Below are positions 1 through 64,000 of a stretch of 64,000 nt of DNA, one piece after another (position 1 is the stretch's first letter; the number at the start of each line of letters is the position of its first letter). Origin of the DNA: Rhizobium sp. WSM4643 (GTDB taxonomy: Bacteria > Pseudomonadota > Alphaproteobacteria > Rhizobiales > Rhizobiaceae); assembly GCF_025152745.1 (NCBI RefSeq), contig NZ_CP104040.1:4661501-4725500 (forward strand), given 5' to 3'. A program made the translations under genes and the position numbers. Below the pieces are notes generated by a model. It saw only the letters and a list, made by a program, of their open reading frames with translations, ran no database searches and was not told the DNA's origin.

Positions 1-144
1 CAGCGTCGTCTTGCCGGAGCCGGATTCACCGACGACGGCGAGCACTTCGCCGGGCCAGAGGTCGAACGAGACGTCGCGGCAGCCGATGCGGTTGCCGTAG
101 AATTTCGAAACGTCATGGACTTTGAGAAGCGGAGTATCGCTCAT
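1..144 (-). CDS. phnK: PhnK, C-P lyase ATP-binding subunit (N-terminal part only)
   Basis: PhnK is the ABC-type ATPase that docks on the carbon-phosphorus lyase core complex during phosphonate breakdown. Only the first 48 codons are present; the gene runs off the left edge. The visible protein begins MSDTPLLKV and reaches a Walker A motif (GESGSGKTT) just at the window boundary. The ATG overlaps the TGA of phnJ by the ATGA arrangement, so the two genes are translationally coupled. Because the first ABC domain of dipeptide importers looks similar, the name depends mainly on position directly after phnJ, the canonical order phnGHIJK. Confidence 0.88.
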   Translation of the reverse strand, partial: MSDTPLLKVHDVSKFYGNRIGCRDVSFDLWPGEVLAVVGESGSGKTTL

Positions 145-1016
145 TCTGCAGCCTCCCGCGCCAGCATCTCGCCGGCATGTCCGTGCGCGCGGCGGTCTTC
201 GCAATGATCGGTGTCGGAGCAGACGAACATCCGCCCGCCCTTGTCGTCGAGAACCACCTCGTCGAGATAGACATCTTCCGCACCGCAAAGGGCGCAGGGC
301 CTGTCGAAGCGCTGGATATCGAAGGGGTAATCCTCGAAATCCAGGCTGACGACGTCGGTATAAGGCGGAACCGCATAGATGCGTTTCTCGCGTCCGGCGC
401 CGAAGAGCTGCAGCGCGTCCGACATATGCATCTTCGGATTGTCGAATTTCGGCGTCGGCGACGGGTCCATGACATAGCGGCCGTGGACCTTCACCGGATA
501 GGCGTAAGTCCGCGAGATGCGGCCGTTATGAGCGATGTCCTCGTAGAGCTTCACATGCATGAGGCCGTATTCTTCCAGCGCATGCATCTTGCGCGTTTCG
601 GTCTCGCGCGGCTCGAGGAAGCGCAGCGGCTCGGGGATCGGCACCTGGTAGACGAGCACCTGTCCGGCCCCGAGCTTTTCCTCGGGAATGCGGTGGCGCG
701 TCTGGATGATCGTCGCATCCTTGGTATGCGTCGTCACCGCGACATTGGCGACCTTCTGGAAGAAGGCGCGGATGGAAACGGCGTTGGTCGTGTCGTCGGC
801 GCCCTGGTCGATGACCTTCAGCACGTCATCAGGTCCGATAATCGAGGCCGTCACCTGCACGCCGCCGGTGCCCCAGCCATAGGGCATCGGCATTTCGCGC
901 GAGGCGAAGGGCACCTGGTAACCCGGAATGGCGATTGCCTTCAGGATGGCGCGGCGGATCATGCGCTTGGTCTGTTCGTCGAGATAGGCGAAGTTGTAGC
1001 TGGCCAGATCGGTCAT
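141..1016 (-). CDS. phnJ: PhnJ, radical-SAM carbon-phosphorus lyase
   Basis: PhnJ cleaves the C-P bond of ribose-1-alkylphosphonate 5-phosphate by radical chemistry. The product is 291 residues. Gly32 lies in AIPGYQVPF, and four cysteines fall at 241, 244, 266 and 272, the positions known for the glycyl radical and Fe-S cluster of the E. coli enzyme, so all catalytic residues look intact. An in-frame upstream extension exists, but MTDLASYNF is preferred because it overlaps the phnI stop by ATGA and because homologues begin this way. It sits in the phnGHIJK operon with overlapping or near-overlapping genes throughout. Confidence 0.96.
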   Translation of the reverse strand: MTDLASYNFAYLDEQTKRMIRRAILKAIAIPGYQVPFASREMPMPYGWGTGGVQVTASIIGPDDVLKVIDQGADDTTNAVSIRAFFQKVANVAVTTHTKDATIIQTRHRIPEEKLGAGQVLVYQVPIPEPLRFLEPRETETRKMHALEEYGLMHVKLYEDIAHNGRISRTYAYPVKVHGRYVMDPSPTPKFDNPKMHMSDALQLFGAGREKRIYAVPPYTDVVSLDFEDYPFDIQRFDRPCALCGAEDVYLDEVVLDDKGGRMFVCSDTDHCEDRRAHGHAGEMLAREAAE

Positions 1017-2119
1017 TCGGCGGCTTCCTTCATGGCTTCGCCACCGTTGCGGGCGGCTTCGAATTCGCGGCGCATGCGGCGGACGAGATCGAGTTCGGCC
1101 TGGAAGTCCACATAATGCGGAAGCTTCAGATGCTCGACGAAGCCCGTCGCCTGGACGTTGTCGGAGTGCGAGATGACGAATTCCTCGTCCTGGGCCGGTG
1201 CGGTGATATCCTCGCCGAGTTCTTCGGCGCGAAGCGCACGGTCGACCAGCGACATCGCCATCGCCTTGCGCTCGCTCTGGCCGAAGACCAGGCCGTAGCC
1301 GCGGGTAAATTGCGGCGGCGCCTTGGCCGACCCCTTGAACTGGTTGACCATCTGGCATTCGGTGATCTGGATCGTGCCGAGCGAGACGGCGAAACCAAGT
1401 TCCGGCACGTCGAATTCCACCTCGACGTCGCCGATGCGGATTTCACCGGTGAAGGGGTGATTGCGGCCATAGCCGCGCTGGGTCGAATAACCGAGCGCCA
1501 GCAGGAAGCCCTCGTCGCCGCGGGCAAGCGCCTGCAGGCGGAGATCCCGGGTCATCGGGAATTCCATCGGTTCGCGGGTCAGGTCGCCGATCTCGTGATC
1601 TTCCGGCATGTCGCCGTCGGCCTCGATCAGGCCTTCCTCGCCGAGGATCTCGGAGACGCGTATGATGCGGCCGGCCTCGGCGACGCGCTGAGCGGGCGTC
1701 TCCACCGCCTCGTCCGAAAGCAGCGAGGGATCGAGCAGCCGGTGGGTATAGTCGAAGGTGGGCCCAAGAAGCTGGCCGCCCGGCAGATCCTTGTAGGTCG
1801 CCGAGATGCGGCGTTCGATCGTCATATCAGCCGTGTCGAGCGGCCTGGAATAGCCGAAACGTGGCAGCGTCGTGCGATAAGCGCGCAGCAGGAAGATCGC
1901 CTCGATCATGTCACCGCGCGATTGGCGGATGGCGAGTGCAGCGAGTGTGCGGTCGAAAAGCGAAGCTTCGGCCATGACGCGGTCGACGGCGAGCGCCAGC
2001 TGCGCCACGATCTGTTCGATGCCGATCGCCGGCAGCGAACGGTCGCCGCGGCGGCGGTCGGCGAGCAGGCGGTGGGCATTGGCGATGGCGGTCTCGCCAC
2101 CCTTGACGGCAACATACAT
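1013..2119 (-). CDS. phnI: PhnI, C-P lyase core subunit
   Basis: PhnI is a core C-P lyase subunit; with PhnG, PhnH and PhnL it forms the 1-phosphonate ribosyl triphosphate by displacing adenine from ATP. The protein is 368 residues, close to the usual family length, and starts MYVAVKGGETAIANAH, the typical PhnI N-terminus. It lies 4 bases after phnH and overlaps phnJ by four bases, which implies tight stoichiometric coupling. No frameshift or internal stop is visible. Confidence 0.96.
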   Translation of the reverse strand: MYVAVKGGETAIANAHRLLADRRRGDRSLPAIGIEQIVAQLALAVDRVMAEASLFDRTLAALAIRQSRGDMIEAIFLLRAYRTTLPRFGYSRPLDTADMTIERRISATYKDLPGGQLLGPTFDYTHRLLDPSLLSDEAVETPAQRVAEAGRIIRVSEILGEEGLIEADGDMPEDHEIGDLTREPMEFPMTRDLRLQALARGDEGFLLALGYSTQRGYGRNHPFTGEIRIGDVEVEFDVPELGFAVSLGTIQITECQMVNQFKGSAKAPPQFTRGYGLVFGQSERKAMAMSLVDRALRAEELGEDITAPAQDEEFVISHSDNVQATGFVEHLKLPHYVDFQAELDLVRRMRREFEAARNGGEAMKEAAE

Positions 2120-2123
2120 GAGC

Positions 2124-2732
2124 TCAGATCTCCGTTGCTGTGATCTTGGTGGTGCGCGGCAGGCAGAGGAAACGCTTGCTCGCCGTCAGCACGATGTCGA
2201 CGCCGCGCGGAAAGAGCGCGCGGTTCTCGGTCCAGAGCCGCAGGAAGGTCTCCGGCAGGCCGATCGGCGCAATCTCCGTCATGCTCTGGATGCCGGGACC
2301 CATGAGCGCCAGCCTGCGGCCACCCTCGAGATTGGCGAGTTCGATGATGAGGGTCGTCGAGCGGTCGGGATATTCCTGCGTGCCTGATGCAAAGAGGCCG
2401 AAGGAGGAAAGTGCGGTGCCGGCCTCGGTGAAGGCAAAGCGCGCCTCGGCTTTTTCGGTGATCAACGGTGCGCCGGTATGGAAGCCGAGCCACTCCGGCA
2501 CGGCGGATCTCGCCAGTCCCAGTGAAAGCCAGACTGACGTGTCGTGGTCGCAAAGCGTCAGCGCGATCGTGCCGGCGGCGATGCCGAGCGGTGCCGGCGG
2601 AGCGACATCGGGCTGAACGGTCTGGATCGTGCCGGGGCGGGCCATGCCGTCCATCAGCATCTTGAAGACGCTTTGGGCATGGAAGACCGGCTCGGCAAAG
2701 CCGCCGGTCAAAGCTTCTGTCTTCAGGCCCAT
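2124..2732 (-). CDS. phnH: PhnH, C-P lyase core subunit
   Basis: PhnH is a small core subunit of the C-P lyase complex, with a fold related to PLP-dependent transferases but no PLP chemistry. The 202-residue product has the family features GGFAEPVFHAQSVFK near the start, the DGMARPG segment around residue 30, and a C-terminal half ending in a LPRTTKI segment. Its ATG overlaps the last base of the phnG stop codon. Position between phnG and phnI in the canonical order supports the call. Confidence 0.95.
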   Translation of the reverse strand: MGLKTEALTGGFAEPVFHAQSVFKMLMDGMARPGTIQTVQPDVAPPAPLGIAAGTIALTLCDHDTSVWLSLGLARSAVPEWLGFHTGAPLITEKAEARFAFTEAGTALSSFGLFASGTQEYPDRSTTLIIELANLEGGRRLALMGPGIQSMTEIAPIGLPETFLRLWTENRALFPRGVDIVLTASKRFLCLPRTTKITATEI

Positions 2733-3208
2733 CAGTTGTCTCCCCGCACCATGGTGAAGAAATCGACGCGGGTTGCCGCTGTCTCGTCCGCCTTGCGGCG
2801 TTCGGCATCGGCGATCCGCTCAGTGATCGGTAAAAGCAAGGCCTGTTCGACGAAGTCCTTCGTCGCCTCCTCCTGCCAGAGCGCGTCGAAGATCGCCGCA
2901 AGCCTGGCCTTCTCGCGGTCGGTGCCGAGCGCCTGCGCATGGCCGACCGAACCGGTGTCGAGCCGGACCGTGGCGCGTGTCACGGTCACCTCGCCCAGAT
3001 TGAAAGGAGCGCCGCCGCCGCCGATGCGTCCGCGCACCATCACCAGCCCGGTCTCCGGTCCGCGCACCGGATGGGCCACAGGCTTTTCCGGCAGCGCATC
3101 GAAGACCGCCTGGAGTTCGCTGCGCTCCGCACGCGCCAGCAGATCGGCGGCGCGTTTGCGCCCGGATGCCGTCTGTGACGCAGCGTCTGTCCTGTCCGCT
3201 GATATCAT
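2732..3208 (-). CDS. phnG: PhnG, C-P lyase core subunit
   Basis: PhnG is the first gene of the C-P lyase operon and part of the PhnGHIJ core. It has 158 residues. Recognisable segments are RKRAADLLARAE near residue 17 and the central GLVMVRGRIGGGGAPFNLGE block around residue 54, followed by TVTRATVRL. It faces away from phnF across a 117-base gap that contains both candidate operators described separately. Regulation by phosphate starvation and by PhnF is inferred from those sites. Confidence 0.95.
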   Translation of the reverse strand: MISADRTDAASQTASGRKRAADLLARAERSELQAVFDALPEKPVAHPVRGPETGLVMVRGRIGGGGAPFNLGEVTVTRATVRLDTGSVGHAQALGTDREKARLAAIFDALWQEEATKDFVEQALLLPITERIADAERRKADETAATRVDFFTMVRGDN

Positions 3209-3225
3209 TGCCGCTTCCCTCTAAA

Positions 3226-3243
3226 TGTCTATTGATATAGACA
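3226..3243. promoter_or_regulatory. Candidate PhnF operator (inverted repeat)
   Basis: TGTCTAT-TGAT-ATAGACA is a perfect 7-bp inverted repeat with a 4-bp centre, placed 17 bases upstream of the phnG start codon and between divergent phnG and phnF. GntR/HutC-type regulators commonly bind GT-N-TA-N-TA-N-AC style palindromes, so PhnF is the obvious ligand. Binding is inference. Confidence 0.6.
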
Positions 3244-3278
3244 ACCATACAAGCTATACTTAGCTCTAAATCGATGTC

Positions 3279-3296
3279 GTGACAAGCGTGTGACAT
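3279..3296 (-). promoter_or_regulatory. Candidate PHO box (PhoB site) for phnG operon
   Basis: Read on the minus strand this is TGTCAC-N5-TGTCAC, two direct repeats with an 11-bp period, the classic PhoB layout. It lies about 70-90 bases upstream of phnG and is oriented toward it. Rhizobial phosphate-starvation promoters carry similar TGTCAT/C repeats. The match was found by eye. Confidence 0.55.
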
Positions 3297-3325
3297 CGAG
3301 AGTTAAATGGACGAGCAGGGGCGGA

Positions 3326-4063
3326 ATGGCGGGATTGAAGCAGGTGCAAAGGCAAACCGGCGTGGCGCTCTGGCGCCAGATCGCCGATCGGATTCGTGAG
3401 GCGATCAGCACGGGAGCCTATGACGAAACGGGAATGGTGCCGCCGGAAACAATGCTGGCGCTGCAATTCGGCGTCAACCGGCATACGGTGCGTAGCGCGC
3501 TGGCGGCATTGGCGCAGGAGGGTATCGTCCGTGCGGTACAGGGTCGCGGCACGCTGATCGAGCGTAAGGAGCGACTGAACTTCCCGATCACCCGGCGCAC
3601 CCGTTTTACCGCCGGCATCGGCGATCAAGCCCGAGAGATGCGCGGCCTTCTGCTCGATGAGGCAAAGGAAGAAGCGAGTGCCGAGATTGCCCGCTGGCTG
3701 GGCCTGAAGCCGGGAGAAGAGGTGATCCGCCTGGAAACATTGCGTCAGGCGGACAAGCGGCCGGTTTCAAGGGCGACGAGCTGGTTTCCCGCCAAGCGCT
3801 TTGCCGGTATCGGTGAGGCCTACCGGACGGGAGAATCGATTACCAAGGCTTTCGCTGAACTCGGCCTGCCGGATTATGTCCGGGCGACGACCGAAGTGAC
3901 GGCCGCCCATGCGAGTGCGGCCGACATGGCCGACCTCGAACTCACCCCCGGCGCGATCCTGCTGATCGCCAAGGCGATGAATACCGATCTTGAGGGTGTG
4001 CCGGTGCAATATTCGATCAGCCGCTTCGCGGCCGACCGGGTACAGTTCACCATCGAGAATTGA
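3326..4063 (+). CDS. phnF: PhnF, GntR/HutC-family regulator
   Basis: PhnF is a transcriptional regulator of phosphonate genes. The N-terminal winged helix-turn-helix covers roughly residues 10-75 (IADRIREAISTGAYDE, then NRHTVRSALAALAQEGIVRAVQGRGT), and a UTRA ligand-binding domain follows to the end (TRFTAGIGDQAREMR onward). I use ATG 3326, giving 245 residues, because an AGGGGCGG purine stretch precedes it. An earlier in-frame ATG at 3290 would put the start inside the PHO-box repeat and adds a non-homologous leader. It is transcribed away from phnG and is likely autoregulated through the palindrome at 3226. The true effector is unknown. Confidence 0.9.
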   Translation: MAGLKQVQRQTGVALWRQIADRIREAISTGAYDETGMVPPETMLALQFGVNRHTVRSALAALAQEGIVRAVQGRGTLIERKERLNFPITRRTRFTAGIGDQAREMRGLLLDEAKEEASAEIARWLGLKPGEEVIRLETLRQADKRPVSRATSWFPAKRFAGIGEAYRTGESITKAFAELGLPDYVRATTEVTAAHASAADMADLELTPGAILLIAKAMNTDLEGVPVQYSISRFAADRVQFTIEN

Positions 4064-4080
4064 GCGCCTTTCCCCGCCTA

Positions 4081-4182
4081 GAGCAATTCCAGCAAAAGTG
4101 CGTAGCGGTTTTGCGTCCGGAATTGCGTGAAAACAAAGAGATAGAGCATTTCCGTGATTCGTAGAAAAACGGAAATGCTCTA
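4081..4182. repeat. Rhizobial mosaic palindromic repeat, copy 1
   Basis: Two palindromes make up the unit. The first pairs GCAATTCC (4083) with GGAATTGC (4119), with inner GCAAAA/TTTTGC. The second pairs TAGAGCATTTCCGT (4142) with ACGGAAATGCTCTA (4169), a perfect 14-bp stem with a 13-base loop. A diverged copy lies at 43123. It sits between the convergent phnF and gpmA genes and may act as a bidirectional transcript end. It resembles RIME-type intergenic elements of Rhizobium. Confidence 0.8.
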
Positions 4183-4203
4183 AGGGGGAAAGATCAGCCA
4201 AGA

Positions 4204-4839
4204 TTAATGCGCGCCCGACATGTCGCCGAGCACTTCCTTGGAAGCGACGGTGGAATCCGCCTTCAGCTTGTAGACCATCGGCACGCCGGTCGCGAGGTTG
4301 AGGGCGAGCACGCCTTCGCGGGTGAGCTTGTCGAGCACCATCACCAGCGAGCGCAGCGAATTGCCGTGCGCGGCAACCAGCACCTTCTCGCCTCTGAGCA
4401 CGCGCGGCAGAATTTCGGTGAGGTAGTAGGGCCAGACGCGGGCGCCGGTGTCGCGCAGGCTTTCACCGCCGGGCGGCGGCACGTCATAGGAGCGGCGCCA
4501 GATATGCACCTGTTCCTCGCCCCATTTGGCGCGCGCATCATCCTTGTTGAGGCCGGAGAGATCGCCGTAATCGCGCTCGTTCAGCGCCTGGTCGCGGATC
4601 GTCAGCAGATCGGGCTGGCCGACCTTGTCGAGGATGAGCTTCAGCGTGTGCTGCGCGCGCACCAGCACGGAGGTGTAGGCGACGTCGAATTTGATGCCGT
4701 ATTCGGCGAGCGCCGCCCCGCCGGCATTGGCTTCCTGGATGCCGAGCTCGGTCAGATCGGGATCCTTCCAGCCGGTGAAGAGATTCTTCAGGTTCCAGTC
4801 ACTCTGGCCGTGGCGAACGAGGACGAGGGTACCGCTCAT
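4204..4839 (-). CDS. gpmA: 2,3-bisphosphoglycerate-dependent phosphoglycerate mutase
   Basis: GpmA interconverts 3- and 2-phosphoglycerate in cytosolic glycolysis and gluconeogenesis. The RHG phosphohistidine motif occurs at residues 9-11 ([12 protein letters not shown]), with [14 protein letters not shown] following, then [12 protein letters not shown], and a second catalytic histidine in [11 protein letters not shown]. At 211 residues it is the short alphaproteobacterial form, compared with about 230-250 for the E. coli type. It starts 21 bases after the dapB stop on the same strand, so co-transcription is likely. The downstream side is closed by the palindromic repeat at 4081. Confidence 0.95.
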
Positions 4840-4860
4840 GAATATGCCTCCGTAGTATCG

Positions 4861-5685
4861 TTATGAGGAAGAAAGCCCGAGCACGTCGAGCATGGAATAG
4901 AGACCCGGCTTCTTGTCGCGCGCCCAAAGGGCCGCCTTGATGGCGCCGCGGGCAAAGATCGAGCGGTCGGCCGCACTGTGCGACAGGGTGACGATTTCCC
5001 CTTCGCCGGCAAAAAGCACGGAATGCTCGCCGATGACGGAGCCGCCGCGCAGCGTCGCAAAGCCGATCGTGCCCGCTTCGCGGGCGCCGGTATGGCCGTC
5101 GCGCACCCGGACCGACTTTGAGGCAAGATCGATGCCGCGCCCCTTTGCCGCGGCCTCGCCGAAAAGAAGGGCGGTGCCGGACGGCGCATCTACCTTGTGC
5201 TTGTGGTGCATTTCCAGGATCTCGATATCCCAATCGTCAGGATCGAGCGCTCGCGCTGCCTGCTCGGCGAGCACGCCGAGCAGATTGACCCCAAGGCTCA
5301 TATTGCCCGACTTGACGATGCGGGCATGGCGGGCCGCCGCGGCGATCCTGGCATTGTCGTCGCCCGAACAGCCGGTCGTGCCGATGACATGGACGATGCG
5401 GGCCTGCGCGGCGAGGCCTGAGAATTCCACTGTTGCAGCAGGCGAGGTAAAGTCGAGCACGCCTTCGGCGTCGAGAAAAGCGTTGAGCGGATCGTCGCCG
5501 ATGATGACCCCTGTCGGGCCGAGACCGGCGATCTCGCCGGCATCCTTGCCGACGAAGCGCGAGCCGGCGCGCTCGACCGCGGCATGCAGCGTGACACCTT
5601 CGATGGAATGGATGAGCCGGATCAGCGTCTGCCCCATGCGTCCGGCTGCGCCAACCACCACCAGTTTCATCGCAGCATCGCTCAT
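4861..5685 (-). CDS. dapB: 4-hydroxy-tetrahydrodipicolinate reductase
   Basis: DapB reduces 4-hydroxy-tetrahydrodipicolinate in the lysine and meso-diaminopimelate pathway, using NAD(P)H. The nucleotide-binding loop GAAGRMG is at residues 12-18, the GTTG motif follows in the middle, and the catalytic/substrate signature [15 protein letters not shown] is near residue 160. Total length is 274 residues, normal for the family. It lies between an ABC exporter gene (15-base gap) and gpmA, a typical rhizobial order. Start [10 protein letters not shown] is used; the alternative Met at residue 6 would also give a complete Rossmann strand. Confidence 0.96.
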
Positions 5686-5700
5686 GTCAGTCTCACCAGG

Positions 5701-7488
5701 TCAGTTTGAATCGGAGGCCGAAGGCCTCTGCAGGTTGTTGAGGCGAGCGTAAAGACCGTCGCTGACCTTCGCAAGCGTCTCGTGATTGCCTTCCTCGACG
5801 ACACGGCCCTGCTGCATGACGACGATCTTGTCGGCGCGCACCACGGTCGACAGCCGGTGGGCGATGACGACGACGGTGCGTCCGCTCATCGCTTCGTCGA
5901 GCGCCTTCTGCACGGCTGCCTCGGATTCGGTGTCGAGGGCCGAGGTCGCCTCGTCGAGAAGCAGGATCGGAGCATTGCGCACCAGGGCGCGCGCGATCGA
6001 TAGCCGCTGGCGCTGGCCGCCCGAAAGCGTCACGCCGTTTTCGCCGACCGGCGTCTCGTAGCCTTGCGGCTGTGCTGAGATGAAATCATGCGCATAGGCA
6101 AGCCGCGCCGCCTCCTCCACCTCGGCATCGGTCGCTTCCGGCCGGCCATAGCGGATATTGTCGCGGATCGTGCCCTCGAACAGATAGGGCTGCTGCGAGA
6201 CATAGGCGAGCTGCTGGCGCAGCGACTTCTTGGTGATGTGGGCGATGTCCTGCCCGTCGATCAGGATTTCGCCCTCGCGCGGATCGTAAAAGCGCGGAAT
6301 GAGGCTGATGACGGTGGATTTACCGGCGCCTGAAGGGCCGACAAGTGCTGTGGTCGCGCCGCCCTCGGCGATGAAACTCACGCCGCTGAGCACGCTCTCA
6401 TTGCCGTAGGCAAAGGAAACATTGCGGAATTCGATCCTTGCCTGCGTCACCGTCAGCGGCCGGGCATCCGGCAGGTCGCGCTGGCGCGGTTCCATGTCGA
6501 GCAATTCATAGATCATCCGCGCATTGACGACGGCGCGCTCCATCTGCACCTGCAGGCGGGCAAGCCGGCGGGCCGGGTCATAGGCAAGCAGCAGCGCCGT
6601 GACGAAGGAGAAAAAGGCGCCGGGTGGCACATTGAAGTAGATCGAGCGGTAGGCGGCATAGGCAAGCACGCTGGCGACGGCAAAACCCGCGAAACTTTCC
6701 GTCAGAGGAGAGGTGCGCTCGGAAAGCCGGGCAATCCGGTTCGCCCGGCTTTCGGCGCCTTTGATGAGCTTGTTGACCTTGCGCTCCAGCTCTTCTTCCA
6801 TCGTGAAGGCTTTCACAATGGCGATGCCCTGGATCGTCTCCTGCATGGCGCCGAGAACGTGGCTGTTCAGATGCACGGCCTCGCGGGTCGCCGAGCGCAG
6901 CCGCTTGGAAACATAACGCAGTGCATAAAGCAGCGGCGGCGCCATGATGAACACCGCAAGGCTGAGCAGCGGATCCTGGAGGATCATCACGGCGAGCAGC
7001 GAGATGAAGGTCAGCAGGTCGCGCACTGTCGAGGTGATCGTCAGGTTGAGCACGTCGCGAATGCCGCTGACGTTTTGGCTCACCTGCGCAGCGATATGGG
7101 CAGAGCGCGCCTCGCTGAAGAAGCCGACCGAAAGCGTCATCAGATGCGCATAGAGCCGGCGCTGGTAGCGGGCGACGATATCGTTGCCGACCTTTGAAAG
7201 CGCCACCGCCTGACCGTAGCTGGCAAAACCGCGCAGCACGAAGGCGATGAAGATCGAAAGACAGATGATCCAGACGACGTCGGCGCGGCGATTGGCGAAG
7301 GCCTCGTCGATGATCGCCCGCATAATCCAGGCGGTGAACGCCGTCGAAAGCGCCACCACGACGAGGCAGGCGATCGCAAAGACATAGCCCCACAGATGAT
7401 CGCGGCCGTTTTCAGCGATGATGCGCTTCAGGATGCCGGTTACGGTATCGCTGCTGACGCCCTGTGTTCTGCTCTCCGCCGCTTCCAA
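5701..7488 (-). CDS. ABC exporter, MsbA/lipid type half-transporter (membrane plus ATPase)
   Basis: This is a fused permease-ATPase of the exporter class that works as a homodimer in the inner membrane; lipid A, other lipids or drugs are possible substrates. About six transmembrane segments fill the first 310 residues (for example VFAIACLVVVALSTAF). The ATPase domain carries Walker A GPSGAGKST, the signature LSGGQRQR, Walker B ILLLDEATSALD and an H-loop AHRLST. I prefer a TTG start at 7488 because AGGAAA precedes it by eight bases, giving 595 residues; a GTG at 7536 would add 16 residues. The 15-base gap to dapB suggests one transcript. The substrate cannot be assigned from sequence. Confidence 0.88.
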   Translation of the reverse strand: MEAAESRTQGVSSDTVTGILKRIIAENGRDHLWGYVFAIACLVVVALSTAFTAWIMRAIIDEAFANRRADVVWIICLSIFIAFVLRGFASYGQAVALSKVGNDIVARYQRRLYAHLMTLSVGFFSEARSAHIAAQVSQNVSGIRDVLNLTITSTVRDLLTFISLLAVMILQDPLLSLAVFIMAPPLLYALRYVSKRLRSATREAVHLNSHVLGAMQETIQGIAIVKAFTMEEELERKVNKLIKGAESRANRIARLSERTSPLTESFAGFAVASVLAYAAYRSIYFNVPPGAFFSFVTALLLAYDPARRLARLQVQMERAVVNARMIYELLDMEPRQRDLPDARPLTVTQARIEFRNVSFAYGNESVLSGVSFIAEGGATTALVGPSGAGKSTVISLIPRFYDPREGEILIDGQDIAHITKKSLRQQLAYVSQQPYLFEGTIRDNIRYGRPEATDAEVEEAARLAYAHDFISAQPQGYETPVGENGVTLSGGQRQRLSIARALVRNAPILLLDEATSALDTESEAAVQKALDEAMSGRTVVVIAHRLSTVVRADKIVVMQQGRVVEEGNHETLAKVSDGLYARLNNLQRPSASDSN

Positions 7489-7574
7489 ATAGGATTTCCT
7501 GTCTCGGACCAAGCCCGCCGCAAAGGCGACGCGCACTTTTGCCGGCGTCTATAAAGAGTTGGGACTGGTTTGGC

Positions 7575-7616
7575 TAGAGCGCCGCGCGTCCGCCAGGACG
7601 CGCCAAAGACGCTCTA
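7575..7616. repeat. Short palindromic repeat between glk and ABC exporter gene
   Basis: The outer arms TAGAGCG and CGCTCTA enclose an inner stem CGCGTCC-GCCA-GGACGCG. The inner part resembles the GCGCGTC/GACGCGC hairpins of the repeat family at 35575 and 58583. It may serve as a transcript-processing or termination structure downstream of glk. Confidence 0.6.
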
Positions 7617-7634
7617 TTTGCTTTGCGTCGGGGC

Positions 7635-8660
7635 TTAACGCCGCCAGCGGCGGCCTTCCGTCGAGACGCCGAAATTCGCCGGCATGCGAGCATAGGAGGA
7701 AAGCCCGGCAAGCGCTGCCAGCGGATGTGTCACTACATAGGTCGGGATGGTGCGAAGCAGCGCCGTATGCGGCGCCTTGTCCTCGAAGGCCATCCGGAAT
7801 TCCGGCTTCTTCAGCGCCGGGATGATCTTCTGCGAGATGCCGCCGGAGAGATAGACGCCGCCGCGCGCCATGAACACCATCGCCATGTCGCCCGCCACGC
7901 GGCCGAGATAGGTGGCAAACAGCGAGACGGTCTCTATGGCTGCCTTGTCGCTGCCGGCAAGCGCGTGCGAAGTGATGTCGGCGGGATCCTTCATCGTCGG
8001 CTGGATGCCGTCGACAATGCAGATGGCATGGTAGAGATTGACGAGGCCCCGCCCGCAGAGGATCTGCTCGGCCGAAACGCGGCCTTCGATCGTCTCGATA
8101 TGCGGGAAGATTTCATAGTCGCGCTTGCTGCGCGGCCCGAGATCGACATGGCCGCCTTCGCCGGGAACCGGGATCCAGCTGTGCTGGGCATGCACGAGCC
8201 CGCCGACGCCGAGGCCGGTGCCTGGTCCGAGCACGACGCGGGAGGCGATCATGTCGCCGGTGGCGTCGCCGATGCGTTCGCGGTTTTCATCCGAAAGCGC
8301 GGCGATTGCCAGCGCCTGCGCCTCGAAATCGTTGACGACGAGCACATCCTCCATGCCGAGGCCCTCGATCATCGTCTTTGGCCGCACCACCCAGTCGCAA
8401 TTGGTCAGCGGGATCTCGTCGTCGTTGATCGGGCCGGCGACGGCGAGGATCGCCGAGCGCGGCCGCACGGCGGTCTTGTCGAGAACGCCGTGCTGAATCG
8501 CTTCGTCGATCGTGGCAAAATCCGCCGTGCGCACGTTCGGAAACTGCTTCGGCTCGGCATAGGCATCGGTCAGGATGGAGAAGCGGGCATTGGTGCCGCC
8601 GATATCGCCGATCAGGATCGGGAAAGGCAGCGGAGCGGTGCTGTTGTTCGGTTTTGGCAT
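7635..8660 (-). CDS. glk: Glucokinase
   Basis: Glucokinase phosphorylates glucose with ATP in the cytosol, feeding the Entner-Doudoroff route used by rhizobia. The phosphate-binding signature [10 protein letters not shown] is at about residues 18-27, a [11 protein letters not shown] segment carries the catalytic aspartate, [12 protein letters not shown] follows, and [12 protein letters not shown] marks the substrate region. Length is 341 residues, standard for the bacterial Glk family. It lies 17 bases after mgsA on the same strand, so the two are probably co-transcribed. Confidence 0.95.
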
Positions 8661-8677
8661 GGCCGGTTCCGTGCTGA

Positions 8678-9061
8678 TCAGGCTTTAAGTGTCGGAAGAA
8701 GTTTTATAGCGGTCGCGTGGTTGAGCGCCATCGGAATATCATAGACGATCGCCAGCCGCATCAGCGCCTTCACGTCGACATCGTGCGGCATCGGCGTCAA
8801 AGGGTCGACGAAGAAGATCAGGGCATCGACCTCGCCGGTCGAAATCAGCGCGCCGATTTGCTGGTCGCCGCCGAGCGGCCCGCTCTTCAACCTGGTGACG
8901 TGGAGATCGGGGGCGGCGTCGAGCACGCGCCCGCCAGTGGTGCCGGTGGCGACGATGTTCCAACGGGAGAGAATGTCCCTGTTGGCGCGGGCGAAATCCG
9001 CCATGTCGTCTTTCTTCTGGTCATGCGCAATCAATGCAAGGCATTTGCCGCCGGCCATCAA
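8678..9061 (-). CDS. mgsA: Methylglyoxal synthase
   Basis: MgsA converts dihydroxyacetone phosphate to methylglyoxal and phosphate, an overflow bypass of lower glycolysis. The 127-residue product shows the family hallmarks LIAHDQKK (His13, Asp14), the phosphate-binding ATGTTGG and [12 protein letters not shown], and [18 protein letters not shown] containing catalytic aspartates, then a final ALNHATA histidine. It is slightly shorter than the E. coli enzyme (152 residues) but contains the whole catalytic core. The pairing with glk downstream links glucose entry with the methylglyoxal shunt. Confidence 0.95.
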
Positions 9062-9185
9062 CCCCTCCGCCCGAACAATTCAATCGATTTGACCGCTTTA
9101 TACCAAGAGGTTGCGATTTGAAAGACAGCGCATCCCGGGTCTCCGTCCGCGGGCTTGGTCTTAGGGCGCGGTCCCAGAACCTCGA

Positions 9186-10262
9186 TCATTGTATCGCCGG
9201 CTTGTCGTTCGGAACCGGGCCGACATCGGGTAAAGCGCCATCGGCGTCGGCGGCGGGTACTGCGGCCGGAGCGGCGGCCAGCACGCTTGCGGCGGAAGGT
9301 CCGCCATAGGTGGCGGCCTGCATAGAGGCCACGGAAGCAGCATCGAGCACGGCGGCGCAAGCTTTCGGCAGGTCGGAAACCATCATCTCGCGCGGCGGCT
9401 TCGGCGGCTTGGCGCCGGGCTTCGGCGGTTTCGGCGGTGCCCAGGGCGCCGGCGTGAACCACCAGGCGAGCGACTTGTCGCAGCCGTCGCCGGCAGCGAC
9501 GGGGGCCTGCGGTGTGCATCCCGCAGCACCGGGCGGACACTTGATGCGGATGTGGAAATGCGAGTCGTGGCCGTATTCCGGCCGGAGCTTGCCGAGATTG
9601 GTGCGGTCGCCCGTCCAGGTGTCGCACATCTTCTTTTTGATCGCCGGATTGACGAAGATGCGCTCCACTTGGGGATAGCTCGCGGCCAGCATCAACAGCC
9701 GCGCGTGCGATTCCGTCCAGACCTTGGGATCGATCGTCAGAAATTTGTTCTTCTGCAGCATCGAGGTGAAGGGAAGATCCTCGCGCTCCTCGGCCGTCAT
9801 CCGCCGCGCGGGCATCGGCGTGAACCAGATGTCGGCGTCGAGGCCGATCTGGTGGGAGGCATGACCGCTGGGCATCGGTCCGCCGCGCGGCTGGGCGATG
9901 TCGCCGACGAGAATGCCCGGCCAGCCTGCATATTTGGCGGCGTCCTGTGAAAATCGTTCCAATAGCGCGATCGTGGCCGGATTGCCCCAGCGGCGATTGC
10001 GCGAAAGCCGCATCGCCTCCCAGGTCGGCCCGTCGGTCGGCAGCGCCACCGCACCCGTCATGCAGCCCTTCGCGTAGAAGCCGATCGGTTGCGCCGGTCC
10101 CTGCGTCGGCAGACTGACGGCGCCGAACTGCCCCTTGGCACTGCCCGGGCTCGGCGTCTTCTGCTCCGCGCCGACGTCACCGGCGGCAAGGCTTGCGCCG
10201 ACTGCGCCGGCAAGCGTCAGTTTGCCGAATGTCCTGAAAGCCTGAGCGAAGCCGAAAGCCAT
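9186..10262 (-). CDS. mepA: Penicillin-insensitive murein endopeptidase
   Basis: MepA is a periplasmic zinc endopeptidase that cuts DD- and LD-cross-links in peptidoglycan. A signal peptide occupies about the first 32 residues, ending near AAGDVGAEQ. The M74 motifs are SGHASHQIGLDADIWF in the middle, with metal-binding His and Asp, and the C-terminal GHDSHFHIRIKCPPG. At 358 residues it is longer than the E. coli protein (274) because of a proline-rich linker (PPKPPKPGAKPP) and an Ala-rich tail after the catalytic domain. That tail is common in rhizobial homologues as I recall, but its role is unknown. Confidence 0.94.
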   Translation of the reverse strand: MAFGFAQAFRTFGKLTLAGAVGASLAAGDVGAEQKTPSPGSAKGQFGAVSLPTQGPAQPIGFYAKGCMTGAVALPTDGPTWEAMRLSRNRRWGNPATIALLERFSQDAAKYAGWPGILVGDIAQPRGGPMPSGHASHQIGLDADIWFTPMPARRMTAEEREDLPFTSMLQKNKFLTIDPKVWTESHARLLMLAASYPQVERIFVNPAIKKKMCDTWTGDRTNLGKLRPEYGHDSHFHIRIKCPPGAAGCTPQAPVAAGDGCDKSLAWWFTPAPWAPPKPPKPGAKPPKPPREMMVSDLPKACAAVLDAASVASMQAATYGGPSAASVLAAAPAAVPAADADGALPDVGPVPNDKPAIQ

Positions 10263-10385
10263 ACTGTTCCCTTGAACTGCTGCCGAAGTGATTTGCGATC
10301 GAACCTATCGTGAAAAGCGATTTTGGTGAATCGATGTTTTGGCTGGCGGTGGGAGAAGAAGGCGGTGACGGATCGCCGCAGCGGC

Positions 10386-10958
10386 TCAGCTATTGGTGAC
10401 GACCTCCGCGGTTTTCCGGATGCGCGCCAGCCGCGGCAGAATGTACCGGCAGGAAAAATCATGCATCTCAGTCGAAAAACTGGTCATCGCATCCTCGGCG
10501 GCGATGACGGCATAGTTATGCGCGAAGGCATCGCGTATGGTCGATTCGACGCCGAAATTGGTGGCGACGCCGGCAAGGATCACCGTCCTGATACCGCGGC
10601 GGCGTAGCTGCAGATCCATCTCGGTGCCGTAAAAGGCGCTCCAGTGATGCTTGACGATATGGACATCGGCGGTAAGGGCCGCAATCTCCGGCGGCACGGC
10701 AAGAGCTGCGGCCGGCAGGCCGCCTTCCGGAAAGTGCAGCGCCTCATCGGCCGGTTGGTTGACAGCATCGGCATAGTCCGGGGAGAATCCGACGGTGACG
10801 AGGATGATCGTTCCGCCGGCCGCCTTCAGGCTGGTGGCGATGGCGGCGGTGTTTTCGACCACCTGCTGGCCGGAATGGGGCGCCAGCGCCCGGCCAAGGA
10901 CGAGGCCTTGCAGATCGATGGAAATGAGCGCGGTGGTTTTGGGATCGTAAAGCGGCAT
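10386..10958 (-). CDS. YecD-like isochorismatase-family hydrolase, catalytic Cys replaced by Gly
   Basis: The 190-residue protein has the cysteine-hydrolase/isochorismatase fold. Catalytic-triad positions are Asp15 (SIDLQG) and Lys103 (VKHHWSAF), but where amidohydrolases carry the nucleophilic cysteine, this protein reads TNFGVEST, with Gly136. E. coli YecD shows the same substitution (NIGVEST) and resembles this protein along its whole length. Such variants cannot be Cys-dependent amidases and may act on isochorismate-like vinyl ethers or an unknown substrate. The gene is divergent from a TetR regulator with operator-like palindromes between them, so substrate-responsive control is likely. 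Confidence 0.85.
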   Translation of the reverse strand: MPLYDPKTTALISIDLQGLVLGRALAPHSGQQVVENTAAIATSLKAAGGTIILVTVGFSPDYADAVNQPADEALHFPEGGLPAAALAVPPEIAALTADVHIVKHHWSAFYGTEMDLQLRRRGIRTVILAGVATNFGVESTIRDAFAHNYAVIAAEDAMTSFSTEMHDFSCRYILPRLARIRKTAEVVTNS

Positions 10959-10977
10959 GAAAGAGCTCCATTAAATA

Positions 10978-11017
10978 TGAGGATATCCTCACAATGAGTA
11001 ATATGAGGGATACCTCA
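10978..11017. promoter_or_regulatory. Two tandem TetR-type operator palindromes
   Basis: TGAGGATATCCTCA (10978-10991) is a perfect 14-bp palindrome. TGAGGGATACCTCA (11004-11017) is a near-identical copy with centres 26 bp apart. The first lies just upstream of the hydrolase gene; the second overlaps the first codons of the TetR gene. Binding by the adjacent TetR protein is inferred. Confidence 0.75.
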
Positions 11018-11623
11018 CAAAAATCAAGCCCCGAGCTGCAGACCCGTGTCCCGAAGCGCCAGCGCGGCCATGAGCGCGTTGCCGTCCTGCTCGAAGCCGC
11101 GGCAAAGGTCTTCCTCGAAAAGGGCTACGATGCCGCGACGATGACCGAGATCGCCGCCGCCGCCAACTCTTCGATCGGCTCGCTCTATCAATTCTTTCCG
11201 ACGAAGCTCCTTCTTGCCGAGGCGCTGCATATCGACCGGCTGCAGCATTTCAACGCGGCACTGGCCGCGCTCGAGGACGAATCCGCGGGAAGGACTGCCG
11301 CCGAGATCGGCGATGCGGTCTTCACGAGGCTCGGACGCTTCATCGAGGAGTTCCCGGAGTTTCCTGTTCTGGCGGCCAGACGCGACATTCCCAAGGAACG
11401 CAAGGCACGCTCGCGCGCCGAAATGCGGGCAAGCATCGTCGCCTTGCTGAGGAAGGCCAACCCTTCGGTGGAGCCCGATGTCGATCTGCTTGCGGCCCTC
11501 ATATTGGAGCTTCTGCGCATCGTCGTTGCCGCCGCCTATGATCCCGACAGCGCCGGCGACCCGCGCCTTGTAACAGAGTTGCGCCGCATGTTGCGAAGGC
11601 GGCTCGAAGAGGCGACGCCTTGA
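10994..11623 (+). CDS. TetR-family transcriptional regulator
   Basis: A one-component repressor of 209 residues. The N-terminal helix-turn-helix spans about residues 25-70, with AAAKVFLEKGYDAATMTEIAA and then SIGSLYQFFPTK, the classic TetR recognition helix followed by YxFF. The remainder is helical ligand-binding domain. ATG 10994 is used, but ATG 11003 is an alternative, and the second operator overlaps both, implying repression close to the translation start. Divergent placement suggests it controls itself and the YecD-like hydrolase. The ligand is unknown. Confidence 0.9.
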   Translation: MSNMRDTSQKSSPELQTRVPKRQRGHERVAVLLEAAAKVFLEKGYDAATMTEIAAAANSSIGSLYQFFPTKLLLAEALHIDRLQHFNAALAALEDESAGRTAAEIGDAVFTRLGRFIEEFPEFPVLAARRDIPKERKARSRAEMRASIVALLRKANPSVEPDVDLLAALILELLRIVVAAAYDPDSAGDPRLVTELRRMLRRRLEEATP

Positions 11624-11736
11624 CACGGACCCGATGGGTCAAAATTTGGCGCGCCCGGCAAAAACCAAACTCTCTCCTGTTTTTCGCCCGTATTTTTCGT
11701 ATTGTCGAACCCACCAATAATCAGGGGAAAGCGTGA

Positions 11737-13569
11737 ATGGCGGCTCTGTGGTCGAGGATCGGTTTGTTTCTATCGCTTGCGGGCGCTCTGGCGCCAATGC
11801 CGGCAACGGGTCAGGACCAGCCCTTTCAGATCGGAAGCTCGGTCATCAGCGAGATGAAATACAAGCCGGGCTTTGCGCATTTCGACTACGTCAATCCCGA
11901 TGCACCGAAAGGCGGAGACCTGCGCCTCTCCGCAAGCGGCGCCTTCGACACCTTCAACCCGCTGCTTGCCAAAGGTCAGACCGCCGTGGGCTTGACGCTC
12001 GTTTACGACACGCTGATGAAGCCCGCCGACGACGAGCTCCTCGTCTCCTATGGTCTGCTTGCCGAAGGACTGTCTTTTCCCGCCGACGTATCGAGCGCGA
12101 CCTTCCGCCTGCGCAAGGAAGCGAAATGGGCGGATGGTCAGCCGGTAACGCCCGAGGACGTCATCTTCAGTCTCGATAAGACGAAGGAATTAAACCCCCT
12201 CACGGGTAACTATTACCGCCACGTGGTCAAAGCCGAAAAGACCGGCGATCGCGACGTCACCTTCACCTTCGATGAGAAGAACAACCGGGAGCTCCCGAAT
12301 ATTCTTGGCCAGTTGGTGGTCGTGCCGAAACATTGGTGGGAGGGGCAGGGACCGGACGGCAAGCCGCGCGATATCTCAAAGACGACCCTCGAGCCCGTGA
12401 TGGGTTCGGGACCTTACAAGATTGCTTCCTTCTCGCCCGGCGCGACAATCCGATATGAATTACGTGACGACTACTGGGGCAAGGACCTCAATGTGAATAT
12501 CGGCCAGAACAATTTCCGCAACGTCCACTACACCTATTTCGGTGATCGGGATGTCGAGTTCGAGGCCTTTCGCGCCGGCAACAGCGACTACTGGCAGGAA
12601 ACCACGGCTGCCCGCTGGGCGACGGGATATGATTTTCCCGCAGTGAAGGAAGGACGTGTCAAGAAAGAGGAGGTTGCAAACCCGCTGCGCGCCACCGGCA
12701 TCATGCAGGCTCTCGTGCCCAACATGCGACGTGACCTCTTCAAGGACACCAGGGTCCGCGAGGCGCTGAACTATGGTCTGGATTTTGAGGAGCTGAACCG
12801 CACTGTGGCCTTTAATAGTTACAAGCGCATCGACAGCTATTTCTGGAACACCGAACTCGCCTCCTCCGGCCTTCCGCAGGGCAGAGAGCTGGAAATTCTG
12901 CAGGGCATGAAGGATAAGGTTCCGCCCGAAGTCTTCACGACGCCCTACAGCAATCCTGTCGGCGGCGATCCGCAGAAGAGCCGCGACAATCTCCGCAAGG
13001 CGATTGCGCTTTTCAAAGAAGCCGGCTGGGAGCTCAAGGGCAATCGCATGGTCAATACCAAGACCGGCCAGCCGATGAGTTTCGAGATCCTGTTGTCGAG
13101 CCCCATGCTGGAGCGCTGGGCGGTGCCTTATGCCAACAATCTCAGGAAAATCGGCATCGATGCGCGGGTCCGGACAGTCGATGCCTCGCAGTCTGTCAAT
13201 CGCGAGCGCAGCTTTGACTTCGATATGATCTGGAATGTCTGGGCGGAGACCATGAATCCGGGCAACGAACAAGCCGACTATTGGGGATCCGGTTCGGTCA
13301 ACCAACAGGGTTCCCGCAATTATGCCGGCATTGCCAACCAAGCCGTTGATGAGCTCATTCGCATGATTATCTTCGCGCCGAACCGCGACGAGCAGATCGC
13401 AGCAATCAAGGCCATGGATCGGGTCCTGCTTGCAAATCACTACGTCATCCCGCTGTTCTACCGCGATACTTATAACATCGCCTATTGGAACACGATCACG
13501 CATCCGGCCGAGTTTCCGGCCTACAGCCTTGGCTTCCCCGATGCCTGGTGGTCGACCTCGGCAAAATGA
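11737..13569 (+). CDS. yejA: YejA-type peptide-binding protein of ABC importer
   Basis: A periplasmic solute-binding protein of the SBP_bac_5 family for oligopeptides such as microcin C-like compounds. The signal peptide covers about 26 residues (ending MPATGQD), then GSSVISEMKYKPGFAHFDYVNPDAPKGG, a hallmark of YejA-type proteins. Total length is 610 residues, as expected. ATG 11737 follows an AGGGGAAA ribosome-binding site. It is the first gene of yejABEF. In Sinorhizobium meliloti this importer is reported to matter for tolerance of host NCR peptides; whether that holds here is inference. Confidence 0.92.
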   Translation: MAALWSRIGLFLSLAGALAPMPATGQDQPFQIGSSVISEMKYKPGFAHFDYVNPDAPKGGDLRLSASGAFDTFNPLLAKGQTAVGLTLVYDTLMKPADDELLVSYGLLAEGLSFPADVSSATFRLRKEAKWADGQPVTPEDVIFSLDKTKELNPLTGNYYRHVVKAEKTGDRDVTFTFDEKNNRELPNILGQLVVVPKHWWEGQGPDGKPRDISKTTLEPVMGSGPYKIASFSPGATIRYELRDDYWGKDLNVNIGQNNFRNVHYTYFGDRDVEFEAFRAGNSDYWQETTAARWATGYDFPAVKEGRVKKEEVANPLRATGIMQALVPNMRRDLFKDTRVREALNYGLDFEELNRTVAFNSYKRIDSYFWNTELASSGLPQGRELEILQGMKDKVPPEVFTTPYSNPVGGDPQKSRDNLRKAIALFKEAGWELKGNRMVNTKTGQPMSFEILLSSPMLERWAVPYANNLRKIGIDARVRTVDASQSVNRERSFDFDMIWNVWAETMNPGNEQADYWGSGSVNQQGSRNYAGIANQAVDELIRMIIFAPNRDEQIAAIKAMDRVLLANHYVIPLFYRDTYNIAYWNTITHPAEFPAYSLGFPDAWWSTSAK

Positions 13570-13719
13570 GCGGGCTTGCAATGCAGGGGCCCTCGGCTCC
13601 AAATGGCACGAGCGAATCACGACAAGCCGGCAGGGCCGGCAAGGGAAGGCTGGCGGATTGAGCGGCATGAGACTGGACGGCAGGCAGACAGGAAAAACAT
13701 TCCCGGAGGCTGAAGGCTG

Positions 13720-14808
13720 ATGGGCGCCTATGTCATTCGCCGACTGCTTCTAATGATTCCGACCATCGTCGGCATCATGGCGATTTCCTTCATCGTCATC
13801 CAGTTCGCGCCCGGCGGTCCCGTCGAGCAGGTGATCGCCCAATTGACCGGCCAGGCCGACAGCGCCGACCAGCGCCTGTCCGGCGGCGGCGATCTTCTCG
13901 GCGGCACCGGCAGCGATGAAGGCTCGAAATATCGCGGTGCCCAGGGGCTCGACCCGGAACTGATCGCCAAGCTCGAAAAGCAGTTCGGCTTCGACAAGCC
14001 GCCGCTGACGCGTTTTGGCGAGATGATGTGGAATTACAGCCGCTTCGATTTCGGCGAGAGCTTCTTCCGCAACACCTCCGTGCTCGAACTCATCAAGGAG
14101 AAGCTGCCGGTGTCGATCTCGCTCGGCATCTGGATCCTGATCTTCTCCTATGCCATCTCCATCCCGCTCGGCATCCGCAAGGCAATTAAGGATGGATCGA
14201 CCTTCGACGTCTGGACCTCGGGCGTCATCGTCGTCGGCTATGCCGTACCGAGCTTCCTGTTCGGCATTCTCCTGATCGTGCTTTTCGCCGGCGGCTCGTT
14301 CTACGACTGGTTTCCGTTGCGCGGCCTGGTCTCCGACAATTTCGATCAACTGGCCTGGTGGCAGAAGCCGCTCGACTATTTCTGGCACCTGACCTTGCCG
14401 CTGATCTCGCTTTCCCTGTCCGCCTTCGCGACGACGACGCTTTTGACCAAGAATTCCTTCATCGAGGAAATCAAGAAGCAATATGTCGTCACCGCCCGCG
14501 CCAAAGGCCTGAACCAGCGGCAGGTGCTCTATGGCCATGTCTTCCGCAACGCCATGCTGATCATCATCGCCGGTTTTCCCGGCGCCTTCATTTCCGCCTT
14601 CTTCACCGGATCGCTGCTGATCGAAAATATCTTCTCGCTCGATGGCCTCGGCCGTCTCGGCTATCTCTCTGTGGTCAACCGGGACTATCCGATCGTCTTC
14701 GCCACACTTTACATCTTCTCGCTGCTCGGTCTGTTCGTCAGCTTGATTTCCGACCTGATCTACACCTGGATCGATCCGCGCATCGATTTCGAGCGGAGGG
14801 ATGTCTGA
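13720..14808 (+). CDS. yejB: YejB-type ABC peptide permease
   Basis: An inner-membrane permease of 362 residues in the binding-protein-dependent transport family. It begins MGAYVIRRLLLMIPTIVGI, the typical first membrane helix of DppB/OppB-like permeases, and has an extended periplasmic insertion around residues 35-90 that is characteristic of YejB. About six transmembrane helices are visible, and the EAA loop for ATPase contact lies in the region AKGLNQRQVLYGHVFRNA. The stop codon overlaps the yejE start (TGATG), so translation is coupled. Confidence 0.93.
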   Translation: MGAYVIRRLLLMIPTIVGIMAISFIVIQFAPGGPVEQVIAQLTGQADSADQRLSGGGDLLGGTGSDEGSKYRGAQGLDPELIAKLEKQFGFDKPPLTRFGEMMWNYSRFDFGESFFRNTSVLELIKEKLPVSISLGIWILIFSYAISIPLGIRKAIKDGSTFDVWTSGVIVVGYAVPSFLFGILLIVLFAGGSFYDWFPLRGLVSDNFDQLAWWQKPLDYFWHLTLPLISLSLSAFATTTLLTKNSFIEEIKKQYVVTARAKGLNQRQVLYGHVFRNAMLIIIAGFPGAFISAFFTGSLLIENIFSLDGLGRLGYLSVVNRDYPIVFATLYIFSLLGLFVSLISDLIYTWIDPRIDFERRDV

Positions 14809-15956
14809 TGGACGCCGCCGCAAATCCTGCTGTCACGACGCCCGTCAAGCCGCCGCGCAAGGGCCTGCTCTCACCGACCAACATTCGCCGCTGGCAGAAT
14901 TTCCGGGCGAACGGCCGCGGTTACTGGTCGCTGTGGCTGTTCCTGGTGTTGTTCGTGCTCAGCCTGTTCGCCGAGTTCCTCGCCAACGACCGGCCGATCA
15001 TCGCCTCCTACAAGGGCGAGATCCTGTTTCCTGTTCTCATCGACTATCCCGAGGAAAAGTTCGGTGGCTTTCTCGCCGAAACCGACTACCGTTCCTCGGT
15101 GATAACAGACGAGATCAACGCCAACGGCTGGATGATCTGGCCGCCGATCCGCTATTCCTATCGCTCTGTCAATTCCAACATTCCGCATTCGGCGCCGACC
15201 GCCCCCTTCTGGCTGATGACGAAGGAGGAGCGCTGCGCAGGCTACCCGCAGGGGGTGAACGATCCGGATTGCACCCCCGGCAATCTCAACTGGCTCGGCA
15301 CCGACGACCAGGCGCGAGACGTGTTGGCGCGCGTCATCTACGGTTTCCGCATATCGGTGCTCTTCGGCCTGGTGCTGACCATCTGCTCGGCTGTTATCGG
15401 CGTGACGGCGGGTGCGGTGCAGGGTTATTTCGGCGGCTGGACCGATCTGCTGCTGCAGCGCTTCATCGAGATCTGGTCGTCGATGCCGGTACTCTACATT
15501 CTGCTGATCATCGCCGCACTGCTGCCGCCCGGCTTCTTCGTGTTGCTCGGCATCATGCTGCTCTTCTCCTGGGTCGGCTTCGTCGGCATCGTGCGGGCCG
15601 AATTCCTGCGCGCCCGCAATTTCGAATATGTCCGCGCCGCCCGTGCGCTCGGCGTCAACAATCGCACCATCATGTGGCGCCACCTGCTGCCGAACGCGAT
15701 GGTCGCGACGCTGACCTTCCTGCCTTTCATCCTCTCCGGTTCGATCACTACGCTGACCTCGCTCGATTTCCTCGGCTTCGGCATGCCGCCGGGCTCCCCC
15801 TCGCTCGGCGAGATGATCGCCCAGGGCAAGACCAATCTGCAGGCGCCATGGCTCGGCCTGACGGCCTTCTTCGCCATGTCGATCATGCTTTCCCTGCTGA
15901 TTTTCATCGGCGAAGCCGTGCGCGATGCCTTCGATCCGAGGAAGACGTTTCAATGA
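14808..15956 (+). CDS. yejE: YejE-type ABC peptide permease
   Basis: The second inner-membrane permease of the YejABEF importer, 382 residues. ATG 14808 shares bases with the yejB stop. The N-terminus (LLSPTNIRRWQNFRANGRG) and first helix (YWSLWLFLVLFVLSLFAEF) match the family, followed by a long periplasmic segment with GTDDQARDVLARVIYGF. The EAA loop is ARALGVNNRTIMWRHLLPNA. A much longer upstream in-frame extension is only a shadow of yejB. The end overlaps yejF by ATGA. Confidence 0.93.
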   Translation: MDAAANPAVTTPVKPPRKGLLSPTNIRRWQNFRANGRGYWSLWLFLVLFVLSLFAEFLANDRPIIASYKGEILFPVLIDYPEEKFGGFLAETDYRSSVITDEINANGWMIWPPIRYSYRSVNSNIPHSAPTAPFWLMTKEERCAGYPQGVNDPDCTPGNLNWLGTDDQARDVLARVIYGFRISVLFGLVLTICSAVIGVTAGAVQGYFGGWTDLLLQRFIEIWSSMPVLYILLIIAALLPPGFFVLLGIMLLFSWVGFVGIVRAEFLRARNFEYVRAARALGVNNRTIMWRHLLPNAMVATLTFLPFILSGSITTLTSLDFLGFGMPPGSPSLGEMIAQGKTNLQAPWLGLTAFFAMSIMLSLLIFIGEAVRDAFDPRKTFQ

Positions 15957-17590
15957 GTGACATGACAGAACCGCTGCTTTCCGTTCGCGATCTCTCGGTT
16001 GCCTTTCATCAGGGCGGCGAAACCTCGCTCGCCGTCGATCATATCTCCTTCGATATCGCCAAAGGCGAGGTCGTGGCGCTCGTCGGCGAATCCGGCTCCG
16101 GCAAGTCGGTCTCGGCCAACTCGATCCTTCGGCTTTTGCCCTATCCGTCGGCAAGCCATCCCTCCGGCGAAATCCTGTTCAAGGGTAAGGACCTCCTGAA
16201 GGCGTCGGAGCGGGAACTGCGCGACGTGCGCGGCAACGACATCACCATGATCTTCCAGGAGCCGATGACCTCGCTCAATCCGCTTCATACGATCGAGAAG
16301 CAGATCGCCGAGATCCTCGCCCTGCACCAGGGCATGACCGGCCAGTCGGCGCGCCAGCGCGTACTGGAATTGCTGAACCAGGTCGGCATCCGTGAGCCGG
16401 AGAAGCGGTTGAAGGCCTATCCGCACGAACTCTCCGGTGGCCAGCGCCAGCGCGTCATGATTGCCATGGCGCTCGCCAACCGGCCGGAATTGCTGATCGC
16501 CGACGAGCCGACCACCGCTCTCGACGTCACGGTGCAGGCGCAGATCCTCGAACTGCTCCGGCAGTTGAAGGCCGTCCACGGCATGTCGCTGCTGTTCATC
16601 ACCCATGATCTCGGCATCGTCCGCAAATTCGCCGATCGCGTCTGCGTCATGACCAAGGGCAGGATTGTCGAAACCGGAGCCGTCGAGGACGTCTTTTCCA
16701 ATCCGAAGCACGATTATACCCGGCACCTTCTGGCCTCCGAGCCGCGTGGCGAGCCGCCATTGGCCGATCCGTCGAAACCCATGGTGATGGAAGGTTCGGA
16801 TATCCGTGTCTGGTTCCCGATCAAATCAGGGCTGATGCGCCGTGTCGTCGATCACGTGAAGGCGGTCGACGGCATCGATCTTTCGCTACGCGCCGGCCAG
16901 ACGCTCGGCGTCGTCGGCGAGTCCGGCTCCGGCAAGACCACGCTCGGCCTGGCGCTCACCCGGCTGATTTCCTCAGAAGGGCGGATCGCCTTTGTCGGCA
17001 CGGATATAGCCGGCTATTCGTTCAGCGAAATGCGGCCGCTGCGCAATCAGCTTCAGGTCGTCTTCCAGGATCCCTATGGATCGCTCAGCCCCCGCATGTC
17101 GGTCGGCGATATCGTCGCCGAGGGGCTGAAGGTGCATGAGCGCTCCCTGACTGCTGAAGAACGCGACCAGCGCGTCTGCTGGGCGCTGGAGGAGGTGGGT
17201 CTCGATCCGCTGACCCGCTGGCGTTATCCGCACGAATTCTCCGGCGGCCAGCGCCAGCGCATTGCCATTGCCCGCGCCATGGTGCTGAAGCCGCGCTTCG
17301 TCATGCTCGACGAGCCGACCTCCGCCCTTGATATGAGCGTCCAGGCCCAGGTGGTCGATCTGCTGCGCGATCTGCAAAAGAAACATGACCTTGCCTATCT
17401 CTTCATCAGCCACGACCTGAAAGTGGTGAAGGCGCTCGCCAACGACGTCATCGTCATGCGTTTCGGCAAGGTGGTGGAACAGGGTCCGTCAGCCGACATC
17501 TTCCGCGCGCCGAAGGACGATTACACCAAGGCGCTGATGGCCGCCGCTTTCAACATCGAGGCGGTGCCGACGCCCGCCGTGCAGCAATAA
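15953..17590 (+). CDS. yejF: YejF-type ABC peptide importer ATPase (two ABC domains)
   Basis: YejF powers the importer with two ABC domains in one 545-residue chain. Domain 1 has Walker [10 protein letters not shown] near residue 43, signature LSGGQRQR and Walker [13 protein letters not shown]. Domain 2 repeats these with [17 protein letters not shown] and [12 protein letters not shown]. Both sets appear intact. The start at 15953 overlaps the yejE stop. The same ATPase could in principle also energise the ATPase-less peptide permeases at 52783-54597, but nothing in the sequence shows that. Confidence 0.95.
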
Positions 17591-17598
17591 AGAAGCTC

Positions 17599-18558
17599 AT
17601 GCCCGCCCGTCCTCCCGTTCTCGTCGATATCAAGTTCAATGCCGAAGGCGTCGCGCGCGTGCTGAAGACGGCCTTTGCCGACCGCGGCAGCATCAATCTC
17701 GCCGATCCGGCCAATCAGGCGCGCGATCTCCGCGCGGTCGAATACGCGCTTCTGTGGAAGCCGGATGCCGACCTTTTCGCGCGGGCGCCGAACCTGAAAG
17801 TGATCTTTTCGGGCGGCGCTGGCGTTGACCATATCATCGGCATGGCCGGCCTGCCGGAGATCCCGATCGTTCGCTTCGTCGACCGCAGCTTGACGACACG
17901 CATGAGCGAATGGGTGGTCATGCAATGCCTGATGCATCTGCGCGGGCAATACGCCCATGATAGCCACCAGCGCCAGCGCCAATGGGCAAAATTGATCGCG
18001 CCGGAGGCGGCGGAAGTGACGATCGGTGTCATGGGTCTCGGCGTTCTCGGGCAGGACGCGGTCGCCAAGCTGAGGGTGATGGGTTTCAATATCATCGGCT
18101 GGTCGCGCACCCGCAAGCAGATCGACGGTATCGAAACCTTCGACGCCAGCGCATTGGACAGCTTTCTCGCAAGGACCGACATCCTCGTCGGCCTGCTGCC
18201 GCTGACGCCTGAAACATCGGGATTCTATAACGCCGGTCTGTTTGCGAAGCTGCGTCGTAACGGCGCGCTCGGGCAGCCGGTTTTCATCAATGCCGGCCGC
18301 GGCAAGAGCCAGGTCGAGGCCGATATCGCCTCCGCCATCCGTGACGGTACCCTCGGCGGCGCTTCCCTCGATGTCTTCGAGGCGGAACCGCTTGCATCAG
18401 ACAGCCCATTGTGGGACTTGCAGAACGTCTTCCTTACGCCGCACGACGCGGCCGTCTCCGAAGAAAACGCGCTGTTCCGGCATGTCGAGACGCAGATCGC
18501 CCGTTTTGAGCGCGGCGAGCCGCTGCAATTCGTAGTCGACCGCGTCGCCGGCTATTGA
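17599..18558 (+). CDS. ghrA: Glyoxylate/hydroxypyruvate reductase A-type dehydrogenase
   Basis: An NAD(P)H-dependent D-2-hydroxyacid dehydrogenase of 319 residues, probably reducing glyoxylate or hydroxypyruvate in the cytosol. The cofactor-binding motif is VMGLGVLGQDA near residue 145, then the LPLTPETSGFYN substrate segment, NAGRGKSQVEAD, and the closing FLTPHDAA with the catalytic histidine. This is the GhrA subgroup, which lacks the full N-terminal lobe signatures of PGDH. It begins eight bases after the yejF stop, so it may be the last gene of that operon; no functional link to peptide import is obvious. Confidence 0.85.
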   Translation: MPARPPVLVDIKFNAEGVARVLKTAFADRGSINLADPANQARDLRAVEYALLWKPDADLFARAPNLKVIFSGGAGVDHIIGMAGLPEIPIVRFVDRSLTTRMSEWVVMQCLMHLRGQYAHDSHQRQRQWAKLIAPEAAEVTIGVMGLGVLGQDAVAKLRVMGFNIIGWSRTRKQIDGIETFDASALDSFLARTDILVGLLPLTPETSGFYNAGLFAKLRRNGALGQPVFINAGRGKSQVEADIASAIRDGTLGGASLDVFEAEPLASDSPLWDLQNVFLTPHDAAVSEENALFRHVETQIARFERGEPLQFVVDRVAGY

Positions 18559-18649
18559 GCTTTCGGAACCTTCCAGACAGCCGCCCGTTTCCTTTGCGGA
18601 AATTCTTCGCAGCCGGATCGGCCGGTCAAGACAGCGGAAGGAGATGATG

Positions 18650-18994
18650 ATGGCGCATCAGAGGGAAACACGCTGGGAAAAATCCGATCGCAAGCTTCAC
18701 AAGGAACAGCTGATCCCGCCGGTGAAGGCAAGGCAGGGACGCACCGGTTATCGCATTCTGACAGTGCTGATCGTTGCGCTGGTGCTTGCCTTCGTGGTCT
18801 GGATACCGGTCGAGATTTGGGGCAGGCGCGAGGCGAAAGAGGTGGCACCGCAGCAGCCAGGCCAGCAGCTTCAGTCGCAGCAGCCTGCTCCGGCCCCCGC
18901 GCCGGCACTGCAGAACGGTACTGCCGTTCCAACCGAAACGCCGAACAACACGCCGGCCGCTCCGAATGTGGCGCCCGCAACTCCGGCCCAATAA
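18650..18994 (+). CDS. Hypothetical single-span membrane protein with Pro/Gln-rich tail
   Basis: I do not recognise a family. About 114 residues: a charged, cytosolic-looking N-terminus, one transmembrane helix (RILTVLIVALVLAFVVWIPVEI) near residues 36-57, then a low-complexity tail rich in Pro, Gln, Ala and Thr that probably lies in the periplasm. Three consecutive ATG codons (18644, 18647, 18650) follow GGAAGGAG; the third gives the best spacing. A strong terminator follows directly at 19016, indicating a short transcript that ends here. Confidence 0.7.
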   Translation: MAHQRETRWEKSDRKLHKEQLIPPVKARQGRTGYRILTVLIVALVLAFVVWIPVEIWGRREAKEVAPQQPGQQLQSQQPAPAPAPALQNGTAVPTETPNNTPAAPNVAPATPAQ

Positions 18995-19015
18995 TCGTCA
19001 GCAAAACCACCTTCA

Positions 19016-19053
19016 CGCCCCGCCGCCACACTGCGGCGGGGCGTTTATTGTTT
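19016..19053 (+). terminator. Rho-independent terminator
   Basis: A perfect 11-bp stem, CGCCCCGCCGC (19016-19026) with GCGGCGGGGCG (19033-19043), a six-base loop, then TTTATTGTTTT. It ends transcription of the small membrane protein gene before pncB. Confidence 0.92.
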
Positions 19054-19180
19054 TGTCTGGACTTTAGCCGCCGATTTTTCGATAAGAAGGCACACGAGCC
19101 GGTTTCGTGCGCCGGCTGGGAACTTGGCAGTACCCGGGAATTTGGCAGCACCTGACCGGAGTGGACAGGGCGGGAGTTTC

Positions 19181-20485
19181 ATGGCCAGGACCGATATCGC
19201 AAGACGCGTCTATAATCACGCCTGGAAACTCGATCCGATCATCCGCAGCCTGATCGATACCGATTTCTACAAGCTTTTGATGCTGCAGATGATCTGGAAG
19301 CTCTATCCGGACGTGAACGCTTCCTTCACCCTGATTAACCGCACCAAGCGGGTGCGTCTGGCCGAAGAACTCGATGAAGGCGAATTGCGCGAGCAGCTCG
19401 ATCATGCCCGCACGCTGAGGCTCTCCAAGAAGGAGATGATCTGGCTTGCGGGTAACAGCTTCTATGGTCGCGCGCAGATCTTCGAACCGGAATTCCTCGC
19501 TTGGCTTTCCAATTTCCAGCTGCCCGAATACGAGCTGTCGAAGAAGGACGGGCAATATGTGCTGGATTTCCACGGATCGTGGAAGGAAACCACCATGTGG
19601 GAAATCCCGGCGCTCGCCATCGTCAACGAGCTTAGGTCGCGCTCGGCGATGAAGGCGCTCGGTCCCTTCACCCTCGATGTGCTCTATGCCCGCGCCAAGG
19701 CGAAGATGTGGTCGAAGGTCGAACGGCTGAAGGAACTGCCGGGCCTGCGCATCTCCGATTTCGGCACCCGCCGCCGTCACAGTTTCCTCTGGCAGCGCTG
19801 GTGCGTCGAGGCGCTGAAGGAAGGCATCGGCCCGGCCTTTGCCGGTACCAGCAACGTATTGCTGGCGATGGATTCCGATCTCGAGGCCGTCGGCACCAAT
19901 GCCCACGAGCTACCGATGGTGGCCGCCGCCCTGGCCGAAACCGACGAGCAGTTGCGCAACGCGCCCTACAAGATCCTGCGCGACTGGAACAAGCTCTATG
20001 GCGGCAACCTTCTGATCGTCCTGCCGGATGCCTTCGGCACCGCCGCCTTCCTGCGCGACGCGCCGGAATGGGTCGCCGACTGGACCGGTTTCCGCCCGGA
20101 CAGTGCCCCGCCGATCGAAGGCGGCGAGAAGATTATCGACTGGTGGAAAAAGATGGGCCGCGATCCGCGCCAGAAGCTGCTGATCTTCTCCGACGGTCTC
20201 GACGTCGACGCTATCATCGATACCTACCGGCATTTCGAAGGCCGCGTGCGCATGAGCTTCGGCTGGGGCACGAACCTGACGAACGATTTTTCCGGCTGCG
20301 CGCCGATCGAGATCTCCGGCCTCAACCCGATCTCCATCGTCTGCAAGGTCAGCGACGCCAACGGCCGTCCGGCGGTGAAACTCTCCGACAACCCGCAGAA
20401 GGCGACCGGCGAACCGGCCGAGGTCGAACGCTACCTGAAATTCTTCGGCGCCGAGGACAGGGTCGATCAGACCGTTCTGGTATAG
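19181..20485 (+). CDS. pncB: Nicotinate phosphoribosyltransferase
   Basis: PncB joins nicotinate and PRPP to form nicotinate mononucleotide in NAD salvage, in the cytosol. The 434-residue protein shows [19 protein letters not shown] near the start, the [15 protein letters not shown] block containing the phosphorylatable histidine, [11 protein letters not shown], and the PRPP-binding FSDGLDVD and [10 protein letters not shown] motifs. I chose [10 protein letters not shown] at 19181, preceded by a GGGAG site, over an upstream in-frame Met at 19124 that adds residues without homology. The 3' end overlaps a small gene on the opposite strand by 19 bases. Confidence 0.95.
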
Positions 20486-20706
20486 GTCTGGGCCAATGTG
20501 CCGCCATCCCGGGGCATATTGATGTGCCCCGCCATCGCATCCTCGATCGACCAACCGAAGCGCCAGGCGTCGAACATCGAGTACCATTCCTGGAAGTCGG
20601 TGATCGGCAGGATATCCGGCTTCGACATCGGATTGTCGGCCAGGCTGCGGCCACGGGCACGGTCCCGTGCGCCACGCTCCTGCATCTCAAGCAGCTTCTC
20701 GAACAT
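20467..20706 (-). CDS. Hypothetical small protein, antisense overlap with pncB end
   Basis: No family is recognised. The 79-residue product is strongly charged at the N-terminus ([21 protein letters not shown]) and aromatic-rich in the middle ([20 protein letters not shown]), without a signal peptide or membrane segment. The start at 20706 is chosen because GGAG lies seven bases upstream; an upstream Met at 20739 lacks a ribosome-binding site. Convergent with pncB, overlapping it by 19 bases. The distinctive tryptophan-rich segment and good start support a real gene, but this is a judgement. Confidence 0.62.
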
Positions 20707-21147
20707 CATCACTCTCCGGTCTTTACCCGATAGCTTCATGCAATCATGCTAATAAAGCATTGTCGAGTCCGGACGCGATATCTCGAGTTTTTCACAGGAT
20801 TAGCTCCAATTCGCTAGTTCGGTGGGATGATGGGGTCCCAAACTGGCGCGGGATCATACGATCTCAAGCAAACAAGCGGGGCATGTGGCGTTCGAAAACG
20901 ATACGCATTTCGGCATGGCGCTCCACGAGCGTCACGTGACGGGGAGGCTCGGCTTCCTGGCTGGGGTTCGCCGCCGAGCCTCCCGGCTGGCCGACCTTTA
21001 AGCCGGCAGCGCCGACACGTTGCCGCTGTTCGGCAGGGGCGATCCAACCCAGATGATATCGAAGGCTAACAGCCGGTTAATATCCACCGGCCGCGTCCCG
21101 ATTCCACACAACCCCGCAATGCGTGCCGTCGCTATCCGCGCGGGTTT
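20707..21147. other. Intergenic stretch without a supported gene; contains a 12-bp inverted repeat
   Basis: No convincing coding sequence was seen. A 12-bp perfect inverted repeat, GGGAGGCTCGGC (20942-20953) and GCCGAGCCTCCC (20973-20984), has a 19-base loop and no T-run on either side, so it is a weak terminator candidate at best. Confidence 0.5.
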
Positions 21148-21357
21148 TCAGGCTGCCAATCTGCGAAACCGGGTTCTGATCCGGTCGAGATAATAATGGC
21201 CGGGAGACGGCGCCACCGTCATCGCGTGGGCTTCCGAGGAGGGAACGCCTTCGAACAGACGTTCCTCGCCATTCTTGAAACAAATCCTGAGCCGTCCGTC
21301 TTCCTGGCTGAAATAGACGGATTTGATGATCTTCGACTTTACCGAAAGTTCTTCCAC
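21148..21357 (-). CDS. KTSC-domain protein
   Basis: A 69-residue protein that fits the KTSC domain, a small module of unknown function in bacteria: an SVYFSQEDGRLRICFKNG beta-hairpin region, then LFEGVP, then the APSPGHYYLDRIRTRF segment that matches the family's SKGRYFNxxIR end. GTG at 21357 is the start; GGAG lies nine bases before it. It stands alone, with poorly coding sequence on both sides. Function cannot be inferred. Confidence 0.72.
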   Translation of the reverse strand: MEELSVKSKIIKSVYFSQEDGRLRICFKNGEERLFEGVPSSEAHAMTVAPSPGHYYLDRIRTRFRRLAA

Positions 21358-21600
21358 CTGTTTAATCTCCGTATTTTGGTTTGGCAGAAAGATAAACCCA
21401 AACGTGCAAAGACGCGGTGAAGCGGCATGGTAAAAATTCAGGAATCTTTGGACGTTTTAAACCTCGTAGCGTCATCGGAGCGACGGGTTCGAGAGCCTCG
21501 AACGTACGCTTGCGAGCGGGGCATTTCGTTGCTCCGCCTCGCACGCATCCGCCGCAGCAAAAGCCTGTTTCCGCAATTTGGTCGGGAGCTCGAAATCAGA

Positions 21601-22152
21601 TCAAGCCCGATCAGATTTCGCCAATCCGGCAGAGAAGGCCGTCAGCAACGCCTTTCCCTGGCCCCAGTCCTCAAGACCGCTTTGCCCGTTGATATGGCCG
21701 AAAGGACCGATCGCGACAAGGCCGCTGCCCCACAGATCCGCGCGCGCATGGGCATGATCGAGCGTGCCGAAGGGATCATCGGCGCTTGCGATAATCAGAG
21801 TGGGGAAGCGCATCTTTTGCGACGGCGGATCGGCGAATCCGGCCGCCTCCTCAGGGAATAACGCGGACTGCGGATCCGGGACTGCCACAAGAAACGCTCC
21901 GGCAACGGCAAGCGAAGAAACCTGCTGCCAATGAGCAACCAGCAGACAGGCAAGGCTATGGGCGACCAGCAGGGGAGGGGTCGCCGATGCGCCGACGGCG
22001 CGCTCCAGAGCTGAAATCCAGTCCGCCAAGTCGGGCTTTTCCCAATTAGCCGGTTGGAAACGCCGCATGTCCGGGTTCGACCTTTCCCAGCGTGTTTGCC
22101 AATGAGTCTCACCCGAACCGCCAATTCCCGGCAATATGATGATGTCCTTCAT
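21601..22152 (-). CDS. Alpha/beta hydrolase of RBBP9/YdeN family
   Basis: A small serine hydrolase of 183 residues. It begins MKDIIILPGIGGSGETHWQTRWE, the RBBP9/YdeN signature, has the nucleophile elbow VAHSLACLL (Gly replaced by Ala in the GxSxG-type elbow, as is usual in this family), an aspartate in ASADDPFG and a histidine in GPFGHING. Start 22152 is preferred over a longer in-frame form at 22221 because the family begins at this point. It is divergent from an Lrp-type regulator. The substrate is unknown; members have been described as esterases. Confidence 0.85.
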   Translation of the reverse strand: MKDIIILPGIGGSGETHWQTRWERSNPDMRRFQPANWEKPDLADWISALERAVGASATPPLLVAHSLACLLVAHWQQVSSLAVAGAFLVAVPDPQSALFPEEAAGFADPPSQKMRFPTLIIASADDPFGTLDHAHARADLWGSGLVAIGPFGHINGQSGLEDWGQGKALLTAFSAGLAKSDRA

Positions 22153-22180
22153 GTCTTTTCCTTTGATCATCCGCGCAGGT

Positions 22181-22197
22181 GAAAATGATGCATTTTC
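22181..22197. promoter_or_regulatory. Candidate Lrp/AsnC-type operator
   Basis: GAAAATG-ATG-CATTTTC, an AT-rich 7-3-7 inverted repeat between the divergent hydrolase and Lrp-type genes, flanked by two TGATCA palindromes. AT-rich dyads of this kind suit Lrp-family binding. This is inference from position and symmetry. Confidence 0.45.
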
Positions 22198-22262
22198 ATT
22201 TGCTTCGGAATGAATGATCATCGGAAAACCACGCCGCTCTCCGATGATTTTAAGGTGATCCC

Positions 22263-22739
22263 ATGGCTTTTCAGGAAAACAATCGGGTATTGCTCGATCC
22301 GACCGATATCGCCATCATCGAAGCGATGCAGGAAAATGGACGCATTGCGATCTCCGAACTCGGTCGGCGGGTCGGGCTCTCTCAGCCGGCAGCATCGGAA
22401 CGCGTCAAGCGGCTGGAAGATCGCGGCATCATTGTCGGTTACACCGCCCGGATAGACCCGACCGCTTTGGGAATTGGAATGACGGCTGTGCTTCGCCTGC
22501 GCACGACGCATGAGCATATCAAGGCCTGTCTGAAACAGTTCGCGGAAATGCCGCAAGTCATGGAAGTACTGCGTCTCACCGGAGAGGACTGTTTTCTCTT
22601 GAAGGTGCTTGTCCCGTCGCCCGGAGAACTGGAAACGATCGTTGACACGATTGCGCGATTTGGGGCCGTGACGACATCTCTGGTGTTGCGCAGCGAGAAC
22701 CCGAAGCCGATCGGACGCGCCCTGATTCAGCGTCCTTGA
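22263..22739 (+). CDS. Lrp/AsnC-family transcriptional regulator
   Basis: A 158-residue regulator. The helix-turn-helix is within residues 14-60 (DIAIIEAMQENGRIAISELGRRVGLS and ASERVKRLEDRGIIVGY), and the RAM/AsnC ligand-binding domain follows with GMTAVLRLRTT and VMEVLRLTGEDCFLLKV. It is divergent from the RBBP9-like hydrolase and probably controls it together with itself. Effectors of this family are usually amino acids; the identity here is unknown. Confidence 0.92.
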   Translation: MAFQENNRVLLDPTDIAIIEAMQENGRIAISELGRRVGLSQPAASERVKRLEDRGIIVGYTARIDPTALGIGMTAVLRLRTTHEHIKACLKQFAEMPQVMEVLRLTGEDCFLLKVLVPSPGELETIVDTIARFGAVTTSLVLRSENPKPIGRALIQRP

Positions 22740-22839
22740 GAATATGCGGACGACCAGCTTGTTTCAACAAAGCCTGCCGCCAAACGCTTTCGCGTCCCGC
22801 TCTCGATGCGGTCTGCAATCAATACTGAAAATGAGGGCA

Positions 22840-22929
22840 TGGCGGACAGGGTGGGATTCGAACCCACGGTACGCTTTCACGTACACACGCGTTCCAGGCG
22901 TGCGCCTTAAACCACTCGGCCACCTGTCC
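22840..22929 (-). tRNA. tRNA-Ser (anticodon GGA)
   Basis: The minus strand folds as a class II tRNA: acceptor GGACAGG with CCTGTCC, D-arm GCCGAGTGG, anticodon stem CACGC/GCGTG around loop CTGGAAC (anticodon GGA), a long variable arm TGTACGTGAAAGCGTAC, and T-arm GTGGGTTCGAATCCCAC. The terminal GCCA is genomically encoded. Length 90 bases, reading serine codons UCC and UCU. Confidence 0.97.
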
Positions 22930-22977
22930 ATTGGGCGTTCGCGCCTAGGATAGGAGCAAATCGTCGGAACGGCGCGA

Positions 22978-23005
22978 TATATACCGATGAATTTTTGTCG
23001 ATCAA
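22978..23005 (-). promoter_or_regulatory. Possible promoter of tRNA-Ser
   Basis: On the minus strand TTGATC, a 16-base spacer and TATATA lie about 50 bases upstream of the tRNA 5' end. This resembles a housekeeping -35/-10 pair, though the spacer is one base short of optimal. Confidence 0.4.
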
Positions 23006-23155
23006 CCGAAATCTAACAGTTTTTTGACTTCTTCAGATAAAACTCGCCTCGGCCCCTCCATTGTGCTTCACCTCGTCGATGACTATGTAATTCTCAAGGT
23101 GGAGAATGGCGCGGCCGGCCGGAATTGTCCGGCATATCGAGCGTCGGAGGAATTG

Positions 23156-23473
23156 ATGCGTTTCCTGTTGCGTCTGGCGAGTCTTGTCGCGCTTGCGGCG
23201 GCCGTTATTGCCGGGACCATCGATTCGATCCAATCGGTTGCGGCCTCTTCCGTGGTGATGACGCCGATCTCCGATGCCTGGCAGGATGTGAGCCCGACAA
23301 CCCTGACGTCGCTGCAATCCTCCCTTTCCTATTATATCCACCCGCGTTTCTACACCTTCATCTTCCAGTGGCTGATGCTCCAGCCGGCCTTTGCCGTTTT
23401 CCTGGTGATCGCGCTGCTTCTGTGGATGATCGGCTACAAGAAGCCGCCGGTGGCCGGTCGCTTCACCGCATAG
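23156..23473 (+). CDS. Hypothetical two-span inner-membrane protein
   Basis: A 105-residue protein of unknown function. Helix 1 is near residues 3-24 (FLLRLASLVALAAAVIAG), then a loop of about 45 residues that appears periplasmic (SVVMTPISDAWQDVSPTTL), then helix 2 near residues 77-93 (FAVFLVIALLLWMIGY), with a short basic tail ending KKPPVAGRFTA. ATG 23156 follows a GGAGG site. Upstream in-frame codons have no homology-like character. No partner is evident: it lies between the tRNA and the nucleoside importer, on the same strand as the importer. Confidence 0.8.
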   Translation: MRFLLRLASLVALAAAVIAGTIDSIQSVAASSVVMTPISDAWQDVSPTTLTSLQSSLSYYIHPRFYTFIFQWLMLQPAFAVFLVIALLLWMIGYKKPPVAGRFTA

Positions 23474-23789
23474 CAAGGTTGTTTTGCGGCACGATCCGGC
23501 GAGAAATCCGGGTGGGCATCGACCGCCCTTCTACCTCGGTATTTGCCTCCGGATTGGCTAGAAAATCCGCATTTTGATGCAAGGAATGTCCAAAAATCAG
23601 CCCCGAAGAGCTGATTTTCGGCAATCGCTGCAAATCTTTACCAGCTGAAAAATTTCTGGTGAATTTTTCCGCGAGCCATGCAAGGATGCGCGCAGCCAGG
23701 CCTCCGGGGGGAGGTCGGTGGTTCCGCAGACATGCCCGAAAAGGGCTTGCGGGAGGACCCCTAACGAATAGCAACAACAGGGCTGCACA
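23474..23789 (+). other. 316-base leader/intergenic region before nucleoside importer, with a hairpin
   Basis: No gene was found. AAAATCAGC (23593-23601) and GCTGATTTT (23610-23618) form a 9-bp stem with an eight-base loop, and a purine-rich GGGGGGAGG tract follows around 23706. It may be a terminator for the small membrane protein gene or a leader structure of the importer. No known riboswitch consensus was recognised. Confidence 0.45.
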
Positions 23790-24782
23790 ATGAAAAAATC
23801 CCTTCTCACTCTCTTTGCCGTGGCTGCCATGTCGACGACGGCGCTTGCCGCCGATGTCAAGCCGGCGCTGGTCTACGGCACCGGCGGGAAGTTTGATAAA
23901 TCCTTCAACGAGGCGGCCTATAACGGTGCCGAGAAGTTCAAGGCCGAGACCGGCATTGCCTATCGCGACTTCGAGCCGACGGGCGACACCCAGGGCGAAC
24001 AGGCCATCCGCAACTTCGCAAGCCGCGGTTTCAATCCGGTGGTTGCAGTTTCCTTCGCCTGGACCTCGGCCATCGAGAAGGTTGCAGCCGAATTCCCGGA
24101 TACCAAGTTCATCATCGTTGACTCCGTCGTCGACAAGCCGAACGTCCGCTCGGTTGTCTACAAGGAAGAAGAAGGCTCCTACCTCGTCGGCGTTCTCGCC
24201 GGCATGGCGTCGAAGTCAGGCAAGGTCGGCTTCGTCGGCGGCATGGACATTCCGCTGATCCGCAAGTTCGAATGCGGCTACGAGCAGGGCGCACGCTCCG
24301 TCAAGGCCGATATCGAAGTCTTCCAGAACATGACCGGCACGACGGGTGCGGCCTGGAACGACCCGGTCCGCGGCGGCGAGCTCACCAAGAACCAGATCGA
24401 CCAGGGCGCTGACGTCGTCTATGCGGCAGCCGGTGCCACCGGTCTCGGCGTTCTCCAGACGGCCGCCGACAACAAGAAGCTGTCGATCGGCGTCGACTCC
24501 AACCAGAATTATCTGCATCCGGGCTCGGTCCTGACCTCGATGGTCAAGCGCGTCGATCTCGCCGTCTACAACGCCTACAACGACACCAAGAACGACAAGT
24601 TCACCGGCGGCGTCCAGGCGCTCGGCGTCAAGGAAGACGGTGTTGGCGCCGCGATCGATGAGCACAACAAGTCGCTGATCACGCCGGAAATGCAGGCTGC
24701 CGTCGACAAGGCCAGGGCCGACATCATCGCGGGGACCATCAAGGTTCACGATTACACCTCGGACAACGCTTGCCCGAAGTGA
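23790..24782 (+). CDS. BMP-family nucleoside-binding protein of ABC importer
   Basis: A periplasmic substrate-binding protein of the basic membrane protein (BMP/PnrA) family, whose studied members bind purine and pyrimidine nucleosides. The 330-residue product has a cleavable Sec signal (cut after STTALA) and no lipobox cysteine, so it should be soluble rather than lipid-anchored. Family segments include GTGGKFDKSFNEAAYNGAE, FIIVDSVV, GSYLVGVLAGMASK, VGFVGGMD and YAAAGATGLGVLQTA. The downstream ATPase, permeases and nucleoside enzymes support nucleoside uptake. A hairpin at 24815 separates it from the ATPase gene, which would favour higher expression of the binding protein. Confidence 0.9.
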   Translation: MKKSLLTLFAVAAMSTTALAADVKPALVYGTGGKFDKSFNEAAYNGAEKFKAETGIAYRDFEPTGDTQGEQAIRNFASRGFNPVVAVSFAWTSAIEKVAAEFPDTKFIIVDSVVDKPNVRSVVYKEEEGSYLVGVLAGMASKSGKVGFVGGMDIPLIRKFECGYEQGARSVKADIEVFQNMTGTTGAAWNDPVRGGELTKNQIDQGADVVYAAAGATGLGVLQTAADNKKLSIGVDSNQNYLHPGSVLTSMVKRVDLAVYNAYNDTKNDKFTGGVQALGVKEDGVGAAIDEHNKSLITPEMQAAVDKARADIIAGTIKVHDYTSDNACPK

Positions 24783-24814
24783 TCCGCGCCCGAATGTGAT
24801 CGACGATTGAGATC

Positions 24815-24853
24815 GGGCGTATGGCGGAGGGGATTTTCGCCATACGCCCTTTT
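24815..24853 (+). terminator. Intra-operon terminator/attenuator after the BMP gene
   Basis: GGGCGTATGGCG (24815-24826) pairs perfectly with CGCCATACGCCC (24838-24849), loop 11 bases, followed by TTTT. It lies 18 bases before the next gene's start. Partial read-through would give excess binding protein over membrane components. Confidence 0.85.
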
Positions 24854-24870
24854 CTTATTTGGAGCCTGCA

Positions 24871-26382
24871 GTGACAGATAAGCCCGCTATCGAGCTTGTC
24901 GGCATCGACAAGAAGTTCGGTGCCGTCCACGCCAACAAGGACATCAACCTTACCGTTGCCAGGGGGACGATCCACGGCATCATCGGCGAAAACGGCGCCG
25001 GCAAATCGACCCTGATGTCGATCATCTACGGTTTCTATCATGCCGACAGCGGCGAGATCCGCGTCAACGGCAGCCCCGTCACCATCCGCGACAGCCAGGC
25101 GGCGATCGCCACCGGCATCGGCATGGTGCACCAGCATTTCATGCTGGTCGATAATTTTACGGTGCTCGAGAACATCATGCTTGGCGCCGAAGCCGGCATG
25201 CTGTTGGCGAGGGGCGTCGCCTCGGCGCGCGCCGAGCTCAAGCGGCTGGAAACGGAATATGGTCTTGAGGTCGATCCCGACGCGCTGATCGAGGAGCTGC
25301 CGGTCGGCCTGCAGCAGCGTGTCGAGATCCTGAAAGCCATGTATCGCGGCGCCGAGATCCTGATCCTCGACGAGCCCACAGGCGTGCTGACGCCGGCGGA
25401 GGCTGATCACCTCTTCCGCATTCTCAAGGTGTTGCGCGACCAGGGCAAGACGATCATCCTCATCACCCACAAGCTGCGCGAGATCATGGCGATCACCGAT
25501 ACAGTCTCGGTCATGCGCCGCGGCGAAATGGTCGCGACCCGCAAGACGTCGGAGACGACGGTGGAGGAACTCGCCGAACTGATGGTCGGCCGCCGCGTGC
25601 TGCTGCGTGTGCAGAAGGGGGAGGCGAACCCGCAAGCCGCCGTGCTGTCTGTCCGCAACCTCACGGTCAAGGACAATCGCGGCGTCACCATGGTCGACAA
25701 CGTCTCCTTCGACGTGCGCGCCGGTGAGATCGTCGGCATCGCTGGTGTCGCCGGCAACGGCCAGTCGGAATTGCTGGAGGCGATTGCCGGCATCCGCAAG
25801 CCGACCTCCGGTGAAATCCTGCTTGACGGCCAGACGATCGACAAGGCCGATCCCGCCCGCCTGCGTGATCTCGGCCTCGCTCATATTCCCGAGGACCGCC
25901 ACCATATGGGCCTGGTGTTGAAATTCGAGGAATATGAAAATTCCGTGCTCGGTTACCACCGCCGCCCGGCCTACAGCAAAGGCCCGCTGCTCGATCTCGA
26001 AGCGATCCGCAAGGATGCGATGGAGAAGATCGAGAAATACGACATTCGCCCGCCGAACCCGCGGCTGAAGACGGCGAATTTCTCCGGCGGCAACCAGCAG
26101 AAGATCGTCGTCGCCCGTGAGATCGAACGCGATCCGAAGATGCTGATCATCGGCCAGCCGACACGCGGCGTCGATATCGGCGCCATCGAATTCATCCACC
26201 GCCGGATCATCGAGATGCGCGACGCGGGCAAGGCGATCCTGCTCGTCTCCGTCGAACTCGATGAAATCCGCTCCCTTTCAGACCGTATCCTTGTCATGTT
26301 TGCCGGCCATGTCGTCGGCGAGAAGACGCCCGATGCCGGTGAACAGACCCTCGGCCTGATGATGGCCGGCATTGCCGCGTGA
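24871..26382 (+). CDS. ABC nucleoside importer ATPase (two ABC domains)
   Basis: A 503-residue ATPase with two ABC domains, as in sugar and nucleoside importers. Domain 1 has Walker A GENGAGKST and Walker B ILILDEPTGVLTP; domain 2 has a changed Walker A region (GVAGNGQSE), usual for the inactive half in this class, then FSGGNQQKIVVARE and the IGQPTRGVD motif. GTG 24871 is chosen because GGAG lies six bases upstream; a TTG twelve bases earlier is possible. It is followed closely by two permease genes, completing a BMP-type importer. Confidence 0.92.
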   Translation: MTDKPAIELVGIDKKFGAVHANKDINLTVARGTIHGIIGENGAGKSTLMSIIYGFYHADSGEIRVNGSPVTIRDSQAAIATGIGMVHQHFMLVDNFTVLENIMLGAEAGMLLARGVASARAELKRLETEYGLEVDPDALIEELPVGLQQRVEILKAMYRGAEILILDEPTGVLTPAEADHLFRILKVLRDQGKTIILITHKLREIMAITDTVSVMRRGEMVATRKTSETTVEELAELMVGRRVLLRVQKGEANPQAAVLSVRNLTVKDNRGVTMVDNVSFDVRAGEIVGIAGVAGNGQSELLEAIAGIRKPTSGEILLDGQTIDKADPARLRDLGLAHIPEDRHHMGLVLKFEEYENSVLGYHRRPAYSKGPLLDLEAIRKDAMEKIEKYDIRPPNPRLKTANFSGGNQQKIVVAREIERDPKMLIIGQPTRGVDIGAIEFIHRRIIEMRDAGKAILLVSVELDEIRSLSDRILVMFAGHVVGEKTPDAGEQTLGLMMAGIAA

Positions 26383-26389
26383 GGCCTTT

Positions 26390-27493
26390 ATGAGCACTGC
26401 TTCCGTTCCGCTACCAAACTGGATCAATTACGGCCTCATCCCGATTTTGAACCTCATCGTCGCCTTCCTGATCTCCGGCTTCGTCGTCTGGTTGATCGGC
26501 GAGAGCCCGCTCGATGCGCTGTCGCTGCTGATCCAGGGCGCGCTCGGTAATGGCGAAGGCATCGGCTTCACGCTGTATTACGCGACGAGCTTCATCTTCA
26601 CCGGCCTCTCCGTCGCGGTGGCGATCCATGCCGGCCTTTTCAACATCGGCTCGGAAGGCCAGGCCTATGTCGGCGGCCTCGGCTGCGCGCTGGTGGCACT
26701 GTCGCTCGATCGCTACGTGCCGTGGTATGTAACGATGCCGATCGCCGTCGTCGGCGCCGGCCTGTTCGGCGCAGCCTGGGCCTTCATCCCGGCCTTCCTG
26801 CAGGCAAAACGCGGCAGCCACATCGTCATCACGACGATCATGTTCAATTACATCGGCGCAGCGCTCATGGTGTATCTCCTGGTGCATGTGCTGATCGTGC
26901 CCGGCAAAATGGCGCCGGAAACCCGCACCTTCCTCGAAGGCGGCCAATTGCCGAAGCTCGGCTGGGTTATGCAACTGTTCGGCGCCAAGCTGGGGGCTGC
27001 CCCGTTCAACGTCTCCTTCATCATTGCGCTCGTCGTCAGCTACCTCGTCTGGTTGCTTGTCTGGCGCACCAAGCTCGGTTTCGAGATGCGCACGCTGGGC
27101 GTCAGCCCGACGGCGGCGGCCTATGCCGGCATCCCCTATGCCCGCACGGTGATCATCGCCATGCTGCTCTCCGGCGCGCTCGCCGGCATGATGGCGCTGA
27201 ACCCTGTCATGGGCTCGTCGGCCCGTCTGCAGGTGGAATTCGTCGGTGGTGCCGGCTTCGTCGGCATCGCCGTCTCGCTGATGGGCCGCAATCATCCGCT
27301 CGGCATCATCGTGGCGGCGATCCTCTTCGGCATCCTCTACCAGGGCGGCGACTGGATCTCCTTCGAAATGCCGAACATCACCCGCGAGATGATCCTCGTC
27401 ATCCAGGGTCTGGTGATCCTCTTTGCCGGCGCGCTGGAATATATGTTCCGGCCGGCGATGGTGCGCCTCTACCAACAATTCAAGCGCGGTTAA
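26390..27493 (+). CDS. ABC nucleoside importer permease 1
   Basis: A BPD_transp_2 family inner-membrane permease of 367 residues. About eight to ten hydrophobic segments are visible, beginning with LIPILNLIVAFLISGFVVWL. The motif AIHAGLFNIGSEGQAYVGG near residue 80 is the conserved BMP-importer permease signature. ATG 26390 lies seven bases after the ATPase stop. A contiguous partner permease follows. Confidence 0.92.
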   Translation: MSTASVPLPNWINYGLIPILNLIVAFLISGFVVWLIGESPLDALSLLIQGALGNGEGIGFTLYYATSFIFTGLSVAVAIHAGLFNIGSEGQAYVGGLGCALVALSLDRYVPWYVTMPIAVVGAGLFGAAWAFIPAFLQAKRGSHIVITTIMFNYIGAALMVYLLVHVLIVPGKMAPETRTFLEGGQLPKLGWVMQLFGAKLGAAPFNVSFIIALVVSYLVWLLVWRTKLGFEMRTLGVSPTAAAYAGIPYARTVIIAMLLSGALAGMMALNPVMGSSARLQVEFVGGAGFVGIAVSLMGRNHPLGIIVAAILFGILYQGGDWISFEMPNITREMILVIQGLVILFAGALEYMFRPAMVRLYQQFKRG

Positions 27494-27503
27494 GGAGCGA
27501 GTG

Positions 27504-28475
27504 ATGGATTATTATGACATCTTCATCAGCGTTCTGAGCTCGACCATCCGCCTGTCGATCCCGCTGATCTTCACCGCCCTTGCCGGTCTGTTTTCGGAAC
27601 GTGCCGGCATCTTCGATATCGGTCTCGAGGGCAAGATGCTGGGATCGGCCTTTGCCGCCGCCTGCGTTGCCTATCTTACCGATTCTGCCTGGCTCGGCCT
27701 CGGTGCCGGCATCCTCTGCTCGGTGGCGCTGAGCCTGGTGCACGGTTTCGCCTCGATCACCAATCGCGGCAACCAGATTGTGTCAGGCGTCGCCATCAAC
27801 TTCTTCATCGCCGGCATCACCATCGTGCTCGGCCAGGCCTGGTTCGGCCAGGGCGGACGCACGCCGCAGCTGTCGCCGGAATCGCGCTTCGCGCCGATCA
27901 TCCTGCCGGGCGCCGATGCCGCCCACGACATACCGATCATCGGCCCGATCTATGCCAATGTCATATCGGGCAACAATGTCCTCACCTATCTCGCCTTTCT
28001 CGCCGTGCCGTTTTCCTGGTGGGTGCTTTACCGCACACGCTTTGGCCTCAGGCTGCGCGCCGTCGGCGAAAACCCTGGCGCGGTCGATACTGCCGGCATC
28101 TCGGTTGCCTGGCTGCGTTACCGCGCCGTCATGTGCGCCGGCATTCTCTGCGGCTTTGCCGGCACCTATCTGGCGATCGCCCAGTCCGCCGCCTTCATCA
28201 AGGACATGTCGGCCGGCAAGGGTTACATCGCGCTTGCCGCTCTGGTCTTTGCCAAGTGGAAACCGGTGCCCGTCATGTTTGCCTGCCTGCTCTTCGGCTT
28301 CCTCGATGCGCTGGCAAATTTCATGCAGGGGAAGCAAGTACCGCTGATCGGCGAAGTGCCGGTTCAGGTCTTCCAGGCGCTGCCCTATGTTCTAACCTGC
28401 GTCCTGCTTGCCGGCTTCATCGGCGTCGCGACCCCGCCGAAAGCCGGCGGCGTGCCTTATACGAAGGAGCGTTGA
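27504..28475 (+). CDS. ABC nucleoside importer permease 2
   Basis: The second BPD_transp_2 permease, 323 residues. It starts MDYYDIFISVLSSTIRLSIP and has the family signature FSERAGIFDIGLEGKMLGSAF near residue 33, with helices throughout. AAGGAGCG precedes the start by about seven bases. A GTG three bases earlier is an alternative start. It completes the importer and leads straight into cdd with a one-base gap. Confidence 0.92.
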   Translation: MDYYDIFISVLSSTIRLSIPLIFTALAGLFSERAGIFDIGLEGKMLGSAFAAACVAYLTDSAWLGLGAGILCSVALSLVHGFASITNRGNQIVSGVAINFFIAGITIVLGQAWFGQGGRTPQLSPESRFAPIILPGADAAHDIPIIGPIYANVISGNNVLTYLAFLAVPFSWWVLYRTRFGLRLRAVGENPGAVDTAGISVAWLRYRAVMCAGILCGFAGTYLAIAQSAAFIKDMSAGKGYIALAALVFAKWKPVPVMFACLLFGFLDALANFMQGKQVPLIGEVPVQVFQALPYVLTCVLLAGFIGVATPPKAGGVPYTKER

Positions 28476-28476
28476 T

Positions 28477-28866
28477 ATGTCTCACGACCTGTTCGAAGCC
28501 GCCCGCGGCGCCATGGCTTTTGCGCATGCGCCCTATTCGAAATTCCCGGTCGGCGCGGCGATCCGCGCCGAGGACGGTAAGGTCTATACCGGCGCCAACA
28601 TCGAAAACCTTTCCTTTCCGCAAGGATGGTGCGCCGAGCCGACGGCGATCGGCGCCATGATCATGGGCGGCGCGAAGACGATCGTCGAAATGGCCGTCAT
28701 TGCCGAAAAACTGCCGCTCTGCCCGCCCTGCGGCGGCTGTCGCCAGAAGATCTCCGAATTCGCCTCCAAGGAGACGAAGATTTACCTTTGCGATGAGTCG
28801 GGCGTGAAGAAGACCATGACGATGGAAGAGCTTCTTCCCTTCAGCTTCGAAACGGAACTCGGATGA
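28477..28866 (+). CDS. cdd: Cytidine deaminase
   Basis: Cdd deaminates cytidine and deoxycytidine to uridine forms in the cytosol, using zinc. The 129-residue protein is the small tetrameric type. Motifs are YSKFPVGAAI near residue 20, the catalytic CAE in GWCAEPTAIGA (with Glu as proton shuttle) and the zinc ligands PPCGGCRQK. It starts one base after the permease gene and overlaps the phosphorylase gene by four bases, an operon arrangement consistent with nucleoside catabolism. Confidence 0.95.
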   Translation: MSHDLFEAARGAMAFAHAPYSKFPVGAAIRAEDGKVYTGANIENLSFPQGWCAEPTAIGAMIMGGAKTIVEMAVIAEKLPLCPPCGGCRQKISEFASKETKIYLCDESGVKKTMTMEELLPFSFETELG

Positions 28867-29663
28867 AGGCGACGGTCAGCCTGCTCGCCGCATTGCTCGG
28901 GGGCATCAAGCCGCGCCACGGCATCGTGCTCGGCTCCGGTCTCGGCTCCCTCGTCGGTGAGCTCGATGGCGCCGTGCGTGTTCCCTATCGCGACCTGCCG
29001 GGCTTTCCCGTCAGCGCCGTCTCCGGCCATGCGGGCGAAGTCGTCGCCGGCCGCCTCGGCGGCGTGCCCGTTATCATGCTCTCCGGCCGCGTGCATTATT
29101 ACGAGAAGGGCGACGCCAACGCCATGCGCCTGCCGATCGAGGTGCTGAAGGCGCTCGGCGTCGAAGCCCTGATCCTGACCAATTCGGCCGGATCGCTGCG
29201 CGGCGACTTGCCGCCCGGTTCGGTAATGCAGATCACCGATCACATCAACTATTCCGGCATGAACCCGCTGATCGGAGAGGAAAGCGATCACCGTTTCGTC
29301 GGCATGACCAATGCCTATGATGCGGGGCTTGCCGCGGCGATGCAGAGGGCAGCAGCAAAGCTTGAAATCGAGCTGGCAAAGGGCGTCTATATGTGGTTCT
29401 CCGGTCCAAGCTTCGAAACGCCGGCCGAAATCCGCATGGCGCGCATCCTCGGCGCCGATGCCGTCGGCATGTCGACAGTGCCCGAGGTGATCATCGCAAG
29501 AATGCTGGGCCTGAGGGTTGCAGCCGCCTCCGTTATCACCAACTATGGCGCAGGCATGACCGGCAATGAGCTCAGCCATGAAGAAACCAAGGACATGGCG
29601 CCCATCGGCGGCGCCCGTCTCGCCGCCATCTTGAAAGACATGATTGCGGCTGGAACAGGATGA
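28863..29663 (+). CDS. Purine nucleoside phosphorylase
   Basis: A trimeric-type phosphorylase (PNP/MTAP family) that splits purine nucleosides into base and (deoxy)ribose 1-phosphate. The 266-residue protein has the phosphate-binding GSGLGSL near residue 20, GHAGEVVAGRLGG, LSGRVHYYEKGD, LILTNSAGSL, and the substrate segment MWFSGPSFETPAEIRM with GADAVGMSTVPEV. The name could be punA, xapA or deoD-like; inosine and guanosine are expected from the family, but xanthosine use cannot be excluded. The gene's final codons lie inside a dispersed repeat that starts at 29654. Confidence 0.93.
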   Translation: MKATVSLLAALLGGIKPRHGIVLGSGLGSLVGELDGAVRVPYRDLPGFPVSAVSGHAGEVVAGRLGGVPVIMLSGRVHYYEKGDANAMRLPIEVLKALGVEALILTNSAGSLRGDLPPGSVMQITDHINYSGMNPLIGEESDHRFVGMTNAYDAGLAAAMQRAAAKLEIELAKGVYMWFSGPSFETPAEIRMARILGADAVGMSTVPEVIIARMLGLRVAAASVITNYGAGMTGNELSHEETKDMAPIGGARLAAILKDMIAAGTG

Positions 29664-29762
29664 TTTTGGGCCGGGTCGGCCTAAAATCTGAATCCTGTTC
29701 TAAGTTAAATAGTTAAAGCATGATGTCGTCTGAAAACCGCCCACACTTTTCGACATCATGCT
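29654..29762. repeat. Rhizobial palindromic repeat overlapping the phosphorylase stop
   Basis: Arm pair 1 is AACAGGAT (29654) and ATCCTGTT (29692) with inner GATTTT-GGCC/GGCC-AAAATC. Arm pair 2 is AGCATGATGTCG (29717) with CGACATCATGCT (29751), a perfect 12-bp stem. The first arm supplies the last codons and the TGA of the phosphorylase gene. This family is a different one from those at 4081 and 35575. Confidence 0.75.
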
Positions 29763-29777
29763 CGAGAGGAAGCGAAG

Positions 29778-30554
29778 ATGAATAGCCATTCCAACCGGGA
29801 GACGGCGGCTGTCGCCCTTTCCCTTCTCGATCTCACCAATTTGAAGGACGATTGCACCGAGGCGCAGATCGATGCGCTGTGCGCCCGCGCCCAGACGCCC
29901 TACGGCAACAGCGCTGCGATCTGCATCTGGCCGCGGTTCGTCGCCCAGGCGCGCAACATCCTCGGCACCGGCCATGCCGTGCGCATCGCAACCGTCGTCA
30001 ACTTCCCCTCGGGCGATATGGAAGTGGCCGATGTCGCCGCCGAAGCGCGTGAGGCGATTGCCGATGGCGCCGATGAGATCGATCTGGTCATCCCCTACCG
30101 CAAGCTGCTCGCCGGCAATGAGAAGGCGGTGACCGACATGGTCAAGGCCGTGCGCGCCGAATGCACCGGCCCCGTCGTCCTGAAGGTCATCATAGAGGCC
30201 GGCGAGTTGAAGGATGCGGCATTGATCCGCCGTGCCTCTGAACTCGCCATCGAGGCCGGTGCAGATTTCATCAAGACCTCCACCGGCAAGGTCGCCGTCA
30301 ACGCGACGCTCGAAGCCGCCGACATCATGATCCGGACTATTCGTGAAAGTGGGCGCAAGGTCGGCTTCAAGCCGGCTGGCGGCATCGGCTCGGTGGCGGA
30401 TGCGGCGCTCTACCTCAGCCTTGCCGAAACCATCATGACGCCGGACTGGGCGATGCCGTCAACGTTCCGCTTCGGCGCTTCCGGCCTGCTCGACGATATC
30501 CTGGCGGTTCTGAGCGGAACACAGTCGGCACCGGCTGCGGCGTCGAGCTATTGA
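29778..30554 (+). CDS. deoC: Deoxyribose-phosphate aldolase
   Basis: DeoC cleaves 2-deoxyribose 5-phosphate into acetaldehyde and glyceraldehyde 3-phosphate, the exit of deoxynucleoside carbon into central metabolism. The 258-residue class I aldolase shows LDLTNLKDDCTE at the start, VVNFPSGD near the middle, VVLKVIIEAGEL with an active-site lysine, and FIKTSTGKVAVNATLE containing the Schiff-base lysine. It follows the repeat at 29654 and precedes deoA by one base. Confidence 0.96.
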   Translation: MNSHSNRETAAVALSLLDLTNLKDDCTEAQIDALCARAQTPYGNSAAICIWPRFVAQARNILGTGHAVRIATVVNFPSGDMEVADVAAEAREAIADGADEIDLVIPYRKLLAGNEKAVTDMVKAVRAECTGPVVLKVIIEAGELKDAALIRRASELAIEAGADFIKTSTGKVAVNATLEAADIMIRTIRESGRKVGFKPAGGIGSVADAALYLSLAETIMTPDWAMPSTFRFGASGLLDDILAVLSGTQSAPAAASSY

Positions 30555-30555
30555 A

Positions 30556-31863
30556 ATGATCCCGCAGGAGATCATCCGACGCAAGCGCGATGGCGAAGAA
30601 CTCGATGCCGCCGATATCAGCTCCTTCATCGCTGCGTTGGCTGCCGGCCAATTGTCGGAAGGCCAGATCGGCGCCTTCGCCATGGCCGTCTGGTTCAAGG
30701 GCATGTCGCGGGCCGAAATCGTGGCCTTGACGCTGGCGATGGCCGATTCCGGCGACAGGCTGCAATGGGCCGATATCGACCGCCCGATCGCCGACAAACA
30801 TTCGACCGGCGGCGTCGGCGACAATGTTTCGCTGATGCTGGCGCCGATCGCCGCTGCCTGCGGCCTTGCCGTTCCGATGATCTCCGGGCGCGGCCTCGGC
30901 CACACCGGCGGCACGCTGGATAAGCTCGAATCCATTCCCGGCTATATGATCACCCCGGATGCTGACTTGTTCCACAAAGTCGTGAAGGAGGTGGGATGCG
31001 CCATCATCGGTCAGACCGGGACCTTGGCGCCCGCCGATGGCAGGCTCTATGCCGTGCGCGACGTGACCGCCACGGTCGATTCCATCCCCCTCATCACCGC
31101 CTCTATCCTCTCGAAGAAACTTGCGGCCGGGCTCGAGACGCTGGTGCTCGACGTCAAGGTCGGCAACGGCGCTTTCATGGCTGACCGCGGCCAGGCGGAG
31201 ATCCTCGCGCAGTCGCTGGTCGAGGTGGCCAATGGCGCAGGCGTGAAGACCTCGGCCCTGATCACCGACATGAACCAGCCGCTTGCCGATAGTGCCGGCA
31301 ATGCCGTCGAGATGCGCAACTGCCTGGATTTCCTGGCGGGCAGAAAAAAGGACACGCGGCTTGAGACCGTCGTTCTCGCTTTCGCCGCCGAAATGCTGGT
31401 GAAATCCGGCATTGCCGCTTCGTCTGATGAAGCCGAGGGAGTGGCGCGTCAGGCCCTGTCATCGGGAAAGGCGGCCGAGGTCTTCGCGCGCATGGTGTCG
31501 ATGCTCGGCGGTCCGGCCGATCTCATTGAAAACCCCGACCGATATCTGGCAAGGGCACCTGTCGAAAAACCTGTCCCGGCCGTCCGGTCCGGCTGGCTTG
31601 CCGCCTGCAATGCGCGCGGTATCGGCGTCAGTGTGATCGATCTCGGCGGCGGAAGACGCCATCCGGCGGATCGGATCGATCATCGCGTCGGCTTTTCCGA
31701 ACTCCTGCCGCTCGGCACCCGCGTAAAGGCGGGCGAACCGATCGCTCTCGTTCACGCCGCTGACGAGACCGCGGCGGAGAGGGCGGCGACATCACTTGCC
31801 ACGCACTACCGCATCACCGACGACAAGCCGGAACTGACACCGGTGATTGCGGGGCTGGTCTGA
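30556..31863 (+). CDS. deoA: Thymidine phosphorylase
   Basis: DeoA phosphorolyses thymidine and deoxyuridine to the base and deoxyribose 1-phosphate. The 435-residue protein shows FAMAVWFKGMS, the phosphate-binding KHSTGGVGDNVS near residue 83, SGRGLGHTGGTLDKLE and the VLDVKVGNGAFM block. Length and motifs fit the pyrimidine-nucleoside phosphorylase II family. It is the last plus-strand gene of the salvage cluster and converges on a protease gene with a six-base gap. Confidence 0.96.
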   Translation: MIPQEIIRRKRDGEELDAADISSFIAALAAGQLSEGQIGAFAMAVWFKGMSRAEIVALTLAMADSGDRLQWADIDRPIADKHSTGGVGDNVSLMLAPIAAACGLAVPMISGRGLGHTGGTLDKLESIPGYMITPDADLFHKVVKEVGCAIIGQTGTLAPADGRLYAVRDVTATVDSIPLITASILSKKLAAGLETLVLDVKVGNGAFMADRGQAEILAQSLVEVANGAGVKTSALITDMNQPLADSAGNAVEMRNCLDFLAGRKKDTRLETVVLAFAAEMLVKSGIAASSDEAEGVARQALSSGKAAEVFARMVSMLGGPADLIENPDRYLARAPVEKPVPAVRSGWLAACNARGIGVSVIDLGGGRRHPADRIDHRVGFSELLPLGTRVKAGEPIALVHAADETAAERAATSLATHYRITDDKPELTPVIAGLV

Positions 31864-31869
31864 TGCGGT

Positions 31870-32403
31870 TTACTGCTTGAGGCTGAGCGAACCGTCGGCG
31901 ACGGAATAGGAGGCGAGCTTCTGCAGGAAGCTCATGCCGACCAGCGTCGTCGTCAGCGCATCGTCCCTCAGGACGAAGGCTTCGACATCGCGCACGCGAA
32001 TACCGCCGATTTCGACCCGGTCGAGTGTCACATGCGCGGCCCTCGTCTGGCCGTTCGCGGTGTTCACGCCATAACGGAAATCGAGCTGGTTGGCCGTGAA
32101 GCCAAGTCGGCGGGCGAGCGTCTCGTTGAGCGCCACATAAGTGGCGCCGGTATCGATCAGGCCCTGCACCGGCTTGCCGTTGATCTTGAAGCTGCCGGTA
32201 TAATGGCCCTGCGCATCGGCCTGCAGGCGGATCGCATTGCTGCCGGATACGGGCGCGGGGACTGCGGGTTCATTGCTTTCGGTCGATACGTAATTGGCGG
32301 AGCGAGCGTCAGCAGGTTGCTGGCTGGCGCTTCCGAAGAAGGAAGGCACCTGTGTGGCGAGCACCGCGGCGATGCTGGCGAATAGGACGGTGCGCACGAG
32401 CAT
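31870..32403 (-). CDS. TIGR02281-type retropepsin-like aspartic protease
   Basis: A 177-residue protein with an N-terminal hydrophobic segment (LVRTVLFASIAAVLATQVPSF) that should anchor it to the inner membrane, a Ser/Pro-rich stretch, and a C-terminal single-lobe aspartic protease domain. The catalytic signature is GLIDTGATYVALN, preceded by FKINGKPV, and the C-terminal half contains LVGMSFLQKL. Start 32403 follows AGGAAGGA ten bases upstream; a 16-residue longer form is possible. Such proteases are common in alphaproteobacteria, with unknown substrates. It is unrelated in function to the surrounding nucleoside genes. Confidence 0.87.
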   Translation of the reverse strand: MLVRTVLFASIAAVLATQVPSFFGSASQQPADARSANYVSTESNEPAVPAPVSGSNAIRLQADAQGHYTGSFKINGKPVQGLIDTGATYVALNETLARRLGFTANQLDFRYGVNTANGQTRAAHVTLDRVEIGGIRVRDVEAFVLRDDALTTTLVGMSFLQKLASYSVADGSLSLKQ

Positions 32404-32502
32404 GAAACAGAAATCCTTCCTGTATAAACCCGGCTTCATGCCGTGCCTCATGCTTCAAGCTTGCTAAACCTCAAGTGCTGATAAGTTGCTAATATCGACG
32501 AC

Positions 32503-32530
32503 AAAAGGCCCGGAACGAACCTCCGGGCCT
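32503..32530 (-). terminator. Rho-independent terminator of upp
   Basis: On the minus strand AGGCCCGGA and TCCGGGCCT form a 9-bp stem with a seven-base loop followed by TTTTG. It lies 34 bases after the upp stop and ends the deoB-add-upp transcript or upp alone. Confidence 0.85.
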
Positions 32531-32564
32531 CAAGGTCTTTCGATTTGGTAAAGGAAGGCTGAAA

Positions 32565-33194
32565 TTATTTGGTGCCGTACATGCGGTCGCCGGCATCGCC
32601 GAGGCCGGGCATGATGTAGCCTTTCTCGTTGAGATGACTGTCGATCGATGCGGTGAAAACCGGAACATCGGGATGCGCGGCGCGGAAGTTGCGGATGCCT
32701 TCCGGGGCGGCAAGCAGGCAGAGGAAACGGATATTGTGGGCGCCGCGTTCCTTGAGTTTGTCGATCGCCGCGATCGAGGAATTGCCGGTCGCAAGCATCG
32801 GATCGACGACGATGATCAGCCGCTCGGCCACGTCCTCCGGCGCCTTGAAATAATATTCGACCGGCTGCAGCGTCTCGTGATCGCGGTAGACGCCGATATG
32901 CGAGACGCGGGCGGAAGGCACGAGATCGAGCATGCCTTCGAGCAGCCCGTTGCCGGCACGCAGGATCGAGGCGAAGACCAGCTTCTTGCCCTCGAGGATC
33001 GGCGATTCCATCGTCTGCAACGGCGTCTCGATCGTTTCCATCGTCAGTTCGAGATCGCGGGTCACCTCGTAGCAGAGCAGGGTCGAGATTTCGCGCAGCA
33101 AGCGCCGGAAACTTCCCGTCGATGTCTCCTTGCGCCGCATGATGGTGAGCTTGTGCTGCACAAGCGGATGATCGATGACCGTGACGCCGTCCAT
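32565..33194 (-). CDS. upp: Uracil phosphoribosyltransferase
   Basis: Upp converts uracil plus PRPP to UMP, recovering the base released by nucleoside phosphorylases. The 209-residue protein starts [20 protein letters not shown], the family's opening, and contains [13 protein letters not shown], the PRPP-binding [12 protein letters not shown] and a [12 protein letters not shown] end. The start 33194 fits the usual 208-209 residue length; a Met five codons earlier is also possible. It shares strand and neighbourhood with add and deoB but with a 106-base gap. Confidence 0.96.
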
Positions 33195-33300
33195 GGGGAA
33201 GCCTTTCATTCTTTCTATCGGATGTTTCTTTCACGGAAATCGTCCCGACCGCAAGAGTGGCGGTCGATTTGCGTCGATCTTCCCCAGTCCCTCGAGTCTT

Positions 33301-34269
33301 TTAAAGCCGGGCGAGCAAGGTCTTTCGTGTCTCATCGTCGACGAAGGCCGCCTCGATCGCAGTGCGCGTTATGGCGTCGATCTCGGCGTCGCCGAAGCCG
33401 AAAGCCCCGGCGGCAAGCTCGTATTCTCGCTTGAGCGAGGTACGGAAGAAAGGCGGATCGTCAGAACTGATCGTCACCCTGACACCGGCTTCCTTCAGCC
33501 GGCGCAGCGGATGAGAAGCGAAATCGGGAAAAACCCCGAGCGCGATGTTGGAGCCCGGGCAGATCTCGAGCACGGTGCCGAGATCGGCAAGCCGCTTCAC
33601 CAGATCGAGATCCTCGATGGCGCGCACCCCATGGCCGATGCGCGAGGGGCGCACCGCGTCGAGCGCGTCGGCGACGCTGAAGGCGCCACAGACCTCGCCG
33701 GCATGGATAGTGAGCCCGAGGCCGGCATCGCGGGCGATATCGAAGGCTCTGAGATAATCGGCGACGCGCCCCATGCGTTCCTCGCCGGCAAGGTTGAAGC
33801 CGGTAATCAAGGGATTGCCGGCCTTTGCCGCATATTCGGCAGCACCGATCACACTCTCCGGACCGAAATGCCGCTCGCCGGTAACGATCAGCCGAGCCTC
33901 GATGCCGCTCTTTTCCTTGGCCCGCCGGATGCCTTCGCAGATACCTGATATATAAGCATCGGCGCCCAGCCCGATGCGCTTGCCGTGATCGGGCGAAACG
34001 ATGAGCTCGCTGTAGATCGTATTGATGCCGGCCAGTTCGTCGAGATAGGTTTCGGTCAGAAGCGCGTAGTCCTCTTCGGTCCTGTAGACCTCGGAAACCT
34101 TGTCGTAACATTCGAGGAAGCTTGCGAAATCATGCCAGACATAGGCTCCGTCGCGAAGCTCGGCGCTGATGTCGACGCCGTATTTCCGCGCCTGCGCTGC
34201 GGTCAGAACTGGAGAGGCCGCACCCTCCAGATGACAGTGCAACTCGACCTTCTTCAGATGCGATGTCAC
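33301..34269 (-). CDS. add: Adenosine deaminase family protein
   Basis: A zinc aminohydrolase of 322 residues. Metal and catalytic motifs are [10 protein letters not shown] near the start, VHAGE in the second half with RIGHG, and [10 protein letters not shown] near the C-terminus. The last motif reads SSDDP, which I associate with adenine deaminase/Aah1-like members as well as with divergent adenosine deaminases, which more often read NTDDP; so adenosine versus adenine is open. GTG 34269 is the start, overlapping the deoB stop (GTGA). Genomic context favours nucleoside use. Confidence 0.85.
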
Positions 34270-35486
34270 AGAAAACTCCTTCCGTGCGGTCCGGCCGCGA
34301 TGCCGAGATGCCGGGCGATGCTCTCGCCGATATCGGCATAGCTGCGGCGCACGCCGATCGAACGCGACCGGATGCCGGGGCCATAGGCGATAACAGGCAC
34401 GCGCTCGCGCGTATGATCCGTGCCGCGCCAGGTCGGATCGCAGCCATGATCGGCGGTGAGCACGACGAGATCGCCGGGGTTCAGTTTCTTGTGGACTTCG
34501 GGCAAGCGCGCATCGAAGGCTTCGAGTGCCGCGGCATAACCCGGCACATCGCGGCGATGGCCGTAGATCATGTCGAAATCGACGAAATTGGTGAAGACGA
34601 GATCGCCATCCTCAGCCTCGTCGATCGCCGAGAGCGACGCATCCATCAGCGCCTCATTGCCGTTCGCCTTGATGACCCTGGAAACGCCCTGATGCGCGAA
34701 GATGTCGCCGATCTTTCCGACAGCATGCACGTGCCGTCCGTGCTCGATAAGACGGTCGAGCAGCGTCGGTTCCGGCGGCAGCACGGAAAAGTCGCGCCGG
34801 TTTCCGGTGCGCTGGAAGGAAGAGGTAGACTGGCCGATAAAGGGCCGGGCGATGACGCGGCCGATATTGTAGGGATCGAGCAGTCCCCGGGCCAAATGGC
34901 AGAAGGCGAGCAGACGATCGAGGCCGAAATGCACCTCATGCGCCGCGACCTGGAAGACCGAATCCGAGGAGGTGTAGCAGATCGGCTTGCCGGTGCGGAT
35001 ATGCTCCTCGCCGAGCCGGGCAATGATCTCCGTTCCCGAGGCATGGCAATTGCCGAGGATGCCGGGCACGTCAGCCTCCCTGCACAATGTCTCGATGAAT
35101 TCTGGAGGAAAGGCGTCGCCCTCCCTCGGGAAATAACCCCAATCGAAACTGACAGGTGTTCCCGCGATCTCCCAATGACCTGATGGCGTATCCTTGCCAC
35201 GGGAGATTTCGGTGGCGGCGCCATAAATACCGTAGACCTTTTCCGGGACGGGCATGCCGGCCGGAAACCGGCCGGAAGCGGACCGGGCGATATGCATCAG
35301 CCCGAGTTCCGACATGTTGGGCAGGGAAAGCGGCCCTTCGCGCAATCCGGTGCGGTCCCCGGCTCCGGCTGCGCAGAACTCGGCGATATGGCCGAGCGTA
35401 TCGGCGCCTTCGTCGCCATAGGCCGCCGCATCCGGCGCTCCGCCAATGCCGAAGGAATCCAGAACGAAAAGAAAGGCACGCGCCAT
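34266..35486 (-). CDS. deoB: Phosphopentomutase
   Basis: DeoB interconverts (deoxy)ribose 1-phosphate and 5-phosphate, linking phosphorylases with DeoC. The 406-residue protein opens [20 protein letters not shown] with metal-binding Asp, contains [10 protein letters not shown] with the catalytic threonine, [13 protein letters not shown], and closes with [19 protein letters not shown] metal ligands. Start 35486 fits the family; a 29-residue upstream extension lacks homology. Its stop overlaps the add GTG start by four bases, so deoB and add are coupled. Confidence 0.96.
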
Positions 35487-35574
35487 TTTACACCCGAGAA
35501 AGCCGATCGCCGGCCTCTGAAATGTCGGAGGCGGCTGAGCTCCAGCCATATAATGCCGCGGCCGGCTTGGCAAA

Positions 35575-35664
35575 TTACAGCGCGCGCGTCTTTTTCAAAG
35601 GACGCTGTAACACTTTGAATTGCTGCATAACTCCTAAATCGATTTCGATCTAGGAGTTATGCAG
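35575..35664. repeat. Rhizobial repeat family B, copy 1
   Basis: A first palindrome pairs TTACAGCG (35575) with CGCTGTAA (35603). A second pairs CTGCATAACTCCTA (35623) with TAGGAGTTATGCAG (35651), a perfect 14-bp stem. A copy in the opposite orientation lies at 58583. It fills the gap between deoB and the pseudopilin gene. Confidence 0.8.
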
Positions 35665-35686
35665 CAGAGAAGAATGGGGAGCGCCG

Positions 35687-36268
35687 TCAGCAGTCGCCGC
35701 AAGGAATCGAGTCGCCTTGCCGCTGGCGGTAGAAATAACTGCGGCTGATGGTAATCGTGCGCATGCCGTCCGGCATGAAATTCGGGGCGAACAGGAACAT
35801 CGTATAGGGGATGCTGAGCTCGGTGCGGACCAGGAAGCTGTTCGCCGTCTTCATGTCCGATGGCACGTTGCTCACTGTGGCGTTCTTGGCATAGGGCACC
35901 GTCCCGTCCTTTGCCCAGGACCAGAGCACCTTCGCATTGGCGCTGGCATCGATGGTAATCCCCGTGATCTTCAGCGTCAGCGCCGTCGAATTGTAGGGCA
36001 CGAAGATCGCCGTTGCGACCGACGGCATCTGCGCGAGCGCGCTCTTCGTGACGGATTGCTGCTGGGTGATGAGGTCGGCCACCGTTCCTGCGGCGCGTGT
36101 CACGCGCTTGCTGACGCTGAGGCCGATGGTGATCTCGAAAGCGCCGATATAAAGCATGATGAGCACGGGAAAGAGGATCGCGAATTCGATCGCTCCGGCG
36201 CCCTTGCGGTCTCGGATGAGCCGCCGCGCCATCAGGACCAGTCTGGTGAACGGGTTGCGCAACGCCAT
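35687..36268 (-). CDS. TadE/TadG-like pseudopilin
   Basis: A 193-residue TadE-like protein. The N-terminal GAGAIEFAILFPVLIMLYIGAFEITIG region, with the glutamate after the cleavable A/G site and a hydrophobic helix, matches pseudopilins processed by the prepilin peptidase CpaA. It ends in two cysteines (SIPCGDC), which may form a disulphide. The start 36268 overlaps the TAA of the preceding gene (TAATG). Together with that gene and the solitary secretin-N-domain gene it forms the minus-strand arm of the Tad locus. Confidence 0.85.
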   Translation of the reverse strand: MALRNPFTRLVLMARRLIRDRKGAGAIEFAILFPVLIMLYIGAFEITIGLSVSKRVTRAAGTVADLITQQQSVTKSALAQMPSVATAIFVPYNSTALTLKITGITIDASANAKVLWSWAKDGTVPYAKNATVSNVPSDMKTANSFLVRTELSIPYTMFLFAPNFMPDGMRTITISRSYFYRQRQGDSIPCGDC

Positions 36269-36924
36269 TATGGATACTGCTCGTTCTGGAAGGCCGCGGT
36301 CGCGACGATCAGATATTGGCTCGGCATCGAACCGTCGGAGGGACGTATCGTGCTGATATAGGGCCTGACCAGATCCGTGATGATTTCCCAGCGGTAATAG
36401 GCACGGACCATGTTGATCGTGCCGGCGCCGCCCGGCGCATATTTGAAGGCCGCAGTATTGATGTCGGCATATCTGTCTGTGGAAAGCTTGGGGATCGTCG
36501 TCGGAATGGCCGAAAACGCGCTGAACGTCTGCACATCCAGGTAGAGCTTGCTTGGCGTGGCGACTTCGCTTGCCGAGCAACGGATCAGGATCGAGATCTC
36601 ATCGCAGAAAGCCTGGCGGAATTGCGCCTGGTTCATATCGGTCGTGCGGCCGAGATTATAGGTGATCTGCCCGGTTCGCATTCGTCGGCTCATCGTATCA
36701 ACGCCGTTGGAAACGAGTTCCTCGGCGGCGAAGGCGACGAAAGTTTCGAGGATTGCGAAAATCACCAGGAAATAGGGAATGGCAAGCAGGGCGAATTCGA
36801 TCGCCGCAGCACCCTCGCGTGAGCCGGCGAGAGCGCGAAACCGTAAGAAACGGGATGGCGTAAAGGCGCGCCCCTCATCCGTCTTCTGATCAATTACCGT
36901 CATTGCCTGGACCCTAAGCGACAT
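36268..36924 (-). CDS. TadE/TadF-like pseudopilin
   Basis: A second pseudopilin, 218 residues, with EGAAAIEFALLAIPYFLVIFAILETFVAFAA near residue 38: the AIEFALL pattern is typical of TadE-like processing sites and is followed by a hydrophobic helix. The remaining ~150 residues appear periplasmic, with VQTFSAFSAIPTTI and a C-terminal YLIVATAAFQNEQYP. A shorter start at 36903 (MTVIDQK) is possible. It is translationally coupled to the next pseudopilin. These minor pilins are needed for Tad assembly in other systems; whether this pair does so is inference. Confidence 0.83.
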   Translation of the reverse strand: MSLRVQAMTVIDQKTDEGRAFTPSRFLRFRALAGSREGAAAIEFALLAIPYFLVIFAILETFVAFAAEELVSNGVDTMSRRMRTGQITYNLGRTTDMNQAQFRQAFCDEISILIRCSASEVATPSKLYLDVQTFSAFSAIPTTIPKLSTDRYADINTAAFKYAPGGAGTINMVRAYYRWEIITDLVRPYISTIRPSDGSMPSQYLIVATAAFQNEQYP

Positions 36925-37018
36925 TCTTCGTCCGCCACACTAGGATCCGTTCGTTGATTTTCCGTTTCAGCCTGACACGACGATTTTAACGAATGGTCGA
37001 GAAAGCTCCGAGATATGC

Positions 37019-37429
37019 TCAGGGTGAGGCGGTCGCGGTGGCTGCTTGCTGCGCATGCTGCTCGCAATTCGGCGTGCAGGACAGTACGGAGCGCTCGGTC
37101 TGCCGGTAGACACGCACCGTATTGCCTTCGTCGATCGACACCAGGATGCGTTCGTCGAGGATCGCATTGCCGTCGGCATCGAGAAGCACCAGATTGGTGG
37201 TGCCGAAGCTGCGGCCTGTCAGCACGATGGTCTTGGCGTCGGCAACCGTCGCATCGGCGACCTTGGCATTGCCGACGATCACCTTGCTGACGGGGCGATC
37301 GAGCTTCAGCACGCGCGCGTGATCCATGTAGACGCGCAGCATGTCATCGTCTGCGGCCGCGGAAACTCCCGAAACACCGAAAGCGGCGATCATGCCGGCA
37401 AAGAAAATGGTTTTGCCGCTTGATGACAT
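37019..37429 (-). CDS. Solitary secretin N-domain-like periplasmic protein
   Basis: A 136-residue secreted protein with a Sec signal ending near SAAADD and a domain matching the N-terminal pilus-assembly domain of CpaC/RhcC secretins (MLRVYMDHARVLKLDRPVSKVIVGNAKVADATV, DAKTIVLTGRSFGTTNLVLLDADG). No secretin channel domain follows; the tail has SCTPNCEQH, a CxxxC pair, and Gln/Ala. Start 37429 follows AGAGGA. It lies opposite pilA, so it is probably coordinated with the pilus. Compare the same domain within cpaC. Its function is unknown. Confidence 0.75.
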   Translation of the reverse strand: MSSSGKTIFFAGMIAAFGVSGVSAAADDDMLRVYMDHARVLKLDRPVSKVIVGNAKVADATVADAKTIVLTGRSFGTTNLVLLDADGNAILDERILVSIDEGNTVRVYRQTERSVLSCTPNCEQHAQQAATATASP

Positions 37430-37809
37430 TTGGTCCTCTTTCACGATCACAGCGCAATATGCACATAGAATGGAAAAAAATGGTGAACGAAGCCTTAAGC
37501 CCGCCGGTCTGTTCCGGGATGAAGCGTAATGCTCCGATCTGGCACGGTTTCGGGACGGTGCACGCCTCGGTTGGAGACGGAATTTGTGCTATTTCCGGAT
37601 GAATTCAGCAGTTATTCCAAGAATATTGTTAAATATTGAGGTAAGTGCGTAAGAAAATACTGACTCTACAAAGGCCTGTTGTCTCGTTCACGTCTAGTTA
37701 ACTCTTTTCCTTAAGCCGATGGAAACGGCCATTCGCTAGGTTGCAGTCATCCGATCAACGGCAAACAGTTGGCGGACGTGCTGAACATCAACTGGAGTTA
37801 GGAGTTACC
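37430..37809. promoter_or_regulatory. 380-base divergent region upstream of pilA, regulatory
   Basis: No gene was seen. The region carries AT-rich tracts (around 37621-37640, including AATATTGTTAAATATT) and TTAA-N9-TTAA at 37698-37714, a near miss of the CtrA consensus TTAA-N7-TTAA. GGAGTT at 37801 is the ribosome-binding site of pilA. The pilA promoter must lie here, but no confident -35/-10 is given. Confidence 0.45.
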
Positions 37810-37995
37810 ATGACCAAGCTTTTTAGCCGTTTTCTGAAGGACGAATCCGGCGCGACCGCAATCGAATACGGCCTGATCGCCGCTCTCATTTCCGTGGCGC
37901 TCATCACCGGCGCAACGAGCCTCGGCACCAAGATCGGCAACACGTTCGAAGGTTTGAGCACCAAGATGGATAGCGCCACTACGGCGGCCAACTAA
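37810..37995 (+). CDS. pilA: Flp/Fap-type type IVb pilin
   Basis: The major pilin of the Tad pilus. The 61-residue prepilin has a short leader, then the processing site GATAIEYGLIAALISVALI with the essential Glu at +5 and Tyr at +6, followed by the hydrophobic helix and a small tail. This is the Flp family hallmark. ATG 37810 follows GGAGTT. It is followed by two hairpin terminators, which would make pilin mRNA much more abundant than the machinery transcripts. Processing by CpaA (38120) is expected. Confidence 0.95.
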   Translation: MTKLFSRFLKDESGATAIEYGLIAALISVALITGATSLGTKIGNTFEGLSTKMDSATTAAN

Positions 37996-37998
37996 GCG

Positions 37999-38025
37999 AG
38001 GTGCCGCGAGGCGGCACCTTCCTCA
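37999..38025 (+). terminator. Terminator after pilA, hairpin 1
   Basis: AGGTGCCGC (37999-38007) and GCGGCACCT (38011-38019) form a 9-bp stem with a three-base loop, followed by the modestly T-rich TCCTCATT. It lies just after the pilA stop. Confidence 0.6.
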
Positions 38026-38060
38026 TTCTGGCCGGTCTGACCTGGCTGGTCGATCGAGCG

Positions 38061-38092
38061 GGCTCACGCGCTGGAATGGCCGTGAGCCTTTT
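38061..38092 (+). terminator. Terminator after pilA, hairpin 2
   Basis: GGCTCACG (38061-38068) and CGTGAGCC (38081-38088) form an 8-bp stem with a 12-base loop, followed by TTTT. It is the second stacked hairpin between pilA and cpaA and leaves only 27 bases before the cpaA start. Confidence 0.65.
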
Positions 38093-38119
38093 CGCATCCT
38101 ATTAAGATCGGGTATACGC

Positions 38120-38632
38120 ATGATCGCAGCTGCAGTCTTTGTAATACTGCCACTCTGCCTCGCCATCGCGGCCTTTTCGGATCTCTTCACCATGACGATC
38201 CCGAACCGCATTTCCCTGATCCTTGTTTTCTCTTTCCTCGCACTGGCGCCGTTCTCGGGCCTCGGCCTGCAGGCAATCGGTATGCATCTTGCCGCCGGCG
38301 CGATCGTCTTTGCCGCATGCTTTGCCCTTTTTGCCTTCAATGTGATGGGCGGCGGCGACGCCAAGCTGCTGAGCGCCACAGCGCTCTGGTTCGGTCTGAA
38401 TCAATCCCTTGCATTCCTGATGACCGACGTCGCAGCGGTCGGCGGCCTCGTCACCTTGTTGATCCTGCTGGTGAGAACGCAAACGAACACGATCCTCGCC
38501 ATCGGGCTGCCGGTGCCGAACTCTTTGCTGCTCGCCAAGAAGATCCCCTATGGCATCGCGATCGCGATCGGCGGTTTCATGGCCTTCCCTTCCTCGCCGC
38601 TTTTTCTCGCCGCACTGGAAAGCCTGAAATAA
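38120..38632 (+). CDS. cpaA: CpaA/TadV prepilin peptidase
   Basis: CpaA removes the leader from pilin and pseudopilins in the inner membrane. The 170-residue protein has several membrane helices and the two active-site aspartates of the aspartic prepilin peptidases, in FSDLFTMTIPNRIS near residue 20 and in MGGGDAKLLSA near residue 79. It has no cytosolic N-terminal methylase domain, as is usual for TadV. It lies downstream of the stacked terminators, so its transcription either needs read-through or an unseen promoter. Confidence 0.93.
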   Translation: MIAAAVFVILPLCLAIAAFSDLFTMTIPNRISLILVFSFLALAPFSGLGLQAIGMHLAAGAIVFAACFALFAFNVMGGGDAKLLSATALWFGLNQSLAFLMTDVAAVGGLVTLLILLVRTQTNTILAIGLPVPNSLLLAKKIPYGIAIAIGGFMAFPSSPLFLAALESLK

Positions 38633-38639
38633 CGGCATT

Positions 38640-38655
38640 TTAAATGCCCGTTAAC
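38640..38655 (+). promoter_or_regulatory. Candidate CtrA site upstream of cpaBCDEF-tadBC
   Basis: TTAA (38640-38643), ATGCCCG, TTAAC (38651-38655) matches the CtrA consensus TTAA-N7-TTAAC exactly. It lies about 90 bases before cpaB, and the overlapping GGCATTT-T-AAATGCC dyad may also end the cpaA transcript. In Caulobacter the pilus genes are cell-cycle regulated by CtrA. Binding here is inference. Confidence 0.6.
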
Positions 38656-38742
38656 TTAAAATGTAAGCGTTCTATTAACCATAATTACACCAATTGCTGA
38701 GCATTCTACAGGGCGAACATATCGTGCCCTGAGGAATGATCG

Positions 38743-39558
38743 ATGAAACCGGCCCGCCTTATAATCCTAGCTGTCGCCGTGGTGGCAGCCGGCCTCGCCG
38801 GCCTCCTGGCAATGCGCATGGCGGGCAGCGGCGGTGTCGTCACCCAGGTCCGCTCGGTCGTCGAGAAGGAACCGACCGTCAACGTCCTCGTTTCGAGCGC
38901 CAATCTGCCGGTCGGCGCAAGGCTGGACGACAAATTGGTGCACTGGATGGCCTGGCCGCAGGGCGGCGTCGTCCAGGGCCTCATCACCGAAGCCGACAAG
39001 CCGGATGCGATCAAGGATCTGCAGGGCGCCGTCGTGCGTCTGCCGATCTTCGAGGGCGAACCGATCCGGCCGGAAAAGCTCGCCGATTCCAGCAGCCGCA
39101 TCCTCTCCTCGCTGTTGCCGGCCGGCAAGCGTGCCGTCGCGACCGAGATATCGGTGGCAACAGGTGCCGGCGGTTTCATCCTGCCGAATGACCGCGTCGA
39201 TGTCATCATGGTCCGCAAGGGCACCGAAGCCGCCAAGCTCATTACCGAAACCGTACTGAGCAATGTTCGCGTTCTCGCCATCGACCAACAGATACAGGAA
39301 AAGGACGACGGCTCGAAATCGGTGGTCGGCACGACCGCGACGCTCGAGCTCACCCCTGATCAAACGAAGGTTCTCGCTGTCGCCCAGCAGATGGCGGACC
39401 GGCTGTCGCTCGCGCTGCGCTCGGTCGCCGATGCGCAGGAGCAGGATACAAGTGCCGCCGACTATCTGCTGAGCGGTGACAACGGCAGTGCGATCATCCA
39501 AGTCATCAAATCGGGCGCCATCGTCACGGATGCCAGCGCAGCACCGAAGGCGGAGTAA
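38743..39558 (+). CDS. cpaB: CpaB/RcpC pilus assembly protein
   Basis: CpaB is a membrane-anchored periplasmic component of Tad pilus assembly. The 271-residue protein has an N-terminal helix (LIILAVAVVAAGLAGLLAM), an SAF-like domain with VLVSSANLPVGARLDDKLVHW, and the RcpC segment (ISVATGAGGFILPNDRVDVI) later in the sequence, followed by TVLSNVRVLAID. It begins the cpaB-tadC cluster after the candidate CtrA site, six bases plus a start ahead of cpaC. Confidence 0.93.
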   Translation: MKPARLIILAVAVVAAGLAGLLAMRMAGSGGVVTQVRSVVEKEPTVNVLVSSANLPVGARLDDKLVHWMAWPQGGVVQGLITEADKPDAIKDLQGAVVRLPIFEGEPIRPEKLADSSSRILSSLLPAGKRAVATEISVATGAGGFILPNDRVDVIMVRKGTEAAKLITETVLSNVRVLAIDQQIQEKDDGSKSVVGTTATLELTPDQTKVLAVAQQMADRLSLALRSVADAQEQDTSAADYLLSGDNGSAIIQVIKSGAIVTDASAAPKAE

Positions 39559-39570
39559 GAGAACGTGCAC

Positions 39571-41070
39571 ATGGGCAATTCAACGCGGCGCGCCGGACCT
39601 CTCCTGACAGGCTGCCTTTGGCTGGCAATCGGCGTCGCCGGTATCGTTCCGACCTCTTTCTCCCCGCTTCTCGGCGCAGGCGAGGCGCACGCCGATTCCG
39701 ATAGCCTGGTCCGGATCTCTCAGACTGGCCCCAATGCCCATCGCCGGTTGAAGCTCGGGCTCAACAAGGCCGTCGTCGTCGATCTGCCGGACGACGCGCA
39801 CGATATCCTCGTCTCCGATCCGACCATGGCCGATGCCGTGACCCGTACCTCGCGGCGCATCTACCTGTTCGGCAAGAAGGTCGGCCAGACCAATATCTTC
39901 GTGTTCGGTGCCGGTGGACAGGAGATCGTCAATCTCGACATCGAGATCGAACGCGACGTCTCCGGCCTCGAAGTCAATCTCCGCCGCTTCATTCCGGACT
40001 CCAACATCAACGTCGAAATCGTCTCCGACAACATCGTGCTGACCGGCACCGTGCGCACGCCGCAGGACGCCACGCAGGCGGCCGATCTGGCGCAGGTCTT
40101 CCTGAAGGGCGGCGAGGCGACGACCAGAACCGAGACCGCATCCGGCACCGGCGGCGATAGCTCGGTGGCGCTCTTTGCCGAAAACCGTCAGGCCTCGCAG
40201 GTCGTCAATCTTCTGCAGATCGAGGGCGAGGACCAGGTCACTCTCAAGGTGACGATCGCCGAGGTCCGGCGCGAAGTGCTGAAGCAGCTTGGCTTCGACA
40301 ACCTCGTTTCCAATTCCTCCGGCATAACGGTCGCCCAGCTCGGCAGTCCCAGTGCCGACAGTGCCACATCGACGGTTGGCGGCGGTCTGGCGGCGCTCTT
40401 CAAGAGCTCGATCGGCAAATACGACATTTCGACGTATCTCAACGCGCTGGAGCAGGCCAAGGTCGTCAAGACGCTCGCCGAGCCGACGCTGACGGCGATA
40501 TCGGGTCAGGCCGCGACCTTCAATTCCGGCGGCCAGCAGCTCTATTCGACGACCGACAGCAACGGCAACGTCACTGTCGTGCCGTTTAACTATGGTATCA
40601 ACCTCGCCTTCAAGCCGGTCGTGCTGTCATCGGGACGCATCAGCCTGCAGATCAAGACCAATGTCTCCGAACCGGTGGCCGGCAGCGGCAACGCCACCTA
40701 TCAGCGCCGTTCGGCGGAGACCTCGGTGGAGCTGCCCTCGGGCGGTTCGATCGCGCTCGCCGGCCTTATCCGCGACAACGTTTCCCAGACGATGGGCGGC
40801 ACGCCCGGCGTCTCGAAGATCCCGCTGCTCGGCACGCTCTTCCGCCAGAAGGGTTTCGAGCGCCAGGAAACCGAACTCGTCATCATCGCAACGCCCTATC
40901 TGGTGCGTCCGGTGGCGCGCAATCAGCTCAACCGCCCGGACGATAATTTCAGCCCCGAAAACGATGGCGCAACCTTCTTCCTCAACCGTGTCAACAAGGT
41001 CTATGGCCGCCGCGAGGCGCCCGTCGCCGACGCGCAGTTCCACGGCTCGATCGGGTTCATCTACAAATGA
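39571..41070 (+). CDS. cpaC: CpaC/RcpA outer-membrane secretin of the Tad pilus
   Basis: The secretin forms the outer-membrane exit pore. The 499-residue protein carries a signal region ending near AGEAHADS, the pilus N-terminal domain (LKLGLNKAVVVDLPDDAHDILVSDPTMADAV), a BON-like section (NINVEIVSDNIVLTGTV), and the C-terminal secretin beta-domain (LPSGGSIALAGLIRDNV, GTPGVSKIPLLGTLFR). GTG at 39565 and ATG at 39571 are possible starts; the ATG was used. It overlaps cpaD by four bases. Confidence 0.94.
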   Translation: MGNSTRRAGPLLTGCLWLAIGVAGIVPTSFSPLLGAGEAHADSDSLVRISQTGPNAHRRLKLGLNKAVVVDLPDDAHDILVSDPTMADAVTRTSRRIYLFGKKVGQTNIFVFGAGGQEIVNLDIEIERDVSGLEVNLRRFIPDSNINVEIVSDNIVLTGTVRTPQDATQAADLAQVFLKGGEATTRTETASGTGGDSSVALFAENRQASQVVNLLQIEGEDQVTLKVTIAEVRREVLKQLGFDNLVSNSSGITVAQLGSPSADSATSTVGGGLAALFKSSIGKYDISTYLNALEQAKVVKTLAEPTLTAISGQAATFNSGGQQLYSTTDSNGNVTVVPFNYGINLAFKPVVLSSGRISLQIKTNVSEPVAGSGNATYQRRSAETSVELPSGGSIALAGLIRDNVSQTMGGTPGVSKIPLLGTLFRQKGFERQETELVIIATPYLVRPVARNQLNRPDDNFSPENDGATFFLNRVNKVYGRREAPVADAQFHGSIGFIYK

Positions 41071-41825
41071 GCGGGGCACGATCGGCAGCAATGGCAGGAA
41101 ACAGAGATCAGGCGATGGCCCATATGATTGCTACAACTCCCCGCTTCGGAATCTCGAAGGCGCTTTTTGCGATGGCCGCCATGTCGATGACCGTCCTTTC
41201 CGGATGCGCCGGCCCGCATGACCAGCTGACGACCGGCGGTATTCCGGACGATTACCGCGCCCGTCATCCGATCATCGTGACGGAGGCGGAGCAGACGGTT
41301 GACATACCCGTCGCCTCCACCGACCGCCGCCTGACCATCGCCCAGCGAGACCTCATCCGCGGTTTTGCCACAAACTACATCTCGCGCGCCTCAGGCCCTG
41401 TTTACGTGCTGTCGCCGCAAGGGTCGCCCAATTCGGCAGCAGCCTATCAACTGCGCAATCAGGTCCGTGCCGAGCTGGTGTCGCGGGGGATCGCAAGCTC
41501 GAAAATCGTCAATACATCCTATGCCGCCGCCGGGCCCCGCGATGCGGCGCCGATCCGGCTGAGCTTTACCGGCACCACCGCGATCACCACGCAATGCGGC
41601 CAGTGGCCGAAGGACATCTCGAACGATTTGACCAACCAGAATTACTATAATTTCGGCTGCGCCTCGCAAAACAACCTTGCCGCCCAGATCGCCAATCCTG
41701 AGGATCTGGTGGCGCCCCGTGGCATGACCCCGATCGACGCGCAGCGGCGCAACAACGCCATCCAGGAATACCGCACGACGACATCGACGATCGAAGATGT
41801 CGCCGGCAGCGACAGTAGCTTCTAA
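41067..41825 (+). CDS. cpaD: CpaD pilus lipoprotein
   Basis: CpaD is an outer-membrane or periplasmic lipoprotein that helps the secretin. The 252-residue protein has a signal followed by the lipobox-like LSGC near residue 46, then the characteristic region IPDDYRARHPIIVTEAEQTVDIPV, and GCASQNNLAAQIANPEDLVAPRGMTP, the CpaD hallmark, in the C-terminal third. The start overlaps cpaC by four bases; ATG 41115 (MAHMIATT) is an alternative that shortens the leader to a more normal signal peptide. Confidence 0.93.
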   Translation: MSGARSAAMAGNRDQAMAHMIATTPRFGISKALFAMAAMSMTVLSGCAGPHDQLTTGGIPDDYRARHPIIVTEAEQTVDIPVASTDRRLTIAQRDLIRGFATNYISRASGPVYVLSPQGSPNSAAAYQLRNQVRAELVSRGIASSKIVNTSYAAAGPRDAAPIRLSFTGTTAITTQCGQWPKDISNDLTNQNYYNFGCASQNNLAAQIANPEDLVAPRGMTPIDAQRRNNAIQEYRTTTSTIEDVAGSDSSF

Positions 41826-41839
41826 GGCGGAACGGCACG

Positions 41840-43117
41840 ATGAGCGCGATCGAATACGAAATCAGGAATCCCAGCGAGCTTCGCAACGCCGACGAGGCGG
41901 TGCGCATGGCGGATCTGGAAAACATGCGGCCGCTGCCGCGCATCTCCGTCCATGCCTTCTGCGAGAGCGAAGCCCTGCAGCATGTCATGGAACGCTGCGC
42001 CAATGATCGGCGCGTGGCGAAGGTCAGCATGCGCATCACCAGCGGCGGCACCGCCGCTGCCGCCAATATGTTTTCCGGCGCCCCGACACCGAACCTCATC
42101 ATCCTCGAGACCAAGGCGAATGCCGCAAACCTGCTCGCCGAACTTGCGCCGCTCGCCGCGGTCTGCGATCCGACGACCAAAGTCGTCATTATCGGATATT
42201 ACAACGATATCGGGCTTTATCGCGAGCTCATCCGCAACGGCATTTCCGAATATATGGTTCAGCCCGTCGCCATGCCCGATATCCTTGCGGCGATGGCTTC
42301 GATCTTCGTCGATCCGGACGCGGAGCCGCTCGGTCGCAGCATCGCCTTCATCGGCTCGAAGGGCGGCACCGGCGCCTCGACCATCGCGCATAATTGCGCT
42401 TTCGGCATTTCCAATCTCTTCTCCACCGAGACGATCCTCGCCGATCTCGACCTGCCCTATGGTACGGCGAACATCGATTTCGACCAGGATCCGGCCCAGG
42501 GCATCGCCGAAGCGGTCTTCGCCCCCGATCGTCTCGACGAGGTCTTCCTCGACCGCCTGCTGACGAAATGTTCCGAGCATCTGTCTTTGCTTGCGGCACC
42601 CTCGCTGCTCGACCGTGCCTATGATTTCGATGGCCAGGCTTTCCAGCCGGTGCTCGATGTTCTGCAGCGCAGCGCGCCCGTCACTGTGCTCGATGTTCCG
42701 CATGTATGGTCGGAATGGACGCGCTCGGTGCTGTCGAGCGTCGACGAGGTGGTCATCGCAGCAGTTCCCGATCTCGCCAATCTGCGCAACGCCAAGAACA
42801 TGCTGGACGCGCTGCGCAAGATGCGGCCGAACGACCGGCCGCCGCATCTCATCCTCAATCAGGTCGGCATGCCGAAACGGCCGGAAATTTCGCCGTCGGA
42901 TTTCTGCGAGCCGCTCGAGATTGAGCCGATCGCGATCATTCCCTTCGACATCAATCTTTTCGGCAACGCCGCCAATAGCGGCCGGATGATTTCTGAAGTC
43001 GACCCGAAGTCGCCGACGGCGGAAACCTTTTCGCAGATATCGCACATCGTCACCGGCCGTGTCGCGATCAGGAAGGCGAAGAAGGGCGGTCTGCTGGGCC
43101 TCCTGAAGCGCAAGTAG
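41840..43117 (+). CDS. cpaE: CpaE/TadZ pilus localisation ATPase
   Basis: CpaE is a MinD/ParA-like ATPase that places the Tad machinery. The 425-residue protein has an N-terminal receiver-like domain (residues about 35-150, lacking a clear phospho-acceptor pocket) and a deviant Walker A, GSKGGTGAST, near residue 173, followed by ETILADLDLPYGTANIDFD. The C-terminal part contains LDVPHVWSEW and VVIAAVPDLANLRNAKN. It ends in a basic tail. A dispersed repeat separates it from cpaF, unlike the tight spacing elsewhere in the cluster. Confidence 0.93.
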   Translation: MSAIEYEIRNPSELRNADEAVRMADLENMRPLPRISVHAFCESEALQHVMERCANDRRVAKVSMRITSGGTAAAANMFSGAPTPNLIILETKANAANLLAELAPLAAVCDPTTKVVIIGYYNDIGLYRELIRNGISEYMVQPVAMPDILAAMASIFVDPDAEPLGRSIAFIGSKGGTGASTIAHNCAFGISNLFSTETILADLDLPYGTANIDFDQDPAQGIAEAVFAPDRLDEVFLDRLLTKCSEHLSLLAAPSLLDRAYDFDGQAFQPVLDVLQRSAPVTVLDVPHVWSEWTRSVLSSVDEVVIAAVPDLANLRNAKNMLDALRKMRPNDRPPHLILNQVGMPKRPEISPSDFCEPLEIEPIAIIPFDINLFGNAANSGRMISEVDPKSPTAETFSQISHIVTGRVAIRKAKKGGLLGLLKRK

Positions 43118-43122
43118 ACGAT

Positions 43123-43223
43123 GAGCAATTCCAGCAAAACTGTGCAGCGGTTTGCGTTCGCAATTGCGTGAAAACAATGAGATAGCGCATTTCCGTGACT
43201 CGGAGAGATCGGGAAATGCTCTA
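43123..43223. repeat. Rhizobial mosaic palindromic repeat, copy 2, inside the cpa cluster
   Basis: This is a diverged copy of the 4081-4182 unit in the same orientation: GAGCAATTCCAGCAAAA, then the GCAATTGCGTGAAAACAA block, then GCATTTCC ... GGAAATGCTCTA. The second stem is imperfect here. It lies in the 131-base gap between cpaE and cpaF. Confidence 0.8.
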
Positions 43224-43248
43224 GAACGAGCAGATTGGATCGAGTGGC

Positions 43249-44706
43249 ATGTTTGGAAAACGCGGAAACGAAGGTTCCGGAAAGGTCGGAGGAGCGATTG
43301 CTCCACCGCCGCCGGCTCTGGCCGCCGCCCCTGCGGCCTCTTCCCCCTCCATTCTGGTCGAACCCTCGCGTGAGCCCGCACGCCAGCAGGTGACGCCGCA
43401 GCGCAAGCGCCCGGCCCGCACGGATGAATATTACGACACCAAGGCGCAGGTCTTTTCCGCGCTGATCGACACGATCGATCTCTCGCAGCTTTCGAAGCTC
43501 GACGGCGAAAGCGCCCGCGAGGAAATCCGCGACATCGTCAACGACATCATCACCATCAAGAACTTTGCGATGTCGATCTCCGAGCAGGAAGAGCTGCTCG
43601 AGGATATCTGCAACGACGTCCTCGGTTACGGCCCGCTGGAGCCGCTGCTGGCGCGCGACGATATTGCCGACATCATGGTCAACGGCGCCGGCCAGACCTT
43701 CATCGAAGTCGGCGGCAAGACGATCGAATCGGAGATCCGCTTCCGCGACAATGCGCAGCTTCTCTCGATCTGCCAGCGCATCGTCAGCCAGGTCGGCCGC
43801 CGTGTCGACGAATCGAGCCCGATCTGCGATGCCCGCTTGCCCGATGGCTCGCGCGTCAACGTGATCGCGCCGCCGCTGTCGATCGACGGGCCGGCGCTCA
43901 CCATCCGCAAGTTCAAGAAGGACAAGCTGACTCTCGATCAGCTCGTCCGATTCGGCGCGATCACGCCGGAAGGCGCAACCGTGCTGCAGATCATCGGGCG
44001 TGTGCGCTGCAACGTCGTCATTTCAGGCGGCACCGGCTCGGGCAAGACGACGCTTCTGAACTGCCTCACCAATTATATCGACAGGGACGAGCGCGTCATC
44101 ACCTGCGAGGATACGGCCGAACTGCAGCTGCAGCAGCCGCACGTCGTGCGTCTCGAAACGCGCCCGCCGAATATCGAAGGCGAGGGCGAGATCACCATGC
44201 GCGATCTCGTCAAGAACTGCCTGCGTATGCGTCCCGAGCGCATCATCGTCGGCGAAGTGCGCGGACCGGAGGTCTTCGACCTGCTGCAGGCGATGAATAC
44301 CGGTCACGACGGCTCGATGGGCACGATCCACGCCAATACGCCGCGCGAATGCCTGAGCCGTATCGAATCGATGATCGCCATGGGCGGCTTCACTCTACCG
44401 GCAAAGACGGTGCGTGAGATCATTTCCAGCTCGGTCGACGTCGTCATTCAGGCGGCGCGCCTTCGCGACGGTTCGCGCCGCATTACCCAGATCACCGAGG
44501 TGATCGGCATGGAAGGCGACGTCATCATCACCCAGGACCTGATGCGCTACGAGATCGAAGGCGAGGATGCGAACGGCCGCCTGGTCGGCCGGCACATGTC
44601 GACCGGCGTCGGAAAGCCGCATTTCTGGGATCGCGCCCGCTACTTCAACGAGGAAAAGCGTCTTGCCGCCGCCCTCGACGCGATGGAAGCGAAAACGAAG
44701 GAATAG
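43249..44706 (+). CDS. cpaF: CpaF/TadA secretion ATPase
   Basis: CpaF is the hexameric secretion ATPase that powers pilus assembly. The 485-residue protein has a Pro/Ala-rich N-terminal linker of about 60 residues, an N-terminal domain ([21 protein letters not shown]), Walker [10 protein letters not shown] near residue 265, the aspartate box [17 protein letters not shown], and Walker B region with [19 protein letters not shown]. All VirB11-like motifs appear intact. It starts after the repeat and is followed six bases later by tadB. Confidence 0.96.
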
Positions 44707-44711
44707 GCGAG

Positions 44712-45719
44712 ATGTTCGGATTCGATCCCATAGTGCTGGCAATCGTCGCCCTCGCCGCCGTCTCCGCGGCGGCGGTTGCCTATGCCCTGTTGTTTTCGAA
44801 GATCGAAGCCGACAAGAAATCGGCAAGCCGCATCAATCGCGTCAAATCGGCCGAAAGCGACCGGGTCAATGTCAAGGCTGCCCGTGACCGGGTGCAGGAG
44901 TTGTCGAAGCGCCGCAAATCGGTGCAGGACAACTTGAAGGATCTGGAAAAGCGCCAGCACGAAAAGACCAAAAAGACCCTGTCGATGAAATCCCGGCTGG
45001 TGCAGGCCGGCCTGACGATCACACCGGCGAAATTCTATCTCTTCAGCGCCATCTTCGCCTTGGTGCTGCTGCTCGTGGCCTTCGTCGTCGGTGCGTCGTT
45101 GATGGTCATGGTCGGTATCGCCGTCGTCGCCGGTCTCGGCTTGCCGCGCTGGGTCCTCGGCTTTCTGATCAAGCGCCGCCAGACCAAGTTTTTGAACGAA
45201 CTCCCCAATGCGCTTGACGTCATCACCCGCTCGATCAAATCGGGCCTGCCGCTCAACGATGCCATCCGTCTTATCGCCACCGAAGGCACCGAGCCGGTCA
45301 AGAGCGAGTTCCTGCGGGTGATCGAGGCGCAGCAGGTGGGCCTCAGCATTCCCGACGCCTGCGCCCGCATGACGATCCACATGCCGCTCCAGGAAGTCAA
45401 TTTCTTCGCCATCGTCATCGCCATCCAGTCGCAGGCCGGCGGCAATCTGTCGGAAGCGATCGGCAATCTATCCAAGGTGCTGCGCGAACGCAGGAAGATG
45501 AAGGCCAAGGTCCAGGCGCTCTCGATGGAAGCCAAGGCGTCGGCCGTCATCATCGGGGCTCTGCCCTTCATCGTTGCGACCCTCGTCTACATGACGTCGC
45601 CGAACTACATGATGATCCTTTTCACCGATCCGCGCGGCCATCTCATCATGGGTGCCTCGGCGATCTGGATGTCGATCGGCATCTTCGTCATGCGCAACAT
45701 GGTCAATTTTGACATCTAG
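44712..45719 (+). CDS. tadB: TadB inner-membrane platform protein
   Basis: TadB is one of two GspF-like integral membrane proteins that form the assembly platform. The 335-residue protein has an N-terminal anchor (VLAIVALAAVSAAAVAYALL), a charged region of about 80 residues, membrane segments (FYLFSAIFALVLLLVAFVVG), and the T2SSF domain with LPNALDVITRSIKSGLPLNDAI and QSQAGGNLSEAIGNLSKVLRER. It is followed by tadC after 15 bases. Confidence 0.93.
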   Translation: MFGFDPIVLAIVALAAVSAAAVAYALLFSKIEADKKSASRINRVKSAESDRVNVKAARDRVQELSKRRKSVQDNLKDLEKRQHEKTKKTLSMKSRLVQAGLTITPAKFYLFSAIFALVLLLVAFVVGASLMVMVGIAVVAGLGLPRWVLGFLIKRRQTKFLNELPNALDVITRSIKSGLPLNDAIRLIATEGTEPVKSEFLRVIEAQQVGLSIPDACARMTIHMPLQEVNFFAIVIAIQSQAGGNLSEAIGNLSKVLRERRKMKAKVQALSMEAKASAVIIGALPFIVATLVYMTSPNYMMILFTDPRGHLIMGASAIWMSIGIFVMRNMVNFDI

Positions 45720-45734
45720 CCGGAAGGAAGCATC

Positions 45735-46721
45735 ATGTCGCAGGACTTTGCCGCAACGCTGACCAATCCGAGCATGCTGATCGCGCTCTTCGTCGCGATC
45801 GCCGTCTTCGCCACCTTTTATACGATCGCCATCCCCTTCTTCGAACGCGGCGATCTGAACAAGCGCATGAAGGCGGTTTCGACCGAACGCGAGCAGATCC
45901 GTGCCCGCGAACGCGCCCGCATGAACACCGAAACCGGCGCTGGCAAGGCCTCGCTCAGGAACCAGAACAACCGCTCGGTCCGTCAGATCGTCGAGCGCTT
46001 CAATCTGCGCAAGGCGCTGGTCGACGAAAACACGGTCAACAAGCTGCGTGCCGCCGGTTTCCGCTCGGAGAATGCGCTGAATACCTTTCTCGTGGCGCGT
46101 TTCCTGTTGCCCTTCCTTTTTCTGACGCTTGCCGCCGTTTGGGTCTTCGGCCTCGGCAATCTCGCCGAAAGGGGCATGCCGATCCGCCTCTTCGCCATCA
46201 TCGGCGTCGGTTATCTCGGCTTCTACGCCCCGAACATCTATATCTCGAACCGCATGGGCAAGCGCCAGCACTCGATCAAGCGCGCCTGGCCGGATGCGCT
46301 GGACCTGATGCTGATCTGCGTCGAATCCGGCATCTCGATCGAGGCTGCGATGCGTCGCGTGTCGGAAGAGCTCGGCGAGCAGTCGCCGGCGCTCGCCGAG
46401 GAGATGGTGCTGACCACGGCCGAGCTCTCCTTCCTGCCGGATCGCCGCGTGGCGCTCGACAATCTTGCGACGCGCACCCAGATCGAGCTGGTGCGTTCGG
46501 TGACACAGGCGCTGATCCAGGCCGATCGCTACGGCACGCCGGTCGCGCAGGCACTGCGCGTTCTCGCCCAGGAAGGACGCGACGAACGGATGAACGAGGC
46601 GGAAAAGAAGGCGGCCGCCCTGCCGCCGAAACTGACGGTGCCGATGATCCTGTTCTTTCTGCCGGTGCTGATCGCCGTCATTCTCGGTCCGGCTGGCATC
46701 CAGGTGTCCGACAAGTTCTGA
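45735..46721 (+). CDS. tadC: TadC inner-membrane platform protein
   Basis: TadC is the second GspF-like platform component. The 328-residue protein has an N-terminal helix (LIALFVAIAVFATFYTIAI), internal helices (LVARFLLPFLFLTLAAVWVF), and the C-terminal T2SSF motif WPDALDLMLICVESGISIEAAMRRV. It ends with a membrane segment, PMILFFLPVLIAVILGPAGIQV. It closes the cpaB-tadC cluster; an imperfect stem at 46734-46761 follows without a T-run, so the transcript end is uncertain. Confidence 0.93.
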   Translation: MSQDFAATLTNPSMLIALFVAIAVFATFYTIAIPFFERGDLNKRMKAVSTEREQIRARERARMNTETGAGKASLRNQNNRSVRQIVERFNLRKALVDENTVNKLRAAGFRSENALNTFLVARFLLPFLFLTLAAVWVFGLGNLAERGMPIRLFAIIGVGYLGFYAPNIYISNRMGKRQHSIKRAWPDALDLMLICVESGISIEAAMRRVSEELGEQSPALAEEMVLTTAELSFLPDRRVALDNLATRTQIELVRSVTQALIQADRYGTPVAQALRVLAQEGRDERMNEAEKKAAALPPKLTVPMILFFLPVLIAVILGPAGIQVSDKF

Positions 46722-46919
46722 CGTTTGCGCCGACGCCGGAAAGCGGCGACCGCTTTCGGCGGAAGACGATGTGCATCAAGGACCATCGGTCCGATCGGCC
46801 ACCAGAAAGCGCGGGTGACCGCCGCCGACTGAGCTGGTAAATGGGATGGACGACCATCGGCAAGCGCAGGCGCCCCGCGGCGCCCCTGATGTTCGTTCAA
46901 TCCAAAAGAGAGGTTTCCG

Positions 46920-47552
46920 ATGTCTTCTGCGGGCATTTTCATCAGCATCATGGCAGCCTTGGCCGTCGGCGCGATGAGCCCCGGCCCGAGCTTCGTCGTC
47001 GTCTCCAGGATCGCCATCTCGCGCTCGAGGCTGGATGGCCTTGCGGCCGCACTCGGCATGGGCGTCGGCGGTGTCGTTTTTGCCGTGCTGGCGCTTGCCG
47101 GGCTGACGGCGCTGCTGTCTCAGTTCGAATGGCTCTATGTCCTGCTGAAGGTCGCAGGCGGCGCCTATCTCGTCTATATCGCCGTCAATATCTGGAGGAA
47201 CGCCGGTCAGCCGCTCGAGGTCTCCGACACCGTCGACGTCAATCCTGCGCCGAGGCTGAGCTTCATGACCGCGCTGCTGACCCAACTCAGCAACCCGAAG
47301 ACCATCATCGTCTATGCCAGCATCTTTGCCGCACTTTTACCGAGGACGGTGCCGCTCAGTCTCATCGTCGCGCTGCCGCTCGGCGTCTTCGTCTTGGAGG
47401 CGGGGTGGTATTCGATCGTGGCCTTCGCTTTTTCGGCCCGCCACCCGCGGCGGCTCTATCTTGCAGCCAAGAGCTGGATCGACCGCAGCGCGGGTGTCGT
47501 CATGGCCGGCCTCGGGCTCCGGCTCATTCTCGCGGGCGTAAGTGATCGATAG
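46920..47552 (+). CDS. LysE/RhtB-family amino-acid exporter
   Basis: A small inner-membrane exporter of the LysE superfamily, 210 residues and about six transmembrane helices. It has the signature MSPGPSFVVVSRIAISRSRLDGLAAALGMGVG near the N-terminus, LKVAGGAYLVYIAVNIWRN, and a loop LSNPKTIIVYASIFAALL. The substrate is probably an amino acid or homoserine lactone-like compound; the family cannot be refined by eye. It sits within the Tad neighbourhood with no obvious connection, converging on tadD. Confidence 0.88.
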   Translation: MSSAGIFISIMAALAVGAMSPGPSFVVVSRIAISRSRLDGLAAALGMGVGGVVFAVLALAGLTALLSQFEWLYVLLKVAGGAYLVYIAVNIWRNAGQPLEVSDTVDVNPAPRLSFMTALLTQLSNPKTIIVYASIFAALLPRTVPLSLIVALPLGVFVLEAGWYSIVAFAFSARHPRRLYLAAKSWIDRSAGVVMAGLGLRLILAGVSDR

Positions 47553-47599
47553 GCTGTCGCATGTGACTTCGGACGCTCTCAAGCGCAGAAGAAGTCCGG

Positions 47600-48436
47600 T
47601 CAGTTGGTATTGCTGCCGTCCGCTGCGCCCGGCGTCTTGTCCTTGGCGGCGAGTTTCTGCCAGGAATTTGGCTGTGAGAGCATGCCTCTGAGATAGGCGA
47701 CATTGGCATCGGCCTGTTGCGGCGAAAGTTCGCGCCGCGCGATCTGCTCGGCTTCCGGGAAACGTCCTTGCAGACCGACGACGAGGGCAAGGTTCTGCCT
47801 GATGCGGCTGTCGGCCGTCGGCTGGCTGGCGGCGGAGCGCAGATAGGTTTCGGCCGTGCGCAGATCGCCGGTCAGCACGTAGGACATGCCGAGGTTGGAA
47901 AGGATGGAGGGCTCGTTCGGCTGGATATCGAGCGCGTCGCGGTAGCGCTGCCGGGCCTCGCTTGCCCGGCCCATCTGGTCGAGGATCGCGCCTTGGGCCG
48001 AGACCAGCTTCCAGTCCGGACGATCCGGTGTCTGGGCGCGGCCGATCGTGTCGAGCGCCTGCTGGAACTGGCCGGCCGCCGCCTGCGCCTTGCCGTAGGC
48101 GGCGAGCACGTTGCGGTCGCCGGGATTGGCGATCGCCACCTGCTGCATGACGGCGAGCGCCTGCGTGTCACGGCCGTTCATGCGCAGCAGATTGGCATAA
48201 TTGACGCCGGTGACGGGATCGCGCGGGTTCTTTTCATAGGCCTGGCCGAGCCGATCCGTCGCCGAGCGCAGCTCGGTCGCGTCCATCTCGTCAACCGGCT
48301 TGCTGAGTTTCGGCACCGAGCCCGTTGTCATCCGGTCCTTGGTCGTCGAGCAGCCGGCAAGCGCCAGGACGAGCAGCGAGGCCGCAGCGCCCTGCAGGAT
48401 ACGATTCGTGAATATGGTGGTGAGCGAGGCAGGCAT
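47600..48436 (-). CDS. tadD: TadD-type tetratricopeptide lipoprotein
   Basis: TadD is a TPR lipoprotein required for secretin assembly in Tad systems. The 278-residue product has an N-terminal signal with lipobox LALAGC near residue 29, a short linker, and repeated 34-residue helical units (for example RLGQAYEKNPRDPVTGVNYANLL and ARQRYRDALDIQPNEPSILSNLG). It is on the opposite strand from tadBC and convergent with the LysE gene, so its regulation is separate, with a divergent region toward the aminopeptidase gene carrying two palindromes. Confidence 0.85.
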   Translation of the reverse strand: MPASLTTIFTNRILQGAAASLLVLALAGCSTTKDRMTTGSVPKLSKPVDEMDATELRSATDRLGQAYEKNPRDPVTGVNYANLLRMNGRDTQALAVMQQVAIANPGDRNVLAAYGKAQAAAGQFQQALDTIGRAQTPDRPDWKLVSAQGAILDQMGRASEARQRYRDALDIQPNEPSILSNLGMSYVLTGDLRTAETYLRSAASQPTADSRIRQNLALVVGLQGRFPEAEQIARRELSPQQADANVAYLRGMLSQPNSWQKLAAKDKTPGAADGSNTN

Positions 48437-48521
48437 GGCGCGTTCCTGGATTCCGAAATCGGCGCCTGACCTCGAAGCGGAACAGGGAAAGGTTTGACGC
48501 GTAATCTTCGCTCCAGCAATA

Positions 48522-48561
48522 GTCTGTTAACCCTAACAGACCGTTAAGGAACGATTCCTTA
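48522..48561. promoter_or_regulatory. Two tandem palindromes between tadD and aminopeptidase gene
   Basis: GTCTGTTA-ACCC-TAACAGAC (48522-48541) and TAAGGAA-CGA-TTCCTTA (48545-48561) are both perfect inverted repeats, three bases apart, in the gap between divergent genes. They have different sequences and could bind two regulators. The pair lies 20-60 bases before the aminopeptidase start. Confidence 0.5.
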
Positions 48562-48580
48562 CGACCGCCGAAGGACAATC

Positions 48581-49972
48581 ATGGCCCCCTATCAGTTCAT
48601 CGAGAGACCGACTCCTTTCAACACGAAGGGCGGTTCGACGCTGCCGATCTTTGCCGTCACGCCTGCCCATATCGAGACCGGTACGATCGATCCGATCGCC
48701 CTCGATTGGGCGCAGAGGGCAGGCTACAAGGCCGAAAGCGGGTCGCTGCTGCTGATCCCGACGGCTGAAGGCCATCTCGGCGGCGCGCTTTACGGCCTCG
48801 GCACCAATCCATCCGAGCAGCCTTACATCACCGGCAGGCTCGCCCGCGCGCTGCCGGCCGGCGACTGGCACATCGAGACCGCGCCGCTGACGGCAAATCG
48901 CCTGGCGCTCGGCTTCGGGCTCGGCAGCTACCGTTTCGACCGTTACAAATCCGAAAAATCGGCGGCGGCGACGCTGATGATCCCCCGCGATGCCGACGCC
49001 GCCGACATCAAGCGCCAGCTTGCCGGCGTCTTTCTTGCCCGTGACCTGATTAATACGCCGACGAATGACATGGGCCCGAACCAACTCGAGGCCGTTTTCC
49101 GTGGCCTGGCCGAACATTACAAGGCGGAGATATCGGTGATTACGGGCGACGACCTGCTCACACAAAACTTCCCGCTGGTCCATACCGTCGGCCGCGCCAG
49201 CGCCGATGCGCCGCGCCTTCTCGAACTGCGCTGGGGCAAGAAGGGCCATCGCAAGGTGACGCTCGTCGGCAAGGGCGTCTGCTTCGACACCGGCGGTCTC
49301 GACATCAAGCCTGCCGCCTCCATGTTGCTGATGAAGAAAGACATGGGCGGCGCGGCGAATGTCATGGGGCTTGCCCTGATGATCATGGACGCCAAGCTGA
49401 AGGTCGACCTACGTGTTATCGTGCCGGTCGTCGAAAACGCGATCTCGTCCAACGCTTTTCGGCCCGGCGACATCTACCGCAGCCGCAAAGGCCTGACCGT
49501 CCAGATCGACAATACCGACGCCGAAGGCCGTCTGATCCTTGCCGATGCGCTTGCCTACGCCGATGAGGAAGAGCCCGAGCTCTTGATCGACATGGCGACG
49601 CTGACCGGCGCCGCCCGCGTTGCTCTCGGTCCGGACCTCCCGCCCTTCTTCACCGATGACGCCAATCTGGCGCATGACCTGACCGAAGCGAGCCTGGAAA
49701 CCGACGATCCGCTCTGGCGCCTGCCGCTCTATTCCGGCTACGAAAAGGACATCCGCACCAAGTTCGCCGACCTTACCAACGCACCCGCCGGCGGTATGGC
49801 CGGTGCGATCACTGCGGCCCTCTTCCTCAAGCGTTTCGTCAGCAAGGCGAAGAGCTGGGTGCATTTCGATATCTTCGGCTGGGCTCCGTCCGAACGGCCG
49901 CATTCGCCGGGCGGCGGCGAGGCACAAGCGATCCGCGCGCTCTTTCACCATATCCGCGAAAGCCTGCGCTGA
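48581..49972 (+). CDS. Leucyl aminopeptidase family (M17)
   Basis: A cytosolic metallo-aminopeptidase of 463 residues. The N-terminal third is the poorly conserved regulatory domain; the catalytic half has VTLVGKGVCFDTGGLDIKP with metal ligands, LMKKDMGGAANVMGL, and the M17 signature NTDAEGRLILADAL. Length matches the PepB/PepA family, and the metal-binding residues look intact. It is likely to hydrolyse N-terminal residues of peptides in the cell. A GC-rich hairpin at 49994-50025 follows without a clear T-run. Confidence 0.92.
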   Translation: MAPYQFIERPTPFNTKGGSTLPIFAVTPAHIETGTIDPIALDWAQRAGYKAESGSLLLIPTAEGHLGGALYGLGTNPSEQPYITGRLARALPAGDWHIETAPLTANRLALGFGLGSYRFDRYKSEKSAAATLMIPRDADAADIKRQLAGVFLARDLINTPTNDMGPNQLEAVFRGLAEHYKAEISVITGDDLLTQNFPLVHTVGRASADAPRLLELRWGKKGHRKVTLVGKGVCFDTGGLDIKPAASMLLMKKDMGGAANVMGLALMIMDAKLKVDLRVIVPVVENAISSNAFRPGDIYRSRKGLTVQIDNTDAEGRLILADALAYADEEEPELLIDMATLTGAARVALGPDLPPFFTDDANLAHDLTEASLETDDPLWRLPLYSGYEKDIRTKFADLTNAPAGGMAGAITAALFLKRFVSKAKSWVHFDIFGWAPSERPHSPGGGEAQAIRALFHHIRESLR

Positions 49973-50113
49973 GCCCATACGCAAAAAAGCGTTGAGGCGC
50001 GCCGCGTGTTCGCGCGTTGCGCCTCGCTGTCGATCGTTAAAATTTTATTCACCCTGCCGGGCGGCAATTCCCAGCGCCCCTTGCATGTGCATGGCAACTA
50101 CCGGAAAATGAAA

Positions 50114-50126
50114 CGTTAGCGTAACG
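50114..50126. promoter_or_regulatory. Possible operator upstream of the MarR gene
   Basis: CGTTA-GCG-TAACG, a 5-3-5 dyad, lies 17 bases before the MarR-type start codon. MarR proteins often bind short dyads overlapping their own promoter. The match is short, so confidence is low. Confidence 0.35.
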
Positions 50127-50142
50127 ATCTTCCGGAGGGGCC

Positions 50143-50493
50143 GTGCCGATCGAACTGACCGCCTCGCAGGCGCTGGGGCTCTGGCATGGCGCGGCGCTCG
50201 ATCAGGTCCGCCACGATGACCGCGATTTGACGTTGCGCCAGATGGCGATCCTGCTGCATATTTATCTGGTGCCGCCGCCGCACACCGTGCGCGGGCTTGC
50301 CGCCACGCTTGAAGTCACCAAGCCGGTCATTACCCGCGCCTTGGATACGATGGGCGAGATGGGCCTGGTCGATCGTGTGCGTGACGATGCCGACCGGCGC
50401 AACGTGATCATCAAGCGTACCGTCGGCGGCGCGCTCTACCTGGAAAAGCTCGGCGATCTCATCCGAGATCAGGCCCGCCGACTGCCGATCTGA
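50143..50493 (+). CDS. MarR-family transcriptional regulator
   Basis: A small winged-helix regulator of 116 residues. The DNA-binding core is LTLRQMAILLHIYLVPPPHTVRGLAATLEVTKPVITRALDTMGEMGLVDRV with the MarR wing RVRDDADRRNVIIKRT. It lacks the long dimerisation helices at both ends of typical MarR proteins. GTG 50143 follows CGGAGGGG. It lies five bases before the NlpC/P60 gene, so the two may be co-transcribed; the effector is unknown. Confidence 0.85.
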   Translation: MPIELTASQALGLWHGAALDQVRHDDRDLTLRQMAILLHIYLVPPPHTVRGLAATLEVTKPVITRALDTMGEMGLVDRVRDDADRRNVIIKRTVGGALYLEKLGDLIRDQARRLPI

Positions 50494-50498
50494 AAGGA

Positions 50499-51362
50499 AT
50501 GCGAATGACGATGCTCGACCGCCGCCTGCATGCCTATAGACCAGATCTCGCGGAAGCGAGGCTTGAGGGCAAGGTCGAGGCGTTGCGCTTTGTGGAAGGC
50601 GCGCCGGCCCGTGTTGCCGTTCCCGTCGTGGGTTTGCGCCCTGAACCGAATCTTGCGCGCGGCATCGATACGGAGCTGCTTCTCGGCGAGGACGTGACGG
50701 TTTTCGATCGCGCCGACGGCTGGTGCTGGGTGAAAGCCGCCTCTGACGGCTATGTCGGTTATGTCGCGGCAGATGCGCTCTTGGAAGGCAAGCCGGCGCC
50801 GACCCATATCGTCACCGTGCAACGCAGCTTCGTCTATCCGGAACCGGAACTGCGCAAGCCCTACCAGGCCATCGTGTCGATGGGAAGCCGCGTTCATGTC
50901 GCCGGCGAGGCGGAAGCGCGGGGCAATCGCTATGTCGTGCTCGATGACGGAACGGCAATCTTCGCCAAGCACGTCCAGCCGATCGGTGCCCTCGATGGCG
51001 CCGATTACGTGGAGATCGCAGCCCGTTTCCTGGAAACGCCCTATCTCTGGGGCGGGCGTTCCGGCCTCGGCATCGATTGCTCCGGCCTCGTCCAGCTGGC
51101 GATGCTGATGACGGGCAGAGCTGCGCCGCGCGATGCCGACCTGCAGGCGGCAGGCCTCGGCCAGCCGATCGACCGATCCGAAATCCGCCGTGGCGACCTG
51201 GTATTCTGGAAGGGCCATGTCGCCGTCTTCGAGGATCCGGAAACCATCCTCCATGCCAACGGCCACAGCATGACGGTGGCGCGCGAGAATTTCGAGGCCG
51301 CGGTCGAGCGCATCGGCTGGCTCTACCAGCAACCGACCGGCTATCGTCGCCCGATCAGCTGA
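50499..51362 (+). CDS. NlpC/P60-family cell-wall hydrolase with SH3-type domains
   Basis: A 287-residue cysteine peptidase for peptidoglycan peptides. The N-terminal half contains bacterial SH3-type segments (RADGWCWVKAASDGYVGYV and SFVYPEPELRKPYQAIVSM). The catalytic NlpC/P60 domain has GGRSGLGIDCSGLVQLAM with the nucleophilic cysteine near residue 190, the RRGDLVFWKGHVAVFE histidine, and ILHANGHSM. There is no signal peptide, so it may act in the cytosol on recycled muropeptides. Its end overlaps the amidase gene on the opposite strand by eight bases. Confidence 0.9.
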   Translation: MRMTMLDRRLHAYRPDLAEARLEGKVEALRFVEGAPARVAVPVVGLRPEPNLARGIDTELLLGEDVTVFDRADGWCWVKAASDGYVGYVAADALLEGKPAPTHIVTVQRSFVYPEPELRKPYQAIVSMGSRVHVAGEAEARGNRYVVLDDGTAIFAKHVQPIGALDGADYVEIAARFLETPYLWGGRSGLGIDCSGLVQLAMLMTGRAAPRDADLQAAGLGQPIDRSEIRRGDLVFWKGHVAVFEDPETILHANGHSMTVARENFEAAVERIGWLYQQPTGYRRPIS

Positions 51363-52746
51363 TCGGAGGCCGCGGCCAAGACCTTACCCCGCCCGTCCAG
51401 TCCTCGAAGGCTTTCGATAGCCTCAGCACCTGCAGATCGTCGAAACGCGGCCCGACGATCTGCAGGCCGATCGGCATGCCCGATCGGGAGAAACCGCAAT
51501 TGATCGAAGCAGCCGGCTGCTCAGACATGTTCCATGGCACCGTGAAACCGATGTGCTCGAACGGCAGGGCCGGATCGTTGGTCGGCGATGCCCATTCGGC
51601 CGGATAGGAGATGATCGGATTGGTCGGCGAAAGCACGGCGTCGACCTCGGTGAACAGCCGTCCGCAGCTCTTGCGCATCTCGATCGTCTGATTGAAGCCC
51701 TTGACCGCATCGACACCGCTGATATCGGCGCCGCCCATCGCCCAATCCCTGATATAAGGCAGGATGCTGTCGCGCCGTTCTTCGTCGAGGTCCGCGATAT
51801 CGCCCCAGAACCGGGACCGCCAGAAATTGTCGAGGCCATCCAGCATCGCGCGCGTCAGCACCGGCTGCACTGATACAATGGTGGCGCCGGCCTTCTCGAA
51901 ATGTTGCGCCGCCGCTTCGACCGCGACCCTGATCTCGTCGTCCACCGCAAGCCCGCAGCCGGCATCGAGCATCAGCCCGATCTTCAAGCCCGACACGTCG
52001 ATGTCGAGATCCATCCAGTTGAAATCGTTCGGCGGCAGGCTGGTGCCGTCGCGCCAGTCCGGGCGCGACAGCGTCGCCATCGAAAAGGCCGCATCCTCGA
52101 CCGTGCGCGCCATCGGCCCGACGCAGCGCCCGACATAATAGGGATCGGCTGGAATGCGCCCGTGGCTCGGCTTGAAACCGAAGATGCCGGTCCAACCGGC
52201 GGGAAGGCGCACCGAGCCGCCGATATCGGTGCCGATATGCAGCGGTCCGTAGCCGGCGGCCGCCGCTGCGGAAGCCCCGGCGCTCGATCCGCCGGGATTT
52301 TGCGTGGTGTTCCAGGGATTGCGGCTGAGAGGATGAAAGCTCGAAAGGCCGGAGGAAAGCATGCCGTAATCGGGGCAGGTGGTCTTGGCGAAGATCACCG
52401 CGCCGTCTTCCCGCAGTCGGGCCGCGGCCGGTGCGTCGGCCTCTGCCGGCTTCAGTTCCACTGCCCTCGTGCCGAGCGGAACCGGCTGGCCCTTCGTGGC
52501 GATCAGCTCTTTCAGCGTTACCGGGATGCCGTCCAGGGCGCCAAGCGTTTCTCCCTTCGCCCAGCGCTCCGTCGACGCTTTCGCCTGGGCGCGCGCCGAT
52601 TCCGGATCGTAGAGGTAGAGTGCCGAAATCGAAGGCTCCCAGGCCGCGATATGGTCTTCGAGGGAAAGCCAGTATTCGAGGGGGGAGAGGCTTTTATCGG
52701 CGAAGTGCTGACTGAGTTCGCGAATGGTAAGGTCGGTTTCGGTCAT
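51355..52746 (-). CDS. Amidase-signature family amidase
   Basis: An amidase of 463 residues. The Ser-cisSer-Lys triad is visible as Lys79 (PVTLKEL), Ser154 (NPGGSSAG) and Ser178 (TDIGGSVRLPAG), with spacing of 75 and 24 residues as in FAAH and GatA. It is not linked to gatB or gatC, so it is probably catabolic. It is the last gene of the minus-strand run from the P1 peptidase and lies 36 bases after the DppC-like gene. The substrate is likely a peptide amide or related compound imported by the neighbouring permeases; this is inference. Confidence 0.9.
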   Translation of the reverse strand: MTETDLTIRELSQHFADKSLSPLEYWLSLEDHIAAWEPSISALYLYDPESARAQAKASTERWAKGETLGALDGIPVTLKELIATKGQPVPLGTRAVELKPAEADAPAAARLREDGAVIFAKTTCPDYGMLSSGLSSFHPLSRNPWNTTQNPGGSSAGASAAAAAGYGPLHIGTDIGGSVRLPAGWTGIFGFKPSHGRIPADPYYVGRCVGPMARTVEDAAFSMATLSRPDWRDGTSLPPNDFNWMDLDIDVSGLKIGLMLDAGCGLAVDDEIRVAVEAAAQHFEKAGATIVSVQPVLTRAMLDGLDNFWRSRFWGDIADLDEERRDSILPYIRDWAMGGADISGVDAVKGFNQTIEMRKSCGRLFTEVDAVLSPTNPIISYPAEWASPTNDPALPFEHIGFTVPWNMSEQPAASINCGFSRSGMPIGLQIVGPRFDDLQVLRLSKAFEDWTGGVRSWPRPPIS

Positions 52747-52782
52747 GGCATGGTCTTTCGGGCTTTTCGTCTTGGGAGGACA

Positions 52783-53646
52783 TCAGCGGCTCGCCTCGCG
52801 CGGATCGAGCAGATCGCGCAAACCGTCGCCGAGCATGTTGAAGCCGAAGACGGTGAGCGCGATGGCAAGACCGGGCAGGATCGCCAGCCAGGGGGCGAGC
52901 GCCAGATAGGTTTGCGCATCGGCAAGCATCCGGCCCCAGGTCGGCGCCGGCGGCGCTATGCCAAGCCCGAGGAAGCTGAGACCCGCTTCGGTGAGGATTG
53001 CCAGCCCCAGCTGGATCGCGCCATGCACGATGATCTGGCTCATGATATTCGGCAGCACATGGCGCAGCGAAATGGTCAGTCGCGTATTGCCGATCGCGCG
53101 CGCCGCCGTCACATAGTCGCGGCTCCAGGCCTGCAGCGAGGTCGCAAGCGTCACCCGGGCAAAGACCGGGATCATGAAGACGGCAATCGCGGTGATCGCG
53201 GTGAACCGCCCTGGCCCGAGAAAGGCGCCGAGCACCATGGCCGACAGGATCGGCGGAAGCGCGAAGATGACGTCGCAGATGCGCATCAGCAGCGCTTCGA
53301 AGGGACCGCGGATTGCCGCCGCCGAAATGCCGGCGATCGAGCCCAGCGTCCCGCCGATCATGACCGCGGTGATGGCGATCGACAGCGAATTCCAGCAGCC
53401 CGCCATCAGCATCGAAAGCACATCGCGGCCGAACTGGTCGGTACCGAGCAGGCCGAAGGCAAGCGGCGGCTGCAGCTTGTGGATGATCTGCATTTTCGCC
53501 GGCGGCAGTGGCGTCCAGACGAGTGACAGCAGCGCAACGGCGACCAGCAGCCCGATGATGACAGCCCCAGCAATCAAGTTCATTCGCCGGCTAAGTCTAA
53601 AGACTCGATGGCGGCCGGCGATCGCGGGGGATGCAATCGGTACCAT
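52783..53646 (-). CDS. DppC-type ABC peptide permease
   Basis: An inner-membrane permease of the Dpp/Opp class, 287 residues. The N-terminal helix (LIAGAVIIGLLVAVALLSLV), the GTDQFGRDVLSMLMAG motif that marks DppC/OppC proteins, and the EAA-type loop ARAIGNTRLTISLRHVLPNI are present. It forms a heterodimer with the DppB-like partner encoded three bases upstream. No ATPase gene is found in this cluster. Confidence 0.92.
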   Translation of the reverse strand: MVPIASPAIAGRHRVFRLSRRMNLIAGAVIIGLLVAVALLSLVWTPLPPAKMQIIHKLQPPLAFGLLGTDQFGRDVLSMLMAGCWNSLSIAITAVMIGGTLGSIAGISAAAIRGPFEALLMRICDVIFALPPILSAMVLGAFLGPGRFTAITAIAVFMIPVFARVTLATSLQAWSRDYVTAARAIGNTRLTISLRHVLPNIMSQIIVHGAIQLGLAILTEAGLSFLGLGIAPPAPTWGRMLADAQTYLALAPWLAILPGLAIALTVFGFNMLGDGLRDLLDPREASR

Positions 53647-53649
53647 GGT

Positions 53650-54597
53650 TCAGGCCGCCTTTCTCATCCTGGGATCGATCGCCAGATAGGAGAGATCGAC
53701 AATGAAGTTCATCACGATGACCAGGCCTGCGAAGAACAGCACGACATCCTGCATGACGATGACGTCGCGCTGGGAGAGCGCCTGTAGCGCGAGCCGCCCG
53801 AGGCCGGGCAGGTTGAAGACGTTTTCAACCAGCACCGCGCCGGCGACGAGAAAGGTGAATTGCAGCCCGATCATTGTCAGGATCGGGATCAGTGCGTTCG
53901 GCACGATATGGCGCCACAGCACTGCACTGCGTGACAGCCCCTTGGCCACCGCGGTGCGGGCAAAATCCTCATGCATCGTGTCGAGCACCGCCGAGCGCGC
54001 CACCCGGGTCAACACGCCCGCCTGCGGCATCGCCAACGCGACAGCGGGCATAACCAGCGCCTGCAATGCCGGCAGCGGGCCGGCACTCCAGCCCGGGAAG
54101 CCGCCAGCCGGCATCAGCCCGAGCATCGTCGAAAACAGAATGATCAACAGCAGCGCCACCCAGAAGGCGGGCACCGCAATGCTGATCTGCGAAAACAGCG
54201 TTGCGATGAGGTCGAAGATGCCGCCGCGGCGCGAGGCGGCCAACACGCCGAGCGGCAAGGCAATCGCCACCGAGAGCATAATCGCCATCAGCGCCAGCGG
54301 CAGCGTCACCGTCAACCGCTCGACGATCAATCCTGCGACCGGTACGCCATAGGTGAGCGAATTGCCGAGATTGCCGGATAGCACGCCGGTCAACCATTGC
54401 CCGTAACGCAGCAGCAGCGGTTGATCGAGCCCGAGATCGTGGCGCAGCGCGGCAAGCGTTTCCGGTGTCGCCGAGGTGCCGAGCAGGATCGAGGCGGGAT
54501 CGCCGGGCAGAAGGTTCATGACGGTGAAGATCAGAAGCGAGACGACGACGAGCGTGACCAGGAGACCGGTGAAGCGGCGGGCGAGGATTGGGATCAT
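53650..54597 (-). CDS. DppB-type ABC peptide permease
   Basis: The first permease, 315 residues from Met at 54597 (an in-frame Met three codons earlier is possible). It begins MIPILARRFTGLLVTLVVVSLLIF and has the DppB-class segments GDPASILLG, the LGLDQPLLLRYGQWL region, and the EAA loop AKGLSRSAVLWRHIVPNALIP. About six membrane helices are visible. Between it and the binding-protein gene lies a 290-base gap with a nested palindromic element. Confidence 0.92.
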   Translation of the reverse strand: MIPILARRFTGLLVTLVVVSLLIFTVMNLLPGDPASILLGTSATPETLAALRHDLGLDQPLLLRYGQWLTGVLSGNLGNSLTYGVPVAGLIVERLTVTLPLALMAIMLSVAIALPLGVLAASRRGGIFDLIATLFSQISIAVPAFWVALLLIILFSTMLGLMPAGGFPGWSAGPLPALQALVMPAVALAMPQAGVLTRVARSAVLDTMHEDFARTAVAKGLSRSAVLWRHIVPNALIPILTMIGLQFTFLVAGAVLVENVFNLPGLGRLALQALSQRDVIVMQDVVLFFAGLVIVMNFIVDLSYLAIDPRMRKAA

Positions 54598-54633
54598 GCG
54601 CGCCACACTTTCGATGTGGAACGGCGGATCCCC

Positions 54634-54804
54634 CTCTCTCCCTCATTCCTGTGCTCGTCACAGGAATCCAGCCACGGCGCGTCTGCGCCGTGAATGACTC
54701 TCATCCAGGTACGGAAGTCTCCCGCGCCCAAGGACTTGGGCGCACTGGATTCCTGTGACATCGCTCGGGCGAAGCCCTGAGGGCACAGGAATGAGGGAGC
54801 GAGA
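54634..54804. repeat. Nested long palindromic element in the peptide-importer operon
   Basis: GTCACAGGAATCCAG (54657-54671) pairs perfectly with CTGGATTCCTGTGAC (54745-54759), enclosed by the outer arms TCCCTCATTCCTGTG (to 54653) and CACAGGAATGAGGGA (54784-54798). Between them, CACGGCGC-GTCT-GCGCCGTG forms an inner hairpin. It occupies much of the gap between the solute-binding protein gene and dppB-like gene and could attenuate read-through. Confidence 0.75.
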
Positions 54805-54888
54805 GGTTCGCGTGAGTCGACCATATCCGACTGTCCTGCTTCCGGCACCAAGGCCATCACCTCATCGCATCCCGTCCGAACCCGCCAC

Positions 54889-56421
54889 TCACTCGTCCCA
54901 GGAAACACCGGAGAGCACGTTGGAAGGGATCGGCTCGTTTTCCCACAGGCCCTTCAGCTTTTTGTCCCAGACGCCGAGTTTCGGCATGACGAAGAGGTAG
55001 AGCGCCGGCACGTCCTCGGCGAGAATCTTCTGCGCTTCGCCGTAGATCGTATTCTGCGCGACCGGATCGGTCGTCTCCTGGACCTTCTTCATCAGCGCGT
55101 TGAAAGCGGGGTTCTTGTAGTTGAAATAATAGGGATCGCGCCCATAGATGTCGATGTCGAGCGGTTCGGCATGGGCAACGATCGTCATGTCGAAGTTGCG
55201 GTCCTTCATGATGTCCTGGACCCACTTCGCCGGAAATTCGGTCGGCTCGATATTCATCGTCACGCCGATTTCGTCAAACATCGCCTGCATCACCTGGGCG
55301 CTGCGCGGCGCATAGGCCATTTGCGGCGATTTGATCGTAAAGGTGAAGCCGTTGGGGTAGCCGGCCTCAGTGAGCAGCGCCTTCGCCTTTTCGACGTCAT
55401 AGGGCAGCACATTGGTCATGTCCTGATAGCCCGGATCGTTCGGCGTGTAGTGGCTGCCGATCGGTGTGCCGAGGCCGGACCAGGCGCCGTCGATCACCAT
55501 CTTGCGGTCGATCGCCATCATCAACGCCTGGCGGACGCGCTTGTCGTCGAACGGCTTCTTGGCAGTGTTCATGCCGGCAACGACCTTGAGCTCGGTATTG
55601 CCGATCCTGGTGACGAGCCTCGCATCGCCGTCGAAGGAACTCATCAGCTCTGGCGCGGCAAATTCCGGAAAGGCATCGAGATCGCCGGATTTCAGCGCAG
55701 CCGCCTGCGCTTGCGGATCGGCAATGAAGCGGAAGGTCACCCTGTCGAGCTTGGCGGCCGCATCCTTGTTCCAATAGTCGGCATTCCTGGTGAGTTCGAC
55801 CTTGTCGCCCTTCGCCCAGCTGGCGAATTTGAACGGACCGGTGCCCACTGGCGTCGTCTTGTCGTCGGCAGCGGTCGTCGGCGCGACCATCACCGAGGCC
55901 GGCCAGCCGAGCCAGTAGATCAGGCTGCCGGTCGGTGCCGAGAGATGCAGCACCAGCGTTTCAGTATCAGGCGTGTCGATCGAGGCGATCGAGGCGAAGA
56001 AGCGTTTCTGCGGATTGACCGAATCGGCGCCGCGGGCGCGGTCCAGCGAAAACTTGGCGCTCGCGGCATCGAAGGCCTCGCCGTCATGGAATTTGACGCC
56101 GGTCTGCAGCTTGAATGTATAGGTCAGGCCATCGGGCGAGATTTCCCAGCTTTTCGCCAACTGAGGCTGGATCTTGCCGGCCTGGTCGATCGTCACCAGC
56201 CCTTCGAACACGTTTTGCCAGGTCACTTGGCCGATCGCCACCGGTGCTGCGATCGTCGGGTCGAGACCGGCCGGCTCAACGCTCATGCCGAGATTAAGGG
56301 TAGTCTTTGCCGCCTCGGCCGGCGTCATCGCCGTCATCACCAGGCCGGCCGAAAGTGCGGCACCGAGCGAAAGCCGCCTGAAGAAACGGGCTGAAGGCGC
56401 AAACGAAAGCTTGATCATCAT
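54889..56421 (-). CDS. ABC peptide-binding protein (DppA/OppA type)
   Basis: A periplasmic SBP_bac_5 protein of 510 residues. The signal peptide runs to about residue 37 (ending TPAEAAKT). Family features are LNLGMSVEPAGLDPTIAAP, TFKLQTGVKFHDGEAFDA, and TPVGTGPFKFASWAKGDKVELTRNADYW. It supplies substrate to the two permeases downstream. Expression relative to the permeases is probably higher because of the palindromic element after it. The ligand is unknown; the neighbouring P1 peptidase and amidase suggest peptides or amides. Confidence 0.92.
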   Translation of the reverse strand: MMIKLSFAPSARFFRRLSLGAALSAGLVMTAMTPAEAAKTTLNLGMSVEPAGLDPTIAAPVAIGQVTWQNVFEGLVTIDQAGKIQPQLAKSWEISPDGLTYTFKLQTGVKFHDGEAFDAASAKFSLDRARGADSVNPQKRFFASIASIDTPDTETLVLHLSAPTGSLIYWLGWPASVMVAPTTAADDKTTPVGTGPFKFASWAKGDKVELTRNADYWNKDAAAKLDRVTFRFIADPQAQAAALKSGDLDAFPEFAAPELMSSFDGDARLVTRIGNTELKVVAGMNTAKKPFDDKRVRQALMMAIDRKMVIDGAWSGLGTPIGSHYTPNDPGYQDMTNVLPYDVEKAKALLTEAGYPNGFTFTIKSPQMAYAPRSAQVMQAMFDEIGVTMNIEPTEFPAKWVQDIMKDRNFDMTIVAHAEPLDIDIYGRDPYYFNYKNPAFNALMKKVQETTDPVAQNTIYGEAQKILAEDVPALYLFVMPKLGVWDKKLKGLWENEPIPSNVLSGVSWDE

Positions 56422-56568
56422 GTTCCCTTATCTGGCCGCGCGTCGATGACGAAGACCTTTTGCGAGGAGAGTGACACTATGCCGGTGCACACACAATGAC
56501 GAATTTGTGTGCTCAGTGTAGCCGAAAAAGCTACACCGCAATTCCGCGGCCAATGCAAGCTCGAAGCC

Positions 56569-57489
56569 TCAGTCTCTCGTCTCGGCGCCATGGCTCGTGC
56601 GCGCGCGCATGAACCTCTCGATGAAGTCGAGGAGTTTCGTCGCCGCGAAGGACAGCTGCCGGTCCGGCGCCACGCAAAGATCGACATGGGTGCGGATGCC
56701 GGTCTTGCCAGCGAGCGGAATGGCAAGGAGCTGACGCGCTTCAATCTCACGGCGAACAGTCAGCGCCGGCAGCAGCGTGGCCGCAGCCCCGCTGAGCACG
56801 AGTTCCTTCAGCATTTCGAGCGAGCTGGTGACGAAGACAGGATCGAGGCTCAGCCCCTCCTTCTCGAACAGGGCGTCGAAGGCCTGGCGAAAGCCGAAGG
56901 ATTGATCCGGCAGCGCCAAGGCGTAGTCGGCGAGCGTCCTCAGCGGGATCTCGGCATGCGCAGCGGCCGGATGCTGCGGCGTGGCGATGAGATCATAGGC
57001 GATCTCGGAGCGCAGCCGTACCTTGGTGCCGGACATAGGAGGCGCAAACAGCGTCACCGCAATATCCGCCTCGGCGCTGTTGACGGCGTCGACCGCCTGC
57101 CGCGCGCTGGTGATCGTCACGGCAAAGCGCAGCTTCGGATATTTCAGGCTGAATTCGGCGAGCGCCGGCGCCAGCAGATTGGCGACGGTCGCGCCATTGG
57201 CATAGATGCTGACGCGACCGCGCTGCAGGCCCTTCAGGTCTTCGATTAGCTGCTGTACGTGATCGAGCTCGCGCAGCGTGCGGCCGGCGCGGGCGGCAAG
57301 CAGTTCGCCGGCGGCCGTCAGCTTTACGCCGCGGGCGCTGCGTTCGACGAGCGGCGCACCGAAATGATATTCGAGGTTCTCGATCTGCCGGCTGATCGCC
57401 GTTGGCGCGACATTGAGATTCTCGGCCGCCTGGCGCATCGAATTGGTCCTGACCAACTCGTCGAAATACATCAGCGCCCGGATCTGCAT
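56569..57489 (-). CDS. LysR-family transcriptional regulator
   Basis: A 306-residue LysR-type regulator. The N-terminal helix-turn-helix (residues about 2-60) shows ALMYFDELVRTNSMRQAAENLNVAPTAISRQIENLE, and the effector domain follows with SADIAVTLFAPP-like ligand loops. It lies between the P1 peptidase gene and the binding-protein gene, all on the minus strand, so it is a probable local regulator. LysR regulators are usually divergent from their targets; here it is co-directional, so the target assignment is inferential. Confidence 0.9.
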   Translation of the reverse strand: MQIRALMYFDELVRTNSMRQAAENLNVAPTAISRQIENLEYHFGAPLVERSARGVKLTAAGELLAARAGRTLRELDHVQQLIEDLKGLQRGRVSIYANGATVANLLAPALAEFSLKYPKLRFAVTITSARQAVDAVNSAEADIAVTLFAPPMSGTKVRLRSEIAYDLIATPQHPAAAHAEIPLRTLADYALALPDQSFGFRQAFDALFEKEGLSLDPVFVTSSLEMLKELVLSGAAATLLPALTVRREIEARQLLAIPLAGKTGIRTHVDLCVAPDRQLSFAATKLLDFIERFMRARTSHGAETRD

Positions 57490-57545
57490 TCACGTCTCTC
57501 CGCGATTCGGCATATTGGATCTGTAGAGAGTCTGACCCTATTCAA

Positions 57546-58541
57546 TCAGCCGCTGCTCGCATAGCGGTCGCGCCAGGCCTTTTGCGCGCCTTCCACCGGC
57601 AGCGCGGTCGCAGCGTAGACCCCACGGGCGATCGCCCGCGCCATGATGATAGTCGCGAGATGGCAAAGCTCCATCAGGCTCGCCATGTCGTCTCTTCGAT
57701 GCTTGGCCGTCGAAGCGGCAAAGACGGTGTCGCCGTCGAGCGGCAGGTGCGCCGGCAGCAGTGCCCGGGCGAGGCCGTCATGGCCGGCGAGCGAAAGCCG
57801 ATGCGCTTCGGCCTTCGTCAGCTGCGCATCGGTCACGACAGCGCCGATCGTCGTCGCCGGGGTGTTCATGCCCTTGAGCCGCATCCGGTGGTCGGTCACA
57901 TCAGGCATGCCGAGCCCGCCAAATTCCGCGTCTTTCTCGAAAGGCGCCGCCCAGAAATGTGGCCCGTCGCCGATCGTCGCCGAGCCGAGCGCATTGACGG
58001 CGACGATTGCCGCGACGCGGTGCCCGGCGCTGCTGACGGCGCTGGCTGAGCCAAGCCCGCCCTTGACGGTGGCCGTCGTCGCCCCTGTGCCGGCACCTGT
58101 CGTGCCCAGCGCGAATGTACCCTTAGTGGCCGCCTTCAACGCCGCATAGCCCATGTCGCGATAAGGCGAGTGAAGGCCCCAATCCTTGTCGCCGCCGTTC
58201 AGCAGGTCCATCAGGATTGCCTGCGGCACAATCGGAATACGCACCGACCCGACTGCAAAGCCGCGGCCGAGTTCGCGCAGGCCCGCCTGCACGCCGCCGG
58301 CGGCATCCAGCCCGAAGGCAGAGCCGCCGGAGAGCACGAAGGCATCCACGGCATTGACGGTCATCGACGGATCGAGCAGGGCCGTGTCGCGCCCGCCGGG
58401 CGCGCCGCCGAGCACGGTGCCGGATGCGACGGCCGGTTCGTCGAAGACGATGACCGTGACACCGGAACCGAACGCAAGGTCGGTCGCATGGCCGACGGAA
58501 ACGCCTTCGATGTCGGTAATGAGGTTCAGAAGATCGGGCAA
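57546..58541 (-). CDS. P1/DmpA-family aminopeptidase (S58)
   Basis: A self-processing Ntn-type aminopeptidase of 331 residues, probably acting on small peptides or D-amino-acid amides. Family segments are DIEGVSVGHATD at the start, NAVDAFVLSGGSAFGLDAAGG near residue 63, and the GTTGAGTGATTATVKGGLGSASA block. A Gly-Ser pair at 186-187 (VNALGSAT) is in the place I expect for autocleavage in DmpA-like enzymes, which would yield alpha and beta chains; that alignment is by eye. It is the first gene of the minus-strand peptide/amide cluster. Confidence 0.87.
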   Translation of the reverse strand: MPDLLNLITDIEGVSVGHATDLAFGSGVTVIVFDEPAVASGTVLGGAPGGRDTALLDPSMTVNAVDAFVLSGGSAFGLDAAGGVQAGLRELGRGFAVGSVRIPIVPQAILMDLLNGGDKDWGLHSPYRDMGYAALKAATKGTFALGTTGAGTGATTATVKGGLGSASAVSSAGHRVAAIVAVNALGSATIGDGPHFWAAPFEKDAEFGGLGMPDVTDHRMRLKGMNTPATTIGAVVTDAQLTKAEAHRLSLAGHDGLARALLPAHLPLDGDTVFAASTAKHRRDDMASLMELCHLATIIMARAIARGVYAATALPVEGAQKAWRDRYASSG

Positions 58542-58582
58542 GGGCGGATCCTTATCACGGAAAGGCGGCCGGTAGGACTGTA

Positions 58583-58687
58583 CTGCATAATTCCTTAAAT
58601 CGGAATCGATTTAAGGATAAAATTATGCAGAAATTCAAAGCGTTACAACGTCCCTTGCGCGTCTGATAAAGACGCGCGGCGCTGTAA
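58583..58687. repeat. Rhizobial repeat family B, copy 2 (inverted relative to copy 1)
   Basis: CTGCATAATTCCTTAAATCG pairs with CGATTTAAGGA...AATTATGCAG (58583-58630). Then GCGCGTCT (58657) pairs with AGACGCGC (58670) inside TTACAACG ... GCTGTAA. Same modules as 35575-35664 in reverse order. It lies upstream of the P1 peptidase gene. Confidence 0.8.
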
Positions 58688-58694
58688 TGCCCTC

Positions 58695-58730
58695 AAAAAA
58701 CAAGACCGGCCCCATTTGGCGGGACCGGTC
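58695..58730 (-). terminator. Rho-independent terminator of the 64-residue protein gene
   Basis: On the minus strand GACCGGTCCC and GGGGCCGGTC form a 10-bp stem with one G-U pair and a seven-base loop, followed by TTGTTTTTT. It lies 45 bases after the stop of the small gene. Confidence 0.85.
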
Positions 58731-58774
58731 GGACATTACGAAAAGCCGTGAATGTTAATTGCGGCCTCATGCCC

Positions 58775-58969
58775 TCAGGCATGAAGCGGCTTCGGATGAC
58801 GGCGGGTCATCAGGTCATGGATAGCCAGCCGCACCTCGTCCGGCGAGCCGAAGCGCTGCTCGTCGAGGTCGTGGACATGAAATTTCACGGCGATGAACTT
58901 CAGCCGATCTTCATCGGGAATGACGATCCCGACGGGAACGCCTGCGTATTCGATAACTTGCTTCTTCAT
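58775..58969 (-). CDS. Hypothetical 64-residue protein
   Basis: No family is recognised. The protein starts MKKQVIEYAGVPVGIVIPDE, contains LKFIAVKFHVHDLDEQRFGS and ends DLMTRRHPKPLHA, and is compact and charged, without a signal or membrane helix. AGGAG lies eight bases before the ATG, and a strong terminator follows the stop, so it appears to be an independent one-gene transcript. A longer in-frame extension has no ribosome-binding site. Length and context suggest a small cytosolic or regulatory protein. Confidence 0.75.
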   Translation of the reverse strand: MKKQVIEYAGVPVGIVIPDEDRLKFIAVKFHVHDLDEQRFGSPDEVRLAIHDLMTRRHPKPLHA

Positions 58970-59492
58970 AGATAGAACTCCTGCCGCGCAACATGCGCAG
59001 CCATGGCGAATTGACTTGTCTGGTACCGTTGAAAGGAGGACGAACGTCACATTCGACAGTTCGGGCGGGAGAGGGCGCCCGGACGGTCATTGCCAAGCAC
59101 AGATCGCCCAAGGAGATCGGCGAGAATATCGATGTCTATCATGCTCGTTCCTTATGTTGGCGTTGCACTTGAGAGGTCCCGGGTAGAGCCCGGGATCGGC
59201 GAAGGCTGTCTTCGATAATCCACTAACTTGGTAGAGATTACCCGATAGCCTGTCAGAAACATATTCCGAAACGTGTCAAAATATCGACGATCCGAAAAAA
59301 TTCATTCCGTCGCAGTCCGAACTTACAGAAAGAAACATATCAGTCTTTCGTTAAATTCACATGACAGAATCGGAAGTTCGATCGATCACCGCGGCAGACA
59401 TAGGAAGCCTTGCCGTAACAGGCAATGGCCTATTTCATTAAAAATCGACATGCCGCGAAATGACCAATTTGGTTAATGCCGGAAGCCCTGTG
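58970..59492. other. 523-base stretch with no supported gene
   Basis: Nothing coding was found on either strand. It probably contains the promoter of the 64-residue protein gene near 58970-59100 and the downstream end of the long fusion gene to its right. The part from about 59200 to 59450 is AT-richer than its surroundings. Confidence 0.5.
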
Positions 59493-62414
59493 TCACCAGC
59501 CCTCTTCGAGTACCTTCTCCAGCATGTCCGCGAAGAAATCCGCGCTGTCGATGCTGATGCAGAGCGGTGGTTTGATCTTCAGTACATTCTGATGATCGCC
59601 GGTCGGCTGCATGATGACGCCGAGTTCGAGAAGCCGGTCGCAGATGGCAGCCGTCTCTTCGGTCGCCGGCTCCAGCGTCTTTCTGTCGCGGACGAATTCG
59701 AGGCCGAGATAGAGGCCCATGCCGTGCACGGCGCCCGCAATCGGATGGCGGTCGATCAGCGCGGCGAGCCGCGCCTTCAGATGATCGCCGACCGTCCGGG
59801 CATTTTCCTGCAGCTTTTCCTCGGCCATGAGGTCGAGCACTGTCATGCCGGCGATGCAGCTGACCGGGCTGCCGCCGGTGGAGGAAAAGAAAGTGCCCTC
59901 CTTCTCCAGCGATTGCGCAATCTCCCGCGTGGTGATGACGGCGCCGAGCGGATGGCCGTTGCCCATGCCTTTGGCGACTGTGATGATATCAGGCACGACC
60001 CCTTGCTGCTCGAAGCCCCAGAAATAATGCCCGAGCCTGGCATAGCCGACCTGCACCTCATCGGCGATGCAGAGGCCGTCGCGAGCGCGGACCTGCGCAT
60101 AGATTTCCCTGAGGTAACCGTCCGGCAGCGGGATGCCACCGGCATTGCCGTAGACCGATTCGCAGATGAAGCCCGCAAGGCCTTCGCCCGCAGCATCAAT
60201 TGCCTCCAGCACCGGCGTCGCCATGCCGAGATAATCCGCCGTCGTATCGGGACCACGGAAGTCGCCGCGATAGGTGTTCGGCGAAACGACGGTATGCACC
60301 CAGTCCGGCCGGGTGGTCGGTGCCTGCGGATTGTCGGCGATCGAGGTGGAGACGGCGTCGCTTGCCGCCGACCAGCCATGATAGGCTTCGAGCAGGCAGA
60401 GCATGTTGCGCGCGCCGCTATGGGCTTGCGCCAGCCGAAGCGCCAGATCGTTCGCCTCCGAGCCGCTGTTGACCAGGAAGACCGCGTCGAGCCCGTCCGG
60501 CGAAAGGGCGGCGAGGCGTTCGGAAAATTCCGTGATCGCGGCATAGTGGAAGCGCGAATTCGTGTTGAGCCGCAGCCATTGGGCGTGGATTGCTGCCGCG
60601 AACCTGGGATGGCCATGGCCGAGAATGGTGACGTTGTTGACCATGTCGAGATAGGCGCGGCCTTCGACATCGAACAAATGCTCCTTCCAGCCGCGCTCGA
60701 TCTGCGGCGCCGACGCGTAATAGTTCTTCTGCGGCCTTGCGAGATGCGCCCGCCGCCTGGCGAAGAGCGCGGCGGTATCAGGTTGCGGCGCATCCGCTTG
60801 CGGGCTGAGAAGCAGCGAGGGTGAAGGGCAGAGCACCGACCAGGCCGCCGCCGCGCGGGGTGTGGAAAAGAGCGGTGGTTCAAGACCCGCGACGTTGCAA
60901 AGCTGGACACGCAGCCCGCCGAGCGACGAAGCCTCTCCGGTAACCGTGCCAAGCGGATCGCCGGCGGCAATCTGGGCTCCATCCTCAACCGACAGGTCGA
61001 GCCCATCGAGATGCAGGGTCATGCCGCCGCTGGCGAGCGTCAGATGCTGGTCCTTCCAGCCGATACGGCCGGCAAAGGGCGCTGCAATCGCGCTGCCTGC
61101 GGCAAGGCATATGTCGACATGCAGGGCGCAGGTCGCCTGTCCCTTCGCGGTTCCCGCACGGGAAAGCCGATATTCGCCGTAGCGCGTCGCTGCCGTGCCG
61201 TTTTCGGTTGCCACACGGGCAAGCAGCCGCCAGTCCATGTCGGCATTTAGCCAGTTGCCGGCGGAAAAATGCGGGCTCCGCACCCCAAGATCGACATAGG
61301 CGATCCCGGCGGGATCGATGTCCGGCAGCAACGGCAGCCAACCCGATGCTTCCGGGGCGGCGACATTTGCGCCGGCCGCCCTGAGGATCGCGGCTTCCAT
61401 GAGTTCGAAGGGAACGGACATCGCCGTATCGAAGATCGCCCGCTCGTGCTCGAGATTGCCGCGGACATAGTCATTATCTGGATCGACCGAAATCTGCTGC
61501 TCGCTGCTGGCAACCAGAATGACCGCGCGTGCGACGGTCAACGGCCAGAGCGCCTTCAGCTCCTCGCCGGTCAGCGGATAGATCGCCTGATAGGCGGTGA
61601 CGGCTGGCAGGATATGAAAAGGGTCGCCATCCGCCTGATGCAGCAGCGAAGCGCATGTGACGGCGAGGTCGCCGACCAGCCAGCCGCGCATCATATCGCC
61701 GAAATCGATCACCCCGTCGGGAATGGTATGGCCACGGGCGTCGCGGTGGCCGACGACATTATCGCCGGTGACGTCATGATGCACGGCCTGCAGCCGAAGC
61801 GATGGGGCCAACGGCTGGATGCGGCGAATGGCCATAACCATGGTCTTGGCGATCCGGTCGCGCGCCGCACTATCGGTGATCGCGGACAGCAGCTGCACTG
61901 CGACCGGCCCGGCGCGCCTGAGATCCCATTGCAGGCTGCGGTCGAGACCGGGATGGTCGAAATCGGCAAGCGCCTGCGCCAGCCTGGCGCAGAGCGCGCC
62001 GAGGGCCGCAACGGAAGCCGGCGCCAGATAGGTCAGCTCCGTCAGCCCCTGGCCTTCCAGATATTCCAGCAGCCGGACCTGATAGCCCTGCCCACGCACG
62101 GTAAGGACGACGATCTCCCGCCCTTCATTGCTGCGGATCACCTGCGGAACGCGCGGCGCATCTTGCCTGCTTTTGAGGTGATGGATCGCCGCATTCTGCG
62201 CTTCGAGCTCGCGGACCTCGTAGGCTGCATGGCAGATCTTCAGGACGTAGCGGCCACGATCGCTATCGACGCGATAGTTTCGATCCTGCTGGCTGCCGAG
62301 TTCGGTAAGCGTGCCGGAGAGGCTGTAATGAGCAAGGAGGATCTCTTCCGCGTCGCTGGCGGTGACGTCGGGACGCGGCAGCGCCATGCGATCAACAAGC
62401 GCCTCGTCGGTCAT
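59493..62414 (-). CDS. Kinase / M23-like / class III aminotransferase-phospholyase fusion
   Basis: A 973-residue three-part protein. Residues about 20-345 form an APH/hydroxylysine-kinase-like domain (HHDVTGDNV near 212, VIDFGD near 235). Residues about 375-515 resemble an M23/LytM beta-fold (HVDICLAAGSAIAAPFAGRIG) but lack the terminal HxH, so catalysis is unlikely. Residues about 545-973 form a class III PLP enzyme with VNSGSEANDLAL, ADEVQVG and the PLP-lysine at about residue 815 (VAKGMGNGHPLG). Kinases fused to AGXT2L-type phospholyases were noted in studies of phosphohydroxylysine and phosphoethanolamine phospholyases. Start 62414 follows GGAGGGG. The substrate is probably a hydroxylated amine. 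Confidence 0.85.
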   Translation of the reverse strand: MTDEALVDRMALPRPDVTASDAEEILLAHYSLSGTLTELGSQQDRNYRVDSDRGRYVLKICHAAYEVRELEAQNAAIHHLKSRQDAPRVPQVIRSNEGREIVVLTVRGQGYQVRLLEYLEGQGLTELTYLAPASVAALGALCARLAQALADFDHPGLDRSLQWDLRRAGPVAVQLLSAITDSAARDRIAKTMVMAIRRIQPLAPSLRLQAVHHDVTGDNVVGHRDARGHTIPDGVIDFGDMMRGWLVGDLAVTCASLLHQADGDPFHILPAVTAYQAIYPLTGEELKALWPLTVARAVILVASSEQQISVDPDNDYVRGNLEHERAIFDTAMSVPFELMEAAILRAAGANVAAPEASGWLPLLPDIDPAGIAYVDLGVRSPHFSAGNWLNADMDWRLLARVATENGTAATRYGEYRLSRAGTAKGQATCALHVDICLAAGSAIAAPFAGRIGWKDQHLTLASGGMTLHLDGLDLSVEDGAQIAAGDPLGTVTGEASSLGGLRVQLCNVAGLEPPLFSTPRAAAAWSVLCPSPSLLLSPQADAPQPDTAALFARRRAHLARPQKNYYASAPQIERGWKEHLFDVEGRAYLDMVNNVTILGHGHPRFAAAIHAQWLRLNTNSRFHYAAITEFSERLAALSPDGLDAVFLVNSGSEANDLALRLAQAHSGARNMLCLLEAYHGWSAASDAVSTSIADNPQAPTTRPDWVHTVVSPNTYRGDFRGPDTTADYLGMATPVLEAIDAAGEGLAGFICESVYGNAGGIPLPDGYLREIYAQVRARDGLCIADEVQVGYARLGHYFWGFEQQGVVPDIITVAKGMGNGHPLGAVITTREIAQSLEKEGTFFSSTGGSPVSCIAGMTVLDLMAEEKLQENARTVGDHLKARLAALIDRHPIAGAVHGMGLYLGLEFVRDRKTLEPATEETAAICDRLLELGVIMQPTGDHQNVLKIKPPLCISIDSADFFADMLEKVLEEGW

Positions 62415-62533
62415 GACACCCCTCCGCTGCATGATTCGATTACCTATTGAAGGAGATAATCGAGTACTTGCCGCTGGCAGGCAACGGAAGATTGTCGTTC
62501 GCCAGCAAAAGAGATGCAGGGTCTAGGCGACGC

Positions 62534-63418
62534 TCAACCCATGCGTTCGGAGGCGTAACCGCCGGGGCTTGCCGGGAAGACCACGGTACGGTTGCCGTTC
62601 AGGAAGGTGCGGTGATGGATATGGGCATGGATGGCGCGCGCCAGCACCTGGCTTTCGACGTCGCGGCCGATCGAGACATAGTCGTCGGGCGACTGCGCAT
62701 GGGTGATGCGCGCCGTGTCCTGCTCGATGATCGGGCCTTCGTCGAGATCGGCGGTGACGTAATGCGCCGTCGCGCCGATCAGCTTCACGCCGCGTTGATA
62801 GGCCTGCTTGTAAGGGTTGGCGCCCTTGAAGCTCGGCAGGAAGGAATGATGGATATTGATGATCCGGCCAGACATCTTTTGGCACATCGCATCCGAAAGC
62901 ACCTGCATATAGCGCGCCAGTACGATCAGCTCCGTGCCGGTCTGTTCGACGATATCCATGATCTGGCCTTCGGCCTGCAGCTTGTTCTCCTTCGTCACCT
63001 TGATGTGGTGGAAGGGGATGTCGTGGTTGACCACGACCTTCTGGTAATCGAAATGGTTGGAGACGACGCCGACGATGTCGATCGGCAGGGCGCCGATCTT
63101 CCAGCGATAGAGCAGGTCGTTGAGGCAATGGCCGAAGCGCGACACCATCAGCAGCACCTTCATGCGGGCGTTGCCGTCGTGGATCTCGGCATCCATGGCA
63201 AACCGCTTGCAGATCGGCTCGAAGCCTTCCTTGAGTTCGGCAAGCGGCACGCCTTCCTCGGAGATGAAGCTCACCCGTGTGAAAAACCTGCCGGTATCGA
63301 GATCGTCGAACTGCGAGCTGTCGACGATGTTGCAGCCCTTGTCGGCCAGATAGCTCGAAATCGCCGCCACGATGCCGCGCGTCGACTTGCAGGATACCGT
63401 CAATACGTAACTTGTCAT
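62534..63418 (-). CDS. purU: Formyltetrahydrofolate deformylase
   Basis: PurU hydrolyses 10-formyl-THF to THF and formate, balancing one-carbon pools. The 294-residue protein has an N-terminal ACT domain (YVLTVSCKSTRGIVAAISSYLADKGCNI) and a formyltransferase-like catalytic domain with KVLLMVSRFGHCLNDLLYRW, ELIVLARYMQVLS, NIHHSFLPSFKGANPY and HYVTADLDEGPIIEQD. The substrate-binding and catalytic His/Asp appear present. It lies upstream of the fusion gene by 119 bases on the same strand. Confidence 0.95.
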   Translation of the reverse strand: MTSYVLTVSCKSTRGIVAAISSYLADKGCNIVDSSQFDDLDTGRFFTRVSFISEEGVPLAELKEGFEPICKRFAMDAEIHDGNARMKVLLMVSRFGHCLNDLLYRWKIGALPIDIVGVVSNHFDYQKVVVNHDIPFHHIKVTKENKLQAEGQIMDIVEQTGTELIVLARYMQVLSDAMCQKMSGRIINIHHSFLPSFKGANPYKQAYQRGVKLIGATAHYVTADLDEGPIIEQDTARITHAQSPDDYVSIGRDVESQVLARAIHAHIHHRTFLNGNRTVVFPASPGGYASERMG

Positions 63419-63633
63419 GTCTTTCCCTCTTCCCTCTCCAAGGCCGCCGCTGTGCTTAGATCAAAGCCCGGGCCGCGAACAGGCCGGCGCACTTTCATTC
63501 ATGCGACAAATTGCAAGAGAAACCATCACCTTTGCGCAAGTTCTCTCATTGCTCAGTCTGAAGCTTAGGAGAAGTTGCGCGAAAAACTGTACCGTCAGCG
63601 CCGCTTGGATGCGTAATCTCGCCTTCGAGCGTT

Positions 63634-64000
63634 TTAGGCCGGCGGCCGGCTCGCCACCGCAACCTTGCGGCGCGGCGTGGTGATCTCATGGATGATCGCG
63701 CCGCCGATCGACGAGAGCACCAGCGAGAGGATCACGAAGAGCACCGGCTGCTGCAGGATGCCGATTGGCAGGCGGTCGGCGGCGACCCTGAGAAAGGCCA
63801 GCGTGAAGGCGTGGGTGATATAGATGCTGTAGGAGCAGTCGCCGAGATAGTTCAGCCATCCGACAACCGGCAGCCTGGAAAAATCGATGGAGATCGCGCC
63901 GTAGACGATGAAGATCGCCGGGATTCCCCAGGCATAGAACCGGCTTTCCGGCGGCATCAGCGCCTCGTTGATGAAGAGAAAGGCAAAGCCCATGGCAAGG
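63634..64000 (-). CDS. Acyltransferase-3 family membrane protein (C-terminal part only)
   Basis: The C-terminal part of a gene that starts beyond the right edge; about 122 codons are visible. They contain hydrophobic helices (FYAWGIPAIFIVYGAISIDF, LFVILSLVLSSIGGAIIHEI) and WLNYLGDCSYSIYITHAFTL, the conserved C-terminal signature of NodX/ExoZ/OafA-type acyltransferases, which O-acylate surface polysaccharides. It ends in a basic tail RRKVAVASRPPA. Substrate unknown. Confidence 0.8.
   Translation of the reverse strand, partial: LAMGFAFLFINEALMPPESRFYAWGIPAIFIVYGAISIDFSRLPVVGWLNYLGDCSYSIYITHAFTLAFLRVAADRLPIGILQQPVLFVILSLVLSSIGGAIIHEITTPRRKVAVASRPPA

Follow-up and report, generated by a model that had tools for sequence, protein, structure and literature searches.

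A three-part Rhizobium protein of the PRK06149 family is probably a kinase–phospholyase, and a related genus retains a copy with active sites predicted to be dead

Introduction

Hydroxylysine kinase (HYKK/AGPHD1) reportedly feeds an ammonio-phospholyase, and Veiga-da-Cunha is said to have brought it together with AGXT2L2/PHYKPL and AGXT2L1/ETNPPL in 2012. As far as passages of the citing literature indicate, this kinase-then-phospholyase logic has apparently been in print since that year, and the two-step inference itself is apparently not new. A bacterial phospholyase of this kind is Arthrobacter A1RDF1 (PDB 5g4i). Its solved chain consists of the lyase by itself, and it falls in a separate sub-clade that also comprises split and solo genes.

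The sister family PRK06148 (NF004799) has the same order of a kinase, an M23 domain and a PLP domain, the latter grouping with ETNPPL in our tree. It is an odd case, as an intact M23 zinc motif lies within a chain that has two small-molecule catalytic sites. Genes similar to glutamine synthetase and N-formylglutamate amidohydrolase are among the neighbours at two PRK06148 loci (L070 and L172). A literature search for the three-part architecture found no account of it, and one paper contains the word PRK06148; the passages drawn on here come from PMC8154272, PMC4207490, PMC8007038, PMC9283133 and PMC12138971. Here, we analyse a related gene in a 64,000-nucleotide stretch of Rhizobium sp. WSM4643, which we refer to as the window.

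Results

The gene is located on the minus strand; the same interval read on the plus strand contains in-frame stops, and an earlier note on this DNA had given no strand. The open frame that starts with an ATG at 62432 would encode 979 amino acids, while the ATG at 62414 gives 973, is preceded by a ribosome-binding-site-like stretch and coincides with the start of the PRK06149 model. With 1642.3 bits against a cut-off of 973 (model positions 1-972), the window protein matches PRK06149 (NF004800) over its full length and belongs to this family, whose catalogue name is just 'aminotransferase'. The match covers all three parts, and the chain of three domains proposed in the earlier note was confirmed, namely an APH-type kinase, an M23-derived middle and a class III PLP domain (Table 1). 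In a search of 61 genomes of relatives, 36 carried a match over the cut-off, all of them among the 37 searched genomes of the window's genus, which argues against a chance gene. Rhizobium johnstonii 3841 has an orthologue as well (L089). A separate search covered 79 genomes from a single genus, 60 of which had a family member above the cut-off. From 108 loci, 80 were retained, and from 89 candidate proteins, 49; genes in part of the loci were called with a simple caller. The structure alignments had 38 and 36 rows, with Brucella represented in neither.

Table 1 Features of the PRK06149 gene and its upstream neighbour in the window
Feature	Position	Strand	Basis
Whole gene, 973 aa, stop included, NCBIfam PRK06149	59493..62414	minus	Pfam, NCBIfam, translation
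GGAGGGG, ribosome-binding-site-like, ahead of ATG 62414	62419..62425	minus	position counted by eye
Kinase domain (Pfam APH at 61623-62309)	61413..62414	minus	Pfam, structure model, Foldseek
K65 in VLKIC, candidate ATP-binding lysine	62238..62240	minus	alignment
Catalytic loop HHDVTGDN (HxDxxxxN)	61758..61781	minus	alignment, translation
D243 in IDFGD, candidate metal-binding aspartate	61704..61706	minus	alignment
M23-derived middle domain without zinc histidines	60768..61412	minus	profile comparison, alignment
Class III PLP domain, phospholyase clade	59496..60767	minus	Pfam, PDB match, tree
R627 in LNTNSRF	60552..60554	minus	34/34 lyase-clade rows versus 1/8 own-genome class III rows
K821, PLP Schiff-base lysine (AKGMGNGHP)	59970..59972	minus	alignment; role by family knowledge
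K952; arginine in the genome's own GabT, OAT and ArgD	59577..59579	minus	alignment
purU (formyltetrahydrofolate deformylase), directly upstream, neighbour only	62534..63418	minus	NCBIfam, ORF call

The N-terminal part has the features of an APH-type small-molecule kinase. It matches Pfam APH (4e-27, residues 42-270), carries the previously noticed HxDxxxxN loop at residues 218-225, and contains K65 and the DFG-type aspartate D243, which we take to be the ATP-binding lysine and a metal-binding residue, respectively. By sequence, no PDB chain matched this part at E<=1. A model of the kinase together with the middle domain forms one confident unit (pLDDT 90.2, pTM 0.91). Its best Foldseek match was the aminopropanol kinase of an aminoacetone microcompartment (6ef6, E 5e-14), followed by homoserine kinase. 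According to its title, 6ef6 acts on an amino-alcohol, but it is a separate protein with 17-18% identity to the window kinase over the structural match, and other small-molecule kinases score alike. Since N-acetylhexosamine kinase (28.2) and homoserine kinase (26.4) outrank 6ef6 (24.8) by VIA-align Z, the match of the modelled kinase is generic. All 50 matches listed per search fall on the kinase part and therefore bear on the kinase, not on the fold of the middle domain.

The middle domain descends from the M23 fold. Its match to Pfam M23 stays below threshold (E 0.087), yet it is homologous to the true M23 domain of PRK06148 (hhalign probability 97.9, E 3e-13, 164 columns), in which, by contrast, the zinc motif is intact and the Pfam cut-off is exceeded. 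The loss of zinc ligands described in the earlier note extends to all 17 aligned family rows, including the window: the first histidine of HxxxD is replaced by A or P and the second of HxH by R, T, I or D, while the aspartate of HxxxD is kept in 13 of 17. Compared with the PDB by sequence, the middle part gave four weak matches, mostly to designed ankyrin proteins. The earlier note proposed this domain as a scaffold, with both steps carried out in one pass. Kinase–lyase fusions of about 780 amino acids without a middle domain exist (L054-L056, identical with L079-L081), and eight loci encode kinase and lyase as adjacent genes with overlapping called frames (L175-L178, L181, L184, L082, L085). 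The middle is thus dispensable for coupling, and an obligate scaffold is rejected.

The C-terminal part has the class III PLP fold (Pfam Aminotran_3, 8e-66, residues 578-975) with an intact lysine, K821, as previously noted, presumably the one that forms the Schiff base. Human ETNPPL (E 7e-97) and the Arthrobacter phospholyase (1e-74) were the first two PDB matches by sequence and again in Foldseek with the full-length model (6tor, TM 0.91 by target), a model with a pTM of 0.62. In a tree of 45 rows, one clade (support 100/99) contains both known phospholyases, while dialkylglycine decarboxylase and eight class III enzymes of the same genome fall outside; within the clade, PRK06149 takes the outermost position. 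Nine signature columns (R560, N599, N600, R627, R666, G824, F849, G910 and K952) are occupied in 34 of 34 lyase-clade rows, A1RDF1 included, and each in at most one of the eight class III rows from the same genome; three of these eight have arginine at the K952 place. The substrate loop differs between PRK06149 (YHGW..STSIADNP) and ETNPPL (YHGH..SPYKF). The earlier link to hydroxylysine kinase and AGXT2L-type phospholyases is supported by the clade and the signature residues. The outcome that the earlier note had named as a refutation, a PLP domain firmly among ordinary omega-transaminases, was not borne out at the sequence level. The window protein shares with the HYKK system the pairing of kinase and phospholyase, but differs in its single chain, the extra M23-derived domain, the outermost position and the substrate loop.

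Next to the gene, the window contains peptide-type ABC genes, a LysR regulator, an S58 peptidase and purU, none of which names a substrate. PurU had been regarded as only a neighbour. The association is more than a one-off, as purU is directly upstream in 56 of the 80 related loci, and it remains a neighbour association; hutC was found in 19, an amidohydrolase downstream in two, another context in two, and one locus had no upstream sequence. In branch B of the lineage described below, purU no longer lies beside the gene, which is retained, and purU was rejected as a clue to the substrate. In genus g134, 61 genomes had a match, and the 30 best-scoring were read: aguA lies downstream of the gene, on the same strand, in 24 of these loci, and in 19 aguB lies between the two. 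The Pararhizobium context comprises an amidohydrolase, an ABC transporter, a histone-deacetylase-family protein and aguB. The neighbours in these two lineages are hints towards polyamine- or agmatine-type amines.

In genus g28 of the Rhizobiaceae, 40 genomes gave 33 homologues, of which 31 lack catalytic residues of both the kinase and the PLP domain. The PLP lysine is kept in none of the 31, which makes loss of PLP activity the firmer prediction. Loss of kinase activity stays a prediction because some rows keep the catalytic aspartate of HxDxxxxN (11/31), its asparagine (4/31), the first aspartate of DFGD (19/31) or the ATP lysine (9/31), while every row lacks at least the aspartate or the asparagine of HxDxxxxN. 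The dead copies placed in the tree have a single origin there; from this tree, six truncated or duplicate sequences (L210, L213, L215, L239, L240, L241) had been left out. By a simple dN/dS method (Nei-Gojobori/Jukes-Cantor) and with pairs that are not independent, the compared pairs look to be under purifying selection. For the window gene against L121, the seventh live pair, dN/dS was 0.278 for the kinase, 0.431 for the middle and 0.188 for the PLP domain; five live-dead pairs gave 0.318-0.521, above the values within either set and often with dS >1. As one dead row (G468) is cut to 595 amino acids, some copies may be decaying. Of 13 loci with a dead copy whose surroundings were read more widely, one (L283) lacked the shared downstream genes. 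When plasmids were searched with the dead protein, seven records matched, with a best identity of 33.5% in the whole-place alignment and 35% in a partial one.

Discussion

The window protein is probably a bifunctional catabolic enzyme, a kinase followed by a phospholyase, that would act on a 2-amino-alcohol. The N-terminal kinase would phosphorylate the hydroxyl of a substrate of the HO-CH-CH2-NH2 type, and the C-terminal domain, as an ammonio-phospholyase, would then eliminate phosphate and free ammonia to leave an aldehyde; no amino acceptor would be required. The middle domain would pack on the kinase and serve a structural or regulatory role. We infer the order of the steps, the elimination of phosphate and the vicinal amino-alcohol type of substrate, and the occurrence of kinase–lyase pairs as adjacent genes and direct fusions favours this explanation. 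The chemistry could differ, since the phospholyase clade holds only two proteins of known activity and PRK06149 is its outermost branch with its own substrate loop. Also counting against this explanation are the disagreement of contexts among the 80 loci, window neighbours that point to no particular substrate, and a kinase match that is generic by structure. Among candidate substrates, we place first a hydroxylated polyamine or agmatine-like amine, for example 2-hydroxyputrescine, from which 4-aminobutanal would be formed; 5-hydroxylysine comes second, followed by small amino-alcohols (ethanolamine, 1-amino-2-propanol).

The class III fold and the 'aminotransferase' names in Pfam and NCBIfam would suit an ordinary omega-transaminase, with a kinase acting elsewhere and an incidental fusion. 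This is very unlikely, and was rejected, given the tree, the signature residues, the PDB matches and the lysine that replaces the arginine of GabT, OAT and ArgD; the pairing also recurs between unfused genes and in fusions of other kinds, which likewise argues against an incidental fusion. Somewhat less improbable, but still unlikely, is that the two sites are not consecutive, with a lyase that uses a non-phosphorylated or differently made substrate and a kinase employed otherwise, for instance in regulation. PbfA offers a precedent as a class III lyase that is reported to act on a phosphonate, hydroxy-aminoethylphosphonate, without prior phosphate release, and the outermost position and deviating loop of PRK06149 fit such a divergence. 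However, kinase and lyase recur together in fused and split form, and the window protein reaches 179 bits against the NCBIfam PbfA cut-off of 525. A working zinc peptidase in the middle domain is barely conceivable and was rejected: M23 ancestry and the frequently kept aspartate speak for it, but the ligand histidines absent from the 17 family rows are kept in 9 of 9 PRK06148 sister rows, and no M23 match passes the Pfam cut-off.

5-Hydroxylysine as the substrate, with hydroxylysine kinase and 5-phosphohydroxylysine phospholyase in one chain, would be a sub-case of the kinase–phospholyase reading and not exclusive of it, and we consider it rather improbable. It has the closest characterised two-enzyme precedent, which is cited in the literature, and at one locus (L165) an ABC permease of the polar-amino-acid type and an FAD protein resembling pipecolate oxidase lie just upstream on the same strand. 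The pipecolate-oxidase match, however, is far under its cut-off (162 of 600 bits), no lysine-degradation gene turned up among the seven window neighbours that were searched (one, 58775-59050, had no Pfam match), and the remaining contexts are polyamine-type, purU or hutC.

The three-part chain might also have a second, non-catalytic job, a reading we put forward tentatively and hold to be possible rather than likely. It is suggested by the same-locus orthologue that g28 keeps with kinase, zinc and PLP sites predicted dead after a single loss, and by dead kinase and middle parts that are about as constrained as those of live enzymes. The live Rhizobium protein could then also be a ligand sensor or binding partner via its kinase/middle unit, in which the degenerate M23 domain, with aspartate and arginine at the zinc place, would be a working part and not a relic.

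The two-step chemistry has been described before; what was unexpected is that the middle domain is disabled and that a related group of bacteria keeps a wholly disabled copy. Members of the presumed kinase-then-phospholyase branch scored over the cut-off in 60 of the 79 genomes from one genus and, in the search of relatives, in 36 of the 37 from the window's genus. The dead lineage represents a natural experiment, with the same locus, one apparent inactivation and continued purifying selection, in which a non-catalytic role for a metabolic fusion enzyme can be tested directly.

Family assignment and catalytic domains

The fusion protein matched the Pfam families APH and Aminotran_3, with no significant match between them, and fell at full length into the NCBIfam family PRK06149 (1642 bits, cut-off 973). 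The architecture is therefore already catalogued, as an 'equivalog' whose sole given name is aminotransferase. Read from its first ATG the protein has 979 aa, and this frame is used for the residue numbers (R560 to K952). The host of the window is near Rhizobium leguminosarum, the best named locus being 98% identical.

Features of the fusion gene, its relatives and further loci (L, locus or contig; G000, the window's own genome)
Feature	Position	Strand	Remark
Fusion gene	59493-62414	minus	973 aa from an ATG preceded by a ribosome-binding-site-like stretch
M23-derived middle domain	window 60768-61412		conserved Asp where M23 binds zinc
M23-PLP protein lacking the kinase	L077:8723-10795	minus	691 aa
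PRK06148-type gene	L164:14141-17191	minus	intact M23 zinc motif within the kinase/phospholyase chain, as in L070 and L078
PRK06148-type locus	L070:11442-18097
PRK06149 and PRK06148-type genes	L166:12007-19189		S. meliloti Ak57; nearly adjoining, convergent, amino-acid ABC binding protein between them
Dead-lineage orthologues	L083:8799-11438, L191-L209, L211, L226-L236	plus (L083)	one genus
Further class III match	G000:C1:1188528-1189751	plus	inside an open frame of unusual length (771 aa)

The closest solved relatives of the PLP domain, by both sequence and fold, were human ETNPPL and the Arthrobacter phospholyase. In a tree of 45 rows, a single clade (100/99) held both known phospholyases together with PRK06149, its sister family PRK06148, the direct fusions, and the split and solo genes. 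Outside it were dialkylglycine decarboxylase and eight class III enzymes of the own genome, six with an NCBIfam transaminase name or 'aminotransferase' and two 'hypothetical protein' entries of the same superfamily. At the sequence level, the phospholyase reading of the earlier note holds against a placement among ordinary omega-transaminases. Within the clade PRK06149 forms the outermost branch, ETNPPL groups with PRK06148 and the 780-aa fusions (98/98), and the Arthrobacter enzyme with split and solo genes (100/99). The signature columns R560, N599, N600, R627, R666, G824, F849, G910 and K952 were kept in 34/34 lyase rows, V601 in 33/34 and N623 in 32/34, while each of these residues occurred in at most one of the eight own-genome class III rows. 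At the position of K952, GabT, OAT and ArgD have an arginine, which binds the carboxylate of the acceptor; A, G or S occupies this place in the remaining five rows.

The kinase motifs are intact. In Foldseek the best match was the microcompartment aminopropanol kinase 6ef6, followed by a homoserine kinase, and VIA-align placed hexosamine and homoserine kinases above 6ef6. The domain is an APH-fold small-molecule kinase whose fold does not reveal its substrate. A search of the own genome with the kinase domain (E<=0.001) returned the fusion gene itself as the single match. PRK06149 is a real family, catalogued but unassigned, and its most likely mechanism is the known kinase-then-phospholyase chemistry.

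Descent of the middle domain

The middle domain alone gave a sub-threshold match to M23 (E-value 0.087). When its profile was compared with that of the PRK06148 M23 region, the result was 97.9% with an E-value of 3e-13 over 164 columns. The PRK06148-type proteins L164, L163, L070 and L078 score 45.0-56.0 bits against Pfam M23 and the kinase-less L077 50.8 bits (cut-off 28.7). Whereas HxxxD, GH and HxH are kept in 9/9 aligned PRK06148-type rows, both zinc-ligand histidines are lost in 17/17 aligned PRK06149 rows; the first is replaced by A (15) or P (2), the second by R (13), I (2) or else T or D. The M23 descent is therefore real and the loss of the zinc histidines a family trait, which bears out the description of the middle part in the earlier note as LytM-like without HxH ligands. 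The Asp of HxxxD is retained in 13/17 rows, and the Arg at the second HxH histidine recurs in 34/34 rows of genus g28; an Asp-Arg pair might stand at the former zinc position. Structure prediction gave kinase and middle domain as one unit (pLDDT 90.2, pTM 0.91) and was weaker for the full chain (pLDDT 83.1, pTM 0.62). The intact motif would make peptidase or metal-sensing activity possible for the M23 domain of PRK06148.

A lineage that has lost catalytic residues

With the odd orthologue L083 as query, 33 homologues were found in 40 genomes of the Rhizobiaceae genus g28, and 31 of them have lost catalytic residues; the exceptions (L237, L238) are live. Neither the PLP lysine nor an intact DFGD occurs in any of the 31 dead rows, and the Asp or Asn of HxDxxxxN is lost in all of them (both in 16; Asp kept in 11, Asn in 4). 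The zinc histidines are absent from all 34 g28 rows (31 dead, one more dead genome and two live), as in the live family. Except for genome G468, shortened to 595 aa, the remaining 30 are open frames of 839-1028 aa from stop to stop. In a tree of kinase and middle domain, 31 dead rows (30 of these genomes and G623) form a single clade (100/100) that lies within the live Rhizobiaceae enzymes.

In branch A of this clade purU lies 105-177 nt upstream in 17/17 loci, and at 517 nt in the shortened G468. In branch B the stretch read contains no purU in 14/14 loci; at one of them it extends just 400 nt upstream. When 13 dead loci of both branches were compared over a longer stretch, 12 (all but L283) shared downstream genes with the live relatives L121, L134 and L162, so branch B occupies the same locus but lacks purU. 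L280, the only live g28 copy whose surroundings were read, instead lies beside the same genes as L124, of amidohydrolase/ABC type.

Ratios of dN/dS in 12 dead pairs were 0.068-0.177 (kinase), 0.075-0.212 (middle) and 0.133-0.284 (PLP part), compared with 0.093-0.212, 0.122-0.326 and 0.071-0.145 in six close live pairs; one more distant live pair gave 0.278, 0.431 and 0.188, and five live-dead pairs 0.318-0.521. Within the dead clade, selection on the PLP part is therefore relaxed without being absent, whereas kinase and middle domain are constrained about as in close live pairs. On the plain reading of these sequences, the dead lineage would maintain a non-catalytic function.

Distribution and related architectures

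In a phylum sample of 398 genomes, 56 had a match at E<=1e-80 and eight exceeded the PRK06149 cut-off, as did 29 of 247 genomes at family level. Related forms are three-part PRK06148 proteins with intact M23, kinase-lyase fusions of ~780 aa without a middle domain (L079-L081) and, at eight loci, adjacent kinase and lyase genes whose called frames overlap. What stands firm is that kinase and lyase recur as partners; the M23 domain is optional. In three genomes a beta-galactosidase-family gene stands directly before the ~780-aa fusion (identified by Pfam in one of them; the others are 65-74% identical). In the records of Rhizobium sp. RCAM05350 (L169) and Sinorhizobium sp. K101 (L170) the fusion gene is in pieces.

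The logic of kinase-phospholyase fusion is apparently already in print: in PMC12138971, Veiga-da-Cunha 2012 (hydroxylysine kinase and phospholyases) is reference 76, between references on metabolic-pathway fusions and on fusion genes, and we read the citation link from this order. For the three-part form no paper was found in the literature searched, whose coverage mostly excludes subscription journals. As far as our searches go, the M23 contrast between the sister families, the branch position of PRK06149, the agmatine/polyamine link and the dead lineage are new.

Gene neighbourhoods and candidate substrate

Contexts were compared in 80 contigs kept of 108 found (by title from Rhizobiaceae genera or 'Rhizobiales bacterium', plus the single Brucella contig L165). 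Directly upstream and on the same strand, purU was present at 56 of the 80 loci; the others had a hutC-like gene (19), an amidohydrolase downstream (2), other contexts (2) or no upstream sequence (1). Further neighbours in the window are a peptide-type ABC permease and binding protein, a LysR regulator, an S58 peptidase, an acyltransferase fragment and a 91-aa frame without Pfam match. In L070, L076 and L172 the PRK06148-type gene has as neighbours a glutamine-synthetase-like gene, branched-chain-amino-acid-type ABC genes and an RpiR/MurR-type regulator, joined in L070 and L172 by an N-formylglutamate-amidohydrolase-like gene; this set may represent an unassigned amine pathway.

In genus g134, 60 of 79 genomes exceeded the PRK06149 cut-off. 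Among the 30 best-scoring loci, one of which has just 54 nt downstream, aguA (agmatine deiminase) follows on the same strand in 24, with aguB between in 19. Pararhizobium neighbours are an amidohydrolase, an ABC transporter, a histone-deacetylase-family protein and aguB, and in L082 a histone-deacetylase-family gene directly precedes a split kinase and lyase pair. These neighbourhoods weakly favour a hydroxylated polyamine or agmatine-type amine as the PRK06149 substrate, loci within a genus not being independent and the Rhizobium window having no such neighbour. With 2-hydroxyputrescine as substrate, the enzyme would yield 4-aminobutanal.
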